Under the pieces are notes generated by a model, which saw only the letters and a program-made list of their open reading frames with translations, ran no database searches and was not told where the DNA came from. The translations under genes and the position numbers were made by a program. A DNA stretch of 57,981 bases, taken from Sulfurimonas sp. (GTDB lineage: Bacteria > Campylobacterota > Campylobacteria > Campylobacterales > Sulfurimonadaceae). How positions within the stretch are numbered: the stretch's first letter is position 1; every line of letters starts with the position of its first letter. Below, piece by piece: positions 1 to 57,981 of the stretch. The stretch lies in NCBI RefSeq assembly GCF_026991475.1, contig NZ_JALXBK010000072.1, positions 1 to 57,981 of the forward strand, in the 5' to 3' direction.

Positions 1-896
1 GCTTTGTTGATGCCTTAAAAAAACTGCGATTTTTCTTTAAACTCGCTGATGAGATGACAGAACTCGCTCGTGATGCAGACAAAGTATTACTGATGGACTC
101 ATCAGGGTTCAACCTCCCACTTGCAAAAAAAATCAAGAAAAAGTACCCCGATAAAGAGATAATCTACTACATTCTCCCCCAAGCATGGGCATGGAAGAAA
201 AAACGCATTCCTGTGCTAGCCCATACCATAGACAAACTCGCGTCCATCCTCCCTTTTGAGCCTGATTACTACCCAAAAGATGCACCCATAGAGTATGTGG
301 GACATCCTCTGCTTGACCAGATAAAAGAGTTCAAAACAAGCGTGGCAAAAGAGGTAAAAAGCATCGTATTTATGCCCGGAAGCCGTAAGGGAGAGATAAC
401 AAAACTGATGCCAATGTTCAAAGAGGTACAAAAGAGGCTCAATCTAAACGCAGTGCTTATCATTCCTGAACATTTCACACAACAAGAGCGCGATACCCTC
501 TATGGCGACATCACTGCGTTTGAAATCTCCCACACACCGCATAAAACACTCTACAAAGCAGATTTTGCCTTTATTTGCAGTGGTACGGCAACGTTAGAGG
601 CTTCGCTCATAGGCATACCTTTTGTTTTGACCTACATTGCAAAGCCGCTTGACTACTTTATAGCCAGTAGACTTGTAAAGCTCAATTATCTCGGACTTGC
701 TAACATTATGTTTGAAAAATTTAGAGGAGAGTCACTGCATCCTGAGTTTATTCAAGATGATGTCACGGTTGAAAATCTTTTAAAAGCCTATGAAACGTAT
801 GACAGAGAGAAGTTTTTACATGACTCACAAGCTCTACGCAGCTATCTTGGGCATGGGAGCTCTAAAAGAGTTGCGCAGATTATAGAGGAGAGTTAG
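1..896 (+). CDS. lpxB: lipid-A-disaccharide synthase, 5'-truncated by the window edge
   Basis: The frame is open from base 3, so the gene enters from the left; about 297 residues are present against roughly 350 in the family, so perhaps 50 N-terminal residues are missing. LpxB is a GT-B glycosyltransferase at the inner membrane that joins UDP-2,3-diacylglucosamine and lipid X into the lipid A disaccharide. Visible family marks are MDSSGFN, YYILPQAWAWKKKR, the VGHPLLD segment and the C-terminal SGTATLEA donor-binding region. The ATG at 54 is internal, since conserved sequence continues upstream of it. The stop overlaps the convergent gene at 893-1690 by 4 bases. Two AAACGCAG copies (446, 514) lie inside. 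Confidence 0.93.
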   Translation, partial: FVDALKKLRFFFKLADEMTELARDADKVLLMDSSGFNLPLAKKIKKKYPDKEIIYYILPQAWAWKKKRIPVLAHTIDKLASILPFEPDYYPKDAPIEYVGHPLLDQIKEFKTSVAKEVKSIVFMPGSRKGEITKLMPMFKEVQKRLNLNAVLIIPEHFTQQERDTLYGDITAFEISHTPHKTLYKADFAFICSGTATLEASLIGIPFVLTYIAKPLDYFIASRLVKLNYLGLANIMFEKFRGESLHPEFIQDDVTVENLLKAYETYDREKFLHDSQALRSYLGHGSSKRVAQIIEES

Positions 897-1690
897 TCCT
901 CGCTTTTAGACTTACGCGCTTTAATATTTATCTTTTTACCCGTTACTTTTAGAGCATCCCATTTATCTCTTGGTGTTCCATCGTAGCGATGATTTCGCTC
1001 ACCAGATTTTCCTGAAAAAAGTGCTTTTCCATTTTCATCTTTACCTAGAAATTTATTTGGAGATTTTTTCTTTTTTGCCCATTTGTCATCTTTTGGACGT
1101 TCACTGCGTTTAGCATCTTTACTGAAATCTTTTTTAAACTCTTTCTTTGGTTTATCGAAATTTTTTTTCTTCTCAAACGCAGCGTCTTGAGTATTTGTAG
1201 ATTTTTCGTAGCGTTTTTTCGCTACCTCTTTTATTTCATCTTTAGAGAGTTTTTTTACTTTTGGTTTTTCATCCTCTTCTATTACAGGATAGTTAAATCC
1301 TTCTACGCTCTCTTGCTTTATAGCGCGACCTAAAAGCATCTCAATAAAGTGAAGATCATTTTGTTCACTCTCATCAAGCAGCATAAAAGACTTTTCAGTC
1401 GCTTTTGATGCGCGTGCCATATAAACAATATTTTTAATCGGCATCTCAAAACCAATGATAATATCTGCATGAAGCTCTTTATCTTTTATAAGATTCTTGT
1501 CTTCTATGACCTGTATCTCTTTGTTTTGTAACCCCTCTTCAATGATTTTTGCATCTTTAGCAGTCACAACAACAATGCTTTTACCAGCATTATCTTTTAT
1601 AAGCAGGTTTAAAAGTTCTATTTTTTTCTCAAATGGGCATTGATAGACGCGGTGATTGTTGGGTTTTATGGTTAAGTTGTTTGATGACAA
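893..1690 (-). CDS. lysine-rich protein with a degenerate helicase-like domain
   Basis: 265 residues; not a family I can name. Residues about 15-125 read like the second RecA fold of a DEAD-box helicase (SIVVVTAKDAKI, ADIIIGFEMP, then LGRAI where [10 protein letters not shown] is expected), but the catalytic arginines and the DEAD-bearing first domain are absent. Residues about 140-265 are extremely rich in Lys, with Asp, Arg and Phe, as in a disordered RNA-binding tail. The start is TTG at 1690, with AGGA 7 bases upstream and an in-frame TAG just beyond. It faces the real DEAD-box helicase gene across 266 bases. A role as a helicase accessory or RNA-binding factor is inference only. Confidence 0.7.
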   Translation of the reverse strand: MSSNNLTIKPNNHRVYQCPFEKKIELLNLLIKDNAGKSIVVVTAKDAKIIEEGLQNKEIQVIEDKNLIKDKELHADIIIGFEMPIKNIVYMARASKATEKSFMLLDESEQNDLHFIEMLLGRAIKQESVEGFNYPVIEEDEKPKVKKLSKDEIKEVAKKRYEKSTNTQDAAFEKKKNFDKPKKEFKKDFSKDAKRSERPKDDKWAKKKKSPNKFLGKDENGKALFSGKSGERNHRYDGTPRDKWDALKVTGKKINIKARKSKSED

Positions 1691-1774
1691 GTTGCATTCC
1701 TAAGTAAAGTCTTTATGCGATTATACCTAAATATTTTCTTTAATTACAGTTCAATATACATAACAGTTGAAGAT

Positions 1775-1825
1775 AGCCAATAAATTGCCGCTAGGTAATT
1801 TATTGGCTCGTATATTCTTTTTTTT
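1775..1825 (+). terminator. strong hairpin followed by a T-tract, with no gene in front of it
   Basis: Arms 1775-1786 and 1797-1808 are a perfect 12-bp inverted repeat (AGCCAATAAATT / AATTTATTGGCT). A G-U pair and two further G-C pairs extend it inside, leaving a GCTA loop. Nine bases later comes a run of eight T, so the polarity is plus strand. No plus-strand coding region lies between 897 and this point. It could end a short non-coding RNA starting near 1690-1740, or stop antisense transcription into the helicase. The 9-base gap before the T-run weakens the terminator call. Confidence 0.5.
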
Positions 1826-1899
1826 AATTAAGTCCAAAATGTAGCTTAAATGAAATTATAAATTATTTGCATTATTACCACAAAACGCAGAAATTATGC

Positions 1900-1940
1900 T
1901 ATAGTGTAGAGATATACACAAGACTTTTTTAGTAAGGTCT
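1900..1940 (+). promoter_or_regulatory. promoter -10 and leader hairpin of the DEAD-box helicase gene
   Basis: TATAGT at 1900-1905 is a plausible -10 in an AT-rich stretch. The expected leader of about 40 bases contains a small inverted repeat at 1921-1940 (AGACTTT / AAGGTCT, one G-T pair), then AGGA at 1946-1949. The only clearly intergenic AAACGCAG copy in the window (1883-1890) lies just upstream of this -10. The rest of 1691-1956 shows only the hairpin at 1775 and AT-rich sequence. Confidence 0.4.
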
Positions 1941-1956
1941 CAATTAGGAAATAAAG

Positions 1957-3225
1957 ATTAAAAACGAAATTACATTCAATTCACTCGGTTTATCAGCGCC
2001 GATTCTAAAAGCTGTCAAAGAACAAGGTTATACAACTCCTACTCCGATTCAAGCTCAGGCTATTCCCGTTATACTTCAAAAGAAAGATATATTAGCAGGT
2101 GCACAGACAGGAACAGGAAAAACAGCAGGTTTTACTCTGCCACTTTTGGAACTTCTTTCACGCAAACAAGCACAAAAAAAGCATAAAGTAAGAGCACTTA
2201 TTTTAACGCCGACTCGTGAGCTTGCATTGCAGGTCGCTGAAAATGTAGCACTTTATGCTAAACACACACCTTTTAAATCAACCGTGATTTTTGGTGGGGT
2301 AAAGATAAACCCACAAATTGCACAACTTCGCAAAGGTGTAGATATTGTCATTGCAACCCCTGGTCGTCTGCTTGACCATATTTCTCAAAAGACTATTGAT
2401 TTGAGAGAAATAGAGTTTTTGGTACTTGATGAAGCAGACAGAATGCTCGATATGGGTTTTGTAAATGACATCAAAAAGATCATAAACATCATTCCAAAAC
2501 AGAGACAAACCCTCCTTTTTTCTGCAACTTATTCAGATGCCATTAAAAAGCTTTCAAACCAGTTTCTAAATGCTCCAACGCTTATAGAAGTTGCGCGTAC
2601 AAATGCTTCAAGTGAGATAGTAAAACAGGCTGTATACCATGTGGACAAAACACGCAAGCGTGAGCTTTTAACACACCTTATAAATGAAGGAAAATGGCAG
2701 CAAGTCTTAGTTTTTACACGCACAAAACATGGGGCAAACAGACTTAGTGGACAGCTTGACAAAGATGGCATTACATCAGCGGCAATTCACGGAAACAAAA
2801 GCCAAAATGCACGTACAAAAGCACTCGCAGACTTTAAAAAAGGTGACATCCGTGTACTTGTAGCAACTGACATTGCAGCGCGTGGTATTGACATAGACCA
2901 ACTCCCTCATGTTGTGAACTTTGAGCTTCCAAATGTAAGTGAAGATTATGTTCACCGCATAGGTCGAACAGGTCGTGCAGGTAACAAGGGCGAGGCTATT
3001 AGTCTTGTTTGTGTTGATGAAGATGAGTTTTTAGAAGGTATTGAAAAACTTATAAAAAAAGATATACCAAAAGTATGGATTAAAGAGTTTAAACCAGACC
3101 CTAGCATCAAAGCTGAACCTATAAATATGGGTGGAAACCGCGGAGCGAGAAATAAGCCACGCGGTGGAGGAAGAGCAAACGCAGGCGCAAGAGGCAATAC
3201 GAATGCAAGAAGAGGCAGAAGATAA
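1957..3225 (+). CDS. DEAD-box ATP-dependent RNA helicase, RhlE-like, probable ATT start
   Basis: 422 residues with the full motif set: Q-motif region (TPTPIQ), AQTGTGKT (I), PTRELA (Ia), TPGR (Ib), DEAD (II), SAT (III), ARGID (V) and [10 protein letters not shown] (VI), then an Arg/Gly-rich tail of about 35 residues typical of RNA-binding extensions. It would unwind RNA in ribosome assembly or mRNA decay, often in the cold. The first ordinary start codon in frame is TTG at 2146, after motif I, so it cannot be the real start. The frame is open back to a TAG at 1945-1947, and within it only ATT at 1957 has a ribosome binding site (AGGA, 7 bases away). ATA at 1951 is a less likely alternative. 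Family identity is certain; the start is inferred. Confidence 0.9.
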
Positions 3226-3233
3226 AACTTCTG
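3216..3233. terminator. small hairpin between convergent helicase and dsbD genes
   Basis: CAGAAG (3216-3221) and CTTCTG (3228-3233) form a 6-bp stem, with two possible G-T pairs beyond, around the helicase stop codon. It fills the 8-base gap between the two convergent genes. There is no clear T-run, so it is a weak call. Confidence 0.25.
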
Positions 3234-4961
3234 TTATAAACTACGAAGATGCCCTAAAAACTCTTTTGGATCTTCGTACCCAATGATAGTCTTCGACTCT
3301 ATCGGTTGCAAATCTTTGTCAAAAAAGATTATTGCCGGTGGTCCAAAAACACCGTACTTTTTACTGAGTGCTTTTTCATTCGCACCATTTTTTGTAACAT
3401 CCGCACGAATCAGTACAAAATCACTCAATTTTTTTCTTACATCTGCATCTGCAAATGTCACTTCATCAAGCTCTTTACATGACGTACACCAATCAGCCGC
3501 AAAATCAAGCATTATTTTTTTACCACGGTTTTTTTCTAGCACTGCGTTTAGCTCTGGTATTGAAGTCACTTTTGTAAAATGCAACTCTTTACTTGAAACT
3601 GCTGCTACGCCTTGAATAGGAGAAGCTTTTAAAAATCCAAGTGGTTTGCTCATACTCGGTGCACCTGCTAAAACACTAATAAAAAGTGCAAGCGAATAAG
3701 TAAGTAAAATAAACGCAACGCTGCGTTTAAAGATATGCCCCTCTTTTGAAAAAGCATCCAGATAGAGTGCAAAACCTATGCCTACAAGTGCGTAGAGCAG
3801 TGTAGTCACATTTTCATCGACAACCTTACCAAGCATCCAAATAGAAACACCTAACATAAGCACACCAAAGACTGCGTTTACAAGAGTCATCCATGCACCT
3901 GGTTTTGGCATAAATTTACCAGCACTCACCCCAACGACAATAAGAGGCAGTCCCATTCCTATACTCATACTAAAAAGTGCTGCACCACCGAGAAGTGCAT
4001 CGCCTGTTTGACCAATGTAAACTAAAGCACCTGCCAAAGGAGCAGCAACACAAGGTCCGACTATAAGAGCAGACAAAAAGCCCATAATAGCCACACCAGC
4101 ATAACCGCTGCGTTTAGAGTTCGAGCTTACTTTTGCCACTAAAGCATCAGGAAGTTTAAGCTCATAAAAACCAAACATACTAAACGCAAGGAGCACAAAA
4201 ACACCTGCAAAGGAGTAAACAACCCATGGAGTCTGCAAAGCAGCTTGAAGATTCGAGCCAAAAAGCCCTGCTAAAACACCGGCAATGGTATATGCCACAG
4301 CCATAGCAAGAACATAGACCAAAGAGAGTACAAAAGCTTTTTTAGTAGTTAGTCCTTCTCCTTGAGAGATGATTACACCTGAGATGATAGGAATCATAGG
4401 AAAAACACAAGGGGTCAGTGACAGTAAAAGTCCAAAACCTAAAAATGTCAAAAGCACCACAATAAAGCTACTTGATTTTATGGTTTGAGCAATGGAGTCT
4501 GTTTGGGATTGTTGCATAATTTTTCCGCCAGATGCCAGTTTTTTACTATCTATTTTAAGTGTAAAAACCTTAGAATTAGGCTCATAACATAAACCCTCTT
4601 CAGAGCAGCCCTGATAAGCAATTTTTACTTTTACATCTTTAATACCACTCACACCATCTCTATTTTTAAGAGTAAGTACAAAGTTTGGCGAGTGCATATA
4701 AACTGCGTCACCTTCATGATTGACTGTTTTTGGTTTTTGAATATTTTTAATGGTAAAATCTTTACTATCCTCCAATGAAATCTTTAATGATTTTTCATAG
4801 AGATATATCTTTTTCCCTAGTTTAACACCTACTTCTATTTGCGTTTTATCATTGACTTTTGCATATGGTGCAAACGCTTCATTTGGCATCAAAAACTTTC
4901 CTGCGTTTAGCGTGCCAAAAGTCAGTGTCAATAAAACAAATATCTTTACAAATATATTCAT
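3234..4961 (-). CDS. dsbD: thiol:disulfide interchange protein DsbD
   Basis: 575 residues, the full three-domain length. A signal peptide is followed by the periplasmic alpha domain (about 20-150, with the CSEEGLCYEP loop), eight membrane helices (about 165-430) with the cysteine pair in LTPCVFPMIP and VGPCVAAPLAG, and a C-terminal thioredoxin-like domain with CTSC near residue 493. It carries electrons from cytoplasmic thioredoxin to periplasmic partners for disulfide isomerisation and cytochrome c maturation, which suits the c-type peroxidase at 13.9 kb. The gene holds five AAACGCAG copies. Its ATG is divergent from the small Fe-S gene at 5066, and a -10 lies at 4993-4998. Confidence 0.95.
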   Translation of the reverse strand: MNIFVKIFVLLTLTFGTLNAGKFLMPNEAFAPYAKVNDKTQIEVGVKLGKKIYLYEKSLKISLEDSKDFTIKNIQKPKTVNHEGDAVYMHSPNFVLTLKNRDGVSGIKDVKVKIAYQGCSEEGLCYEPNSKVFTLKIDSKKLASGGKIMQQSQTDSIAQTIKSSSFIVVLLTFLGFGLLLSLTPCVFPMIPIISGVIISQGEGLTTKKAFVLSLVYVLAMAVAYTIAGVLAGLFGSNLQAALQTPWVVYSFAGVFVLLAFSMFGFYELKLPDALVAKVSSNSKRSGYAGVAIMGFLSALIVGPCVAAPLAGALVYIGQTGDALLGGAALFSMSIGMGLPLIVVGVSAGKFMPKPGAWMTLVNAVFGVLMLGVSIWMLGKVVDENVTTLLYALVGIGFALYLDAFSKEGHIFKRSVAFILLTYSLALFISVLAGAPSMSKPLGFLKASPIQGVAAVSSKELHFTKVTSIPELNAVLEKNRGKKIMLDFAADWCTSCKELDEVTFADADVRKKLSDFVLIRADVTKNGANEKALSKKYGVFGPPAIIFFDKDLQPIESKTIIGYEDPKEFLGHLRSL

Positions 4962-4992
4962 ACTCTTATATCCTTTTCGATTTTGTGGAGAA

Positions 4993-5038
4993 ATTATATC
5001 ACTTAAATGTGTATATATTGTGTAAAGTCAGTTATAAT
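4993..5038. promoter_or_regulatory. divergent promoters between dsbD and the small Fe-S gene
   Basis: ATTATA at 4993-4998 reads TATAAT on the minus strand, about 30 bases before the dsbD start. TATAAT at 5033-5038 on the plus strand lies 27 bases before the ATG at 5066, with AGAGG between. Both are good epsilonproteobacterial -10 boxes with no clear -35, as is usual in that group. Confidence 0.5.
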
Positions 5039-5065
5039 ATTCAAAAAAAATTATAAGAGGTTTTT

Positions 5066-5287
5066 ATGATAGATGTAAATACTGAAATATGTGTGTGTAA
5101 TTCACTCACTGTAAAAGATATAGCAGAGTGTATTAAAGAAAATAATCTCAAGTCTCTCCAAGAGATGTTACAAAATAACATCTGTCCAATGGGAGACAAA
5201 TGCGAGGCGTGTCGCGATGAGGGTTACCATAATGATGGACTTAATCTTCCTTTAGTCCTCTCTTTGGTAAACACAAAACAGATATAG
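5066..5287 (+). CDS. small BFD-like [2Fe-2S]-binding protein
   Basis: 73 residues. Cysteines at 9 and 11 (CVC) and at 46 and 49 (CEAC), spaced by about 35 residues, match the CxC...CxxC ligand pattern of bacterioferritin-associated-ferredoxin/NifU-middle domains. Two further cysteines (22, 40) are present. Such proteins shuttle electrons or iron in the cytoplasm. AGAGG lies 7 bases before the ATG. The gene is monocistronic: dsbD is divergent and the next gene is convergent. Partner unknown. Confidence 0.7.
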   Translation: MIDVNTEICVCNSLTVKDIAECIKENNLKSLQEMLQNNICPMGDKCEACRDEGYHNDGLNLPLVLSLVNTKQI

Positions 5288-5292
5288 AGAAG

Positions 5293-7878
5293 TTAATGTT
5301 TGACATTTATAGGAATTTCAATAATAAAAGTCGTTCTTCCAGCTCTGCTATTGACATTTATTGTCCCATCAAACTGCTTTTCTAAAATCATTTTAGACAT
5401 ATAGAGTCCAAGTCCTGTCCCATTCTTCTCTTTAGTAGAAAAGTATGGTTCAAAAAGCTGTTTCATTACATCTGGTTTTATACCGCCTGCTCTATCTTCT
5501 ATCAAAATTTTTACATGTGAATCAACTTTTTGACTACTAATCACTATAATTTTATCTGATACATATCTATTTTCTATATAAGCATCAATAGCATTGTTAA
5601 GTATATTTAAAATAACTTGAATAAGTTCACTTGAGTAGGTATTTAAAGAGACATCTTCAAAATTTTGCATCTCTATTTGTATATTTTCTTTCTCTAGTCT
5701 AGCATCAATAAAACCTAGAGTTTTTTCTAAAAGAGTTTTTAGGCTTATTTGTGTTGTATTTTTATTTGGTTGAAAATATGTTCTAAAATTATCAATAGTA
5801 GTTGAGAGATACTGTATTGTTTTATTTATCTCTTTTATTACATCTAAAAGTTGTTCTTTTGTTACTGAATGACTTATCATCTCTTGGAGCTGAATATTAG
5901 ATATTTTCAAAGCAATAGTATTTAGAGGTTGTCTCCATTGATGTGCTATCATACTTATCATTTCTCCCATAACAGCTTGTTTAGATTGGGCTGTAAGTAT
6001 CTCATCTTTTTGCAACAGTTCATTAACTTTTTCTTGTACATTAATCTCTAAAGAGTCATTTATTTGACGTAACTCTTTTGTTTTTTGAGCAACACTTTTT
6101 TCTAGTTCTTGATTAAAATTTTTGAGTTTTCTTTGATAATAGATCATCAAAAGAAAAATTATTCCCATCACTATAATTATGTCAATTACTAAAGTATAAT
6201 CTACAACTTTATGATAGCGAGTCAGTCGCCACCCATCAATTATGGACTGGATTTTACTCTCAGCAATTGAATCCAATGTTTTTTGTAAAATTGAATAAAG
6301 CAAAGGATTATCTTTTTGGACACCGACACTTGCTTGAAGTGGATGATCCTTTGCTAAAAAACCATTAATTTTCAATTTTCCATAACCATATTTATCAATA
6401 AAATAATCTGCTTTTTCATCAATATCTACTATGGCATACACTCTATTTTCCAATACTTTTTCAAGCATCTTATTTTTATTATTTTCTACTTCAATATTCA
6501 GATATGGATAGTAATACTGAAGATAGTTTTTATATGCCTTTCTCTGTACTATAAGTAATTTACCTTTGAGTTCAAAAGGTGAATGTATAAATGATTTATC
6601 TAATTTACTCAAAAGCGTAAAATATGTAGCTGTTATAGGTTTAGTTGTTTTAATGGTTTTTAAATTATTTATTTGTTTAGCAGTAATAGATACCAACTGA
6701 CATTTTTTATTTTTTAAGTGTTTTAATAAATCTTCTGCCGAATGAGATACTACAGGGATAAACTTCAGATCTGTTTTTTGAGAAATTATTTGATATAAAT
6801 CAGCCATTATACCAATATATTTTCCATTTTCCATACCACCAACTGGTAAAAAATCATAATTTATACACATAGGAATTGTATGATGATTGCGTATATATTT
6901 TTGTTCTTCTTCTGTAAATTTTAAAGGATTTTTTTTTACTTTAAATATAAACCCATTAAGACTTCGTTTGCTTCCTATATTATATGTTTTTTGAAAAAGA
7001 GTTATTTGTTTATGCAAGAAATTTACATCTATTGAACCTATATCATAGATATATGGCAAAATGAGTTTATCTATTGCATTTGCTTCATATGTTAAAGCAT
7101 CTTTTGAAATATTTGATGCATATTTTCTATGAATTATATCGACAAGCTCTTTTTTATGCGAAAGTGCATATTCCCATCCTCGTATAGATGCCTCTTTAAA
7201 AGCCTCTACTCTTTTTGGATGATTTTGCGCCTCTTTTTTGGAGGTAAACAGTTCTTCTTGCAGTGTAAAAAGATTTTCATTTGAGGGATTTAAAATATTA
7301 TATTTCACACCAAGTTTATCAAGCTTATAGGGTTGATCAGATATATATGCAGTCATAGCATCCACTTTACCCTCAGCAAAAGCTTTTACATTAAAAGTTG
7401 GGGGAATATATGTAAAAGAGTCCAAGCCCACTCCATAACCTTTAAAGTAAGGACCAAAATTGAGTTGCATATCTAATTTACCTGCACACATCACCTTTTT
7501 ACCAATCAAATCTTTAGGAGACTTAATATCTGGTTTAGTGATTAAAACAAGTGCAGAGCGTTTAAAAAATGAAGCAACTAAAACAACGGGCACCCCTTTT
7601 AAATATTCAATTAAAGTAGAAGAGTTATAAATACCATAAGTAGATTTTCCAGATACTACATCTTTTATAACATTCACACCATTTTTATACTCTTTAAAAG
7701 TTACATCAAGCCCTACATCTTTGTAAAAGCCTTTCTCTTTAGCGGCAATAAAACCAGCAAACTCAAACTCATACTTCCAATGTAGTTGCAGAGAGATATG
7801 ATCTAGTCTTCTATAGTTACAATCCCCCATTCCATAAACAGAAGAAAAGAGTATAAGTATAATCCAAAAGAATTTCAT
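5293..7878 (-). CDS. membrane histidine kinase with two periplasmic solute-binding domains
   Basis: 861 residues. A signal peptide leads to an NMT1/THI5-like (SsuA-type) solute-binding domain at about 27-300, a second SBP_bac_3-like domain at about 320-560, a membrane helix near 570-590, a coiled coil, and a kinase core. Kinase marks are AHQWRQP (phospho-acceptor His near 645), NILNNAID (N box), EDRAGGIKP (G1), FEPYFSTK (F) and GTGLGLYMSK (G2). There is no PAS, HAMP or receiver domain, and no response regulator gene adjoins it. It follows the deoxyribosyltransferase gene by 3 bases, so the two are probably co-transcribed. The ligand is unknown; NMT1/THI5 domains bind small pyrimidines, sulfonates or amino acids. 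Confidence 0.9.
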   Translation of the reverse strand: MKFFWIILILFSSVYGMGDCNYRRLDHISLQLHWKYEFEFAGFIAAKEKGFYKDVGLDVTFKEYKNGVNVIKDVVSGKSTYGIYNSSTLIEYLKGVPVVLVASFFKRSALVLITKPDIKSPKDLIGKKVMCAGKLDMQLNFGPYFKGYGVGLDSFTYIPPTFNVKAFAEGKVDAMTAYISDQPYKLDKLGVKYNILNPSNENLFTLQEELFTSKKEAQNHPKRVEAFKEASIRGWEYALSHKKELVDIIHRKYASNISKDALTYEANAIDKLILPYIYDIGSIDVNFLHKQITLFQKTYNIGSKRSLNGFIFKVKKNPLKFTEEEQKYIRNHHTIPMCINYDFLPVGGMENGKYIGIMADLYQIISQKTDLKFIPVVSHSAEDLLKHLKNKKCQLVSITAKQINNLKTIKTTKPITATYFTLLSKLDKSFIHSPFELKGKLLIVQRKAYKNYLQYYYPYLNIEVENNKNKMLEKVLENRVYAIVDIDEKADYFIDKYGYGKLKINGFLAKDHPLQASVGVQKDNPLLYSILQKTLDSIAESKIQSIIDGWRLTRYHKVVDYTLVIDIIIVMGIIFLLMIYYQRKLKNFNQELEKSVAQKTKELRQINDSLEINVQEKVNELLQKDEILTAQSKQAVMGEMISMIAHQWRQPLNTIALKISNIQLQEMISHSVTKEQLLDVIKEINKTIQYLSTTIDNFRTYFQPNKNTTQISLKTLLEKTLGFIDARLEKENIQIEMQNFEDVSLNTYSSELIQVILNILNNAIDAYIENRYVSDKIIVISSQKVDSHVKILIEDRAGGIKPDVMKQLFEPYFSTKEKNGTGLGLYMSKMILEKQFDGTINVNSRAGRTTFIIEIPINVKH

Positions 7879-7881
7879 TAA

Positions 7882-8379
7882 TTACTCTTCTTTTAATTCT
7901 TCTAAGAGAGTTGCAAAATCTCCCTCCACTATTTTCATAGAACAAGCCAACATTAAATTTATAGGATATGCAAAGTCTTCTATAAAGAGACCATTTTCAT
8001 CTACAAAACCATCTGAAGTAGCAAACTTTTCATCTTTTGAAAAGCTCTCTATGTAATCTTGTTTTTTATCCATATAGCCATATACTTTTTTACCAAGTCC
8101 ATAAGCAAAACCACACTCCCAAACAGTACCACTATCTGCCTCTTTTCCACGAAACTGATTCAAATTTGCAATGACAATATCTGCTTTTTGAATCATCGCT
8201 ACATTTGCCTGAAAAATATCCTGCGCTATTTTTTGTTTCTCTTGTGAAAAATCCACAACATTGTCTAATGGATAGAGACCTTCATATCCATACTCTGCAC
8301 AAAGTTGCACAAGCTTCTTTCCTATTTCTATAGAATCTTTTTCAAAAACATCAGGTCCAGCTATATATATTTTTTTCAT
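7882..8379 (-). CDS. nucleoside 2-deoxyribosyltransferase family protein
   Basis: 165 residues. The N-terminal IYIAGPDVF, the middle ADIVIANLNQFRG with acidic residues, and TVWECGFAYGLGK match the NDT family, whose members transfer deoxyribose between bases or hydrolyse the N-glycosidic bond of (deoxy)nucleotides. Cytoplasmic, nucleotide salvage. Specificity cannot be read from the sequence. A minus-strand TATAAT lies at 8408-8413. Pairing with the downstream THI5-type sensor kinase may hint at a pyrimidine theme, but that is speculation. Confidence 0.85.
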   Translation of the reverse strand: MKKIYIAGPDVFEKDSIEIGKKLVQLCAEYGYEGLYPLDNVVDFSQEKQKIAQDIFQANVAMIQKADIVIANLNQFRGKEADSGTVWECGFAYGLGKKVYGYMDKKQDYIESFSKDEKFATSDGFVDENGLFIEDFAYPINLMLACSMKIVEGDFATLLEELKEE

Positions 8380-8500
8380 AAATACTCACTTTTCTAAATC
8401 AGCTTTTATTATACATAAAAAATTATAAATTTTAGTCAAAAAGTTTAAGCACTTCATTAGCACTTGTTGAATACCATATTTTTTTAAATTGGAGAATTAT

Positions 8501-10435
8501 ATGTCAAACAGATTAGCAAAAGAAGATAGCCCTTACTTACAGCAACATAAAGACAATCCTGTAGATTGGTGGCCTTGGTGTGATGAAGCGTTTGAAAGAG
8601 CCGAAAAAGAGAATAAAGCGATTTTTATTAGCATAGGTTACAGCTCATGCCACTGGTGTCATGTTATGGAAGAGAAAGTTTTTGAAGATGCAGAGTGTGC
8701 AAAAAATTTGAATGAAGGTTTTATTGCCATTAAGGTTGATCGTGAAGAGCGTCCTGATATTGACAAATATTATCAAGAGGTGCATCTTTTACTCAACCGT
8801 AGAGCTGGAGGCTGGCCAACATCTATCTTTTGTACTCCACAAAACAAACCATTTTTTGCTGGAACATATATTCCACCTGAATCAAACGCAGGAAGCATTG
8901 AGGGAATGGGCTTTAAAGAGCTTACAAAACTCATAACAAATAAAGTAAAAGCAATGGATGAAAAGCTCTTTGAAAATGCTGATGAGATTGAGGGATTTTT
9001 AAACCATCCAGAGCATCCTAAAGAGGCAACCGTTTTAAAAGAGGATTTTTACAAAAACTTTATGCTTCAAGCAAAAAACAACTACGATACAAGAAATGGT
9101 GGTTTCTCAATCAAACCAAAATTTCCTCACGCAGCAACACTCAATACCTTACTAATAATAGATAGACTCTATAATGACAAAGCAGCAAAAGCGATGGTAG
9201 AGACTACACTTACAAATATGACAAAGGGTGGAATGTATGACCTTGTTGATGGAGGATTTTGTAGATACTCTGTAGATGAAAAGTGGCTTGTTCCGCATTT
9301 TGAGAAGATGTTATATGACAATGCCCTACTCTGCGGTATATATAGTGAAGCTTATAAAACATACAACAATGACAACTACTTGAAAATCGCAAAAGAAGTG
9401 GCAAATTTCTGGCTACATTTTATGAGTGAAGATGGACTTTTTTACAGCGCAAGTGATGCAGATAGTGAGGGAGCAGAAGGGACTTACTTTACATACAGCT
9501 ATGAAGAGGTTTACACGGTTTTAGCTCAAAATGGATATAACAATGCACAAGAGATGTGCCAAGAGATGAACATCTCACACCATGGAAACTTTGAAATGGG
9601 TCAAAATATAGTAAGATTTGAGAAAGAGATACCTTCATGGTTTGGTGAAGTGAAAATCTTATTACAAAATCTTAGAGCAAAAAGAGAGTACCCTTTTATA
9701 GACAAAAAAGTACAAACTTCTTGGTCAGCGATGATGATAAATTCACTCTTTAAATTAGGGACTATTGACTGCGTTTACAAAGAGAAAGCCATACAAAGTC
9801 TGGACAAACTTTTAGATACAATGTTTCTTGATGGAAAACTTTACCATACGACACTCATCCATAAAGAGCCAAAAGTTGAAGCTTTCTTAGAAGATTATGC
9901 CTTTCTTTCTCAAGCACTACTCACTGCGTTTAAATACACACAAAATGAACTCTATCTCATCCATGCACAGAGATTTATAAACAAGGCACTTGAGGAGTTT
10001 TATGACAAAGGTTTATGGAACTTTAGTGCTGGGGAGTTTGCTGTAAAAGCTGAAACAACAGATACAACATATACAAGTTCTGTCAGTGTAATGGTAGATG
10101 TACTCTTAACTCTTGGCACACTACTTGAAGATGAAAAATACACACATTTTGCTTTTAAAACAATGGAATACAACTCTTATGAGCTTGGACGCAAACCAAT
10201 TTACTACCCTTTTATGCTCGTACAAGCTTTGAGATATGTAAAAGGTGATAGAATTATAAAGACAACAACACAAAATATACAAAATGGCGCATTAGCAAGC
10301 AAGGCGTTACGCTATCCTTTTACTCTTTTTAAAGCGTCTGAGGAGGATGGTTTTATGATTTGTGGAGAGAAAAGTTGTTTTGCAAATACGCAAGATATTG
10401 ATGCAATTGATAGACTAATAACAAACTCACTTTAA
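8501..10435 (+). CDS. DUF255 thioredoxin-domain protein (YyaL / SSP411 family)
   Basis: 644 residues. The N-terminal thioredoxin-like domain has the hallmark [10 protein letters not shown] with CxxC. The rest is an alpha/alpha barrel resembling N-acylglucosamine 2-epimerase/cellobiose-epimerase folds ([28 protein letters not shown]). Physiological function is unknown in bacteria. I place the start at ATG 8501, with GGAG 6 bases upstream; the in-frame TTG at 8489 has no ribosome binding site. The next gene (PPK2) begins 11 bases after the stop, and a run of five close plus-strand genes follows. Confidence 0.9.
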
Positions 10436-10446
10436 AGGAGAGCAAT

Positions 10447-11382
10447 ATGGGTCAAGAGAGAGATATATTAGATGATGAGATAAGTGATGGAACAGAGCTC
10501 GAAGAGATAATTCATGAAGATAGACGAAAAAACAAAAAAGAACTTAAGCGTGAAAAGCGTGAAAAAGATCCACATAAAAAGCGTGTAGCGGTCTGGGTAA
10601 AAGATGAAGTCCTCCAATATGAAGATGAGCTAAAAACTCTTCAAATTGAACTGCTTAAGATGCAAAATTACATCAAAGAGACTGGGCAAAAAGTGTTAAT
10701 GATATTTGAAGGACGCGATGCTGCTGGAAAAGGCGGAACCATTAAGCGTATTACAGAGCATCTTAATCCTCGTGGCGCAAGAGTTGTAGCACTTGATAAG
10801 CCAAGTGACAAAGAGCGTACACAGTGGTACTTTCAAAGATATGTTCAACACCTTCCTTCAGCTGGAGAAATAGTCCTTTTTGACAGAAGTTACTACAACC
10901 GTGCAGGAGTTGAGCCTGTTATGGGATTTTGTACTCAAGAGGAGCATAAAGAATTTTTGCACGAAGTACCTGAGTTTGAAAAGATGCTTGTAAATTCTGA
11001 CATTAAAATCTTCAAGTTTTACTTCTCTGTCTCCAAACATGAGCAAAAAAAACGTTTTGATAAAAGACGCACTGATCCACTTAAACAGTACAAACTCTCT
11101 CCTGTTGATGAGCAATCTCAAGGTTTATGGGATAAATACACCATAGCAAAATACTCTATGCTTCTGGCTTCACATACAGAGTATGCACCATGGACTGTAA
11201 TTCGCTCAGACAACAAGAAAAAAGCTCGTATCAATAGCATTAAACATATTTTAAATCATTTTGATTATCCTAAAAAAATCTCTAAAAAAAGGCTTAAAGC
11301 TGACGACACCATTCGTATTCATGCCAATGATGAGATAAAATTGATGGAAACCGAAATGACTCTTAAAAAGAATAACGCATAA
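10447..11382 (+). CDS. ppk2: polyphosphate kinase 2
   Basis: 311 residues. The core domain begins near residue 60, after a charged Lys/Glu-rich N-terminus. The Walker A GRDAAGKGG (about 88-96), the DRSYYNRAGVE Walker B/lid region and the following VMGFC are diagnostic of PPK2, which makes GTP or ATP from GDP/ADP and polyphosphate, or the reverse. A single PPK2 domain of this length is class I or III; the class cannot be fixed by eye. GGAG at 10437-10440 precedes the ATG. It lies between the DUF255 and PlsC-type genes, in one transcription unit by spacing. Confidence 0.93.
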   Translation: MGQERDILDDEISDGTELEEIIHEDRRKNKKELKREKREKDPHKKRVAVWVKDEVLQYEDELKTLQIELLKMQNYIKETGQKVLMIFEGRDAAGKGGTIKRITEHLNPRGARVVALDKPSDKERTQWYFQRYVQHLPSAGEIVLFDRSYYNRAGVEPVMGFCTQEEHKEFLHEVPEFEKMLVNSDIKIFKFYFSVSKHEQKKRFDKRRTDPLKQYKLSPVDEQSQGLWDKYTIAKYSMLLASHTEYAPWTVIRSDNKKKARINSIKHILNHFDYPKKISKKRLKADDTIRIHANDEIKLMETEMTLKKNNA

Positions 11383-11392
11383 GGAAAATTAT

Positions 11393-12103
11393 ATGTTCAA
11401 AGATTTAGGTAAATATATTTTTATGATAGAACTTGGATATAAATATATCAAAGTATTTAAAAAGACTTATTTTCATCCATTTATTACACAAAAGTATGGT
11501 TATCAGGAGCTCTCAAAAGAGCGACAAAGTTACTGTAATGATGTTTTAAAGTTTTTAAATATTGAAGTGAAAATCATAGGTGAACTTCCTAAAAAAGATA
11601 AAATTCTTTATGCTATAAATCATAGATCACTTCTTGATATTCTTGTAATGGAAAATGTATTTTCAAGATTCCATAAAAATGGAACTTGGATTGCAAAACA
11701 AGAACTCTTTGATGATCCACTTTATGGAAAATTTTTTCAATACAGTGGTTGCATTAGCGTTGATTTGGAAAATAAACGAGGTCTTTTGACATTTTTCAAA
11801 AAAATAAAAAAAACTTTTGCAAAAGTGGATGATATGAATCTCTACATCTTTCCAGAGGGTGAAAGATTTAAAGGTGAAGGTGTACAAGAGTTTCAAGGCG
11901 GTGCGCAAAAAATCGCAAAAGCCAACAATCTTGACATAGTTCCTGTCTACATTAATGACCAACTTGAAAAAGTGTTTAAAAATGCACCTTATCAAAAAAC
12001 TTACACTGTAGAAGTACATATTGGTAAAATTATCAGCCATGAAAACTTGGAAGAAAAATATTTAGAATTTTACAATACAGTAAAAGAAAAAGAGGAAAAG
12101 TAA
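11393..12103 (+). CDS. plsC: 1-acyl-sn-glycerol-3-phosphate acyltransferase family protein
   Basis: 236 residues. NHRSLLD (the NHx4D catalytic motif) sits near residue 74, and FPEGER near residue 155 is the substrate-binding motif of the LPLAT family. It would acylate lysophosphatidate to phosphatidate at the inner membrane. The N-terminus is amphipathic rather than a clear membrane helix. The stop is 2 bases before pdxJ, a coupling found in other epsilonproteobacteria. A second acyltransferase in the window (48842) belongs to a different branch. Confidence 0.9.
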   Translation: MFKDLGKYIFMIELGYKYIKVFKKTYFHPFITQKYGYQELSKERQSYCNDVLKFLNIEVKIIGELPKKDKILYAINHRSLLDILVMENVFSRFHKNGTWIAKQELFDDPLYGKFFQYSGCISVDLENKRGLLTFFKKIKKTFAKVDDMNLYIFPEGERFKGEGVQEFQGGAQKIAKANNLDIVPVYINDQLEKVFKNAPYQKTYTVEVHIGKIISHENLEEKYLEFYNTVKEKEEK

Positions 12104-12105
12104 CG

Positions 12106-12888
12106 ATGACATTAGGTGTAAATATAGATCATGTAGCAGTTTTGCGAGAAGCTCGTAGGGTAAATGACCCAGATATTTTACAGGCTCTTTATGTGGCATG
12201 TGAAAACGGTGCGCAGCAAATCACCATTCATCTTAGAGAAGACAGACGCCATATTCAAGATGATGATGTCAAAAATATTTTAATGCACTCAAAAGTTCCT
12301 GTTAATTTGGAGTGTTCCATTAATAGAGAAATTTTAGATATAGTCAGTGAGCTAAAACCCCATCGTGCGACTCTTGTTCCTGAAAAGAGAGAAGAGGTTA
12401 CAACAGAGGGTGGGCTTGATGTTTTTACACATGAAAATGAAATATCGTACGCTATAGAACAACTTCACGATGCACTCATTCCTGTTTCACTTTTTGTTGA
12501 TCCAACCATAGAAGCTATGGAGCGCTCAAAAGAGTTAGGTGCAGAGATGGTAGAGTTACACACGGGTGCATTTTCCAATATCTATGCAATGCTAAACTCC
12601 TCCCTGCCCTACTCTAATCACTCAGTAAAAGAGTTAGAGTTGTCAAGAAGTACATTAAGCACGAAGTTAGAAGAGTCAATAGAACAAATAAAACTCTCTG
12701 CAATTCATGCAAAAAAGCTTGGACTTGAAGTAGCAGCAGGACATGGTCTTAACTACCAAAATGTTCATGAGATGGTTAAAATTCAAGAGATTTCAGAGTT
12801 AAATATTGGTCAGACTATTATTGCTAGAAGTGTTTTTACAGGATTAGCAGAAGCAATTCAAGAGATGAAGAGAGCAACAAGACGATGA
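12106..12888 (+). CDS. pdxJ: pyridoxine 5'-phosphate synthase
   Basis: 260 residues, the normal length of this TIM-barrel enzyme. LGVNIDHVAVLREAR at the N-terminus, IHLREDRRHI and AAGHGLNYQNV are the signature segments. PdxJ condenses 3-amino-2-oxopropyl phosphate with deoxyxylulose 5-phosphate to give pyridoxine phosphate. Its stop overlaps the pdxA start by 4 bases, so the two final steps of de novo vitamin B6 synthesis are translationally coupled. Confidence 0.97.
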   Translation: MTLGVNIDHVAVLREARRVNDPDILQALYVACENGAQQITIHLREDRRHIQDDDVKNILMHSKVPVNLECSINREILDIVSELKPHRATLVPEKREEVTTEGGLDVFTHENEISYAIEQLHDALIPVSLFVDPTIEAMERSKELGAEMVELHTGAFSNIYAMLNSSLPYSNHSVKELELSRSTLSTKLEESIEQIKLSAIHAKKLGLEVAAGHGLNYQNVHEMVKIQEISELNIGQTIIARSVFTGLAEAIQEMKRATRR

Positions 12889-13808
12889 ACAAACCAACTA
12901 TAGCCATCAGTATTGGCGATTTAAGTGGTGTAGGCATAGAACTCGCTCTCAATTCCCATAAAAAAATCTCAAAACTTTGTAAGCCAGTTTATTGCATCAA
13001 TGAGAAGATGCTGGCACAAGCAGCTACACTGCTAAACGCAGCTATACCTGATGATTTTACTATTGCTCCCGTTGATGGTTTTTTTGATATAAAAGTAGCC
13101 CAAGTAAATGCACAGAGTGGCAAATATGCCTATGACTCTTTTATGAAAGCCATAGAACTCTGCCAAACGCAGCAAGCTGAAGCTGTAGTAACACTTCCTA
13201 TTCACAAAGAAGCTTGGATGATGGCAGGGCTTGAGTACAAGGGACATACTGATTTAATGCGTAAGTATTTCAAAAAAGATGCCATTATGATGCTTGGCAC
13301 TCCAGATATGTTTGTAGCACTTTTTACAGAACATGTTCCTCTAAAAGAGGTTGCCTCTGCAATTGAGTACAATAGACTAAAGCAATTTTTTCTTGACTTG
13401 CACAACTCTATAAAAAAAGAGAAAATTGCCGTGCTTGGACTCAATCCTCACGCAGGAGACAATGGTGTTTTAGGTGATGAAGAGCAAATCATCACAAAGG
13501 CAATAAATAGTGCCAATGAAGCAATAGGCTTTGAACAGTTCGTTGGTCCAATTGTTCCAGATGTCGCTTTTGCACCATACTTCCGTAAAAACTACAACTA
13601 TTTTGTAGCAATGTATCACGATCAAGGTTTAGCACCACTCAAAGCCCTCTACTTTGATGAGAGTGTAAACATCTCTCTTAATCTTCCTATCGTAAGAACA
13701 TCAGTGGATCATGGTACTGCGTTTGATATTGCATACAAGAACCAAGCCAGTAATTTGAGTTATTTAAACGCAGTAAAAAGTGCAATAAAGCTCATCAAAA
13801 GTAGTTAA
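12885..13808 (+). CDS. pdxA: 4-hydroxythreonine-4-phosphate dehydrogenase
   Basis: 307 residues. SIGDLSGVGIEL at the N-terminus, KGHTDLM, GLNPHAGDNG and the metal-site segment AMYHDQGLAPLK are PdxA marks. It oxidises 4-phosphohydroxy-L-threonine, supplying the amine substrate of PdxJ. Four AAACGCAG copies lie in this gene (13034, 13165, 13718, 13766), the second being read in a different codon frame from the others. The stop is directly followed by the first palindrome of the peroxidase promoter. Confidence 0.96.
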   Translation: MNKPTIAISIGDLSGVGIELALNSHKKISKLCKPVYCINEKMLAQAATLLNAAIPDDFTIAPVDGFFDIKVAQVNAQSGKYAYDSFMKAIELCQTQQAEAVVTLPIHKEAWMMAGLEYKGHTDLMRKYFKKDAIMMLGTPDMFVALFTEHVPLKEVASAIEYNRLKQFFLDLHNSIKKEKIAVLGLNPHAGDNGVLGDEEQIITKAINSANEAIGFEQFVGPIVPDVAFAPYFRKNYNYFVAMYHDQGLAPLKALYFDESVNISLNLPIVRTSVDHGTAFDIAYKNQASNLSYLNAVKSAIKLIKSS

Positions 13809-13876
13809 AAGATAATTATTTTCTTTTAAGTCTTTTCGCGCTATAATTCTTCTATAAAAAGATAATTATTATCTTT
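13809..13876 (+). promoter_or_regulatory. peroxidase promoter flanked by two PerR/Fur-like palindromes
   Basis: Site 2 (13858-13876) is a perfect 9-1-9 palindrome, AAAGATAAT-T-ATTATCTTT. Site 1 (13809-13825) is AAGATAAT-T-ATTTTCTT, the same 8-1-8 palindrome with one mismatch. Their centres are 50 bases apart. Between them is a consensus -10 TATAAT at 13842-13847, so site 2 falls just after the expected transcription start and site 1 just upstream of the core. The 7-1-7 core matches the PerR box pattern TTATAATnATTATAA at most positions and also resembles half of a Fur box. Repression relieved by peroxide or iron limitation is the likely logic. Confidence 0.65.
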
Positions 13877-13901
13877 AAATACATTTTACTAGGATAGACT
13901 T

Positions 13902-14915
13902 ATGAAAAAAATTGTAGCAATTACACTTACAACGGCTTCACTAATGGCAGGTTCATTAGCACAGGATGCAAAGAATGCAGGACTCACACCAATTCCAGCA
14001 TCACAAAGCGCGCTTTTAAAGCTCATTGATAACCCAAAAAACCCTATCACTAAAGCAAAAGTAAAACTTGGTGAAAAACTCTATATGGATCCACGCCTTT
14101 CAAAAAGCGAACTCATTTCATGTAACACATGTCATAACCTTATGGAAAGTGGAGATGATGGAGTAAGTGCTGCAACAGGTCATAAATGGAGACACAATCC
14201 TCACCACTTAAACTCACCTACTGTTTATAATGCTGTATTTTTTGGCTCACAATTTTGGGATGGACGCGCAAAAGACCTTGAAGCACAAGCACAAGGACCA
14301 ACCCTTGCTCATCCGGAAATGGCAGCAACAAAAGAGCATATTGTTAAAGTTGTAAAATCTATGCCTGAGTATGTAAAAGAGTTTAAAGAGGCTTATGGAG
14401 ATAATGTAAAAATTACATTTGAAAAAATTACAGATACCATTGGTAATTTTGAGAGAACTTTAGTAACTCCTGCACCATATGATGCATTTTTAAATGGCTA
14501 CAAAGAAGCTATGACTCCTAAACAAAAAGAGGGATTAAAAACTTTTATTCAAATTGGTTGTGCATCTTGTCATAACGGCGTAGCACTTGGTGGAGAGATG
14601 GGTGCATTTAATGTAACTGCTACATACAAGTATATGAACATAGGCGACTTTAAAGGCGATAAAAACGGTATGGTAAAAGTACCAACACTTAGAAATATCA
14701 CTGAAACAGCACCATATTTTCACAATGGTATGATTTGGAATTTAAAAGATGCCATTAAAGAGATGGGGCGTATTCAACTTGGTACAAAAATAAGTGACAA
14801 GCAAGCTAGCTCTATTGAGGCTTTCTTAGGTTCACTCACAGGTAAAAAACCGCACATGATGATGCCAATGCTTCCAGCATCTACAAATGCAACTCCAAAG
14901 CCTGATTTGAATTAA
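13902..14915 (+). CDS. di-haem cytochrome c peroxidase
   Basis: 337 residues with a signal peptide of about 20 residues. Two haem c motifs are visible: CNTCH near residue 73 and CASCH near residue 223, the pair expected in the bacterial CCP/MauG family. A short Met/Pro-rich tail ends the protein. It reduces H2O2 to water in the periplasm using electrons from cytochrome c. The two palindromes directly upstream support regulation by a peroxide- or iron-sensing Fur-family repressor. AGGA precedes the ATG. The next gene follows by 47 bases. Confidence 0.95.
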   Translation: MKKIVAITLTTASLMAGSLAQDAKNAGLTPIPASQSALLKLIDNPKNPITKAKVKLGEKLYMDPRLSKSELISCNTCHNLMESGDDGVSAATGHKWRHNPHHLNSPTVYNAVFFGSQFWDGRAKDLEAQAQGPTLAHPEMAATKEHIVKVVKSMPEYVKEFKEAYGDNVKITFEKITDTIGNFERTLVTPAPYDAFLNGYKEAMTPKQKEGLKTFIQIGCASCHNGVALGGEMGAFNVTATYKYMNIGDFKGDKNGMVKVPTLRNITETAPYFHNGMIWNLKDAIKEMGRIQLGTKISDKQASSIEAFLGSLTGKKPHMMMPMLPASTNATPKPDLN

Positions 14916-14962
14916 AGAGAAATAAATAAAGATTTTTATTTGTAAATAATGGAGAGAAAGTT

Positions 14963-15511
14963 ATGAGTAATATTATAATTACAGATGATGAAAAAAAGTT
15001 AATAAAAACTATTGCCAAAGCTGCACTTGATGAGGCTGTTAAAAATAATAAACAGCTGAGTATCAATCCTTCAAAATTACCTCAAATTTTGAAGGAGAAG
15101 TTAGGTGCCTTTGTCACCCTGCATGAAGATTCAGAATTACGTGGTTGTGTTGGAAGATTTGAGCCCAATCAACCGCTTTATGAAATCATAATAGATATGG
15201 CAATTTCAGCTTCACGATATGACACAAGATTCCAACCTGTTACAGAAGAAGAGCTTAATAAAATAAACATCGAAATTTCCATCCTAACCCCTCGACAAAA
15301 AATAGACTCAGTTGATGAAATAGTAGTTGGTAAACATGGTATTTATGTAGAGTATGGCGGTAAAAATGGAACATACTTGCCACAAGTAGCTACGGACATG
15401 GGATGGAATGCAGAAGAATTTTTTAGAAGTTGTTGTGAAGAAAAAGCGGGCATAGCCCCACAAAATTGTCCAAAAGCGACAATCTATGCTTATGAAGCTA
15501 TAGTTTTTTAA
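14963..15511 (+). CDS. AMMECR1 domain protein
   Basis: 182 residues. The invariant LRGCVG motif near residue 55, FQPVTEEEL, INIEISILTP and a C-terminal PQVA...WN segment identify the AMMECR1 family. Its biochemical role is unresolved; in many genomes it sits with MEMO1 and radical-SAM AmmeMemoRadiSam genes, none of which is next to it here. GGAG lies 9 bases before the ATG. It may be read through from the peroxidase gene. Its stop meets the stop of the convergent gene inside a hairpin (15495-15520). Confidence 0.88.
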   Translation: MSNIIITDDEKKLIKTIAKAALDEAVKNNKQLSINPSKLPQILKEKLGAFVTLHEDSELRGCVGRFEPNQPLYEIIIDMAISASRYDTRFQPVTEEELNKINIEISILTPRQKIDSVDEIVVGKHGIYVEYGGKNGTYLPQVATDMGWNAEEFFRSCCEEKAGIAPQNCPKATIYAYEAIVF

Positions 15512-15520
15512 CTATAGCTT
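15495..15520. terminator. 11-bp hairpin containing both convergent stop codons
   Basis: AAGCTATAGTT (15495-15505), a TTTT loop, then AACTATAGCTT (15510-15520) form a perfect stem. The AMMECR1 stop (15509-15511) and the opposite gene's stop (15512-15514) both lie in it. There is no T-run after either arm, so it may serve as a bidirectional terminator or 3'-end stabiliser rather than a classic intrinsic terminator. Confidence 0.5.
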
Positions 15521-15769
15521 ATCTGCTGTAAGTCCTACCTCTTCAAGAAAGTGGCGAAGTTTTGTAATGGCATCTTTTGAAAGCTCTGGTCTGTGTGAAA
15601 GTGTAAGAGAGTGCTCTTTACCATTTAAGTGAATAATAGCACGATGCTCTTTGTTCACATCAACTGTTGCACCATAATGCTCTAACGCAGCCAATAACTT
15701 TTTACTATCGATATTTCCTGACATTGGGTGTTCAAAAATTTTTTGAATTTTTTGTTTATGTTTACTCAT
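15512..15769 (-). CDS. small conserved protein, HicA-like fold possible
   Basis: 85 residues, basic. The order helix (KLLAALEHYGA), strand, strand with HLNGKEHSLTLSH, then a helix ending FLEEVGL recalls the dsRBD-like HicA/YcfA fold. The HicA catalytic GSH motif is not present and no HicB-like partner is adjacent, so I do not call a toxin. It is the last gene of a minus-strand run with the methyltransferase (28 bases away) and hisG. Function unknown. Confidence 0.6.
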   Translation of the reverse strand: MSKHKQKIQKIFEHPMSGNIDSKKLLAALEHYGATVDVNKEHRAIIHLNGKEHSLTLSHRPELSKDAITKLRHFLEEVGLTADKL

Positions 15770-15797
15770 ATATATATCCTTCTTTTGTTATACCTAA

Positions 15798-16481
15798 TTA
15801 TCGTCTTTTAAAGATTAAAAGCGTCTTATCTTCTCTGTCATAAAGCGAAAAAGTCTGTTTCTCTACAAGTTTTAGCCCTGAGAGTTTTTGAAAGAACTCT
15901 ATCTTATGAAAATACTGCACAATAGTATCTTGATACTTCGTATATCTACCATCTTCATCTTTTTCAAAGAGTGTAAATTTTGTATGAAGTTCTTTGTTTT
16001 CAAACGCAGCATCTACGACTAAAAACTCATCCTCTTCATCATTGCTCATCGTCCCCTCTGCAACATCACTAAATCCATAAAGTGTATTTATATCTGCTAT
16101 AAAAATGCCATCATCATTAAGTTTGTCAGAAATTGCATCACAAAACTTCACTAAATCATCTTTATCCATAAAGTTAAGAACATCAAAAATACTCACAATA
16201 GCATCATATTTACCAGCGACATCTGCCACATCAATGCACTCAGCGTCCAGCCCTGCTTCCTTACACTCTGCAACCATCACAGCACTTAAATCGACACCCT
16301 TACACTCTACACCATCACTTATCATGCGTTGCATAAAACCACCACGACCACAACCAACATCAAGAAGTGTTTTTACATCATACTCATCAAGTTCTGAACG
16401 GTAAAGGTCATAAAGAGCCTCAGTAGCCTCCTCAATCCCTAAAAGATGCTCTGCTTTTGCATATAAATCTAAATTTGTCAT
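15798..16481 (-). CDS. class I SAM-dependent methyltransferase
   Basis: 227 residues. Motif I LLDVGCGRGGF, the acidic residue in CKGVDLS, and a motif IV-like YDAIVSIFDVLNFM define the Rossmann-type fold. Small-molecule and protein substrates are both possible; nothing in the sequence decides. Its ATG overlaps the hisG stop by one base, so translation is coupled. One AAACGCAG copy lies at 16002. Confidence 0.85.
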   Translation of the reverse strand: MTNLDLYAKAEHLLGIEEATEALYDLYRSELDEYDVKTLLDVGCGRGGFMQRMISDGVECKGVDLSAVMVAECKEAGLDAECIDVADVAGKYDAIVSIFDVLNFMDKDDLVKFCDAISDKLNDDGIFIADINTLYGFSDVAEGTMSNDEEDEFLVVDAAFENKELHTKFTLFEKDEDGRYTKYQDTIVQYFHKIEFFQKLSGLKLVEKQTFSLYDREDKTLLIFKRR

Positions 16482-17107
16482 TAAGTATTTTGCTCTGCTT
16501 TTATCACTGCGTTTATCTTCTCATAAATGTCTAAAACTTCATCTTTTTTAGAGATATATGAGTTTTTATTTGCTATAAGGTAAGTAGAACTTGTCATGAT
16601 GTCTTGAACAACTTCAAGCCCATTTTGTTTCATAGTCGTGCCTGTTTCCACGATGTCCACAATCATATCAGCAAGCCCGATGAGCGGTGCAAGTTCAATA
16701 GAACCATAGAGCTTGATGATGTCAACACTTACAGCTCTCTCTTCAAAATAACGCTTTGTAATATTTACCATTTTAGAAGCTACTTTGAGTTCTGGTTTAC
16801 TAAGGTCTAACTTTTCACCTTTTCGCATACCAATGGCAACTTTACAAACACCACGACGCAAATCAAGCAGACGGACAACATCAAGCCCCTGCTCTTCTAG
16901 TGTATCAAGTCCTACAACACCAATGTCTGCTGCCTGATGATAAACATAAGTGGCCACATCTTGATTTCTTACAAGTAAAAAACGAAACTTTGGAGTCTCT
17001 AGTATCAATTTTCTATCATCAAATTTAAAACTATCACCAAAAATAGTCTCAAAAATCTCTAAAGTCTCTTTTGCTATACGACCCTTTGGCAGTGCAACTG
17101 TTAACAT
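16481..17107 (-). CDS. hisG: ATP phosphoribosyltransferase, short form
   Basis: 208 residues, the length of the short HisG form that lacks the C-terminal regulatory domain and works as a hetero-octamer with HisZ. TVALPKGRI at the N-terminus, ADIGVVGLDTLEE and the PRPP-binding IVDIVETGTTMKQN are clear. It catalyses the first committed step of histidine synthesis. No hisZ is seen in the window. It overlaps the coaX stop by 7 bases and the methyltransferase by one base. Confidence 0.95.
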   Translation of the reverse strand: MLTVALPKGRIAKETLEIFETIFGDSFKFDDRKLILETPKFRFLLVRNQDVATYVYHQAADIGVVGLDTLEEQGLDVVRLLDLRRGVCKVAIGMRKGEKLDLSKPELKVASKMVNITKRYFEERAVSVDIIKLYGSIELAPLIGLADMIVDIVETGTTMKQNGLEVVQDIMTSSTYLIANKNSYISKKDEVLDIYEKINAVIKAEQNT

Positions 17108-17721
17108 AAACCATCCTCATTTATAATCTTTTTCATAGAGTTAAAAATTAACTGATCATCAATTTTTGCATCTTTAAATATTCTTTTAAATTTTGACGCA
17201 TCCCCACCCGTTAAAATAATAGGTAAATTATGTGACATAACTTCAAGATAAAGCGTCTTTAAATATCCATAACTTATAGCATCTTGTGAATTTTTCGGCA
17301 TTATATCTAAGTCACACTCAAAGTTAAATGAATATGCAAGAGCAGGAGAAATATTTGCATAAGTTTTTTGCATTGCCTTTACCCCAGCATAGATAAATCC
17401 ACCACAAAAAACTCCATTTTTTACCACATCAACGGTAATCGCACTTCCTGCATCAACAATCACACCATTTTCTATTGCCATTGCAGCCACAATTCTATCG
17501 ATACCCATAGTCTCATAGTATTTTTTCTTATCTACAAACGCAGCTAAATCAATCCAATTTTCCAAAGAGGCAACTCTTTTACTAACCGCTGCGTTCACAG
17601 AGATAAAATATACTTTTTTTGTAACGGATGTCGGATTAAATGTAGAAACACTCTCTTTAAATGCATTCTCACCATCAAGAAAATGATACGAACTATTGCC
17701 AATATCACAAAGAAGCATCAC
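17101..17721 (-). CDS. coaX: type III pantothenate kinase
   Basis: 206 residues, short for the family as is usual in Campylobacterota. LCDIGNS (phosphate 1 loop), GIDRIVAA and VIVDAGSAITVD are the ASKHA-fold motifs. It phosphorylates pantothenate at the start of coenzyme A synthesis. It overlaps both neighbours: the upstream unknown gene by 4 bases and hisG by 7. One AAACGCAG copy lies at 17536. Confidence 0.93.
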   Translation of the reverse strand: MMLLCDIGNSSYHFLDGENAFKESVSTFNPTSVTKKVYFISVNAAVSKRVASLENWIDLAAFVDKKKYYETMGIDRIVAAMAIENGVIVDAGSAITVDVVKNGVFCGGFIYAGVKAMQKTYANISPALAYSFNFECDLDIMPKNSQDAISYGYLKTLYLEVMSHNLPIILTGGDASKFKRIFKDAKIDDQLIFNSMKKIINEDGLC

Positions 17722-18062
17722 TGAATTTTCCAGAGAGCCTCTTTAAAGGCCTTTTGAGCTTTAGAACAAAGAGGAGCATCTATAAAAATGATTTTATGCT
17801 TAAAATTATGCTCACAATAGAGAGTGAGTTTTGCATATATCTCTTCAAATTTATATACATCTTTCATAAGTATTCGGCTCTTTTGACTCACTGCAAAAAT
17901 AGCCCAAAAATAACCATAAGTATCCGTTGCTATATAAATTTTTATTTTATTTCTGATTCCCAACTCTTTAGGAGCAACCTCTTGCATCTTTTTAAAAAGT
18001 TTTCCTTTTTTTCTTAAGGAATCAACAACCATCTGCATATCTATACTCTTATCTTTTAGCAT
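17718..18062 (-). CDS. unknown protein coupled to coaX
   Basis: 114 residues, no family recognised. It is mixed alpha/beta with a helical basic N-terminus (VDSLRKKGKLFKKM), a hydrophobic strand (KIYIATDTYGYFWAIFAVSQ) and a second strand KIIFIDAPLCSKAQ. No membrane segment or signal peptide. It overlaps the GGDEF/EAL gene by 14 bases upstream and coaX by 4 downstream, so it is certainly translated as part of this operon. It might support CoaX or the c-di-GMP enzyme, but there is no direct evidence. Confidence 0.65.
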   Translation of the reverse strand: MLKDKSIDMQMVVDSLRKKGKLFKKMQEVAPKELGIRNKIKIYIATDTYGYFWAIFAVSQKSRILMKDVYKFEEIYAKLTLYCEHNFKHKIIFIDAPLCSKAQKAFKEALWKIQ

Positions 18063-20238
18063 TTTTTGAAAGAAGAAAATCTTTACAAATCACAGCTGAG
18101 AGCGGTTTTGAAAAGTAATATCCCTGAATGTTTACACATCCTTCATCTATAAGAAAATCCAACTGTTCTTGCGTTTCAACACCTTCTGCTATTGTTTCCA
18201 AGCGAAGATTTCTTGCAAGAGCTATGATAGTTCTAACAATAGAGACTGCATCTTTATTATATGGAAGATCTATAATAAAACTACGATCAATTTTAATCTT
18301 ATCAACTGGCAACTCTTTAAGATAGGAAAGTGATGAATAACCAGTACCAAAATCATCAATAGAAATAGAAACCCCAAGCTCTTTCACTTGTCTAAGTATC
18401 TCAATTGAGCGTTTGGGATTATTCATAACTTGACTCTCTAATATTTCTACTTCTAAATAAGCTGGATCAAAATTTTCACTCAAAAGAAGATGTTTTAATT
18501 CAGCAACAAAATCGCCTTTTTCAAGTTTTTTTGTCGAAATATTAACAGAAACTTTTCCAGTCTTTACACCCTCTCTATGCCACATTAGAAGTTGTCTCAT
18601 TGCGTGAATTAACATATATTCATCTATATCAATTATAAGATCACTCTCTTCACAAAACGGAATAAATTCACCAGGATAAATAATACCTTTTTTAGCATCT
18701 TTCCAACGAATTAAAGCCTCAAGTCCTATAACTTCATTTGTTATCGCATTTATTTTTGGTTGGTAATATGCTACTAACTCTTGATTTTTAAGGGCACTGC
18801 GTATATTCCTATCAAGTTCAAGTCTTTTTTGAGACATTTTGCCCATAGATGTATCATAAGATACGTAATTATTTAATCCCATATCTTTTGAAATATACAT
18901 CGCAGTTTCAGCATTTTTCAGTAAGCTATCTACATCATTTCCATCTTGTCCTAAAATACTACGACCAATACTAAATGTAATATGAATATCTTTATCTTTT
19001 ATATAAAATGGTTTTTTCATAATAAAAATTATTTTTTCTATTAAGTTTATATTACTATAATCAGTCATATTTGTTTCAACTATAACAAATTCATCTCCGC
19101 TAATTCTCGCCACAATATCGTTTTTATGTACACATTCTTTAAGTCTATCTGCCACTTTTTTCAATAACAAATCACCTATATAATGGCCATACACATCATT
19201 TATCTTTTTAAATCTATCTAAATCAAGAAAAACAATTCCAACTTGATACTCATTAATTTGAGTATCACTAATAATATTATCAAGCTTATTAACTAAAGAA
19301 ACTTTATTGTCTAGTCCGGTAAGAGGATCATTCATTGCAATAAATTTAATCACATCTGCTTGTCTTTGTATCTCTAAATCTTTTTCTGCCAAATCTTCTA
19401 AAAGCTCTTTGTAGTAGTCTCCAACACTTTTACTATAATTTGTAATAAAAACTTTATAAAGTAGTAACATTAGTAACAAGAACAACAGAGCAGCTATTAA
19501 AACAATTTTTTCTATCTCTTTATCTATACTAGAGAGGTCAATATCTCTAAGATTTTTTGCTAAAATAATTTTCACTTTATCTGTAGAATGTATATTTTTT
19601 AACTCAAATGCTCTCAAAAGTAAACCACTCTTTTCATCTACAACATAGCGTTCAAGATCTGCCATCTTTTCTCTGGGCATAGTATTAATAGTTTCAAAAA
19701 GATTGGAAAAGTAAAAAGGGTTTGAAAGGTAACGGCTTTTATTCTTATCAACTATGGCCATAGCACTATAATCTTTGATGTCAAAGTGAAAAGAAAAAGC
19801 ATTAAAGTTAGCCTTTGCAACAAGGTTTGATGTATATTTTCCTTTTGCATTATAGGCAGGAGCAACAGAAGTGATAGTAATATAAGGTCTATTTTTATAA
19901 AAAGTAATAGTATCCTGAATAGATTTAGGTGGTTTTAGAGTTGTTTTTGGCAAATAAGAAAAATTGATATTATTAAACAAGGAATATTTTTTTAGACTAA
20001 GAGAGACTCTCTCTCTATTTTGAAAAGGAGACTGAGCCATTATTACAGTTGCTACTGCAAGCTCTTTTTTCTTACTCTTTATACTCTCTTCAAAATTTGA
20101 GGAGAGTTCTCTTGCTGTTTGTAAATAAATACCATCTCTAATCTCATCAAGAACTCTTGAAGAGTAAATATAACCTATACTTCCAACTATACTTAGTAAT
20201 ATTCCACCAACAAGCGTTATCCTCAATCCATTCGCCAT
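18049..20238 (-). CDS. membrane GGDEF-EAL protein (c-di-GMP turnover)
   Basis: 729 residues. An N-terminal membrane helix (about 7-28), a periplasmic sensor of about 210 residues and a second helix (about 243-265) are followed by a GGDEF domain whose active-site loop reads SGDEF (near 382) and an EAL domain with EALIRW (near 508), DDFGTGYSSLSYL and ETIAEGVE. SGDEF is a tolerated variant in active cyclases. The EAL motifs look intact, so phosphodiesterase activity is likely. The sensor recalls a Cache fold; the ligand is unknown. It heads an operon with the unknown gene, coaX and hisG. No AAACGCAG copy lies in it. Confidence 0.92.
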   Translation of the reverse strand: MANGLRITLVGGILLSIVGSIGYIYSSRVLDEIRDGIYLQTARELSSNFEESIKSKKKELAVATVIMAQSPFQNRERVSLSLKKYSLFNNINFSYLPKTTLKPPKSIQDTITFYKNRPYITITSVAPAYNAKGKYTSNLVAKANFNAFSFHFDIKDYSAMAIVDKNKSRYLSNPFYFSNLFETINTMPREKMADLERYVVDEKSGLLLRAFELKNIHSTDKVKIILAKNLRDIDLSSIDKEIEKIVLIAALLFLLLMLLLYKVFITNYSKSVGDYYKELLEDLAEKDLEIQRQADVIKFIAMNDPLTGLDNKVSLVNKLDNIISDTQINEYQVGIVFLDLDRFKKINDVYGHYIGDLLLKKVADRLKECVHKNDIVARISGDEFVIVETNMTDYSNINLIEKIIFIMKKPFYIKDKDIHITFSIGRSILGQDGNDVDSLLKNAETAMYISKDMGLNNYVSYDTSMGKMSQKRLELDRNIRSALKNQELVAYYQPKINAITNEVIGLEALIRWKDAKKGIIYPGEFIPFCEESDLIIDIDEYMLIHAMRQLLMWHREGVKTGKVSVNISTKKLEKGDFVAELKHLLLSENFDPAYLEVEILESQVMNNPKRSIEILRQVKELGVSISIDDFGTGYSSLSYLKELPVDKIKIDRSFIIDLPYNKDAVSIVRTIIALARNLRLETIAEGVETQEQLDFLIDEGCVNIQGYYFSKPLSAVICKDFLLSKNAKR

Positions 20239-20251
20239 ATATACTTTTTAC

Positions 20252-20464
20252 CTATTTAGTTAAACCTAATTCTGCAAAAAGCACTTCAAAATACTCACTT
20301 ATATTGAGCAACTCTTCTTTTAACAAACCAAACGCTTTATCCTCTTCAACCCACTCTTCTATACGTTTAACACTATCACTCTTTTGATTCTCATCCAATT
20401 TGTCTGATTTAACAACAGCCTCTTTAATTCTCTGTAAATGTTCTCTATGTTTATGTGCACTCAT
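20252..20464 (-). CDS. small acidic helical protein, unknown
   Basis: 70 residues, almost wholly alpha-helical and charged (HREHLQRIKEAVVKSDKLDE, then KRIEEWVEEDKAFGLL). No cysteine, no membrane segment. AGGAG lies 7 bases before the ATG. It lies 13 bases before the GGDEF/EAL gene and 25 after the next small gene, so the three probably share a transcript. Family not recognised. Confidence 0.6.
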   Translation of the reverse strand: MSAHKHREHLQRIKEAVVKSDKLDENQKSDSVKRIEEWVEEDKAFGLLKEELLNISEYFEVLFAELGLTK

Positions 20465-20489
20465 ATTTTCTCCTTATTTATTGTTTTTT

Positions 20490-20702
20490 TTAATAATTTT
20501 TATATTTTCCAGCTTTTGCTGCAGCACGAAGTTCTTGAATCTTTTTATCCATAATATTTAAAATAATATCTGCCGCTTCGCTATCGTCACCCTCAGGAAC
20601 ATCCCAATCCGTAATTTTCATATTTGCTTTAAAAAGTAACTCTAACTCTTTTTCAATTTCAGCTTTTCTAACAGCCAATTCTTTAATAACAGCATCTGTC
20701 AT
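20490..20702 (-). CDS. small helical protein, unknown
   Basis: 70 residues. N-terminal coiled-coil-like helix (VIKELAVRKAEIEKELELLF), an acidic linker (WDVPEGDDSEAAD) and a second helix with a basic end. AGGA lies 7 bases upstream of the ATG. Same length as its neighbour at 20252 but no clear sequence similarity, so a duplicate origin is not supported. Function unknown. Confidence 0.6.
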   Translation of the reverse strand: MTDAVIKELAVRKAEIEKELELLFKANMKITDWDVPEGDDSEAADIILNIMDKKIQELRAAAKAGKYKNY

Positions 20703-20753
20703 TTGTATATCCTTTATTTATTTTTCTTTTAGTATACATCAATTCTAGTAAAT

Positions 20754-21248
20754 TTATATATATTTAGGAATCAAACTTTTAAGTTTTTTATATATTTTTT
20801 CAAAATCTGTTGAATATACTCGTGTTTGAGCTATAGAAGTGATGAAATTTGTATCGCGCTCCCAACGAGGAACTAAATGCATATGAATATGTTCTGCAAT
20901 TCCAGCTCCTGCAGCCCCTCCGAGATTCATCCCAATATTAACACCCTTAGCACCAAATCCCTCTTTTAAAAGGCGTACACATTTTTGTGCAAGCACAGAT
21001 ATCTCTAGCCAAGTCTCAGCAGGAAGCTCTTCCAACTTATCTGTATGCATATTTGGAATAATCATAAAATGCCCAGGAGTATAAGGGTACTTATTCATCA
21101 CTATAAAGCAGTTTTTGGCTCTATGCAAAACATGTAGTTTTTCATCTTCATCTATATGCGAAGATATATAACAAAAGACACATCCTTCTATCTTTTCATT
21201 TGTAACATATTCATCACGCCATGGGGCATAAAGTATATTTTCCATCAC
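20754..21248 (-). CDS. HIT family nucleotide-binding protein
   Basis: 164 residues. The histidine triad reads HIHMHLVPRW near residue 117. GCVFCYI near the N-terminus gives a CxxC that, with a later histidine, may form the zinc site of the Fhit/HinT-type fold. PYTPGHFMIIP is also typical. Members hydrolyse dinucleoside polyphosphates or AMP conjugates such as Ap4A. The gene follows dctM by 6 bases and is probably read with the TRAP genes. Confidence 0.92.
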   Translation of the reverse strand: MMENILYAPWRDEYVTNEKIEGCVFCYISSHIDEDEKLHVLHRAKNCFIVMNKYPYTPGHFMIIPNMHTDKLEELPAETWLEISVLAQKCVRLLKEGFGAKGVNIGMNLGGAAGAGIAEHIHMHLVPRWERDTNFITSIAQTRVYSTDFEKIYKKLKSLIPKYI

Positions 21249-21254
21249 TTCCTC

Positions 21255-22538
21255 CTATAAAAATGCAAATACTAAATCTGGAAATAGAATAACAAGTCCT
21301 AAACCTAAAAGCTGTAATAAGATAAAAGGAACAATACCTTTGTAAATATCCATAGTTGAAACACGATTTCCAGCTGCACCTTTTAAGAAAAATAGAGAAA
21401 GTCCAAATGGTGGTGTTAAAAATGAAGCCTGCAGGTTCATAGCTATAAGCACACCAAACCAAATAGGATCAATTCCAAACGCAGACATAACAGGAACTAA
21501 GATTGGAACAATGATAAAACTGATCTCTATAAAATCTATAAAAAAGCCAAGTATAAAAATACTAAACATCGCCACGCCAATAAAGACCCAAACATTTCCA
21601 ATGTCATTTGAGAAAAAGTCAAGTATCAAATCCGTTCCACCCAACTCATTAAAAACAAGACTAAACGCAGTCGCACCAATGAGTATCATAAATATCATTC
21701 CCGTAAGCTTCATCGTCTCAAAAAGTGCATACTTTATCATTTCAAAATTCAGTGTTTTATTAAACGCAGAGAGTATCACACCACCAATAACACCAAACGC
21801 AGCTGACTCAGTAGGTGAAGCAATACCTGCAAAAATACTCCCTAAAACTGCCAACATCAAAAGCATTGGAGGGACAATGGCATATAAAACAGAGCTAAAA
21901 GTCACTTTCTCTTTACTTACAATGGCCGGAGCGTCCTCTTTTTTTATATAGGCTCGAATAAGTATATAGGTGATATAGAGCGATACAAGTATAAGTCCAG
22001 GAAGTACTGCACCCATAAACAAATCGCCAACGCTTACACTCATAACATCACCTAAAACAATCAAGATGATAGAGGGCGGAATAATCTGTCCAAGTGTGCC
22101 ACTCGCAGCAATCGTTCCAGAAGCTAGACCTTTGTTGTAACCTGCATTTAGCATAAGTGGCAGAGCAATAACACTCATCATAACGACAGAAGCCGAGACA
22201 ATACCTGTCGAAGCAGCAAGAATAGCACCAACAAGAACCACACTTACACCAAGTCCACCACGCACACCTTTAAATAGTGAACTCATCGACATTAAAAGTT
22301 TCTCTGCCATCCCAGATTTTTCTAAAATCAGCCCCATCATAATGAAGAGTGGCACAGCCATAAGCGTAGTATTACTCATAATTCCATAGATGCGAAATGG
22401 CAGAATATTAAAAACATCTAAGCCAATGTCAGGAATAAAAAAGGCAAACATCATAGCCACACCACCAAAAGCAAATGCAACAGGAATACCAACTAAAAGA
22501 AGCATAAGAGCCACAACAAACATCACTAAAGCTATCAT
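21255..22538 (-). CDS. dctM: TRAP transporter large permease DctM
   Basis: 427 residues, about 12 membrane helices, the standard size. GIVSASVVMMSVIALPLML, ASGTLGQIIPPSI and GATAFSLVF...G are DctM landmarks. It is the ion-coupled channel of a tripartite ATP-independent transporter for carboxylates or similar acids. Four AAACGCAG copies are packed into 21477-21802, the densest cluster in the window. Overlaps dctQ by 4 bases. Confidence 0.95.
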   Translation of the reverse strand: MIALVMFVVALMLLLVGIPVAFAFGGVAMMFAFFIPDIGLDVFNILPFRIYGIMSNTTLMAVPLFIMMGLILEKSGMAEKLLMSMSSLFKGVRGGLGVSVVLVGAILAASTGIVSASVVMMSVIALPLMLNAGYNKGLASGTIAASGTLGQIIPPSIILIVLGDVMSVSVGDLFMGAVLPGLILVSLYITYILIRAYIKKEDAPAIVSKEKVTFSSVLYAIVPPMLLMLAVLGSIFAGIASPTESAAFGVIGGVILSAFNKTLNFEMIKYALFETMKLTGMIFMILIGATAFSLVFNELGGTDLILDFFSNDIGNVWVFIGVAMFSIFILGFFIDFIEISFIIVPILVPVMSAFGIDPIWFGVLIAMNLQASFLTPPFGLSLFFLKGAAGNRVSTMDIYKGIVPFILLQLLGLGLVILFPDLVFAFL

Positions 22539-23020
22539 AATTCTCTAAACCTTTTTATATCACTCCAAAGCTCTTTAAAAGCCTGCATCGCTAAAAGTAT
22601 AAAAGCTACAGGCATCAGTGATTTTACTATCCAGCGGTATTTCAATCCACCTGGGTCACTTGATGCTTCATGCTGTACAAAACTAAGCTCTACAAACCCA
22701 ATACCGATGTAAATAATAAGAAATGAGAGAGGAAGCACAAAAAAAACAAATGAGAAAATATTTATAAGTGCTTTTAATTTTGGTGAAAACTTCTCATAAA
22801 AAATATCTACACGAACATGAGCATTATTTCTCAAGGTATATGCAATACTAAGCAAAATAACCACATCAAAAAAGTGCCACTCCAACTCTTGCAAGGCAGT
22901 AGAACCTGCTGAAAAAAGGTAACGACTCGTTGCATCAAAAACAACTAAAAGCACTAAAGAAGCCAATATAAACGCAGTCAAATAGGAGACATATTTTGTA
23001 ATATTATCTATAATTTTCAA
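22535..23020 (-). CDS. dctQ: TRAP transporter small permease DctQ
   Basis: 161 residues with four membrane helices. LQELEWHFFDVVILLSIAYT and ALRNNAHVRVDIFY-type sequence are the family signature. It couples the substrate-binding protein to DctM. No dctP-type binding protein gene occurs in the window: the gene upstream is the unrelated DUF4105 protein, 18 bases away. One AAACGCAG copy at 22970. Confidence 0.92.
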   Translation of the reverse strand: MKIIDNITKYVSYLTAFILASLVLLVVFDATSRYLFSAGSTALQELEWHFFDVVILLSIAYTLRNNAHVRVDIFYEKFSPKLKALINIFSFVFFVLPLSFLIIYIGIGFVELSFVQHEASSDPGGLKYRWIVKSLMPVAFILLAMQAFKELWSDIKRFREL

Positions 23021-23038
23021 ACAGTTCCACCTCTATAA

Positions 23039-24871
23039 TTAAAAATAGTATTTAAACATAAGCCTAAAAGTCTGCTCATTTCGCATCTTCTTTGCCTTGA
23101 ATTTCTCTTTATAGTCGTATTTTAACACGATTTGGCTATTTTTAGATATTCTTACCCCTTGCAGCGCATTTATGAGTAACTGCTCTTTACCATTGTCATA
23201 GTACCTTTGTCTAAATTCTACATTTGTATTAAAATTTTTAAATTTATCAATTTTAAACCCAACAGTACCACCTAGCCCACTAACGGGTTGATTTTCCATA
23301 TATAAAAGTGGATCTAGTAAAAAGTAGAGATAGCCCAGTTTATTACCCCAACTATACCCTGCTCCAATAGTAAAATCAAAAGTAGGTTTTGTAGTGAGAT
23401 AATCATTGTCCCACCCTATCTTTGTTCGCCATGAAAAGCTTTTAAAAAATTCACTTCTTTGTGCTAAAGAGACTATGGAGATGATTGTCGCCTCTTCAAT
23501 TTTCATTTTATCTGCTCTATACGAAGCTAGTAAGTTTAAAAACTCAATTTGTGTCCCTCTTAAAAATCCATAGTTACTATCTTCTAAATCATGATAAGCA
23601 GGACGAACACCAAGAAAACTAATAAACTTAGAATCTCTGACTCCCACACCAGCTTGCAGACGAACTGCACGGTGCCCATTTACCGGATTAGGCGGTGTTT
23701 TTATTTGTAGTGATTTGCCAATGCCCAGCTTTGCTCTTTGTGTTGTTAGCTCATGAAAACGCTCAAGATAATCCTCTTTTTTTACTTTCCCTCTACTATA
23801 TTGATACTCTAAATACTCAATAGCAGCTTCTAAAATATACTGCTTTTGTGTTATATTTATACTTTCATTTGCATCTATATTTTTTGCCTTCATTGAACCA
23901 TTGACAAGTTTTATAGGTAAATAAACATATTTATTATCTATTAAATTCTCATATTTTAGAAGCTTCGTTCTTTTTGAAGGACGATAATTATAAGAAGTAA
24001 TTATCCCTGCTTTTTTTATCACATGAACTGTTTCCAAAGGAATTACCTGATAAGTAAATTTTGAACGCAAATCAAGTGTTGGACGAGCTGATTCAATCAA
24101 CCACAACATACTGTAAGAACAATTATTGGTAAAAAAGTAATAATGAGAATGCGTACCATTTAATTCCCAAATATGCCTAAACATACGCACCGTCTCTTTT
24201 TGTGTAAGGTTCAAATTATATTCCCAAATATCTCTCTGCTCAGAGTCTCTATACTCTTTTAGTTTATCATAGTAGGGAAGCAGAGAGTACATTCCATAGT
24301 ATCCACCGGTGAGCCCTTTTATTGCAAAGAGTATGCCATTTTCTTTCGTTTCATCTGCATCTGCAGCATAATTAACAGCATAAGAGAGCAGCTTGGAGTG
24401 ATAAGAGGAGTTTATGCGTAAAAATGTATGCCCAAACATAGAAGCTGGGGAGTTAATATGTGCAGCAGGAAAGACTAAAGTAGTAGATTTTGGATCAACT
24501 CTTTTAAAAATCTTCTCATACTCTAGACAATTTGCTTTTGGAAAATCAGTGGCTTTGAGCTGCTCTTGTAGCCAAGCATAGCGTGCCGGAAACTTACATA
24601 TACTAGAATTATCATCCTTCTTTTGTAATGAAAAAAAAGCATCAAGTGTTGCGTTTAATTCACTTGAGGGATTAGTCGCACCATCTTTTGCAAAAAAGAA
24701 ATTTGGATCATCTATCTCACTACTATCACCATTCATATGCAATAAGATATGCCAATAATGTTTTTTTGAGAGTTGTAGTTGTTCTGCTCTATTTTTATAA
24801 TTTTGAACACCTGATGCACAAAAAAGCTGTGTGCTAAAAAGTATAAAAAGAGTGATTTTTAAAAAATTAAT
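23039..24871 (-). CDS. DUF4105 periplasmic/outer-membrane protein, probable ATT start
   Basis: About 610 residues from my start. The Lnb-type N-terminal periplasmic domain (YWHILLHM, EIDDPNFF, FPAAHINSPASMFGHTFLR, FTNNCSYSMLWL) has the His and Cys expected of the papain-like DUF4105 fold. The last 250 residues alternate like a beta-barrel and end in F. The first ATG (24742) lies inside the conserved domain. Upstream the frame stays open to a TAA at 24881-24883 and encodes a fine signal peptide (NFLKITLFILFSTQLFCA). The only start-like codons there are ATT at 24871 and 24874, with TAAGG 4 to 7 bases upstream. Function is not established; it pairs with DUF3015. Confidence 0.85.
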   Translation of the reverse strand: MNFLKITLFILFSTQLFCASGVQNYKNRAEQLQLSKKHYWHILLHMNGDSSEIDDPNFFFAKDGATNPSSELNATLDAFFSLQKKDDNSSICKFPARYAWLQEQLKATDFPKANCLEYEKIFKRVDPKSTTLVFPAAHINSPASMFGHTFLRINSSYHSKLLSYAVNYAADADETKENGILFAIKGLTGGYYGMYSLLPYYDKLKEYRDSEQRDIWEYNLNLTQKETVRMFRHIWELNGTHSHYYFFTNNCSYSMLWLIESARPTLDLRSKFTYQVIPLETVHVIKKAGIITSYNYRPSKRTKLLKYENLIDNKYVYLPIKLVNGSMKAKNIDANESINITQKQYILEAAIEYLEYQYSRGKVKKEDYLERFHELTTQRAKLGIGKSLQIKTPPNPVNGHRAVRLQAGVGVRDSKFISFLGVRPAYHDLEDSNYGFLRGTQIEFLNLLASYRADKMKIEEATIISIVSLAQRSEFFKSFSWRTKIGWDNDYLTTKPTFDFTIGAGYSWGNKLGYLYFLLDPLLYMENQPVSGLGGTVGFKIDKFKNFNTNVEFRQRYYDNGKEQLLINALQGVRISKNSQIVLKYDYKEKFKAKKMRNEQTFRLMFKYYF

Positions 24872-24901
24872 AATGAAACCTTATTTTGAGGAGAGTATCT
24901 T

Positions 24902-24923
24902 CGCACAGGGAAGTTCCTGCGCG
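24902..24923. other. hairpin between the DUF3015 and DUF4105 genes
   Basis: CGCACAGG (24902-24909) and CCTGCGCG (24916-24923) pair as an 8-bp stem with one A-C mismatch. It lies in the 60-base gap between the two minus-strand genes. There is no T-run on the minus-strand side, so an attenuator or mRNA-processing role limiting the downstream gene is more likely than full termination. Confidence 0.4.
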
Positions 24924-24931
24924 ATTTAAAC

Positions 24932-25378
24932 TTATAGTGCAGTTGTAGAAATATTATCTAAAACATCAGCCATTTTAACTGATTTAGAGCTATAAATTTT
25001 ATTGTAATTTGCTTGAAGTGCCGCATTGAAAGCCACTTTATCGCCTACTTTTAAAAGTTCATCTAAAGCATCTAAAGATTCACCATGACCAACTGCTATC
25101 TCTTTTGCTAAAATGTCCATATTTGAAGCAACAAATTCTGATGCTCTTTCATTCATAACAAGTTTAGTCTTTTTACATCCCAATGTACCAGAAGTAATAC
25201 CAAAAGTTTGGTTCATTGAAGTACCATTTGTAGTAGCTTGTAGCGCCAACATAACAGCAGATGAATCATCTTTAATAATCATTGCACCAAGACCACAACC
25301 CGTTTGGCTATTTGTACTTGCAAAACCAACCGTACTTAACGCAGCAACTGCTGCTAAACTTACTAACAATTTTTTCAT
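24932..25378 (-). CDS. DUF3015 family secreted protein
   Basis: 148 residues with a signal peptide of about 20 (MKKLLVSLAAVAALSTVGFA). TGCGLGAMI, QTFGITSGTLGC and the conserved NERASEFV segment match DUF3015; the two cysteines may form a disulfide in the periplasm. Function unknown. In several proteobacteria DUF3015 and DUF4105 genes lie side by side, as here, which suggests a shared role in the envelope. Confidence 0.85.
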   Translation of the reverse strand: MKKLLVSLAAVAALSTVGFASTNSQTGCGLGAMIIKDDSSAVMLALQATTNGTSMNQTFGITSGTLGCKKTKLVMNERASEFVASNMDILAKEIAVGHGESLDALDELLKVGDKVAFNAALQANYNKIYSSKSVKMADVLDNISTTAL

Positions 25379-25441
25379 TTTCGACCCTTTTTTTTCTAAG
25401 ATGAGTAATTGTAAACAAACTAAGCTTAATATTTTCTGTTA

Positions 25442-26887
25442 TTATATAAAATTCGGTGCATCGTTTGCAAAAAGGATAATATCACCCGATTTCGTCTGAT
25501 TTGCGAGGACATCGACCATCGAAGATTTATCAGAGAGCATTATCTTGTTTTTAACTTTTATATTTTTATTAAAAAGTTCTGCATTTAATGCACCTGTTAC
25601 TATAACAATATCAAAAACATCATTTATGGCTTCTATAAGTTGTAAATTCAACTCTTTTGTACTCTCAACAAGCCCTGGAGTGACAATTACCTTGCGACCG
25701 TCATGTAAAGAACAGAGTCGAATGCCCTCCAACATGCCATCAATGTTTCCATTATATCCATCATCGAGAATAATTTTTCCACCTGCTTTTATGAGTTGCA
25801 GTCTATGCTCTACTGGTTCAAGCTTTTTGACTGCGTTTACAATCTCTTTATGAGTCATCCCAAAGGCTTTTGCCACTCTTACAGCTACAGCAATATTCAT
25901 CGTCTGAAATCTGCCAAGTATATTAGTATGAAGGTCATAAATCTCATCATCTATGCTAAGCTTGAACGCAGTCCCATCAAGCGTTGCCTCTACATCACTT
26001 ATTTCATCACCAAAAAATGTTACTTTTTCATGCGGTTCATCTGTTACAGATGTATGCACAAAGGCTCTTTGTAAACGCGGTGATTTCATAATCTCAAGCT
26101 TCGTAGTAATGATGTTATGCAGTGACTTAAAGTACTCAATATGGGCTTCACCAACCCGACCGACAACCACCGTCTGCGGTTCTAAAAATTTTGTAATAAT
26201 TTCTATATCACCTGTCTCTCTAGCTCCAGCTTCACAAACATAAATCTGAGTGTTCTCTTTAAGATTATTGTTCACATCAGCCACTATACCACCCAGAGTA
26301 TTGACACTTCTTGGAGTTGCATAGACACTAAACTTCTCTGACAAAATTTGTGCTACGAAGTTCTTTATACTTGTCTTTCCATAGCTTCCTGTTATGCAGA
26401 TTATTTGTAAATCTTGCATACTTTTTAGCTTTTTCTTCGCCTCTTTTTTATAGATAGTAAAAAGATACTTCTCTATAAGTGTACTCCCAATGTAAGCGAT
26501 AGCTAAAGGCAGTAAAACACCATAAGTAGCACATCCCTCTTTTAAGGTACATAAAATATCTTGAAAAAGTGTAAGCGATACTAAAAGAATAAGAAAACGC
26601 TTAACACGCCAAGTAAGCACAAGTTTTTTATCAAGTTTTTTATACCAAACAAAAATAGCAGGCAAAAAAGCAAAAATAAAAAAGATAATAAAATATTTTC
26701 CAGTAGTATAGTAAGCAACAAATGGAATGATAAAGTAAAGAATATGCCAGTAAGGTTTATGATGTTTAAAGATGACTCTCTCTATTTTATAGTCATACCA
26801 CTGCAGATTGGTAATAAGATACCACCCAAGTAACATAACAAACACAACATTTGTTACAAACGCAGCCAGAAGTTGATAATTTTGCAT
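25442..26887 (-). CDS. murF: UDP-N-acetylmuramoyl-tripeptide--D-alanyl-D-alanine ligase
   Basis: 481 residues. An N-terminal hydrophobic stretch of about 150 residues with several membrane-like helices precedes the Mur ligase core, as in other epsilonproteobacterial MurF. ITGSYGKTSIK is the ATP loop, AGARETGDIEII and the C-terminal DDGYNGN complete the set. It adds D-Ala-D-Ala to the UDP-MurNAc tripeptide. It directly follows the hydrolase gene with no spacer and lies in a run fapA-ruvA-ddl-hydrolase-murF. AAACGCAG copies at 25831 and 26858. Confidence 0.94.
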   Translation of the reverse strand: MQNYQLLAAFVTNVVFVMLLGWYLITNLQWYDYKIERVIFKHHKPYWHILYFIIPFVAYYTTGKYFIIFFIFAFLPAIFVWYKKLDKKLVLTWRVKRFLILLVSLTLFQDILCTLKEGCATYGVLLPLAIAYIGSTLIEKYLFTIYKKEAKKKLKSMQDLQIICITGSYGKTSIKNFVAQILSEKFSVYATPRSVNTLGGIVADVNNNLKENTQIYVCEAGARETGDIEIITKFLEPQTVVVGRVGEAHIEYFKSLHNIITTKLEIMKSPRLQRAFVHTSVTDEPHEKVTFFGDEISDVEATLDGTAFKLSIDDEIYDLHTNILGRFQTMNIAVAVRVAKAFGMTHKEIVNAVKKLEPVEHRLQLIKAGGKIILDDGYNGNIDGMLEGIRLCSLHDGRKVIVTPGLVESTKELNLQLIEAINDVFDIVIVTGALNAELFNKNIKVKNKIMLSDKSSMVDVLANQTKSGDIILFANDAPNFI

Positions 26888-27619
26888 CTACTCTCCTAAA
26901 GTTAAAAAAGTTTTTTCTATTTTTGTTGCTATATCTTGTGCATTTTTCATAAAAAAGTAGTGGTCTCCATCATAAACATATAGCTCAGAATTTTTTATAA
27001 GCGAGTGAATTTTTTGTGCCGAACTTAGTGGCGTAGCAGAATCTTCTCGTCCCCAAAAAAGCAAGGCTTTCCCAGAAAATGAAGCAAACTCTTGAGTAAA
27101 ATCTTCATTAACCACATTTTTAAAAGTTGTGTACATATCTTCACTCAACTCTTTAGCATCATCAGCTACAAAAAGAGAGCGAAATTTACTTAAACCAAAA
27201 AGTTTAAGAAGTTTAAACGCAGCTATTTTTGTTTTTATAGTAAAACTTTTTGGTACATATATGCCAGCACTTGCCACAAGCACTAAAAGTTTTGGCTCCA
27301 ACAAAAGAGCGACCTTACCACCAAATGAGTGTCCTAAGACAATATCAGATGAAGCAGCTATCTCTTGTAAAAAAATTCTTACAATATCTGCTACATCTTT
27401 CGTCTGCATTGCACAACAAGCAGTTGAATTTCCAAAACCTGGAAGATCAATATAAATATGTCTAAATCCCTTCATATATGAAGAGAAAAACTGTTTCATA
27501 AGATTTTTATTGCTTCCCCAACCATGTAAAACGACAAAATCAATCTTCGCACTTGGATTGACAATTTCATAACTTATATCAATGTTTTTTCCACAGTACA
27601 CAATGGATTTTTGTGCCAT
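26888..27619 (-). CDS. alpha/beta hydrolase in the ddl-murF operon
   Basis: 243 residues. HGWGSNKN (oxyanion loop), GHSFGGKVAL (nucleophile elbow with Ser) and a C-terminal DGDHYFF (catalytic His) make a complete hydrolase triad. No signal peptide, so cytoplasmic. Substrate unknown; a place between ddl and murF, with 2 and 0 bases between genes, suggests a link to cell-wall precursor metabolism in this group, but that is context only. Confidence 0.85.
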   Translation of the reverse strand: MAQKSIVYCGKNIDISYEIVNPSAKIDFVVLHGWGSNKNLMKQFFSSYMKGFRHIYIDLPGFGNSTACCAMQTKDVADIVRIFLQEIAASSDIVLGHSFGGKVALLLEPKLLVLVASAGIYVPKSFTIKTKIAAFKLLKLFGLSKFRSLFVADDAKELSEDMYTTFKNVVNEDFTQEFASFSGKALLFWGREDSATPLSSAQKIHSLIKNSELYVYDGDHYFFMKNAQDIATKIEKTFLTLGE

Positions 27620-27621
27620 AT

Positions 27622-28659
27622 CTACTTACCTTTCGCCTTAGAAATAGAGTGAATATACTCATAATTAGTTTTTATTTGATCTCTTTTAGGCAATGAATGC
27701 GAGAGTGATTCTATAGCTTGTGTAAAATCTTCAAAAAGATAATTTGCCATCGAACCAGGTATAGGATTTATCTCATTGAGCAACACCTCATCGTTATAAA
27801 CAAAAAAGTCACAACGGATGAGTGCACCCTCAAAAAGACCACTATAAACTCTTTGAAAGTTTGATTTTAGCCGTGCTACAAGTTCATCTCCTATATCAGC
27901 ACTTAAAACCTGCTCACTTCTTGAAAAGTCCATATATTTTTTTTCAAAATCTAAAAACTCCTCTTTATGAGGCTCTTCCACTATAGAAAAGTGCATTTTA
28001 TTTTGTGCATAGTATCCCGCAAGATTGTACTCTTTTACACCCTCTAAAAATGGCTCAACTATCACCGTATTATCAAACTCAAACGCAACATCTAAAGCAT
28101 AGTCAAGTTCACTCTCATCTTTTACAATACTCACACCAATGGAGCTCCCAAGTCGAGAAGGTTTTATGATAATAGGGTAAGGAGTCTCAATATTTGCCGC
28201 CTCATTTTTGTGTAAAACTTCATACTTCACACTTTTCACACCAATAGCATCACACAAATACTTTGTATATCTTTTATCATATGAAAAAGTACAAGCATCT
28301 TTTCTTGGTCCAATGTAATCAACACCATAAAAGTCCAATAATGCAGCTACTGTTCCATCTTCACCATCTGCACCATGAATAAGATTAAGTACCACACTCT
28401 TGTATTCACTCTTTGAAAACATACCTTTTTGCATAAAGCACCCTTTTTCAAGAGTAAGCTGAGGCATCTTTTTATGCTCACCGCTTGAGAATGTCTTTGC
28501 TTTCATTTTTGACGCATCTATGAGATAAAAAGTATGGTCTGTATCACAGAATATAAATGTTAAGTCAAAAGAAGAGAGCTTCTCTTTAATCGTTATTGCA
28601 CTGACAATGCTAATTTCATGCTCAAAACTTGCACCGCCAAATAGTATAGTTAATTTCAA
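27622..28659 (-). CDS. ddl: D-alanine--D-alanine ligase
   Basis: 345 residues, ATP-grasp fold. LFGGASFEHEISIVSA at the N-terminus, HGADGEDGTVAALLDF, KPSRLGSSIGVS and the metal site NEINPIPGSM are textbook Ddl segments. It makes the D-Ala-D-Ala dipeptide used by MurF two genes downstream. It starts 14 bases after ruvA ends. Confidence 0.97.
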   Translation of the reverse strand: MKLTILFGGASFEHEISIVSAITIKEKLSSFDLTFIFCDTDHTFYLIDASKMKAKTFSSGEHKKMPQLTLEKGCFMQKGMFSKSEYKSVVLNLIHGADGEDGTVAALLDFYGVDYIGPRKDACTFSYDKRYTKYLCDAIGVKSVKYEVLHKNEAANIETPYPIIIKPSRLGSSIGVSIVKDESELDYALDVAFEFDNTVIVEPFLEGVKEYNLAGYYAQNKMHFSIVEEPHKEEFLDFEKKYMDFSRSEQVLSADIGDELVARLKSNFQRVYSGLFEGALIRCDFFVYNDEVLLNEINPIPGSMANYLFEDFTQAIESLSHSLPKRDQIKTNYEYIHSISKAKGK

Positions 28660-28673
28660 TATTTTTTTCCTTC

Positions 28674-29243
28674 TTAAATTGTTTGTAGTAGTTTTAATGC
28701 ACCTTTGACAAGTGAAGCTGTATCTTCGCCCTCACATGCAGTTAATGCTTTTGCTATTTTATCTTTTTTAAATCCCAATGCCTCTAATGCTTCACTCGCT
28801 TGGCTAAATGCCAAAGAGCCTGAAGAGCTCTCAGCACCACCAAGTATCTCTGCATCAAAGCCATTAAGCTCTACTAAAATACGCCCTGCACTTTTAGGTC
28901 CAATTCCTGGAACTTTTTTTACACCGTTCATATCTTTATTGTTTATAACCGTCGCAAACTGCGTTGGTGTATAAGTAGAACATATTGCCATGGCAACTTT
29001 TGGACCTACGCCGCTTATTTTTATAAGACGCTCAAAGAGTTTTTTTTCACTCATCTCTAAAAATCCAAAAAGCAACTGGGCATCTTCACGAATTATATGC
29101 GTTGTATAGAGTGAAACTCTGTCACTGCCAAGAGCAGAAAAAGTATGTAATGAAATGAAGACCTCATAAACAACACCATTAACATCAATATGTACAAAAG
29201 ATGGCTCTTTATGTACTATTTTACCATGTAATCCAACTATCAC
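28674..29243 (-). CDS. ruvA: Holliday junction branch migration protein RuvA
   Basis: 189 residues. MIVGLHGKI (OB-fold start), two helix-hairpin-helix motifs (ISGVGPKVA and VPGIGPKSA) and a C-terminal helical domain III that contacts RuvB. It binds four-way DNA junctions in recombination. It lies 2 bases from the FapA-family gene upstream and 14 from ddl. ruvB and ruvC are not in the window. Confidence 0.96.
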   Translation of the reverse strand: MIVGLHGKIVHKEPSFVHIDVNGVVYEVFISLHTFSALGSDRVSLYTTHIIREDAQLLFGFLEMSEKKLFERLIKISGVGPKVAMAICSTYTPTQFATVINNKDMNGVKKVPGIGPKSAGRILVELNGFDAEILGGAESSSGSLAFSQASEALEALGFKKDKIAKALTACEGEDTASLVKGALKLLQTI

Positions 29244-29245
29244 TT

Positions 29246-31168
29246 TTACTCCTCTTTCATAGGATGAATTGCATACTCGTCATCATCAAGTTGTACCAAA
29301 CCAAACACATGCTCGTTTGAATTTTCCATCGGCTTATAAACAATCTCCATAGGAGGGTCAACAAGTTTAAATTTGATTATGTTGTATCCTTTCCATGTAT
29401 CTCTCATTATTACTCTTGCATCAAAAATGTTGTCTTGAAATGAAGCAGTTCTTGTCGTAAGTAGATTTAATTTATCTTGCACTACATCACTTTGTGCTGT
29501 CAAATCTTTAAGTTTTTTCTGCATTTTTTGAAACTGCTTATATTTTTTTACAAAACTTTCAGGCATTTTCACACCATTTTTTTTGTAATGAATCAAACGC
29601 TTTTTTATCTCTATAAACGCAGGCGTTCCTTCTTTAACAAAAGTTGTGTACTGTTGCACATCTTTTTTTATACTTTTTAGCTCATACTGTAACTCTTTTA
29701 TCTGCTTAGAATTTTCTTTCAAACCATTTTGTTCATCTTTTTTTAGCAGTGGATCAATAGTAAAACTATTCTCACTCCCTATAAGCTTTTTTACCTCTAT
29801 AAACCTTGAAGCTGTTATATGAACATGTGATGAACAGACATTTATTGTCACCTCTTTTGCACGAATATGTCCACCTAAAGCCTGATTTACATGTACTTCA
29901 TTCCCATCAATTTCTCCATGTTCAAGACGCTCAACAAGAATTTTTTTACCATAAGCCTTACCCTTGTGAACATGAATTTCTACTTCATCAGCCCGTATCA
30001 TAGCACTCTTATGAGTCTGCCCGCCAATCTTAGCTTTTTTAGCAATAACTTTGGCATGTGAACCAACATTTCCATCAATGTCAATTTCACTAACCTCAAC
30101 AGTCATACCAGAGCCAACCGCATCTTTAACAGCATCGGCTTCAGTTACAAAAATATTTACATCAGAATCAACACCACTTTCAATCGAACCAGTTGTTTTA
30201 AAACTTATCTCACCAACATCTACTTCCGTTTTTATCAAATAGGTATTATTTTCAAAGGCAATATAACCATTCTCTTTTGCAATATATTTAATTGATTTAT
30301 CATCTTCAACAACTTTAATACTATCATCTACTTCAAAAGTCGGTTTATATCTCACTATAGGCTCTTCAGGACGCATAAACTCCCCACGACAATTACGCCC
30401 AGGTTTTCCAGGTTGTGGCTTAATATATTCAATAAGTAGATCACCCTCTTTAACATTTTGAATAAATCCACGCGCCGCATAGTCTATTTTTGTATTTTCA
30501 TCTATTTCATGATTTGTTTCATAATGGAGTATTATTTTATCATTTATGGTTGCAGTAGGTTCAGGCGACTGTGCAATCAAATAAGTTTCATTATTTGTAA
30601 AACTCAACTCTTCTGCTACTTCTAACTGCGCAGAGAGTTTGGAGATAAGAGAATCAACCATATCATCAAAGATATAGATTAAAATACCCGCTCGTATCTT
30701 CTTTTTATTGAGCATATCTTCAAAATCATGTGCAAATGTTGGATATTGCGACAGTTTTGAACCAGCGAATACACTTAAGTAAACTTTACTCTTTGTTGCA
30801 TTTGCACCGACTGCTATTTTAAAATCCTTACATGGATTAGAATCATCAGGCTGTTTTAAAAATATCTCTACTTCATAAACCTGTTTTATTTGAAAATTAG
30901 GATTGAGTAGCTGTTCGTTTGTATCGAGTTCATGTAATTTATCTGGAGATATTTCATTCCAATCAACATTTGCTGAATTATCATCGAGCATAACACGTGT
31001 ATATGTCTGTACATCAAACAGATTAAAGTCTAAAGTTTCAGGCTGAATCTCATACGATTTTGCCACTTTAAAAATTTCACTAGCAATATTTTGTGTACGC
31101 ACTACTATTGGTCTTACTTTTTTTACAGATGATTTAGAAGTCTCTTTTTTTGAACCAAATAGTGCCAT
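29246..31168 (-). CDS. FapA family polymerisation protein (DUF342)
   Basis: 640 residues. A variable N-terminal third is followed by the DUF342/FapA right-handed beta-helix region at about 320-450 (GFIQNVKEGDLL, ENGYIAFE, GSIESGVDSDVNIFVTE, AYGKKILVERLEHGEIDGNEV) and a long coiled coil (about 480-570). Relatives include Bacillus FapA/YlxB-type proteins tied to flagellar or polar assembly; the epsilonproteobacterial member is adjacent to ruvA and wall genes. Exact role unknown. It is divergent from murJ over 110 bases. Confidence 0.85.
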   Translation of the reverse strand: MALFGSKKETSKSSVKKVRPIVVRTQNIASEIFKVAKSYEIQPETLDFNLFDVQTYTRVMLDDNSANVDWNEISPDKLHELDTNEQLLNPNFQIKQVYEVEIFLKQPDDSNPCKDFKIAVGANATKSKVYLSVFAGSKLSQYPTFAHDFEDMLNKKKIRAGILIYIFDDMVDSLISKLSAQLEVAEELSFTNNETYLIAQSPEPTATINDKIILHYETNHEIDENTKIDYAARGFIQNVKEGDLLIEYIKPQPGKPGRNCRGEFMRPEEPIVRYKPTFEVDDSIKVVEDDKSIKYIAKENGYIAFENNTYLIKTEVDVGEISFKTTGSIESGVDSDVNIFVTEADAVKDAVGSGMTVEVSEIDIDGNVGSHAKVIAKKAKIGGQTHKSAMIRADEVEIHVHKGKAYGKKILVERLEHGEIDGNEVHVNQALGGHIRAKEVTINVCSSHVHITASRFIEVKKLIGSENSFTIDPLLKKDEQNGLKENSKQIKELQYELKSIKKDVQQYTTFVKEGTPAFIEIKKRLIHYKKNGVKMPESFVKKYKQFQKMQKKLKDLTAQSDVVQDKLNLLTTRTASFQDNIFDARVIMRDTWKGYNIIKFKLVDPPMEIVYKPMENSNEHVFGLVQLDDDEYAIHPMKEE

Positions 31169-31278
31169 AGATTATTTACCAAACTTATTTTTAATTTTAT
31201 AGGGGATATTTTAACTAAACCTTTGTTAAAATTTCGTAAATTTACAATAAACACTATATTTAACAAAAAAAGAAGCCT

Positions 31279-32685
31279 ATGTTCAAAGCCATTTTCACCA
31301 ACAGTTCAGGAATATTATTCTCAAGAATTTTAGGATTTATCCGAGATCTACTCACAGCATCTGCCCTTGGTGCAAATGTTTACAGTGATATATTTTTCAT
31401 TGCTTTTAAGCTGCCAAATCTCTTTCGCCGTATTTTTGCAGAGGGTGCATTTACACAAGTTTTTATGCCTGCGTTTGCAAGAACAAAACACAAAGCGGTA
31501 TTTAGTGCAAATATATTTTTGCTTTTTCTCTCCATCATTCTTATTATTACCCTACTTGTCAACCTTCTTCCTGCACTCTTTACAAAAGCCATAGCCGTTG
31601 GATTTAATGCAGATACCATTCATCTTGCAGCCCCTTATGTTGCCATAAATTTTTGGTACCTACCGCTTATATTTATTGTCACTTTTTTAAGCTCCATCTT
31701 ACAATACAAAGGGCACTTTGCCACCTCAGCATTCTCAACAGCACTCTTAAATCTCTCACTTATTTTTGCACTCCTACTCTCAAAAAATACAAATGAGAGT
31801 ACCATCGTCTATTATCTTAGTTTTGGTGTTGTCATCGGCGGACTTTTGCAAGTAGGAGTACATCTTATGACTCTTTATAGAATGGGACTTATGAAGCTGC
31901 TTTATGGAGGCTTTAAATATCTTACTCAAAAATCAAAAATCATAAAAGAGGATACCAGCAAATTTAAACGCAACTTTTTTCCTGCAATGTGGGGAAATTC
32001 TACTGCACAGGTTAGTGCCTTTTTAGACACCTTTTTAGCCTCATTTTTAGCAACAGGCTCTATCTCTTATCTCTACTATGCAAACCGTATTTTTCAGCTT
32101 CCCCTTGCTCTTTTTGCCATTGCCACTTCCGTGGCACTCTTTCCAAAAGTGGCACGCTACCTAAAAAACAATGATGAGAAAAAAGCATTGGCAAACTTGG
32201 AAAAGGCCTTTTGGTTTTTAAGCGCATTGCTCACAGCAAGCACCATCGGTGGCATTGTACTCTCCCATGAGATTCTAAAACTACTTTTTGAGCATGGTGC
32301 ATTTAGTGCTACTGACACTACAAATACAAGCGCTGTTTTACAAATGTATATGATAGGACTGCTCCCCTTTGGCATACAAAAACTCTTTGTCCTTTGGCTC
32401 TACGCAAAAGAGATGCAGATGCATGCTGCTAAAATCGCTACTATTTCACTGCTTACTTACATTGTATTAGCCCTTACATTTATTGCTCCATTTGGTGCAG
32501 CAGGACTAGCACTTGCGAGTACTCTTGGCGGTTTTGTAAGCTTCTTTTTTACTATTAAAGTATTTGGCAAAGAGCGCTTTTTTGCTATACTTCTGAACAA
32601 AAAGCTTATTTATCTTATTGTAGGTGCCATTGCGTTTACACTTTTACTTATACTATTGAAGGATTCTATCAGTGCATATATTTGA
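31279..32685 (+). CDS. murJ: lipid II flippase MurJ
   Basis: 468 residues, about 14 membrane helices, MVF/MATE fold. SRILGFIRDLLTASALG at the N-terminus, FKLPNLFRRIFAEGAFTQVFMP and a conserved charged cavity set (Arg 18, Arg 24 and the RRIFAEGAF loop) are diagnostic. It moves lipid-linked peptidoglycan precursors to the periplasmic face. It overlaps cysS by 14 bases. A -10-like TACAAT lies about 30 bases upstream in the divergent region. Confidence 0.95.
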   Translation: MFKAIFTNSSGILFSRILGFIRDLLTASALGANVYSDIFFIAFKLPNLFRRIFAEGAFTQVFMPAFARTKHKAVFSANIFLLFLSIILIITLLVNLLPALFTKAIAVGFNADTIHLAAPYVAINFWYLPLIFIVTFLSSILQYKGHFATSAFSTALLNLSLIFALLLSKNTNESTIVYYLSFGVVIGGLLQVGVHLMTLYRMGLMKLLYGGFKYLTQKSKIIKEDTSKFKRNFFPAMWGNSTAQVSAFLDTFLASFLATGSISYLYYANRIFQLPLALFAIATSVALFPKVARYLKNNDEKKALANLEKAFWFLSALLTASTIGGIVLSHEILKLLFEHGAFSATDTTNTSAVLQMYMIGLLPFGIQKLFVLWLYAKEMQMHAAKIATISLLTYIVLALTFIAPFGAAGLALASTLGGFVSFFFTIKVFGKERFFAILLNKKLIYLIVGAIAFTLLLILLKDSISAYI

Positions 32686-34072
32686 TTCTGTACAAAAAAC
32701 AAAACGAAAATTCACTCCTCTTGAAGAGGGAAAAGTCACACTCTATGTCTGTGGTCCGACTGTTTATGATGATGCCCACTTAGGACATGCAAAATCAGCA
32801 CTTGTTTTTGATCTGCTTACACGCGTGTTGGAGGCAAATGGCTACACCGTGACTTATGCTCGCAATATTACAGATATTGATGATAAAATCATAAAAAAAG
32901 CTATAGAGCAGAAAAAAGATATAAAGGAGATTACAGACTTCTATACAGATGCTTTTCATACAGAGATGCAAGCCATAGGTGTCAAACGCCCTACTTTAGA
33001 GCCAAAAGCGACACAAAGTCTTGAAGCTATGTATGCACTTGTCCAACAACTTTTAGACAAAGGTCACGCCTATCAAATAGCTGATGGTGATGTCTATTTT
33101 GATACAGCAAGCGATTCAAAATACCTTAGCCTCTCACACCGTATTCAAAATGAAGAAGACAAGCAAGAACGCGTAGAGAGTTCTTCGTTTAAACGCAATA
33201 GTGCTGATTTTGCTCTTTGGAAAAGCGTCAAAGATGACTCTGTTACTTTTGACTCTCCTTTTGGAGCGGGTCGTCCTGGCTGGCACTTAGAGTGTTCTGC
33301 GATGATAGAGAAGCACCTTGCCTACAAAGACCGAGAATTTGCCATAGATATTCACGGTGGTGGTGCTGACCTGCTCTTTCCTCATCATGAAAATGAAGCA
33401 GCACAAACAAGATGTGCTACAAACCACGCCCTTGCAAATTACTGGATGCACAACGGTTTTGTAAACATTGATGGTGAGAAGATGAGTAAATCTTTAGGCA
33501 ACAGTTTTTTCCTAAAAGATGCACTCAAAGAGTATGATGGAGAGGTGTTGCGTTTTTATCTTTTAAGTACGCATTATCGTAGTGACTTTAACTTTAACAC
33601 CGAAGATTTAATGCACTCTAAAAAGCGTCTTGACAGACTCTATCGTCTAAAAAAACGCCTCTTTGGAGTTGCCCAAAATGAAGAAGATACTGCGTTTAGC
33701 AAGGCTCTGCTTGAAACACTTAATGACGATATGAATGTTTCAACTGCACTCGCACTCATTGATGATATGATAAGCAGTGCAAATGAAACACTCGACACAG
33801 CAGGAAAACATAAACAGCTTAAACGCGAGACAATGGCAAATCTTGCTTACATCGAAAAAGTACTTGGATTTGGTCTAAAAAATCCATTTGAGTATTTTCA
33901 GTTTGGTGTAGATGGTGCAACAAAAGAGCAAATAGACGCACTCATAGCTAAACGCAACGAAGCAAAAAAAGCAAAAGATTTCTCCCTATCAGATAGCATT
34001 CGTGATGAAATCTTAGCCTTTAATGTCAATCTTATGGATACCCCACAAGGTACTTTTTGGGAGAAAATCTAA
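32672..34072 (+). CDS. cysS: cysteinyl-tRNA synthetase
   Basis: 466 residues, class I. CGPTVYDDAHLGHAKS carries the zinc cysteine and the HIGH-type HLGHA; HLECSAM and HGGGADLLFPHHENE are zinc and active-site segments; KMSKSLGN is the KMSKS loop. It starts within the end of murJ, so translation of this essential pair is coupled. One AAACGCAG copy at 33690. Confidence 0.98.
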   Translation: MHIFDSVQKTKRKFTPLEEGKVTLYVCGPTVYDDAHLGHAKSALVFDLLTRVLEANGYTVTYARNITDIDDKIIKKAIEQKKDIKEITDFYTDAFHTEMQAIGVKRPTLEPKATQSLEAMYALVQQLLDKGHAYQIADGDVYFDTASDSKYLSLSHRIQNEEDKQERVESSSFKRNSADFALWKSVKDDSVTFDSPFGAGRPGWHLECSAMIEKHLAYKDREFAIDIHGGGADLLFPHHENEAAQTRCATNHALANYWMHNGFVNIDGEKMSKSLGNSFFLKDALKEYDGEVLRFYLLSTHYRSDFNFNTEDLMHSKKRLDRLYRLKKRLFGVAQNEEDTAFSKALLETLNDDMNVSTALALIDDMISSANETLDTAGKHKQLKRETMANLAYIEKVLGFGLKNPFEYFQFGVDGATKEQIDALIAKRNEAKKAKDFSLSDSIRDEILAFNVNLMDTPQGTFWEKI

Positions 34073-34074
34073 GC

Positions 34075-34986
34075 GTGACTACACAGGAACTTCAACAACA
34101 TATAGAAAACCAATCCCTAAACGCAGCCAATGAGTTTCAAAGACTCTTTCATGGTCGCGGTGGACTTTATGAGGGAATGAGACACCTTACTATTGACTCC
34201 ATAGACACCATACTCAGCGCAGCGCTCTATTTTGAAGAATCTAATGAAGATGAAATCATCGCTATGCTGCAAACATTTGTCAAAAACTCTCAAAAGTACA
34301 AAACTTTGGTCATTCAAAGAAGGTATATAAAAGGCGCCCCAAGCGAAGTGCTTGTGGGAGAAGTACCTGATGAATTGAGCATTGTAGAAAATGGTATGAG
34401 ACTCAAACTCAACCTACTCTCAAACAAAAACAACTACTACTTCCCCGATATGAAAAATGGTCGTGCATTTGTGCGCGAAAATGCCAAAGAGAAACATATA
34501 CTCAACCTTTTCTCCTACACTTGTGCCTTTTCCGTCGCTGCAAAGTTTGGTGGTGCATCCTCAGTTGTCAATGTCGATATGAGCAAAGGAGCACTCAAAG
34601 TGGGCATGGCAAACCACTCTCTAAACAATCTTGAGCCAAGAGGAGTAAGCTTTTTACCCTACAACATTCTTAAATCTTTTTCAGCCCTTAAGAAAAAAGG
34701 TCCTTACGATATGATTATCATCGACCCGCCAAGTTTTCAGCGTGGCAGTTTTGAGGCAACAAAAGATTATGAGAAAATCATTAAAAGATTACCAGAGCTT
34801 GCAGCCGAGAAATGCACTCTTTTAGCTTGTTTAAACTCTCCTGAACTGACCAGTGAATTTATTATCTCTATGATAGAGAAGTTCGCACCAAGTTTTCATT
34901 TTGAAAAACGTCTTACAAATCTCCCAGAATTTAAAAATAGGGATGAAGAGAAAAGCCTTAAAAATCTCATATTTCAACAAAATTAA
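34075..34986 (+). CDS. class I SAM-dependent rRNA-type methyltransferase (RlmI-like)
   Basis: About 303 residues. HILNLFSYTCAFSV is motif I, VNVDMSKGAL motif II and IIIDPPSFQRG motif IV; this set occurs in the RlmI/RlmK cytosine-C5/guanine-N2 rRNA methyltransferases, but the N-terminal PUA domain of RlmI is not visible. I choose GTG at 34075, just after the cysS stop, with GGGAG 11 bases upstream; an in-frame TTG at 34057 inside cysS is possible but has no better site. Target base not known. One AAACGCAG at 34119. Confidence 0.82.
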   Translation: MTTQELQQHIENQSLNAANEFQRLFHGRGGLYEGMRHLTIDSIDTILSAALYFEESNEDEIIAMLQTFVKNSQKYKTLVIQRRYIKGAPSEVLVGEVPDELSIVENGMRLKLNLLSNKNNYYFPDMKNGRAFVRENAKEKHILNLFSYTCAFSVAAKFGGASSVVNVDMSKGALKVGMANHSLNNLEPRGVSFLPYNILKSFSALKKKGPYDMIIIDPPSFQRGSFEATKDYEKIIKRLPELAAEKCTLLACLNSPELTSEFIISMIEKFAPSFHFEKRLTNLPEFKNRDEEKSLKNLIFQQN

Positions 34987-35065
34987 ATATTATTATAAAT
35001 ATATATTATATAATTAATAATCTTTGTTTATTCATACTTAATATTTATTGCAATAACATTCTCTT

Positions 35066-35293
35066 ATGAAAACTAAAATCACACAGTTTTTCAAATTCGT
35101 TTACTACTTGTACTACGATGGTTTTGTCAATATGAAGGTCGGAAAAACACTCTGGCTACTCATAGCTATAAAACTCTTCGTTCTGTTTGTCATTCTTAAA
35201 TGGCTATTTTTTCCAGATGTACTGCAGGAGAAGTTTCACACTGATCAACAACGCAGCCAATACATCTTAAATCAACTCACAAAGGAGAATTAA
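35066..35293 (+). CDS. DUF4492 protein of the cytochrome bd operon
   Basis: 75 residues. One strong membrane helix (LWLLIAIKLFVLFVILKWLFF) after a basic amphipathic N-terminus (FKFVYYLYYDGFVNMKVGK). This matches DUF4492, a small protein found directly ahead of cydA in Campylobacterota and Bacteroidota. A part in assembly or stability of cytochrome bd is likely from context. No good ribosome binding site precedes the ATG. It ends 3 bases before cydA. Confidence 0.85.
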   Translation: MKTKITQFFKFVYYLYYDGFVNMKVGKTLWLLIAIKLFVLFVILKWLFFPDVLQEKFHTDQQRSQYILNQLTKEN

Positions 35294-35296
35294 TCT

Positions 35297-36826
35297 ATGG
35301 AACATACTGCTTTACTCGTTGACTGGTCACGCGCACAGTTTGCACTTACTGCACTCTACCATTGGCTATTTGTACCACTTACTTTAGGTTTGACATTTAT
35401 AGTTGCCATTATGGAGACAATATATGTAAAAACTTCAGATGAAAAGTGGAAAACTATTACAAAATACTGGATGGGACTTTTAGCAATTAACTTTGCCATC
35501 GGTCTAGCTACTGGTATTATTATGGAATTTGAATTTGGTACCAACTGGTCGAACTACTCTTGGATAGTCGGCGATATTTTTGGAGCACCACTTGCCATTG
35601 AAGGACTTATGGCCTTTTTTATGGAGTCAACATTCTTCGCCGTTATGTTCTTTGGCTGGAATAAAGTAAGCAAAAAGATGCACCTCACTTCCACATGGCT
35701 TGTAGCTATTGGTTCAAATCTCTCTGCACTTTGGATTTTACTGGCAAATGGCTGGATGCAACACCCTGTAGGAATGCACTTTAATCCAGACACGGCAAGA
35801 AATGAAATGCAAAATTTTTCTGAAGTTGTTTTTAACCCAAATGGTGTTAGTAAATTTTTACATACAATAAGCAGTGGTTATGTTCTTGCTTCACTATTTG
35901 TAATTGGTATTAGTGCATGGTATTTACTTAAAAAAAGAGATACAGAATTTGCAAGACGCAGCATTATTGTAGCTTCAAGTTTTGGTCTTCTTGCTTCTAT
36001 CTATCTTATCACAACAGGTGATGAAGCAGCCCACCAAGTAGCACTTACACAACCTATGAAACTTGCAGCAATGGAAGGTCTATATAAAGGTGAGCAAAGA
36101 GCTGGAATTGTTGCTGTTGGTCTCTTAAATAGCTCAAAACAGATAGGAGATGACTTAGATCCATTTCTAGCAAAAATTGAGATTCCAGATGCACTTTCGA
36201 TTTTAGGTTATCATAGACTTAACGCTTTTGTTCCCGGTATAGATGATTTAATCAGTGGAAACAAAAAACACAATATTATCTCTATCTCCCAAAAAATGCA
36301 GATGGGTAAAATAGCTGTTGAAGCATTAGGCGCATATAAAATATATAAAAAAGAGCATGATATGCTACATGCACAAGAGGCTCTTAAAACTTTTGAAGCA
36401 CATGAAAAATATATGGGATATGGATACCTTAAAAAGCCTAGCGATGCAGTTCCAAGTGTTGCTCTCACATTTTACAGTTTCCACACAATGGTAGGGCTTG
36501 GTTTTTGGTTCTTAGTTTTATTTATTATTACCCTTTACTATAGTATGATGAATCAAATGCACAACAAAAGATGGATTCAATATCTTGCTCTCTTTACCAT
36601 TCCATTTGGATATGTAGCACAAGAGACAGGATGGATTACAGCAGAAGTTGGTCGTCAACCTTGGGCTATTCAAGATCTACTTCCAGTAGGTATGGCGACT
36701 TCAAATGTTGCCCCAACAAGTGTTATGATTACCTTTTGGCTCTTTGCTATTCTTTTTACAGGACTGCTTATCGCAGAGGTCAAAATTATGCTTAAACAAA
36801 TAAAAGTCGGACCGGAGGGACACTAA
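35297..36826 (+). CDS. cydA: cytochrome bd ubiquinol oxidase subunit I
   Basis: 509 residues, nine membrane helices. SRAQFALTALYHWLFVPLTLG holds the conserved haem-ligand His near residue 22. GLATGIIMEFEFGTNW and GRQPWAIQDLLPVG (near 450) are family hallmarks. It binds haems b558, b595 and d and oxidises quinol, reducing O2 with high affinity. AGGAG lies 7 bases before the ATG. A single base separates it from cydB. The Q-loop length relative to CIO-type enzymes cannot be judged safely by eye. Confidence 0.96.
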   Translation: MEHTALLVDWSRAQFALTALYHWLFVPLTLGLTFIVAIMETIYVKTSDEKWKTITKYWMGLLAINFAIGLATGIIMEFEFGTNWSNYSWIVGDIFGAPLAIEGLMAFFMESTFFAVMFFGWNKVSKKMHLTSTWLVAIGSNLSALWILLANGWMQHPVGMHFNPDTARNEMQNFSEVVFNPNGVSKFLHTISSGYVLASLFVIGISAWYLLKKRDTEFARRSIIVASSFGLLASIYLITTGDEAAHQVALTQPMKLAAMEGLYKGEQRAGIVAVGLLNSSKQIGDDLDPFLAKIEIPDALSILGYHRLNAFVPGIDDLISGNKKHNIISISQKMQMGKIAVEALGAYKIYKKEHDMLHAQEALKTFEAHEKYMGYGYLKKPSDAVPSVALTFYSFHTMVGLGFWFLVLFIITLYYSMMNQMHNKRWIQYLALFTIPFGYVAQETGWITAEVGRQPWAIQDLLPVGMATSNVAPTSVMITFWLFAILFTGLLIAEVKIMLKQIKVGPEGH

Positions 36827-36827
36827 G

Positions 36828-37946
36828 ATGGATTTACTAACTTTACAAGAGTACTGGTGGTTTTTAGTAAGCGTCATAGGCGCTCTGTTTGTCTTTATGA
36901 CATTTGTACAAGGTGGGCAGACACTGCTTTACAGACTCGGACGCACTGAAGATGAACGCGACCTGCTCATTAACTCACTTGGAAGAAAATGGGAGCTCAC
37001 TTTTACTATGCTCGTTATGTTTGGTGGTGCGCTCTTTGCTGCGTTTCCTCTCTTTTATGCTGTAAGTTTTGGTGGTGCATACTATGTTTGGATGGCAATT
37101 CTTTTTTGTTTTATCATTCAGGCTGTTGCATACGAGTATAGAAAAAAACCAGACAACCTTTATGGAGAAAAATTTTATGAAATACTTCTTTACATCAACG
37201 GTTCACTTGGAATTTTTCTTATCGGTGTAGCACTAGGAACACTCTTTAGTGGTGGAAATTTTGTAGTAAACAGTTCTCACCTTTCACACTGGACTATGCA
37301 AAGCTACGGTTTAGAAGCGCTGCTTAATCCTTTTAATGTTGCGTTTGGTCTTATGCTTGTTTTCCTCTCTCGAATGCAAGCAGGTCTCTACTTTTTAAAC
37401 TCTCTTGATGCTCCAGCAATTGTGCAAAGAATAAAAAAAGTAGTTACAATAAACTTTATTATGTTTTTAGTGCTATTTTTGTTTGTTCTTGGAATGATTC
37501 TGTTTTCACAAGGTTTAGTTTATAACCCAACAACAGGCGTTGTAAGCGTAAAAAGTATGAAATTTCTTCATAGCTTTTTAGATATGCCAATCTTGCTTGT
37601 TCTTTTAGTTGTCGGTGTTGTCTCCCTACTTTGGGGCGTTTTCATCGCACTTGTAAAAAACAGTGATAAAGCTATCTGGTTTACAGGTTTTGGCGTTATT
37701 TTAACTGTAACTATTGTTATGCTTATTTTAGGGCTTGACAACTCAGTTTACTATCCATCTCTTGCAGATATGCAGAGTTCACTTACCATTGCAAACTCTT
37801 CGGGAAGTCACTATACACTCAGCGTTATGGCTGTTGTATCGCTTCTTGTTCCTGTTGTTGCGGGGTACATTTTCTTTGTATGGCGTTCTATGGACAAAAC
37901 AAAATTAACAATCGATGAAATCAAATCTGATTCACATCACTACTAG
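36828..37946 (+). CDS. cydB: cytochrome bd ubiquinol oxidase subunit II
   Basis: 372 residues with about eight membrane helices. Early FVQGGQTLLYRLGRTEDERDLL and the LGRKWE segment match CydB of this group, though the sequence is divergent from the E. coli form. It pairs with CydA. GGAGG stands 7 bases before the ATG. It is followed after 8 bases by an unlisted small membrane protein gene. One AAACGCAG at 37039. Confidence 0.93.
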   Translation: MDLLTLQEYWWFLVSVIGALFVFMTFVQGGQTLLYRLGRTEDERDLLINSLGRKWELTFTMLVMFGGALFAAFPLFYAVSFGGAYYVWMAILFCFIIQAVAYEYRKKPDNLYGEKFYEILLYINGSLGIFLIGVALGTLFSGGNFVVNSSHLSHWTMQSYGLEALLNPFNVAFGLMLVFLSRMQAGLYFLNSLDAPAIVQRIKKVVTINFIMFLVLFLFVLGMILFSQGLVYNPTTGVVSVKSMKFLHSFLDMPILLVLLVVGVVSLLWGVFIALVKNSDKAIWFTGFGVILTVTIVMLILGLDNSVYYPSLADMQSSLTIANSSGSHYTLSVMAVVSLLVPVVAGYIFFVWRSMDKTKLTIDEIKSDSHHY

Positions 37947-37954
37947 GAGATTTT

Positions 37955-38101
37955 ATGGAAAATTTATCTGAAATAATTTGGTATGTAAGCTGGCCAATTC
38001 TTATATATGTTAGCTTAAAGTTTGTCCAGTTAAACCTTGGACATTTTAAAAAAATGGAACGCCTTGAAGAGCTTGAAGCTCTTCATGCAGAAGATAAATA
38101 G
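37955..38101 (+). CDS. 48-residue membrane protein at the end of the cyd operon (CydX-like position)
   Basis: ATG at 37955 follows TAGGAG with 6 bases of spacing, and the frame runs to TAG at 38099-38101. The product begins MENLSEIIWYVSWPILIYVS, giving one N-terminal membrane helix, then a charged cytoplasmic-type tail (MERLEELEALHAEDK). Size, topology and place after cydAB match CydX/CydH/CydS-type subunits of cytochrome bd, which stabilise the haems. Sequence identity to CydX itself is not evident. The stop codon lies in the operon's terminator stem. Confidence 0.75.
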   Translation: MENLSEIIWYVSWPILIYVSLKFVQLNLGHFKKMERLEELEALHAEDK

Positions 38102-38125
38102 GGGAAATAACTTCCCCTATTTATC
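38093..38125. terminator. bidirectional terminator, cyd operon versus DJ-1 gene
   Basis: GATAAATAGGGGAA (38093-38106) and TTCCCCTATTTATC (38112-38125) form a perfect 14-bp stem with an ATAAC loop. The A/T-rich outer half supplies a U-tract in both directions. It lies between the convergent cyd operon and the DJ-1 gene. Confidence 0.85.
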
Positions 38126-38128
38126 TAT

Positions 38129-38692
38129 TTAGTTGCAATAATTTGCTAAAAGTCCACTTTTAATAGCATCATAGCGCTCTTGACCTTTAAGCTTTTTCAC
38201 AATTGCAAGTGCAAAACAGATGGCAGTTGCAGGACCGCGAGAAGTCATAACATTTGCATCTTCTACCACCATCATTTTATCACCCATATAGCCCTCTTTT
38301 TTTATCTCCTCTTCTACAGAAGGGTAACAAGTATATTTCTCTTTTAAAACACCCGCTTTATTTAGAGCAAATGGTGCAGCACAGATAGCGCCTATATTTT
38401 TACCTTTTGCATCCATTTCACGCAAGAGATTTTGCACATTTTTATCATCTGCGAGTGCATGTGTACCACCCCATCCACCAGGAAGCACTATCATATCGAG
38501 TTCGTCTGCGTTTACATCTCTTACCTCTACATCAGCCTCAATACTAATGCCATTTGCACCTTTTACCAGCATCACTGCGTTTAGAGAAGCCACTACTACT
38601 TCTATCTCTGCGCGTCTAAGAACATCTATGATGCTCACCGCTTCTATCTCTTCAAATTCACCGGCAAGTGGTACTAAAACTTTTATACTCAT
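38129..38692 (-). CDS. DJ-1/PfpI family protein
   Basis: 187 residues from ATG 38692. VLVPLAGEFEEIEAVSIIDVLRR-type N-terminus with the conserved Glu, the nucleophile elbow GAICAAPFAL (Cys near 103), and TSRGPATAICFALAIV place it with DJ-1/YajL/ThiJ proteins, linked to oxidative or carbonyl stress and chaperone roles. The longer frame starting at 38839 adds 49 basic residues overlapping the divergent gene, so I reject it; AAGGATG precedes ATG 38692. AAACGCAG copies at 38506 and 38575. Confidence 0.9.
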   Translation of the reverse strand: MSIKVLVPLAGEFEEIEAVSIIDVLRRAEIEVVVASLNAVMLVKGANGISIEADVEVRDVNADELDMIVLPGGWGGTHALADDKNVQNLLREMDAKGKNIGAICAAPFALNKAGVLKEKYTCYPSVEEEIKKEGYMGDKMMVVEDANVMTSRGPATAICFALAIVKKLKGQERYDAIKSGLLANYCN

Positions 38693-38795
38693 AATACATC
38701 CTTCATTTTTTTCTCTTATTCTACTACAATATTTATAAATAATTAAAACAATTAGTGATATGATGTGAGTATTTAATTTTAAGGAACTCTTACGT

Positions 38796-39677
38796 TTGAA
38801 AAATTTACTCGTACTTTTACTTATAGCTTTTTTTTTCATATCCTGTTCCTCAAAACCAGAAACTAAGTCTATAACTATCTCGACAAACCAATGGATAGGC
38901 TATTCACCCCTTTTCTATGCTTATCAAAAGGGCTACCTTAAAAAACTCAACATCAAACTCATAAATAATGTCTCCCTTGCCGAAGCTGCTGATGTTTACC
39001 GTGTAGGACAAGCAAATATGGTCACTACAACACAGCACGAGTACAACTCTTTAAGAGAATCAACACATGACATTGTCCCTATCATCTTACTAGACCGCTC
39101 TAATGGTGGAGACATGGTACTTTCAAACCGTAGCATTGCAGCACTCAAAAAGAGCAAAAAAATCTATGCCTATTTAGAAGTAGACTCCATTAATCAAGAG
39201 ATTTTAAAAGATTTTGTCGCAAACAACTCTATAAATCTCAATAAACTTGTCATCATTAACAAAGATCAGGAGCAGATACACGATGTAGACTTTAAAAAAC
39301 TTAAGAAAAAAGACCTGCTCATTGTTACCTACACTCCTTATGATGTTGCACTCAAAGCAGAAGGTTTTCATGAAGTCGCGTCAACGAAAAACATTGACAC
39401 TATTATTGTTATCGATGCACTCTGCAGCACAAAAGAACTACTAAAAAATAATAAAAAAAGATTACTCAAATTAAAAAAAATAATAGACCAATCAATAGAT
39501 GAAATCAATCAAAACCCACATCAAGCATATAAAACAGTAGCAAGATATCTCTCAAACATTAACTATAATGAATTTACAACTTCACTCAAAAATATCAAAT
39601 GGATAAACAAGCCCTCTGATGATCTTTTAGAGTTCATAAACAAATACCACTACACCAAGGAAAATATACTCAAATAG
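38796..39677 (+). CDS. solute-binding lipoprotein, NMT1/SsuA-like
   Basis: 293 residues. The signal sequence ends in a lipobox, FISC, with Cys near residue 17, so it is probably a lipoprotein. ISTNQWIGYSPLFYAYQKGYL and AADVYRVGQANMVTTTQHEY match the NMT1/SsuA/TauA family of periplasmic binding proteins. The start is TTG, with AAGGA about 10 bases upstream. No ABC permease or ATPase gene is near. Instead the stop directly abuts the ATG of a membrane GGDEF-EAL protein, so the binding protein is more likely a signal receptor than a transporter part. Confidence 0.88.
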   Translation: MKNLLVLLLIAFFFISCSSKPETKSITISTNQWIGYSPLFYAYQKGYLKKLNIKLINNVSLAEAADVYRVGQANMVTTTQHEYNSLRESTHDIVPIILLDRSNGGDMVLSNRSIAALKKSKKIYAYLEVDSINQEILKDFVANNSINLNKLVIINKDQEQIHDVDFKKLKKKDLLIVTYTPYDVALKAEGFHEVASTKNIDTIIVIDALCSTKELLKNNKKRLLKLKKIIDQSIDEINQNPHQAYKTVARYLSNINYNEFTTSLKNIKWINKPSDDLLEFINKYHYTKENILK

Positions 39678-41669
39678 ATGAAAACTATATCAATTAAAAA
39701 ATTCTCTTCTCTCGTATTAGCATTTATACTTGTTAGTGTATTTTTACTTTTTTATGACTTTTATTTAAAAGAAAAACACATCACAGAAACACTGATACAA
39801 ACAAATTTGCAAACTGCTGCACTTAACCTCAATGAATTTTTACGAAAAAATTTTGACCCTGCACATATTGGTACTATTACATCGCAGCTTGATAGTCGTC
39901 TCGTTAGTAATAAAACCCTCTCTTCCATTGAAATTGTCAATGAGCAAAACAAAATTATTTACTCTTCACTAGACTACACAAAAGGAAGATCAGACCAAAA
40001 CAGAACATGTATGCCCATTACACAAATAATGCAAAGCAAACTTGACACAACACCCTGCTATCAATTTGCTATAGAGCATTTTGAAGGTTTGGTAGGACAT
40101 GATTACAAAATAATTTTAGGTATTGATTTACAATACATCTATAAAATACTGACACAAGAAGCACAGCAGATACTTGAAGTTGCACTATTTTTTACTTTCA
40201 TCCTTTTTCTGATTCTCTACTTTTCACTTCATAACTATATCATTAAACCATTAGAAGCACTTAGAAACTATGCATACTATAGTGAGTATTCACCAAAAGA
40301 ATTTATCATAAAAGAGTTTGAATCCATCAGATACTCTTTAGAGATGACATTTAAACGTCTTAAAACAGAGCAGGAAAATCTCTACAACCTCTCTACTAAA
40401 GATCCTCTCACACAGCTTTATAACAGAAATGACCTGCAATCTCAAATAAAGCGTATTATTGCTTCTTCAAAGAGAAGCCATAAAAAATTTGCTATCATTT
40501 TTCTTGATTTAGACAACTTTAAAAATATAAATGACTCTCTAGGTCATCATTTTGGTGATATTGTACTCAAGCGTATCGCTAACTATCTGCGTAATGCTAT
40601 AAGAGAAAATGATGTTCCTGCTAGAATTGGTGGTGATGAATTTCTTGTTGTTCTTCCTGATACTGAAAATGAGCATAGTGTCATTGAAGTTCTTAATCGT
40701 ATCCAGCACCATATTGCTGCTCCGATTCTTATTCAAAAGGAGCGTTATAACATTACAGTAAGTATGGGTGTTGCCATCTATCCAAAAGATGGCAAAGACT
40801 TCAACACACTGCTCAAACATGCAGATATTGCTATGTACAATGCAAAAGCACTTGGCAAAAACAACTACCAGTTCTTTACAGACCAACTCAATAAAAGTGT
40901 CCAAGAGAAGATAAAGATGCAAACACTCCTTGCAACTGCATTAGAAAAAGGTTACTTTGAACTCTTTTACCAACCAAAAGTTGATATAAATACCAATACA
41001 ATAACAGGCTGTGAAGCACTCATTCGTCTTGTGGACCCACAAGAGGGCATCATTGCACCAGATAGATTTATTCCTATAGTAGAAGAGAACGGAATGATAA
41101 TCGCCATAGGAGAGTGGATAATCAAAGAAGCTTGTGAGCAGATACAAAAATGGCAAACAACACCACTCAAAAATATCAAACTCTCCATCAATGTTTCAGG
41201 GGTGCAGCTTGAAGAGAGAAACTTTCTTGAGATGCTTGAAGAAAATCTTAGCTGTATTGAGAGTGCAAAGCTTGACATAGAGCTTACAGAGTCGGTACTT
41301 ATAAGAGAGTTTGATGAAAAAATCAAGCTCCTGCATGAGATGAAAAAACTCGGTATTACACTCTCTTTAGATGATTTTGGTACAGGCTACTCATCACTCT
41401 CATATCTTAGAGACATCCCATTTGATACGCTTAAAATCGACAAAAGTTTCATTGACACAATGCAAGAAAACAGAGCCTTTATAAATATGATAATAGGAAT
41501 TTCACAAGATTTAAAACTTGAAGTAGTCGCAGAGGGCGTTGAAACGCAACAACAACTTGAGTTTCTAAAAGAGATGCAATGTGAGATATATCAGGGTTAT
41601 CTCTGCTCTAAACCTCTTCCTGCACACCAATTTGAAGAGCGTTTTAGAGAGTGTAATCATATCTCATAA
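39678..41669 (+). CDS. membrane GGDEF-EAL protein paired with a binding lipoprotein
   Basis: 663 residues. Membrane helix at about 8-27, periplasmic domain of about 135 residues with two cysteines (TCMPI, TPCYQF), membrane helix at about 166-190, GGDEF domain with intact GGDEF near 317 after DPLTQLYNRND, and EAL domain with EALIRL near 445, DDFGTGYSSLSYL and EVVAEGVE. Both catalytic motifs look complete, so it could make or break c-di-GMP. No spacer separates it from the lipoprotein gene. The arrangement resembles Vibrio NspS-MbaA, where a binding protein reports polyamines to a GGDEF-EAL enzyme. No AAACGCAG copy in it. Confidence 0.92.
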   Translation: MKTISIKKFSSLVLAFILVSVFLLFYDFYLKEKHITETLIQTNLQTAALNLNEFLRKNFDPAHIGTITSQLDSRLVSNKTLSSIEIVNEQNKIIYSSLDYTKGRSDQNRTCMPITQIMQSKLDTTPCYQFAIEHFEGLVGHDYKIILGIDLQYIYKILTQEAQQILEVALFFTFILFLILYFSLHNYIIKPLEALRNYAYYSEYSPKEFIIKEFESIRYSLEMTFKRLKTEQENLYNLSTKDPLTQLYNRNDLQSQIKRIIASSKRSHKKFAIIFLDLDNFKNINDSLGHHFGDIVLKRIANYLRNAIRENDVPARIGGDEFLVVLPDTENEHSVIEVLNRIQHHIAAPILIQKERYNITVSMGVAIYPKDGKDFNTLLKHADIAMYNAKALGKNNYQFFTDQLNKSVQEKIKMQTLLATALEKGYFELFYQPKVDINTNTITGCEALIRLVDPQEGIIAPDRFIPIVEENGMIIAIGEWIIKEACEQIQKWQTTPLKNIKLSINVSGVQLEERNFLEMLEENLSCIESAKLDIELTESVLIREFDEKIKLLHEMKKLGITLSLDDFGTGYSSLSYLRDIPFDTLKIDKSFIDTMQENRAFINMIIGISQDLKLEVVAEGVETQQQLEFLKEMQCEIYQGYLCSKPLPAHQFEERFRECNHIS

Positions 41670-41692
41670 TATATCTGTAACCTTTTTTTAAG

Positions 41693-41698
41693 TATAAT
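41693..41698 (+). promoter_or_regulatory. -10 box of pyrD
   Basis: TATAAT at 41693-41698 follows a run of seven T, the usual epsilonproteobacterial layout, 28 bases before the chosen pyrD start. It implies pyrD and the M16 gene have their own promoter. Confidence 0.55.
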
Positions 41699-41725
41699 CA
41701 CCCAATTTTAAATAAGTGGATGATT

Positions 41726-42784
41726 ATGCTAAATTATGATTTTATAAAACCATATCTTTTTAAACTGCAACCAGAAAATGCACACCATGTTGCAGAGTGT
41801 GTGCTGCGTTTACCAAATATCTGTCAAATTCCTTTTAACCCCTTTTTAGAGTCTCATTTTATAACAGATGACTCTCTCAAACAAGAGATTTTTGGTCGTA
41901 CATTTTACAACCCAGTTGGACTTGGCGCAGGATTTGATAAAAATGCAACAATGATACGCGGCATCCAAATACTTGGATTTGGTTTTACCGAGATTGGGAC
42001 AGTGACACCAAAACCACAAGCGGGAAATCCAAAACCAAGAATGTTTCGCCATGTAGAAGAACAGAGCATTCAAAACGCAATGGGCTTTAACAATGATGGA
42101 GCTTACAAAGTTGTAAAACGCCTTAAAAAACGCTACCCATTTACAACGCCTATTGGTGTAAACATTGGGAAGAACAAAATCACTCCTGAAAAAGAGGCCA
42201 TAAACGACTACACGCACCTTATCAAATCTTTTGATGGTTTGGGAGATTACTTCGTTATCAATATCTCTTCACCAAACACTCCAGGATTGAGAGATTTACA
42301 AAATGAAGAGTTCATCACTAAACTTTTTTCTGAGGCTAAAAAGCTTACTGATATGCCAATTTTACTCAAAATCGCTCCGGATATGGAAGTAGAAGATGCA
42401 GTAGCACTTACAAAAATGGCTGTTGAAAAAGGGGCAGATGGTATCATCGCTACCAATACAACCATAGACTACTCACTTGTAAAACATCCTAAAAGCATCG
42501 GTGGACTTAGTGGTGCAGTGCTTAAAGAGAAGAGCTTTAAAATCTTCGATGCAATAGCAAAAGAGCTTTATGGTAAAACAGTGCTTATCTCTGTAGGTGG
42601 CATTGACTCTGCACAAGAGGCATATAGACGTATAAAAGCAGGTGCAAATCTTGTCCAAATTCTCAGCGGCATCGTGTTTCACGGACCAGATATGATAATG
42701 AACATAAACAAAGAGCTTATAGAACTTCTTAAAGCAGATGGGTTTAAAAACATTACAGAGGCAATAGGAAGCGACAGAAAATAA
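41726..42784 (+). CDS. pyrD: dihydroorotate dehydrogenase (quinone), class 2
   Basis: 352 residues. The N-terminal amphipathic helix region (FKLQPENAHHVAE) marks the membrane-bound class 2 enzyme; GLGAGFDKN, EIGTVTPKPQ, ISSPNTPGLRDLQ (catalytic Ser) and SVGGIDSAQEA are FMN- and substrate-site motifs. It oxidises dihydroorotate with quinone as acceptor. ATG 41726 has GTGGA 5 bases upstream; ATG 41720, two codons earlier, has none. Its TAA overlaps the ATG of the M16 peptidase by one base. Confidence 0.96.
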   Translation: MLNYDFIKPYLFKLQPENAHHVAECVLRLPNICQIPFNPFLESHFITDDSLKQEIFGRTFYNPVGLGAGFDKNATMIRGIQILGFGFTEIGTVTPKPQAGNPKPRMFRHVEEQSIQNAMGFNNDGAYKVVKRLKKRYPFTTPIGVNIGKNKITPEKEAINDYTHLIKSFDGLGDYFVINISSPNTPGLRDLQNEEFITKLFSEAKKLTDMPILLKIAPDMEVEDAVALTKMAVEKGADGIIATNTTIDYSLVKHPKSIGGLSGAVLKEKSFKIFDAIAKELYGKTVLISVGGIDSAQEAYRRIKAGANLVQILSGIVFHGPDMIMNINKELIELLKADGFKNITEAIGSDRK

Positions 42785-44076
42785 TGAAACTTTTTTTAAC
42801 AATACTACTAATAACAGGAACACTAATGGCATCATCACTACCAAAGTATGAGACAAAGACTCTAAAAAATGGACTACAAATTGTAGTTATTCCACTCAAA
42901 AATCATTCAGATGTTATCTCAACAGACATCTTTTACAAAGTGGGAAGCCGTAATGAAGTAATGGGAAAAACAGGCATTGCACATATGCTTGAACATATGA
43001 ACTTCAAAAGTACAAAAAATCTTAAAGCTGGCGAATTTGACAGAGATGTTAAAAGTGTGGGTGGTGTAAACAATGCCTCAACAAGTTTTGACTACACACA
43101 CTACTTCATAAAATCAAGCAGTGAAAACCTTAAAACTTCTGTAGGTCTTTTTGCAGAACTTATGCAAAATCTTAGTCTTAAAGATAAAGAGTTCCAACCA
43201 GAGAGAAATGTTGTTATGGAAGAGAGACGCTGGAGAACAGACAACTCACCACTTGGCTATCTCTACTTTAGACTCTTTAACAATGCCTATATTTACCACC
43301 CGTACCACTGGACTCCTATTGGATTTGCAAATGACATCAAAACATGGACAATTGAAGACATAAGAAAATTTCACAAAACCTACTACCAACCACAAAACGC
43401 TGTTTTAATGGTTACAGGCGATGTTAATCCTAAAGATGTTTTCAAAGAAGCAAAAGCCGCGTTTGGGAAAATAAAAAATGATGGCAAAATTCCTAAAGTA
43501 AAATTTATAGAACCAAAACAAGATGGTGCAAAAAGAGTGATTATTCATAAAGATAGCGAAGTTGAGATGCTTGCAATCACTTTTCACATTCCAAACTTTA
43601 AAGACCCTGACCAAGTAACCCTTAGTGTTATTTCTGAAATTTTATACTCTGGAAAAAGCTCACGACTCTACAAAGATTTAGTAGATAAAAAACGTCTTGT
43701 AAATTCTATTTATGCCTATAATATGGAAAATACCGATCCGGGACTTTTTATATTTATGGCAACTTGTAATCCAGGCGTAAAAGCAGAAACCGTAGAAAAA
43801 GAGCTTATTAAGCAAATAAACAAAATGAAAACAACAAAAGTGACAAAAGCGGAGCTTGAAAAAGTAAAAATAAATACAAAATCTGATTTTATTTACTCCT
43901 TAGAGAGTTCAACTTCTGTGGCAAATCTCTTTGGAAGCTACCTTGTGCGTGGTGATGTTAAACCACTTCTTCATTATGAAGAGGATGTCAATAAAATTAC
44001 TCCCCAAAAAGTACAAGAAGTTGCAAACAAATACTTCGACTTCAACACTTCTACTACAGTTATTTTAAAAAAATAA
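42784..44076 (+). CDS. M16 family zinc peptidase, secreted
   Basis: 430 residues with a signal peptide of about 18. HMLEH (inverted zinc motif HxxEH) near residue 71, with the third-ligand Glu region further on (NVVMEERR), indicates an active insulinase-type subunit; the C-terminal M16_C half is present, so this is one full clamshell half. Periplasmic, target unknown. Coupled to pyrD by a one-base overlap, a common arrangement in this phylum. A strong terminator follows. Confidence 0.93.
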   Translation: MKLFLTILLITGTLMASSLPKYETKTLKNGLQIVVIPLKNHSDVISTDIFYKVGSRNEVMGKTGIAHMLEHMNFKSTKNLKAGEFDRDVKSVGGVNNASTSFDYTHYFIKSSSENLKTSVGLFAELMQNLSLKDKEFQPERNVVMEERRWRTDNSPLGYLYFRLFNNAYIYHPYHWTPIGFANDIKTWTIEDIRKFHKTYYQPQNAVLMVTGDVNPKDVFKEAKAAFGKIKNDGKIPKVKFIEPKQDGAKRVIIHKDSEVEMLAITFHIPNFKDPDQVTLSVISEILYSGKSSRLYKDLVDKKRLVNSIYAYNMENTDPGLFIFMATCNPGVKAETVEKELIKQINKMKTTKVTKAELEKVKINTKSDFIYSLESSTSVANLFGSYLVRGDVKPLLHYEEDVNKITPQKVQEVANKYFDFNTSTTVILKK

Positions 44077-44081
44077 CACAG

Positions 44082-44105
44082 AAAGAGCATCTCTGCTCTT
44101 TTTTT
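44082..44105 (+). terminator. intrinsic terminator after the M16 peptidase
   Basis: AAAGAGCA (44082-44089), loop TCTC, TGCTCTTT (44094-44101), then an unbroken T-run to 44105. A classic Rho-independent terminator closing pyrD-M16. Confidence 0.9.
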
Positions 44106-44140
44106 AACCATCTTATATAAAAAAATCTAATACAACACGA

Positions 44141-44171
44141 TATAATTCTATAACTTTTTATTATAAGGTGG
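44141..44171 (+). promoter_or_regulatory. promoter and ribosome binding site of the LolA-like/MMPL operon
   Basis: TATAAT at 44141-44146 and AAGGTGG at 44165-44171 precede the ATG at 44182. With the terminator just upstream, this defines the start of a four-gene transcript running to 50590. Confidence 0.6.
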
Positions 44172-44181
44172 AATTATTTCT

Positions 44182-44931
44182 ATGCTAAAAACTCTCATTC
44201 TCGTTGTTCTATCCATTAACCTCTTTGCCATCACAAACCAAGAAGTGGCAAATAAATGTGAAGCTGTTATGAAAGGCTTCAAAAGTTCTAAATCACAAAT
44301 GCAAATGACACTCATCAATGCTAATAAACAGAGACGCTCGCGCGATATGAGCATGATGACACTAGAGAGTTCTAAAGGGAACAAGTCACTTATGACCTTT
44401 CTCTCTCCCGCAGATGTTAAAGGAACTAAATTTTTAAACCATGAACACATTAACAAAGACGATGACCAGTGGCTCTACCTTCCTGCACTTAAGCGTGTAA
44501 AGCGTATTGCTTCAAGCAGTAAGTCGGGTTCATTTATGGGTTCAGAATTTTCTTACGAAGATTTAAGCTCATTCAATCCAAAAAAGTACATCTTCAAAGG
44601 TGATGCAAAAGTCGGCACACTTAATGGCAAAAAAGTCTACATTGGAGAGCGTACTCCAAAGAGTAAAAATTCTGGATACACAAAAGAGGTCTCTTATGTC
44701 GATGCCAAAACTTTTCTCATTCAAAAAGTGGACTACTATGACAGAAAACATGAACTACTTAAAACTGCCACCTTTGACAAATACAACAAAATAGATGGCA
44801 AATGGCGCGTAGTCCAGATGACAATGGTAAATCACCAAAACCATAAAAAAACCATTCTTGTCTGGAAAAATGAAAAAATAAAACTCCATCTCAGAGACAA
44901 AGATTTCAATAAAAGAGTGTTGAAAAGATAA
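44182..44931 (+). CDS. LolA-like outer-membrane lipoprotein-sorting protein
   Basis: 249 residues with a signal peptide of about 17. LSPADVKGTKFLNHEH, QWLYLPALKRVKRIASS and SFMGSEFSYEDL are marks of the LolA/LppX-fold family that accompanies RND/MMPL transporters. It should bind lipid acyl chains in a periplasmic beta-barrel-like cup. The stop overlaps the start of the next gene by one base. It probably hands lipid between the MMPL transporter and the outer membrane; cargo unknown. Confidence 0.88.
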   Translation: MLKTLILVVLSINLFAITNQEVANKCEAVMKGFKSSKSQMQMTLINANKQRRSRDMSMMTLESSKGNKSLMTFLSPADVKGTKFLNHEHINKDDDQWLYLPALKRVKRIASSSKSGSFMGSEFSYEDLSSFNPKKYIFKGDAKVGTLNGKKVYIGERTPKSKNSGYTKEVSYVDAKTFLIQKVDYYDRKHELLKTATFDKYNKIDGKWRVVQMTMVNHQNHKKTILVWKNEKIKLHLRDKDFNKRVLKR

Positions 44932-46550
44932 TGAGATTTTTACTATTTCTCGTTATTTCTACGCTAGTGTTTGCTAAAACGCAGGAGACCTGTTACACCG
45001 TACAGTTAACAAGTTTCAAACTCAAAAAAAACTCCACTTATAATTTTAAATTACATAACTATCCTGATTCTTGCAAACTTCTCAAAATAAAATCAATATA
45101 TGCTATACGCTGCGGATGTTACAACCATTATGGAGAAGCCAAACATGAACAAAAAAAGCTCTCTAAAGATTACAACGGCAGTCTAATCATCAAAACATAT
45201 AAATATAGATTTAAAAAGCCTATACCTAAACGCAGTGAAGTAAAAGAGCAGACAATTCCAAACGCAGCGCCGCCACCTGTTACAAAAGAAGTTTCACAAC
45301 CCTTTAAAAAGAAAAATGTAACCATAAGCGCAGTAGAAGAGCCTAAGAAACCCAGTTTTATGGACTATATGTCATACAGAGGAGATCTTAACTGGATTAC
45401 ACAGTCTTATCTTATTGCACCAAAAGATAAAAATCCTGAAAATATTACACTAAACGCAGACCTTGAAGCTACCTACAAAAAAGATGCCCTGCAGCTGCAC
45501 ACAAAAATCAAACTCCAACAGGATTTGAATGACCTTGAGAGCGCTGCAAAAGATACACATAGAAGTTATGCGCGTATTGATGAGCTTTATGGAGAGTATG
45601 AGTTTGATGACTCTCAAGTGCTTGTGGGAAAAAGTATCCGTTTTTGGGGCGCACTGGAAGTACGAAATATTGCAAATGTTTTCAACCCTTATGATTTGCG
45701 AGCCGATCCATTTTACAAAACCAAGCTTGGTGTCATTAATGCAGAGTACACGCGTTATACCGAGACAGGAGAACTCTCTTTTATAGTACAACTTTACGAG
45801 CAGCCACGTGAAATGTCGGCATATCCTTATGTCTACTACTACTTTCCAAAAGACATCACCTACTCTAAAGATCTCAAAACGCAACATGGTCGCTACCGTC
45901 CAAACATCTATGTAAAGTATTCTGATTCATATGAGGGTGATGCTTATTCACTTGATTACAATGTCATTTTTCAAAACGGCTATGATTCACAGCGCTACTA
46001 CACCACACACCTTACAGCGAACAATGAAGTAGAGACAAATGAGCATGCTTACCTTGTCAACAAATTTATCACTTATGACACGCTGGTCTCAGGTGCGACA
46101 CTCTACAAACTCGAAGCAATTTTCACAGATGTTTTGAACAACGACCAAATCTCTGACTACTCGCATCTTGGTTTAGGGGTTGAGCATACCATCCCTCAAG
46201 TTTATGATGAAGCTGATTTGGGACTCCTTGCAGAGTACTATAGCTATGACACCATAGATGGTTCTAAACGCAACGACCTGCAACTTTTTGAAGTCTTTCA
46301 AAACGACCTCTTTTTAGGAGTACGATACAGCTTTAACAAAGGCGATGACTCAACTATTGTCGGTGGGGGTATTTTTGACCTTGATTATGATGAAGATGTT
46401 TACTACTTTGAGTACAACACACGCATAGCAGATAGCTATAAAATCACTTTTGACTACCGTTATATAGAGCCATCAAAGCACTATGCGACCGTATTTAATC
46501 TTATGGGAAGACACCAGAGAATCAGCCTTAAAGTCGGCTACTATTTTTAG
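44931..46550 (+). CDS. SPOR-like N-domain plus outer-membrane beta-barrel
   Basis: 539 residues. Signal peptide (MRFLLFLVISTLVFA), then about 70 residues resembling a SPOR domain (CYTVQLTSFKLKKN, YAIRCGCYNHYGEA), a proline-rich linker (about 95-130), then roughly 400 residues of alternating strands rich in Tyr/Asp turns, ending in GYYF, the usual barrel-end aromatic. The barrel recalls the DUF1302 proteins found next to MMPL/RND pumps. SPOR domains bind denuded peptidoglycan, so this could anchor an envelope-spanning assembly. Four AAACGCAG copies at 44977-45459. Domain calls are by eye. Confidence 0.7.
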   Translation: MRFLLFLVISTLVFAKTQETCYTVQLTSFKLKKNSTYNFKLHNYPDSCKLLKIKSIYAIRCGCYNHYGEAKHEQKKLSKDYNGSLIIKTYKYRFKKPIPKRSEVKEQTIPNAAPPPVTKEVSQPFKKKNVTISAVEEPKKPSFMDYMSYRGDLNWITQSYLIAPKDKNPENITLNADLEATYKKDALQLHTKIKLQQDLNDLESAAKDTHRSYARIDELYGEYEFDDSQVLVGKSIRFWGALEVRNIANVFNPYDLRADPFYKTKLGVINAEYTRYTETGELSFIVQLYEQPREMSAYPYVYYYFPKDITYSKDLKTQHGRYRPNIYVKYSDSYEGDAYSLDYNVIFQNGYDSQRYYTTHLTANNEVETNEHAYLVNKFITYDTLVSGATLYKLEAIFTDVLNNDQISDYSHLGLGVEHTIPQVYDEADLGLLAEYYSYDTIDGSKRNDLQLFEVFQNDLFLGVRYSFNKGDDSTIVGGGIFDLDYDEDVYYFEYNTRIADSYKITFDYRYIEPSKHYATVFNLMGRHQRISLKVGYYF

Positions 46551-46559
46551 AGGATAAGC

Positions 46560-48848
46560 ATGAAAACATTTGTAAATTTAATAATTAAACTAAGATGGTA
46601 TATTGTAATTTTAATTCCTCTCATCACCATCGTACTTGGCTACCAGCTTAAAAATGCCCAGTTTGACGGCTCATACAGAATATGGTTTGAAGAGGGTTCA
46701 CAAACACTTAAAAAGTATGACGCTTTTAAAAACACCTTTGGCAATGACGACTCTATCATTATTGTATTTCATGATGAGAAAGGTGTTTTTAATAAAAAAG
46801 CACTGCATGTCATCGACAGACTGACAAATGAACTGTGGCAAACGCAGTACATAGCACGAGTAGATTCTCTTACAAACTACCAGTATGTACATAAGAGCAA
46901 AGAGGATGAAGATGAGATTTTGATTGGAAATTTCATCAAAGAGATTAACACACTTACACCAAAAGAGCTGCAACAAAAAGAGAAGATTGCCCTGCATGAA
47001 GACCTGCTAGTAAATCGCATCATCAGTAAAGATGGTAAAACCACAATGATAGTAGGACGACTAAACCCTAAAGCAGGTGTAACCATAGGTGCATCCAAAC
47101 ACATTATGAAAGACATTAACAGGTACATCGCCGATGAAAATACAAGCGGCTACACTTTTCATCTTGCAGGCGGTCCTGTTGTAAATACAACATTTAGCAC
47201 TTTAGCACAGTATGATGTAAAAACTTTTACTCCCTTAGTTATTCTCATTGCCATGCTTATTTTATGGCTGATTTTTAGAAAACTCTCTGGTGTGATTTTA
47301 ACACTTTTGGTAGTGATTTTTACCTTTATCATCGTGCTTGCTGTGCAGACAATGCTTGGCTACAAACTCAACAACTTTACAGCAAATATGCCTGTTTTTA
47401 TCATCGCTATTGGCATAGCCGATGCGATGCACATCTTTTGGGTCTATCTCTTAGGGCGCAAAAATGGCATGGATAATTACGAAGCTATTTACAACACGCT
47501 TAGTAAAAATATGCTTGCTACATTTCTCACCTCGCTGACTACAGCCATAGGTTTTGCTTCGCTTGGCATTTCACACATTGTACCCATTAAAACACTTGGA
47601 ATTGCTACTGCAAACGCAGCGATGCTTGCGTTTGTGCTAACCATTCTTTTTGTACCTGCAGCTTTAGCGATTTTAAACATCAAAGTAAAAGAAAAACCGA
47701 CAAAAGATGACAAAGGCATTAGTGAATTTGCAAAAAAATATGCAAAGTTCATTCTTCGTAACGATACAAAGATTATTATCGCAACTTTCATCATTGCCTC
47801 TAGCATAGGTTTTGGTTTGACAAAGCTCAAGGTGGACTCAAACGCAGTGAAGTACTTCAAAGAAGATGTTCCCTTTAGACAGACTGTAAAAATTATCCAA
47901 AAGAGTCTTACCGGACCATTAAGCTATGAAATAATTATAGATTCTAAAAAAATGGATGGCATTAAAGACGCTGCGTTTATGAAAACAGTTGATAAATTCT
48001 CAAAAGAGTTCATTGCACAATTTCCAAACGCAAGGCATACCTCTTCACTTGTAGATGTTGTCAAAAAATTTAATGAAGTCATCAACTCTAGTAAAACCAT
48101 TCCAAGTTCAAATGCTCTCATAGCACAGTACCTTTTACTCTACTCACTTTCATTACCACAAGGAATGGAAATAAATGACAAAATGGATGTAAACGAGCAA
48201 CTGCTGCGTTTAACAGCCTCTATGAATGTAGCTGACAGTTCACAAGATCTCAAGCAGATAGCTTGGATACAAAAATGGTGGCAAAAAACTCCCTACTCCG
48301 TTGAAGTAGATGGTCAAACAGCCATGTTTGCACATATGCAGCATGATGTAACAGATACACTCATAAACTCTCTACTGCTCTCTATTGTGGTGACCTCTTT
48401 TGTAATGCTGCTCATATTTAGAAGCATCAAAATGATACCACTCTTCATCATTCCAAATGTCCTGCCTATTGTACTTGTCATTGGAGTAATGGGATGGCTG
48501 GGAATTAGCATAGATATAGGAGTAGCTGCTTCTGGCGCTATTATCTTGGGTATTGCCATAGATGACACCATACATTTTTTAATCAAATATACAGAGGCAC
48601 GCAAACGAGGTCTCTCTCTTGAAGAGGCACTTGCATATGTCATGCACTATGCAGGTTCAGCAATGATTTTAACGACTCTCGTCCTTAGTTGTTCATTTAT
48701 TGTTTTTGTATTTTCACAATTTATGCTCAATGCAAACTTTGGACTTATTACCGCCATTGCACTGCTTATTGCCGTAGCAATTGACTTGCTACTACTCCCA
48801 GCTCTCATCAGTAAAATGGAAACAAAAAAGAAGGAAAAAACATGTTAG
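46560..48848 (+). CDS. MMPL/RND superfamily lipid-type transporter
   Basis: 762 residues, about 12 membrane helices in two repeats with large periplasmic loops after helices 1 and 7. TPLVILIAMLILWLIFRK, IGIADAMHIFWVY and ILGIAIDDTIHFLIKYTEA contain the Asp residues of the proton relay expected in the MMPL/HpnN/SSD class. No adaptor (HlyD-type) gene is adjacent, which argues for lipid transport rather than drug efflux. The last 7 bases overlap the acyltransferase gene. Six AAACGCAG copies, the last at 48204. Confidence 0.92.
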   Translation: MKTFVNLIIKLRWYIVILIPLITIVLGYQLKNAQFDGSYRIWFEEGSQTLKKYDAFKNTFGNDDSIIIVFHDEKGVFNKKALHVIDRLTNELWQTQYIARVDSLTNYQYVHKSKEDEDEILIGNFIKEINTLTPKELQQKEKIALHEDLLVNRIISKDGKTTMIVGRLNPKAGVTIGASKHIMKDINRYIADENTSGYTFHLAGGPVVNTTFSTLAQYDVKTFTPLVILIAMLILWLIFRKLSGVILTLLVVIFTFIIVLAVQTMLGYKLNNFTANMPVFIIAIGIADAMHIFWVYLLGRKNGMDNYEAIYNTLSKNMLATFLTSLTTAIGFASLGISHIVPIKTLGIATANAAMLAFVLTILFVPAALAILNIKVKEKPTKDDKGISEFAKKYAKFILRNDTKIIIATFIIASSIGFGLTKLKVDSNAVKYFKEDVPFRQTVKIIQKSLTGPLSYEIIIDSKKMDGIKDAAFMKTVDKFSKEFIAQFPNARHTSSLVDVVKKFNEVINSSKTIPSSNALIAQYLLLYSLSLPQGMEINDKMDVNEQLLRLTASMNVADSSQDLKQIAWIQKWWQKTPYSVEVDGQTAMFAHMQHDVTDTLINSLLLSIVVTSFVMLLIFRSIKMIPLFIIPNVLPIVLVIGVMGWLGISIDIGVAASGAIILGIAIDDTIHFLIKYTEARKRGLSLEEALAYVMHYAGSAMILTTLVLSCSFIVFVFSQFMLNANFGLITAIALLIAVAIDLLLLPALISKMETKKKEKTC

Positions 48849-50590
48849 ATATTGAAAAAGCTTACAATAAAAATTTTGCAAAATTAAATGAGAAACTACC
48901 AAAAGGTGTCAATAGATTTTTTATTAAGATGTTGCAAAGACTCTTTCATGAAAAAACATTCAACGATATACATGCAAAAAATCACTATAAAACAAATTTA
49001 GACTTTGTAGATAGTATGGTAGAAAATTTGGGTATTCGTTATATGGTGGAACCAAATGAACTTGGCAACATCCCATCAATAGGACGTGTTTTAGTCATTG
49101 CAAACCATATAACCGGAGCATCTGATGCTTTTACACTTGTACAACTTATTGCAAATGCAAGAGAAAACAGAAAAGTAAAATTGATGGTGAATGGAATGTT
49201 GATGGGTGTCAAACAAGCAGAGGGCATACTCATTCCAGTTGACAACATTAGCGGAAATATTACAAAAAAGAGTTTTCAAGCCATAAATACAGCGCTGCAA
49301 AATGAAGAGGCTGTTGTCATTTTTCCTGCTGGAATAGTAAGCAGACTCAGTTGGCAGGGCATTAAAGATTTACCATGGAAAGCAAGCTTTTTAAAAATTG
49401 CAAAAAAAAATCATACACCTATTTTACCTATACGCATAGAGGCAAGAAACAGCATACTTTTTTACCTTGTTTCACTCATTTTGCCAATGAAGTTTAGCGG
49501 ACTCATGCTACCAAGGGAGTTCGCAATATCGGGTACATTACCACCACTTCATTATCACATAGGAAAGGTCATTCCTCCTGCCTCTTTTTGCGATAAAAAA
49601 ATACAAATCAATGAGTATGTAGAGATGTTCTATAAGCACCTCTACAACTTAGGTACAAAAAAAGGTGAGCTACTACAAACACAAAACACCATCATTCCTA
49701 CCACGAGTAAAATGCTGCTCAAAGCCGAGGTAGCACGTGCTGAACAACTTGGACGCACATCAGACAATAAACGCATTATATTGGCAGATGTCGAGCATAC
49801 TACTTCACTTATTCGTGAACTTGGACGCGCAAGAGAAATCTCCTTTCGTGCTATTGGTGGAGGAACAGGAAAAACAAAAGACAATGACCTCTATGATGAC
49901 TATTATAAACATCTCATACTTTGGGATGATGAAGATTTAGAGATTGTCGGAGCATATAGAATTGGTGAAACACAAGATATTGTAAAGCATAGAGGAATGC
50001 AGGGCTTATACACATATAATTTTTCTACTTATGACAAAAATTTTCAAAACTATATTGACAAATCTGTGGAACTTGGACGGAGTTTTATCCTACCAAAATA
50101 CTGGGGTTCACGAGCATTAGACAACCTCTGGCAGGGTGTAGGTGCATACCTTGCAAAACACCATAACATTATATATACCTATGGTACAGTTACCATCAAT
50201 GCAGATACACCAAAAAAAGCAGTAGCAGCACTTGTATACTTTTACTCACGCTATTTTTCTTCTCAAGAAAAAATCATGACAGCTAAAACACCATATATAA
50301 TGAGTGAAAAATACAAAACAGAGTTTGATGCACTCTTTCATGCTCCAACATATAAAGAAAATTTTATCATTTTAAAGCAGTATCTAAAAAGTTTAAATAC
50401 TGCCATACCTACACTTTTTAAACAGTATACTGAGCTTTATGAAGAGGGAGCCGTACGCTTTTTAGACTTTAGTGTAAATGACGCTCTCCACGGTGTTGTA
50501 GAGGGATTTATTATGGCGGATAACTCAAAAATGAAAGAGTCTAAACGCAAGAGATATATAAAAAAATATTTAACAAACTTACCCCAGTAA
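48842..50590 (+). CDS. bifunctional acyltransferase, OlsF-like (ornithine lipid synthase candidate)
   Basis: 582 residues in two parts. Residues about 50-260 form an LPLAT/PlsC-type domain with NHITGASDAF, the Hx5D form seen in the hemolysin/OlsF branch, and FPAGIVSR. Residues about 285-510 match the GNAT-like OlsB domain (EISFRAIGGGTGKTKDNDLYDDYY, cut here as EISFRAIGGGTGKT; YKHLILWDDED; IVGAYRIG). This order is that of OlsF, which N-acylates ornithine and then O-acylates the product. It overlaps the MMPL gene, suggesting that a lipid made here is moved by that transporter. Product identity is inference; other acylated amino acids are possible. Confidence 0.82.
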   Translation: MLDIEKAYNKNFAKLNEKLPKGVNRFFIKMLQRLFHEKTFNDIHAKNHYKTNLDFVDSMVENLGIRYMVEPNELGNIPSIGRVLVIANHITGASDAFTLVQLIANARENRKVKLMVNGMLMGVKQAEGILIPVDNISGNITKKSFQAINTALQNEEAVVIFPAGIVSRLSWQGIKDLPWKASFLKIAKKNHTPILPIRIEARNSILFYLVSLILPMKFSGLMLPREFAISGTLPPLHYHIGKVIPPASFCDKKIQINEYVEMFYKHLYNLGTKKGELLQTQNTIIPTTSKMLLKAEVARAEQLGRTSDNKRIILADVEHTTSLIRELGRAREISFRAIGGGTGKTKDNDLYDDYYKHLILWDDEDLEIVGAYRIGETQDIVKHRGMQGLYTYNFSTYDKNFQNYIDKSVELGRSFILPKYWGSRALDNLWQGVGAYLAKHHNIIYTYGTVTINADTPKKAVAALVYFYSRYFSSQEKIMTAKTPYIMSEKYKTEFDALFHAPTYKENFIILKQYLKSLNTAIPTLFKQYTELYEEGAVRFLDFSVNDALHGVVEGFIMADNSKMKESKRKRYIKKYLTNLPQ

Positions 50591-51196
50591 TAAAATGAGA
50601 GAAACACGATCACTTACATCTGCTTTTTGAAATATATTTCTTATATGACCTTTAACAGTAGAGAGTGCGAGTTGTTCTTTGTAGGCTATCTCTTTATTTG
50701 AAAGTCCCTGTGCTAAATAACTTAAAATTACATGCTCTTTATTCGTCAACTCTTTGACAAAATCTGGCTCTTTATTCTTCTCTTTATCATTCTCTTTTAT
50801 AAAACTGTTTATGATGTATTGCGTTAAATCTAAAAAAAACCAGTTCTTTCCATTCTCCACACTCTCCACCATTTGAAGTAAATTTACTTTATGTATAAAA
50901 CTATTTTCATATCCCTTAATATTTTTACCTATCAGCTTCACTGCATGGTCCACATCAGGAAAATTATGAAATAAAAGTAAATCAATATGAGTAAAAATAG
51001 CTAAATTTTCTAATACTTCTTCTATATCACTTACACTCTGTTCATCAAGCATAACAATGGTTTTTTCATCAGTTAAACGAAGATGTTTAATTAAATTTTC
51101 AAACTCTTCTATAGTCGTAGTACTATATCCATCTAAGGCATTCTTCCAATGTTTTTCAATTGCAGATGAATTAGTAAAAATTATAATATTTTTCAT
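50579..51196 (-). CDS. LuxR-family regulator with an atypical receiver domain
   Basis: 205 residues from ATG 51196. The last 60 residues are a LuxR/GerE HTH (LTNKEHVILSYLAQGLSNKEIA, cut as LTNKEHVILSYLAQG; STVKGHIRNIF). The first 120 resemble a response-regulator fold, with IVMLDEQS as the likely beta3 Asp, but the early acidic pair and the usual Lys are hard to find, so phosphorylation is uncertain. GTG at 51208 would overlap the hlyD-type gene; ATG 51196 sits 1 base after that gene's stop. Its last 12 bases overlap the convergent OlsF-like gene. It likely controls the adhesin and secretion genes. Confidence 0.85.
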   Translation of the reverse strand: MKNIIIFTNSSAIEKHWKNALDGYSTTTIEEFENLIKHLRLTDEKTIVMLDEQSVSDIEEVLENLAIFTHIDLLLFHNFPDVDHAVKLIGKNIKGYENSFIHKVNLLQMVESVENGKNWFFLDLTQYIINSFIKENDKEKNKEPDFVKELTNKEHVILSYLAQGLSNKEIAYKEQLALSTVKGHIRNIFQKADVSDRVSLILLLG

Positions 51197-51197
51197 T

Positions 51198-52580
51198 TTA
51201 GCGCTCACTTAATGTATTTATAAACGCTCTGCGAATAGGCTTAAGTATATAATCTAATACAGTCTTTTTCCCCGTAATTATATCAACATCAGCTGTCATA
51301 CCGGCAATGAGCTTTAACTTATTATCTTTGGTTCCCAAATAATTTTTATTTGTCTTTATCTTAACAAGATAATAGCTTTTTTTATCAATCTTATCGACAA
51401 TAGTATCAGCACTAATATGTGTCAGAACACCATTCAATGCTCCATAAATAGCAAAATCATAAGCAGAAAATTTTATAATAGCTTTTTGTCCTGGGTATAA
51501 AAAGGCTATATCAGAAGGTCGAATTTTTGCTTCTACTATAAGGTTGTCTTGTGAAGGGACAATTTTTACAAGATCCATTCCAGGTTTAACAACACCACCA
51601 ATAGTATTGACTAAAATCTGATTAATAGTTCCATTAACAGGAGAGCGTATAAAACTACGTTTTACCTTATACTCTTGTGCAATATTCATTTTACTTATGC
51701 GTTCCATCTCTGCTTTTGTTTTATTATAATTCTCTTTTGCAGCATTCTTAAACTTAAGTTTCACCTCTTTAATATTGTTTTTTTGCTCTTCAATAATGGA
51801 GATAAGTCTTGGTATAGAGAGCTTTATTGCCTCTACTTCTCCATGTAAACTTCCTGCCTTTCTTTGAAGCTGAAGAAATTCAACTTCAGAAACAATACCT
51901 TTTTTTACTAGCGGTTTATTGATTTGAATCTCTTTTGCTAGAAGTACATAATTTGATTTTAACTGCCTTAATTTAGCTTCTGCCTCTTTTCTTTCTGTTC
52001 TTTTTTGACTTAGACGACGTTGATAAATACGAATATTATTATTTAATTGTTCTTTATTAGTCAAATAGAGTGACCTTTCATGCTTAAATAATTCAGGAGC
52101 TATTTTCGAGAGTTTTTTATTAATTTGAAAAGGTTTACCAGAAGACTCTGCAATTAAGCGTATACTTTTTGCCCAAAGTTCATTGTATCGCAACTGATTT
52201 TCCATATACTTACTCTTAAAATCTGTATCATCTATTTTAAGAAGAATTTGTCCCTTTTTAACATTTTCACCCTCTTTTACAAGTATTTCATTTACTACAC
52301 CACCCTCTAAATTTTGCACAATTTGTAATTGCTGTGAAGGTATAATTTTTCCTTGACCTCTCGTTAAAGCATCAATTTTAGCATAATATGCCCAACCTAT
52401 AAGCCATATTACAATAATCGCGGCCAACCAAAGAATAATACGTGTTTTCATTTTTGTCTGCATTAATATTGCCGCACTGACTGAATTCATATATTTCAAA
52501 TCATCTTCATCTTTGACAGAAAATTTTTTTAAATCTTTTTTATTGTAAGGAGATTCAACAAATTTATCATGCAAACTCAT
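51198..52580 (-). CDS. type I secretion periplasmic adaptor (HlyD/LapC family)
   Basis: 460 residues. Short cytoplasmic N-terminus, membrane helix near 48-68 (IILWLAAIIVIWLIGWAYYA), lipoyl halves (GGVVNEILVKEGENVKKGQ and FIRSPVNGTINQ), a long alpha-hairpin coiled coil between them (about 140-290) and the C-terminal RPSDIAFLYPGQKA beta domain. It bridges the inner-membrane ABC exporter and TolC. The ATG overlaps the ABC gene stop by 4 bases. Confidence 0.95.
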   Translation of the reverse strand: MSLHDKFVESPYNKKDLKKFSVKDEDDLKYMNSVSAAILMQTKMKTRIILWLAAIIVIWLIGWAYYAKIDALTRGQGKIIPSQQLQIVQNLEGGVVNEILVKEGENVKKGQILLKIDDTDFKSKYMENQLRYNELWAKSIRLIAESSGKPFQINKKLSKIAPELFKHERSLYLTNKEQLNNNIRIYQRRLSQKRTERKEAEAKLRQLKSNYVLLAKEIQINKPLVKKGIVSEVEFLQLQRKAGSLHGEVEAIKLSIPRLISIIEEQKNNIKEVKLKFKNAAKENYNKTKAEMERISKMNIAQEYKVKRSFIRSPVNGTINQILVNTIGGVVKPGMDLVKIVPSQDNLIVEAKIRPSDIAFLYPGQKAIIKFSAYDFAIYGALNGVLTHISADTIVDKIDKKSYYLVKIKTNKNYLGTKDNKLKLIAGMTADVDIITGKKTVLDYILKPIRRAFINTLSER

Positions 52581-54757
52581 GCTGTTAATCCTTGTTGGTT
52601 TACTTTTAATTTTTGTAAAACATCCCGATAAGTACCATCAATTAGTATCTTCCCTTGTTCAAGTAAAATAAGCCTTTTAGTAATTTGCAAAAGAGTATTT
52701 TTATGAGAGACCAAAAGCAATGTCTTATTTTTTTGATACTCTTTAAGATACTCTATAAATTTTGCTTCACTTGTACTATCCATTGAGTTAGTTGGTTCAT
52801 CAAGCAGTAAAATAGGAGTCTCTCTAATAAAAGCTCGAGCAATAGAAATAGACTGTTTTTGTCCACCAGACAATCCATCTCCTCTCTCTAGTACCGGCAT
52901 ATCAAAACCTAGTGGATGAATATCAACAAATGTTTGAGTCCCACTGATTTGAGATGTTTGTAAAATTTCATCATCATTAGCATCAGGAGCACGTACAACA
53001 ATATTTTCTTTTAGTGTACCTTTAAAAAGAATGGTATCTTGAGGGACATAAGAAATTTCATTTCTCAAATCTGCAGGATCTATCTGCTTAATATCTATGC
53101 CATCCATCAGTATAGAACCTTCATCAGGTTCATAAAGACCTAAAATAAGTTTTTCTATACTTGTTTTTCCAGAGCCATTACTTCCAATGAGACCAACAGA
53201 TTCTCCAGGGTTAATTGTAAAACTAACATTGTCCAAAACTTTTTTCTCAGTTCCAGGATAAGTAAAACTAACATTTTGAAACTCTATTTTTCCTTTAAAA
53301 GATGGACGTTGTACAAACTTCTTACCCTCTTCTCTCTCTACTGGCATTTTCATAATATCGTCAAGTACTTTATAGGCAGTCTTCGTTTGTTGAAAATTTG
53401 ATACGAGAGAAGCAACTTGTGCAAGTGGTGCCAGCGTACGTGAACCAAGCATCACAACGGCAATAAGTCCACCAAGACTTAAAGTCTTCTCCCCAATTGC
53501 ATAAACTCCACCAATAATCATAAAAACAGTATTGATCTGAACTACAAAATTGACTACACTAGATATAGAATTAGAAAGAATTTTAGATTTCAGACCTTTT
53601 TGAGAGACATCACCCGTTGCCTCTTCCCATTTCCATTGTGAATGTCCACTAATGCCCAATGCTTTGATGGTTTCAAGTGCCGTAAGTGACTCTATTAAAA
53701 CTCCATTTTTACGTGCAGCAGCTTCATAAGTACTCTCAATGCTCCTTTGCATAGGATTTTTAATAATTAAACTATAAATAACAATAATAGAAGCACTAAT
53801 CAATGGAATGGCAACTATCCAGCCACCAATAAGGTAGATAACAAAAAGAAAAATAAGCGCAAATGGAAGATCAATCATTGTTGCAATAGAAGATGAAGTA
53901 AAAAAGTTCCTAATAGTGTCAAAATCTTTAAGATTACTGGCAAAAGAACCTATAGAGTGCGGCCGATGTGACATTTTTATATTTAAGACCTGTTCATAAA
54001 GGATTGAAGACATAATTACATCACTCTTTTTAGCTGCATTCTCTAAAAAATAAGAGCGTAAAAATTTTAAAATTAAATCAAATACATATATTACAATTAT
54101 ACCACTTGCAAAAATCCACATAGTATCAAGTGCATTATTTGGCACAACCCTATCATAGATATTCATAGTAAAAATAGGTGTCGCAAGAATAAAAAGATTA
54201 ATAAGCAAAGAGGCAACAATCACATCAAAATAAATTTTCTTTGAATATGCAATAGTGCCCCAGAACCAATGCTTTTTCTCATGTTTCAAAATTTTTCTGT
54301 GAGCATCTTTATAGTGATGTTCAGGTTTGAGTAAAAAAGCAAAATTAATATACTCTTTCTCGAGATCTTCAACTTTTATCCAGCTAGCACCCTCACCTAT
54401 ATCAGGTAAAATAATTTTTGCATACTGTCTATTTGAACTAATTTCTACCAATATACATGCATTCTCTTTTTCATCATCCCCTTTAAGTATAAGTATGACT
54501 GGCAATAAAAGAGGGGATATATCTTTAAATGCATAGCCAACTAACTTTGAAGTAAACCCAGCACGCTTTGCTGCTCTTGAAAAAGCAGATTTTGAGGCTT
54601 TTTCATTAAGAGAAAAGAGCTGTGGAGTGACCCTTCCCGGTTCTACAGGTAAATCTGCAACAAGAGCATCTGCAGAATATGGTCTATTATAGAGTTTAGT
54701 AAAAAGTACCAAACACTCTAAAACAGGATCCTTATATTGACTATTTGACAGAGACAT
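52577..54757 (-). CDS. type I secretion ABC transporter (LapB/LssB type)
   Basis: 726 residues. An N-terminal C39-like domain (about 1-140) lacks the catalytic cysteine, as in LapB/HlyB exporters that bind but do not cut their cargo. Six membrane helices (about 165-440) precede the ATPase domain: GSNGSGKTS (Walker A), LSGGQKQSIS (signature), ILLLDEPTNS (Walker B) and the H-loop LLVSHKN. It powers export of a large C-terminally tagged protein, evidently the divergent adhesin. It overlaps the TolC-like gene by 17 bases. Confidence 0.96.
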   Translation of the reverse strand: MSLSNSQYKDPVLECLVLFTKLYNRPYSADALVADLPVEPGRVTPQLFSLNEKASKSAFSRAAKRAGFTSKLVGYAFKDISPLLLPVILILKGDDEKENACILVEISSNRQYAKIILPDIGEGASWIKVEDLEKEYINFAFLLKPEHHYKDAHRKILKHEKKHWFWGTIAYSKKIYFDVIVASLLINLFILATPIFTMNIYDRVVPNNALDTMWIFASGIIVIYVFDLILKFLRSYFLENAAKKSDVIMSSILYEQVLNIKMSHRPHSIGSFASNLKDFDTIRNFFTSSSIATMIDLPFALIFLFVIYLIGGWIVAIPLISASIIVIYSLIIKNPMQRSIESTYEAAARKNGVLIESLTALETIKALGISGHSQWKWEEATGDVSQKGLKSKILSNSISSVVNFVVQINTVFMIIGGVYAIGEKTLSLGGLIAVVMLGSRTLAPLAQVASLVSNFQQTKTAYKVLDDIMKMPVEREEGKKFVQRPSFKGKIEFQNVSFTYPGTEKKVLDNVSFTINPGESVGLIGSNGSGKTSIEKLILGLYEPDEGSILMDGIDIKQIDPADLRNEISYVPQDTILFKGTLKENIVVRAPDANDDEILQTSQISGTQTFVDIHPLGFDMPVLERGDGLSGGQKQSISIARAFIRETPILLLDEPTNSMDSTSEAKFIEYLKEYQKNKTLLLVSHKNTLLQITKRLILLEQGKILIDGTYRDVLQKLKVNQQGLTA

Positions 54758-56036
54758 TCATTTCCTCTAACATATTATTTATATATGTTAAAAGCTTATA
54801 ATATGAGAGATAATGTTCATATTTTGCTTTAACAAAACGATTTTTCGCTGAATTATATTCAAGTTCTATATTTAACAAATCTACAATACTTCTTCTTCCA
54901 AGATTATACTCTTGATGATAATCCTTAACAGTCTCTTTACTTGCTTCAATCTGTTGTGTTAAAAAAATCATCTGTTCTTTTGTTGAATTATATGTTTGCC
55001 ATGCAGTTTTTACATCTGCTATAACTCTTCTTCTTAAATCTGCCAAAATATCTTGTTTCTCAAGAAGTTTATATTTGTTTGACTCTACAACCGCCTTATC
55101 TGAAAACCCTCGAAATATATTATAACTTAAAACTGCCTGTGCACTGTATGAATCTTCCGTATCGTATGGATTATTTACATTTGTAACAATACCATTGAGA
55201 TTTTTATGCCAATAACTTTGTAGTTTTAGATCAACTTTTGGATAATAACTTGCTTTAGATTGCACTACTAATGCTTGTGCCGATTTAATATCTGCATGAT
55301 TCATAAGTAACTCAGGATTTCTCTCAAGGGCTATTTTTATTAACTCCCCTATATTTTGTGTAGGTAATTTATCTATTGATGGTTCTTCAAAACTATTTGG
55401 ATTTACTTTTATATCAAGAATTTTTTGAAAAGAAGTTATAGCATTTTTATAATTTTGTTGAGCAAAATAGAAGTTACTTTGAGCATTTGCATAACGTGAC
55501 AGCGTCTGTTTATAATCAGATTTTCTAGCTACCCCAGCATCAACTCTCTCTTTTATCTGTGCAAGATATTTCTTATGTACTGCAACATTCTTTTTAGCAA
55601 TTTTTGTCAAATACTTATTTTTAATGATATTAATATACGCAGCTGCAGCGTCAAGGGCAGTATTATTGATTACATTTTGTACATTTTTTTCTGCAGAAAC
55701 AATTAACGCTTTTTGCTTATCAACACCACTTTGGGTTTTAAAACCTTCAAAAATATTCTCACTCACAGTACCTGTCATATTTTGAGTAGTATTTATAACG
55801 GTATCTCTAGAATTTGAAATCATTCGACTTCTCTCTCGCCCTGCAGAATAGTAGAGATCAACCGATGGTAAATAGCCAGACTTCTCTTTTGTTAAAAGCG
55901 TTTTTTCACTACTTAAAACAGCTTTTTTAACATAAATTTTAGGGTTAGTCTCAATAGTTTGTTGCACTACTTGAGAAATAGTTAATGCACTCAACAACGA
56001 TGGGAGAGTAAGAGCCGAAGCAATTATATATCTCAT
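54741..56036 (-). CDS. TolC-family outer-membrane channel (LapE type)
   Basis: 431 residues with a signal peptide (MRYIIASALTLPSLLSALT). Two repeats of long helices with strand pairs follow the OEP pattern: VSENIFEGFKTQ and VLSYNIFRGFSDK are the matching beta segments of the two halves, and YNLGRRSIVDLLNIE is the conserved end of repeat 2. It completes the type I channel. First gene of the tolC-ABC-hlyD-luxR operon and divergent from the adhesin gene. Confidence 0.94.
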   Translation of the reverse strand: MRYIIASALTLPSLLSALTISQVVQQTIETNPKIYVKKAVLSSEKTLLTKEKSGYLPSVDLYYSAGRERSRMISNSRDTVINTTQNMTGTVSENIFEGFKTQSGVDKQKALIVSAEKNVQNVINNTALDAAAAYINIIKNKYLTKIAKKNVAVHKKYLAQIKERVDAGVARKSDYKQTLSRYANAQSNFYFAQQNYKNAITSFQKILDIKVNPNSFEEPSIDKLPTQNIGELIKIALERNPELLMNHADIKSAQALVVQSKASYYPKVDLKLQSYWHKNLNGIVTNVNNPYDTEDSYSAQAVLSYNIFRGFSDKAVVESNKYKLLEKQDILADLRRRVIADVKTAWQTYNSTKEQMIFLTQQIEASKETVKDYHQEYNLGRRSIVDLLNIELEYNSAKNRFVKAKYEHYLSYYKLLTYINNMLEEMNVSVK

Positions 56037-56233
56037 TTTTAAATCCTTAATAGTGTGAATTTTTATTTTCTCAATAATTAATTATAACGCAATATATTCA
56101 AAAGTATACTTAAAAAAAAACTAAAAATAAAATCTAAACCCATCATAGATCAAATGTTCTCATACTAAAGTACTATTTACAAATTTCATTTTCAATGTTA
56201 TTATATCAAAAATAATAATTAAAGGTGTTTATT
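56037..56233. promoter_or_regulatory. divergent control region between secretion operon and adhesin
   Basis: 197 AT-rich bases with no reading frame of note. It must contain both promoters. AAAGGTG at 56221-56226 is the adhesin ribosome binding site. TTATTATAT at about 56197-56206 could be a plus-strand -10. I find no clear inverted repeat that would mark a LuxR site. Confidence 0.4.
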
Positions 56234-57981
56234 GTGAATACTCCAGCATATATGTCTAATCCGTTGCACAAAAGAGTTGTAGGTAAAGTTGAATTAAATT
56301 CTTCAGAATCTGGTTATCTAAAAAATGTAGAAATAGTTGAACCAGATGGAACTACTCGACCAATAAAGAATGGAACACTTGTATATGAAGGAGATCAGAT
56401 ATCCAGTCAGGATGACTCTGTATCTTTTGATATTAAATACTTTGCACATCCTGAACCTACAGAATACTCTGGGGTTTTCACTGTATTAGTGGATAGTTCT
56501 GTATATCACGTTGCCAATGCCAATGAACAAGCTATTAACAGTACTCCATTCAATATAAATGATACAGCTACTGGTAATGAACCTATAACTACATATTCTA
56601 CTCCTTTTTTCGAGACTGAGACAAATCTCCCTACTGACGACTCTCCTGTAAATCAATCTCCACTAGTTCAGACGACATTAACATCAAGGACAATATTAGC
56701 AGAAGAAGCCACAACAGATACTCCAACAGCTGAGAGGGAACCTTTACTAAGCCCTCTTCAACAAGGTACTCCCGATAGTACTGCTCCAGTAATAACTTCT
56801 GAGCCCATCATTGTATATGATGAAAACAATACAGCACCAGTCATCCAAGTAACAAGCACTGATGCAAGCAATGTAACCTATTCTCTTGAAAATGGATTAG
56901 ATAGTGCCCTCTTTACACTAAATGATACAACTGGAACTTTATCTTTTATTCAACCTCCAAATTATGAGCATCCACTTGATCAAGGTAGTGACAATCAATA
57001 CAATGTAAATATTACAGCAACAGATACTCATGGAAATTCAACTACTGAAACTCTATCTATTTACATTAATAATATAAATGACCAACCAATTGTAAATAAT
57101 GTAGATATAACAGTAAGTGAAGATTCATTAACTTCAATACCTGATGATAGTGGTATAAATGTTCTTTCTTATAGTGGTACCCTCAATGTAAATGATGAAG
57201 ATACAACAGATACACATACTTTCTCTAAAGTAGAGAATGCAGATTTAGGACTTACAGTAACATTGCCTCAGACAGATTCACATCTTTTAAGTCTCTATCA
57301 AGCAGCACAAGCAGGTTCTTCTACTGCGTTTAGCGCTCTACAAGGTGCATTTGAAAATGTACTTCAAACATCTTTAGCTACAGCTCTTCTTGGTTCAAGT
57401 AATACTCTTACGACATTAGCACAAGATATACAAGCTACAACAAATATGACAGAACTTAATAATGTTCTTACAAACTCATCGGTTCTTGATCTCAGTGAAG
57501 TCCAAGATGCTAATGGAAACCTTACAGCTATTGATATAGCACTCAATGCAGATGCAGCACAAACTGCAGGATTAGAAGAAGCTGGTGCATTAACCATTAC
57601 TGTAGCACCAGATGGAACATATACTATTGTTTCTCCTCTCTTAGACAGTTTAGGTGCTACAGAGAGTGCACAAATCACTTTTGCCTACAATGCTACAGAT
57701 AGTTCAGGAGCTGCAAACGCGACAAGTGAAGTTGCAACTGTAACAGTTGAAGTCACAGGCACAAACGACGCACCAGTTGTTCTACCAAACTCAACAACAA
57801 CAGCGGCTCTTACAGAAGATACAGATACAAACGCAGTAGCAATGCAAGCATATACAGCTACTACTACAACAGATACTCCAGACCATACATATACTATTAC
57901 ACATAATGGTGGAGCACTAATGATAGGTATGCAATCAGATTCATTTGATACATTCCTAAAAATCTATGATGCAAATGGAGA
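56234..57981 (+). CDS. giant type I-secreted adhesin, N-terminal 582 residues, runs off the window
   Basis: The frame is open from GTG 56234 (AAAGGTG about 7 bases upstream) to the window end without a stop. Residues about 10-95 (VVGKVELN, EPDGTTRPIKNGTLVYEGDQI) resemble the LapA-type retention module that plugs the TolC channel. A Thr/Pro-rich linker follows, then a cadherin-like domain (about 195-290, YDENNTAP, NYEHPLDQ, NINDQP), a VCBS-type repeat (about 290-510, ending TGTNDAPVV) split by an Ala-rich helical insert, and the start of a PPC-like domain (FDTFLKIYDANG). I see no LapG-type TAAG site in this part. Surface adhesion and biofilm are the expected roles. Confidence 0.88.
   Translation, partial: MNTPAYMSNPLHKRVVGKVELNSSESGYLKNVEIVEPDGTTRPIKNGTLVYEGDQISSQDDSVSFDIKYFAHPEPTEYSGVFTVLVDSSVYHVANANEQAINSTPFNINDTATGNEPITTYSTPFFETETNLPTDDSPVNQSPLVQTTLTSRTILAEEATTDTPTAEREPLLSPLQQGTPDSTAPVITSEPIIVYDENNTAPVIQVTSTDASNVTYSLENGLDSALFTLNDTTGTLSFIQPPNYEHPLDQGSDNQYNVNITATDTHGNSTTETLSIYINNINDQPIVNNVDITVSEDSLTSIPDDSGINVLSYSGTLNVNDEDTTDTHTFSKVENADLGLTVTLPQTDSHLLSLYQAAQAGSSTAFSALQGAFENVLQTSLATALLGSSNTLTTLAQDIQATTNMTELNNVLTNSSVLDLSEVQDANGNLTAIDIALNADAAQTAGLEEAGALTITVAPDGTYTIVSPLLDSLGATESAQITFAYNATDSSGAANATSEVATVTVEVTGTNDAPVVLPNSTTTAALTEDTDTNAVAMQAYTATTTTDTPDHTYTITHNGGALMIGMQSDSFDTFLKIYDANG

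Follow-up and report, generated by a model that had tools for sequence, protein, structure and literature searches.

A solute-binding lipoprotein and the GGDEF-EAL enzyme encoded directly after it in Sulfurimonas sp. as a probable two-part ligand-to-c-di-GMP receptor

The described system closest to the gene pair analysed here is NspS-MbaA of Vibrio cholerae, whose solute-binding protein (SBP), NspS, we take to be of the PotD-type, polyamine-binding kind. In LuxP-LuxQ of Vibrio, too, an SBP sits on a periplasmic PDC-type domain, but LuxP presumably belongs to another SBP family and LuxQ is presumably a hybrid kinase, unlike the present pair. RmcA-type enzymes are fusions in which a binding-protein fold drives GGDEF-EAL output, whereas the SBP studied here is a separate protein, although its own genome also encodes an NMT1 fusion. 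As described in the accessible part of PMC8967002, the nspS and mbaA genes overlap, NspS is dedicated to signalling, and docking of liganded NspS favors the cyclase activity of the membrane GGDEF-EAL protein MbaA, which without it acts as a phosphodiesterase. In Salmonella, the dCache c-di-GMP enzyme STM1987 needs the SBP ArtI to respond to arginine, but ArtI is another SBP than ours, and a conserved gene pair is not described in those sections of PMC8846402 that were available. Here we compare with these systems a gene pair in the window, the whole 57,981-nucleotide stretch of Sulfurimonas sp. DNA that was analysed; features lie on its forward strand unless stated otherwise. The first gene (38796..39677; 293 amino acids, TTG start) encodes an NMT1/SsuA-fold solute-binding lipoprotein, and its TAG stop codon directly adjoins, in frame and without a gap (39677/39678), the ATG of the second (39678..41669; 663 amino acids), which the open reading frame list and Pfam identify as a membrane GGDEF-EAL enzyme. 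The initial annotation had described this contact correctly, and had also pointed out that the lipoprotein lacks transporter partners; indeed no ABC gene is adjacent.

We conclude that lipoprotein and enzyme probably form a two-part ligand-to-c-di-GMP receptor. Because the SBP is kept beside a receptor in genome after genome, it is most likely a detachable sensor for the c-di-GMP enzyme. By analogy, the pair most likely works like NspS-MbaA, with which it shares a separate, signalling-dedicated SBP gene in contact with a membrane GGDEF-EAL gene, as first proposed in the initial annotation; the analogy fits the gene order, the variety of outputs among relatives, the fact that no compatible permease was recognised in the genome, and a predicted PDC/Cache-like fold in the enzyme. 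Its SBP places it outside that family: the protein belongs to NMT1 by Pfam and is not PotD-type, a distinction already drawn in the annotation, so the ligand class must differ, and the receptor outputs have been exchanged across relatives of the pair. In the mechanism that we propose, the lipoprotein would be anchored in the periplasm and close around a small ligand, and one of its states may then dock on the PDC/Cache-like domain of the enzyme. Docking would shift the enzyme between c-di-GMP synthesis and breakdown, in a direction that we infer, with a logic modeled on NspS-MbaA. Points against this model are a serine at +2 of the lipoprotein, a reversed co-variation in the nearest clade, and a few lone SBPs or enzymes, all detailed below. 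Moreover, adjacent genes for an SBP and a receptor kinase can encode proteins that do not interact, as reported for AgtS and AruS in the portion of PMC11113362 at hand.

The first protein is of the SsuA/NMT1 type: PF09084 (NMT1) scores 25.6 bits, slightly more than its curated cut-off of 20.5, and among binding-protein models Pfam returns NMT1 families only, with no match to SBP_bac_8 at E up to 1. The AlphaFold2 model (pLDDT 96.3; alignment A1, 85 homologues) has the two-lobed fold of the SsuA/THI5 type, with SsuA 2x26_B as its closest solved fold (Z 22.0, rmsd 3.8, 261 aligned residues), SsuA and TauA being the nearest ones in the structure comparison. A PDB sequence search with the same alignment gave DARPin/ankyrin chance matches only, and no NCBIfam model matches the window protein at E up to 0.1, neither TIGR01728 and TIGR01729 (SsuA/TauA sulfonate SBPs) nor TIGR03427 (cut-off 333.9). 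Its closest named relatives, 92% and 64% identical, come from Sulfurimonas sp. MAGs. After a signal-peptide-like stretch, Cys17 (38844..38846, within FISCSS) is a candidate lipidation site if, as we assume, the lipobox rule applies; 71 of the 102 homologues with a locatable domain start have a lipobox-like pattern. The serine at +2 after this cysteine would favor the outer membrane by the E. coli rule, which we take to hold here. In 20 SBP homologues, counted by eye, a transmembrane-like N-terminus replaces the lipobox (L062-L064, L067-L069, L071-L079, L081-L083, L085 and L086), in agreement with a sensor that stays attached to the inner membrane. The partners of these 20 are all enzymes of about 820 amino acids in which GGDEF is not intact; in the one from L062, Pfam finds GAF, a weak GGDEF and EAL.

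A survey of NMT1-GGDEF gene pairs had been suggested as a check, and the association proved widespread. We examined 142 loci across Campylobacterota: 111 with SBPs at 199 bits or more, 23 at 84-105 bits, and 8 between these groups or fragmentary, the 199-bit line having been drawn after a gap between 199 and 161 bits was visible. Wherever the region downstream of an SBP of at least 199 bits could be seen (all but L029, L058 and L146), a receptor gene follows it directly in 107 of 108 loci; three of the 107 enzyme genes are interrupted (L011, L013 and L136), the dCache-HAMP-PAS receptor of L061 is cut by the contig end, and the SBP of L151 (genome G556) is without a co-oriented receptor. Since the 108 loci are kin to each other, they do not amount to 108 independent events. 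The usual junction is a 4-base overlap (exactly 4 bases in 61 loci), and gaps down to -79 in a few loci stem from taking the first start codon, nearer starts existing in several of them (for example, L012 and L014). By comparison, none of the 23 ABC-type relatives at 84-105 bits has a downstream receptor gene. The eight loci set aside (L105, L171-L173 and L182-L185) comprise SBP fragments beside GGDEF-EAL genes (L183 and L184), an SBP with a PAS-GGDEF gene directly upstream (L172), distant homologues at 118-125 bits with no adjoining receptor (L171 and L173), one broken locus (L105) and two that run off their ends (L182 and L185).

The two genes also travel together at the level of genomes. 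Within the family, 81 of 228 genomes have a homologue of the lipoprotein and 67 of 228 a homologue of the N-terminal (sensor) region of the enzyme, and 65 of these 67 also carry the SBP; at phylum level, a profile search finds matches in 57 of 397 genomes (E up to 1e-15). One exception to co-occurrence, G021, lies at a contig edge, its match beginning at contig base 23, and in the other, G105 (L101), PstS-like and porin-like genes precede an enzyme of weak similarity (22% identity) that has no SBP beside it, which looks like loss of the SBP gene from the pair. In a mirror-tree comparison of 51 pairs, the partial correlation between SBP and sensor region given the catalytic part is 0.53 and that between SBP and catalytic part given the sensor region is 0.18, but in the nearest 20 pairs the order is reversed (0.14 and 0.55); the permutation control for this comparison breaks relatedness, and its value is not a p-value. 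A promoter scan performed no better than on shuffles.

Could the lipoprotein instead be an orphan importer subunit that serves a permease encoded elsewhere and stands before the enzyme by accident? The fold it shares with importer SBPs and the role of its weaker-scoring relatives as importer subunits would favor this explanation, but we consider it very unlikely: adjacency to a receptor is kept in nearly all loci despite changes of receptor type, and the 20 homologues with a transmembrane-like N-terminus have no lipobox. Furthermore, the Sulfurimonas genome, estimated by a tool to be 99.96% complete and assembled in 131 contigs, has five BPD permeases, which we read by eye, from sequence and neighbors, as DppB, DppC, ModB, PstC and PstA; no TauC/SsuC-like permease was recognised among them, so that the compatible ABC permease whose presence elsewhere would, according to the initial annotation, have spoken against the receptor did not come to light. 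In the survey, a homologue of the TauC-like permease of L158, one of the ABC-type loci, is absent from all 111 loci, and ABC ATPases occur in the flanks of 2 of the 111 (L135 and L151). The same genome contains three NMT1 matches, all tied to signalling, which makes an even stronger case than the annotation had made for repeated use of NMT1 folds as sensors. The annotation had placed an NMT1-kinase fusion at position 5293; the fusion is real (5293..7878, reverse strand), but by Pfam an SBP_bac_3 domain lies between NMT1 and the histidine kinase, so that this paralogous protein has two binding-protein folds in tandem. Another contig (C24, L100:3404-6592) encodes a 1062-amino-acid NMT1-SBP_bac_3-GGDEF-EAL fusion, made of the same types of part as the pair. 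In L087, an NMT1 SBP gene adjoins a separate SBP_bac_3-PAS-kinase gene.

The enzyme, which Pfam scores at 170.6 bits for GGDEF and 237.9 bits for EAL, has the layout TM-periplasmic-TM-GGDEF-EAL. Two hydrophobic segments, at about residues 3-32 and 161-189, flank a periplasmic part of some 130 residues that contains Cys111 and Cys127 (40008..40058), close to the roughly 135 residues and two cysteines of the initial annotation, which had seen in this region the docking site. The AlphaFold2 model of residues 1-240 (pLDDT 88.7) consists of a long helix, a small alpha/beta domain and a second long helix. The alpha/beta domain (39774..40157, about residues 33-160, delimited from hydropathy, the model and VIA-align) is predicted to have a PDC/Cache-like fold: VIA-align matches it to KinD (4jgo_B, Z 9.7) and to LuxQ (3c38, Z 8.1; 1zhh_B, Z 7.6), and Foldseek to the LapD orthologue CdgS9 (4u64, E 4e-3). 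By sequence, Pfam gives no Cache family on the enzyme, a profile of the sensor domain finds nothing in the PDB below E 0.75, and a Pfam search at E up to 1 returns GGDEF and EAL only, with no match to the CSS-motif domain. In the GGDEF domain (residues 241-396), the RxxD motif, presumably the inhibitory site, and the GGDEF signature (together 40602..40643) are intact, as are the EAL signature and the further EAL motifs (41013..41603: INVSG, ELTES, DDFGTG, LKIDKSF, AEGVET and YQGYL), which align with those of MucR (5m3c) and MorA (4rnh) and which we take to be the usual catalytic residues. Since all of these motifs are intact, both making and breaking of c-di-GMP are possible activities.

PDC/Cache domains often bind ligands directly, and many of the fold matches of the sensor domain are ligand-bound chemoreceptor domains. 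The enzyme could thus sense alone, with the SBP as a minor modulator, or use its cysteine pair for redox sensing, as in CSS-motif EAL proteins. Self-sensing would agree with the presence of the G105 enzyme without an SBP, but it sits poorly with the retention of the SBP beside receptors with unlike sensor regions (dCache in L055 and L142, PDC-like in the window enzyme). As for redox sensing, the two cysteines do behave as a pair: among 67 aligned partner domains both are present in 22, one in 1 and neither in 44, and, being gained or lost together, they probably form a disulfide. CSS domains likewise have two periplasmic cysteines, as set out in the available text of PMC8846402. The 44 partner domains with neither cysteine and the missing CSS-motif match in the enzyme nevertheless speak against a redox sensor, and in either version an enzyme that senses without its SBP seems unlikely. 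Since neither cysteine occurs in 44 of the 67 domains, we also rejected the pair as a general feature of the docking site proposed in the initial annotation.

The output attached to the SBP varies widely. Classified by motif patterns, the partners include 58 with intact GGDEF and EAL, 26 with EAL and a non-intact GGDEF, 15 kinases and 5 with GGDEF only or truncated, the remaining 3 of the 107 (L011, L136 and L061) falling outside these classes; Pfam, run on 23 partners, agrees with the motif classes wherever it matches, the partners in L056 and L011 having no Pfam match. A quick tree of 115 SBPs, with long branches flagged, places 12 changes of partner class, which indicates that the output has been swapped repeatedly while the arrangement stayed constant. 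The 26 loci that keep EAL with a non-intact GGDEF suggest that the regulated activity is often c-di-GMP breakdown. In two loci (L103 and L136) the enzyme gene is interrupted, by about 1.1 kb in one (G103) and by stretches including a 454-amino-acid open reading frame in the other (G519), probably through mobile elements.

The weaker-scoring relatives give some indication of the ligand. In all 23 loci at 84-105 bits (L155-L169 and L174-L181), genes for a TauC-like permease and for an ABC ATPase come after the SBP gene (23 of 23 for each), and a guanidine-I riboswitch lies upstream in all 18 that were scanned, several also having a guanidine-II riboswitch. The SBPs of L158, L160 and L163 are TIGR03427 (ABC_peri_uca, the guanidine/urea-carboxylase-region SBP), and UAAP1 and UAAP2, proteins associated with urea amidolyase, are also encoded in L158. 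Of the 85 members of A1, 46 match TIGR03427 at E up to 0.01, and no other NCBIfam model matches as many. A layout of SBP, ABC, UAAP and riboswitch has been described for guanidine import and use, in the part of PMC12186494 that was accessible. From this operon layout, the riboswitches and the TIGR03427 matches, we infer that the transporter-type relatives of the sensor SBP family probably bind guanidine. The window SBP shares with TIGR03427 proteins its Pfam-level family and a putative nine-residue pocket set from G35 to D207, but these are importer proteins of a 355-amino-acid class under a guanidine-I riboswitch, whereas the window protein does not match the model, has no ABC permease or ATPase beside it and comes from a genome with no RF00442 match; in the window itself, no riboswitch or other RNA reaches its gathering score. 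RF00442 occurs in 25 of the 228 family genomes, 15 of which also belong to the 81 SBP-carrying genomes (lists compared by reading). As the Sulfurimonas genome lies outside these 25, the pair is independent of guanidine uptake genes, which counts against a guanidine ligand or, at best, lends it no support.

Assignment of residues to the pocket, like what we say of the ligand, rests on conservation. In the 107 signalling SBPs, W33, G35, P38, T79, S102, D106, E128 (39177..39179) and P181 are invariant, and D100, G104, D207 and E82 are nearly so. The pocket motif region with T79, E82, D100, S102, G104 and D106 (39030..39113) is kept, residue by residue, in 103 to 107 of the 107, and in the segment 39330..39416, Y179, P181 and D207 (39414-39416) are kept in 101, 107 and 105. 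Nine of these positions (G35, P38, T79, D100, S102, G104, D106, P181 and D207) are common to the signalling and guanidine groups; the guanidine group has Y for W33, D for E82 and W for Y179, and no aligned E at E128. A long branch separates the two groups in the SBP tree, and change of ligand is common among binding proteins. Because the putative pocket is acidic and common to SBPs of guanidine-riboswitch operons, a small guanidinium- or urea-like cation appears the best ligand class, likelier than sulfonates. Sulfonates and taurine, put forward in the initial annotation, fit such a pocket poorly, and together with pyrimidines we have downgraded them, the pocket being acidic and not SsuA-like. 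An anionic sulfonate or taurine, bound as in SsuA and TauA, would be in keeping with these two being the nearest solved folds and with the matches of TIGR01728 to 13 of the 85 members of A1. However, no NCBIfam model matches the window protein, the conserved residue set is rich in acids, and the D-x-S-x-G-x-D motif was not seen in the SsuA and TauA alignments inspected, all of which makes such a ligand extremely improbable. It is possible, though doubtful, that the SBP and its receptors sense guanidine outside the cell, or a closely similar guanidinium- or urea-like compound, the SBP deriving from a guanidine importer whose transporter was lost and having been taken into the service of c-di-GMP enzymes and kinases across Campylobacterota. 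If so, guanidine would be an external cue for biofilm or motility decisions, beyond a nitrogen source or toxin.

If the pair is a two-part receptor, an SBP lineage known from importers would act as a dedicated sensor beside receptors whose output (c-di-GMP enzyme, cyclase or kinase) is swapped, and the family would be a clean natural set of cases in which to study how a single sensor protein controls different outputs. Chemolithotrophic bacteria of the Sulfurimonas type would thereby have an outside signal feeding into c-di-GMP that can be tested with a short list of ligands. Of the 27 families in the binding-protein clan, only SBP_bac_3 has been studied in c-di-GMP networks according to the part of PMC8846402 available, and the literature searched (one collection) yielded no paper on NMT1 with GGDEF. 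The novelty lies in the SBP lineage, in how broadly it is spread and how its outputs are exchanged within Campylobacterota, and in the connection of its pocket with guanidine importers.

The genes upstream of the pair vary among loci. In the window, the divergent neighbor (38129..38692, reverse strand), which by eye we take to belong to the DJ-1/PfpI family, is retained upstream of the two genes in 19 loci. Among L036-L038, L048, L049 and L101, again judged by eye, a PstS-like gene stands upstream in five loci and a porin-like gene in three of these. In L138, L140, L141 and L144, the same transporter-like gene, of AEC type by eye, lies directly upstream of the pair and is a possible hint at the ligand.
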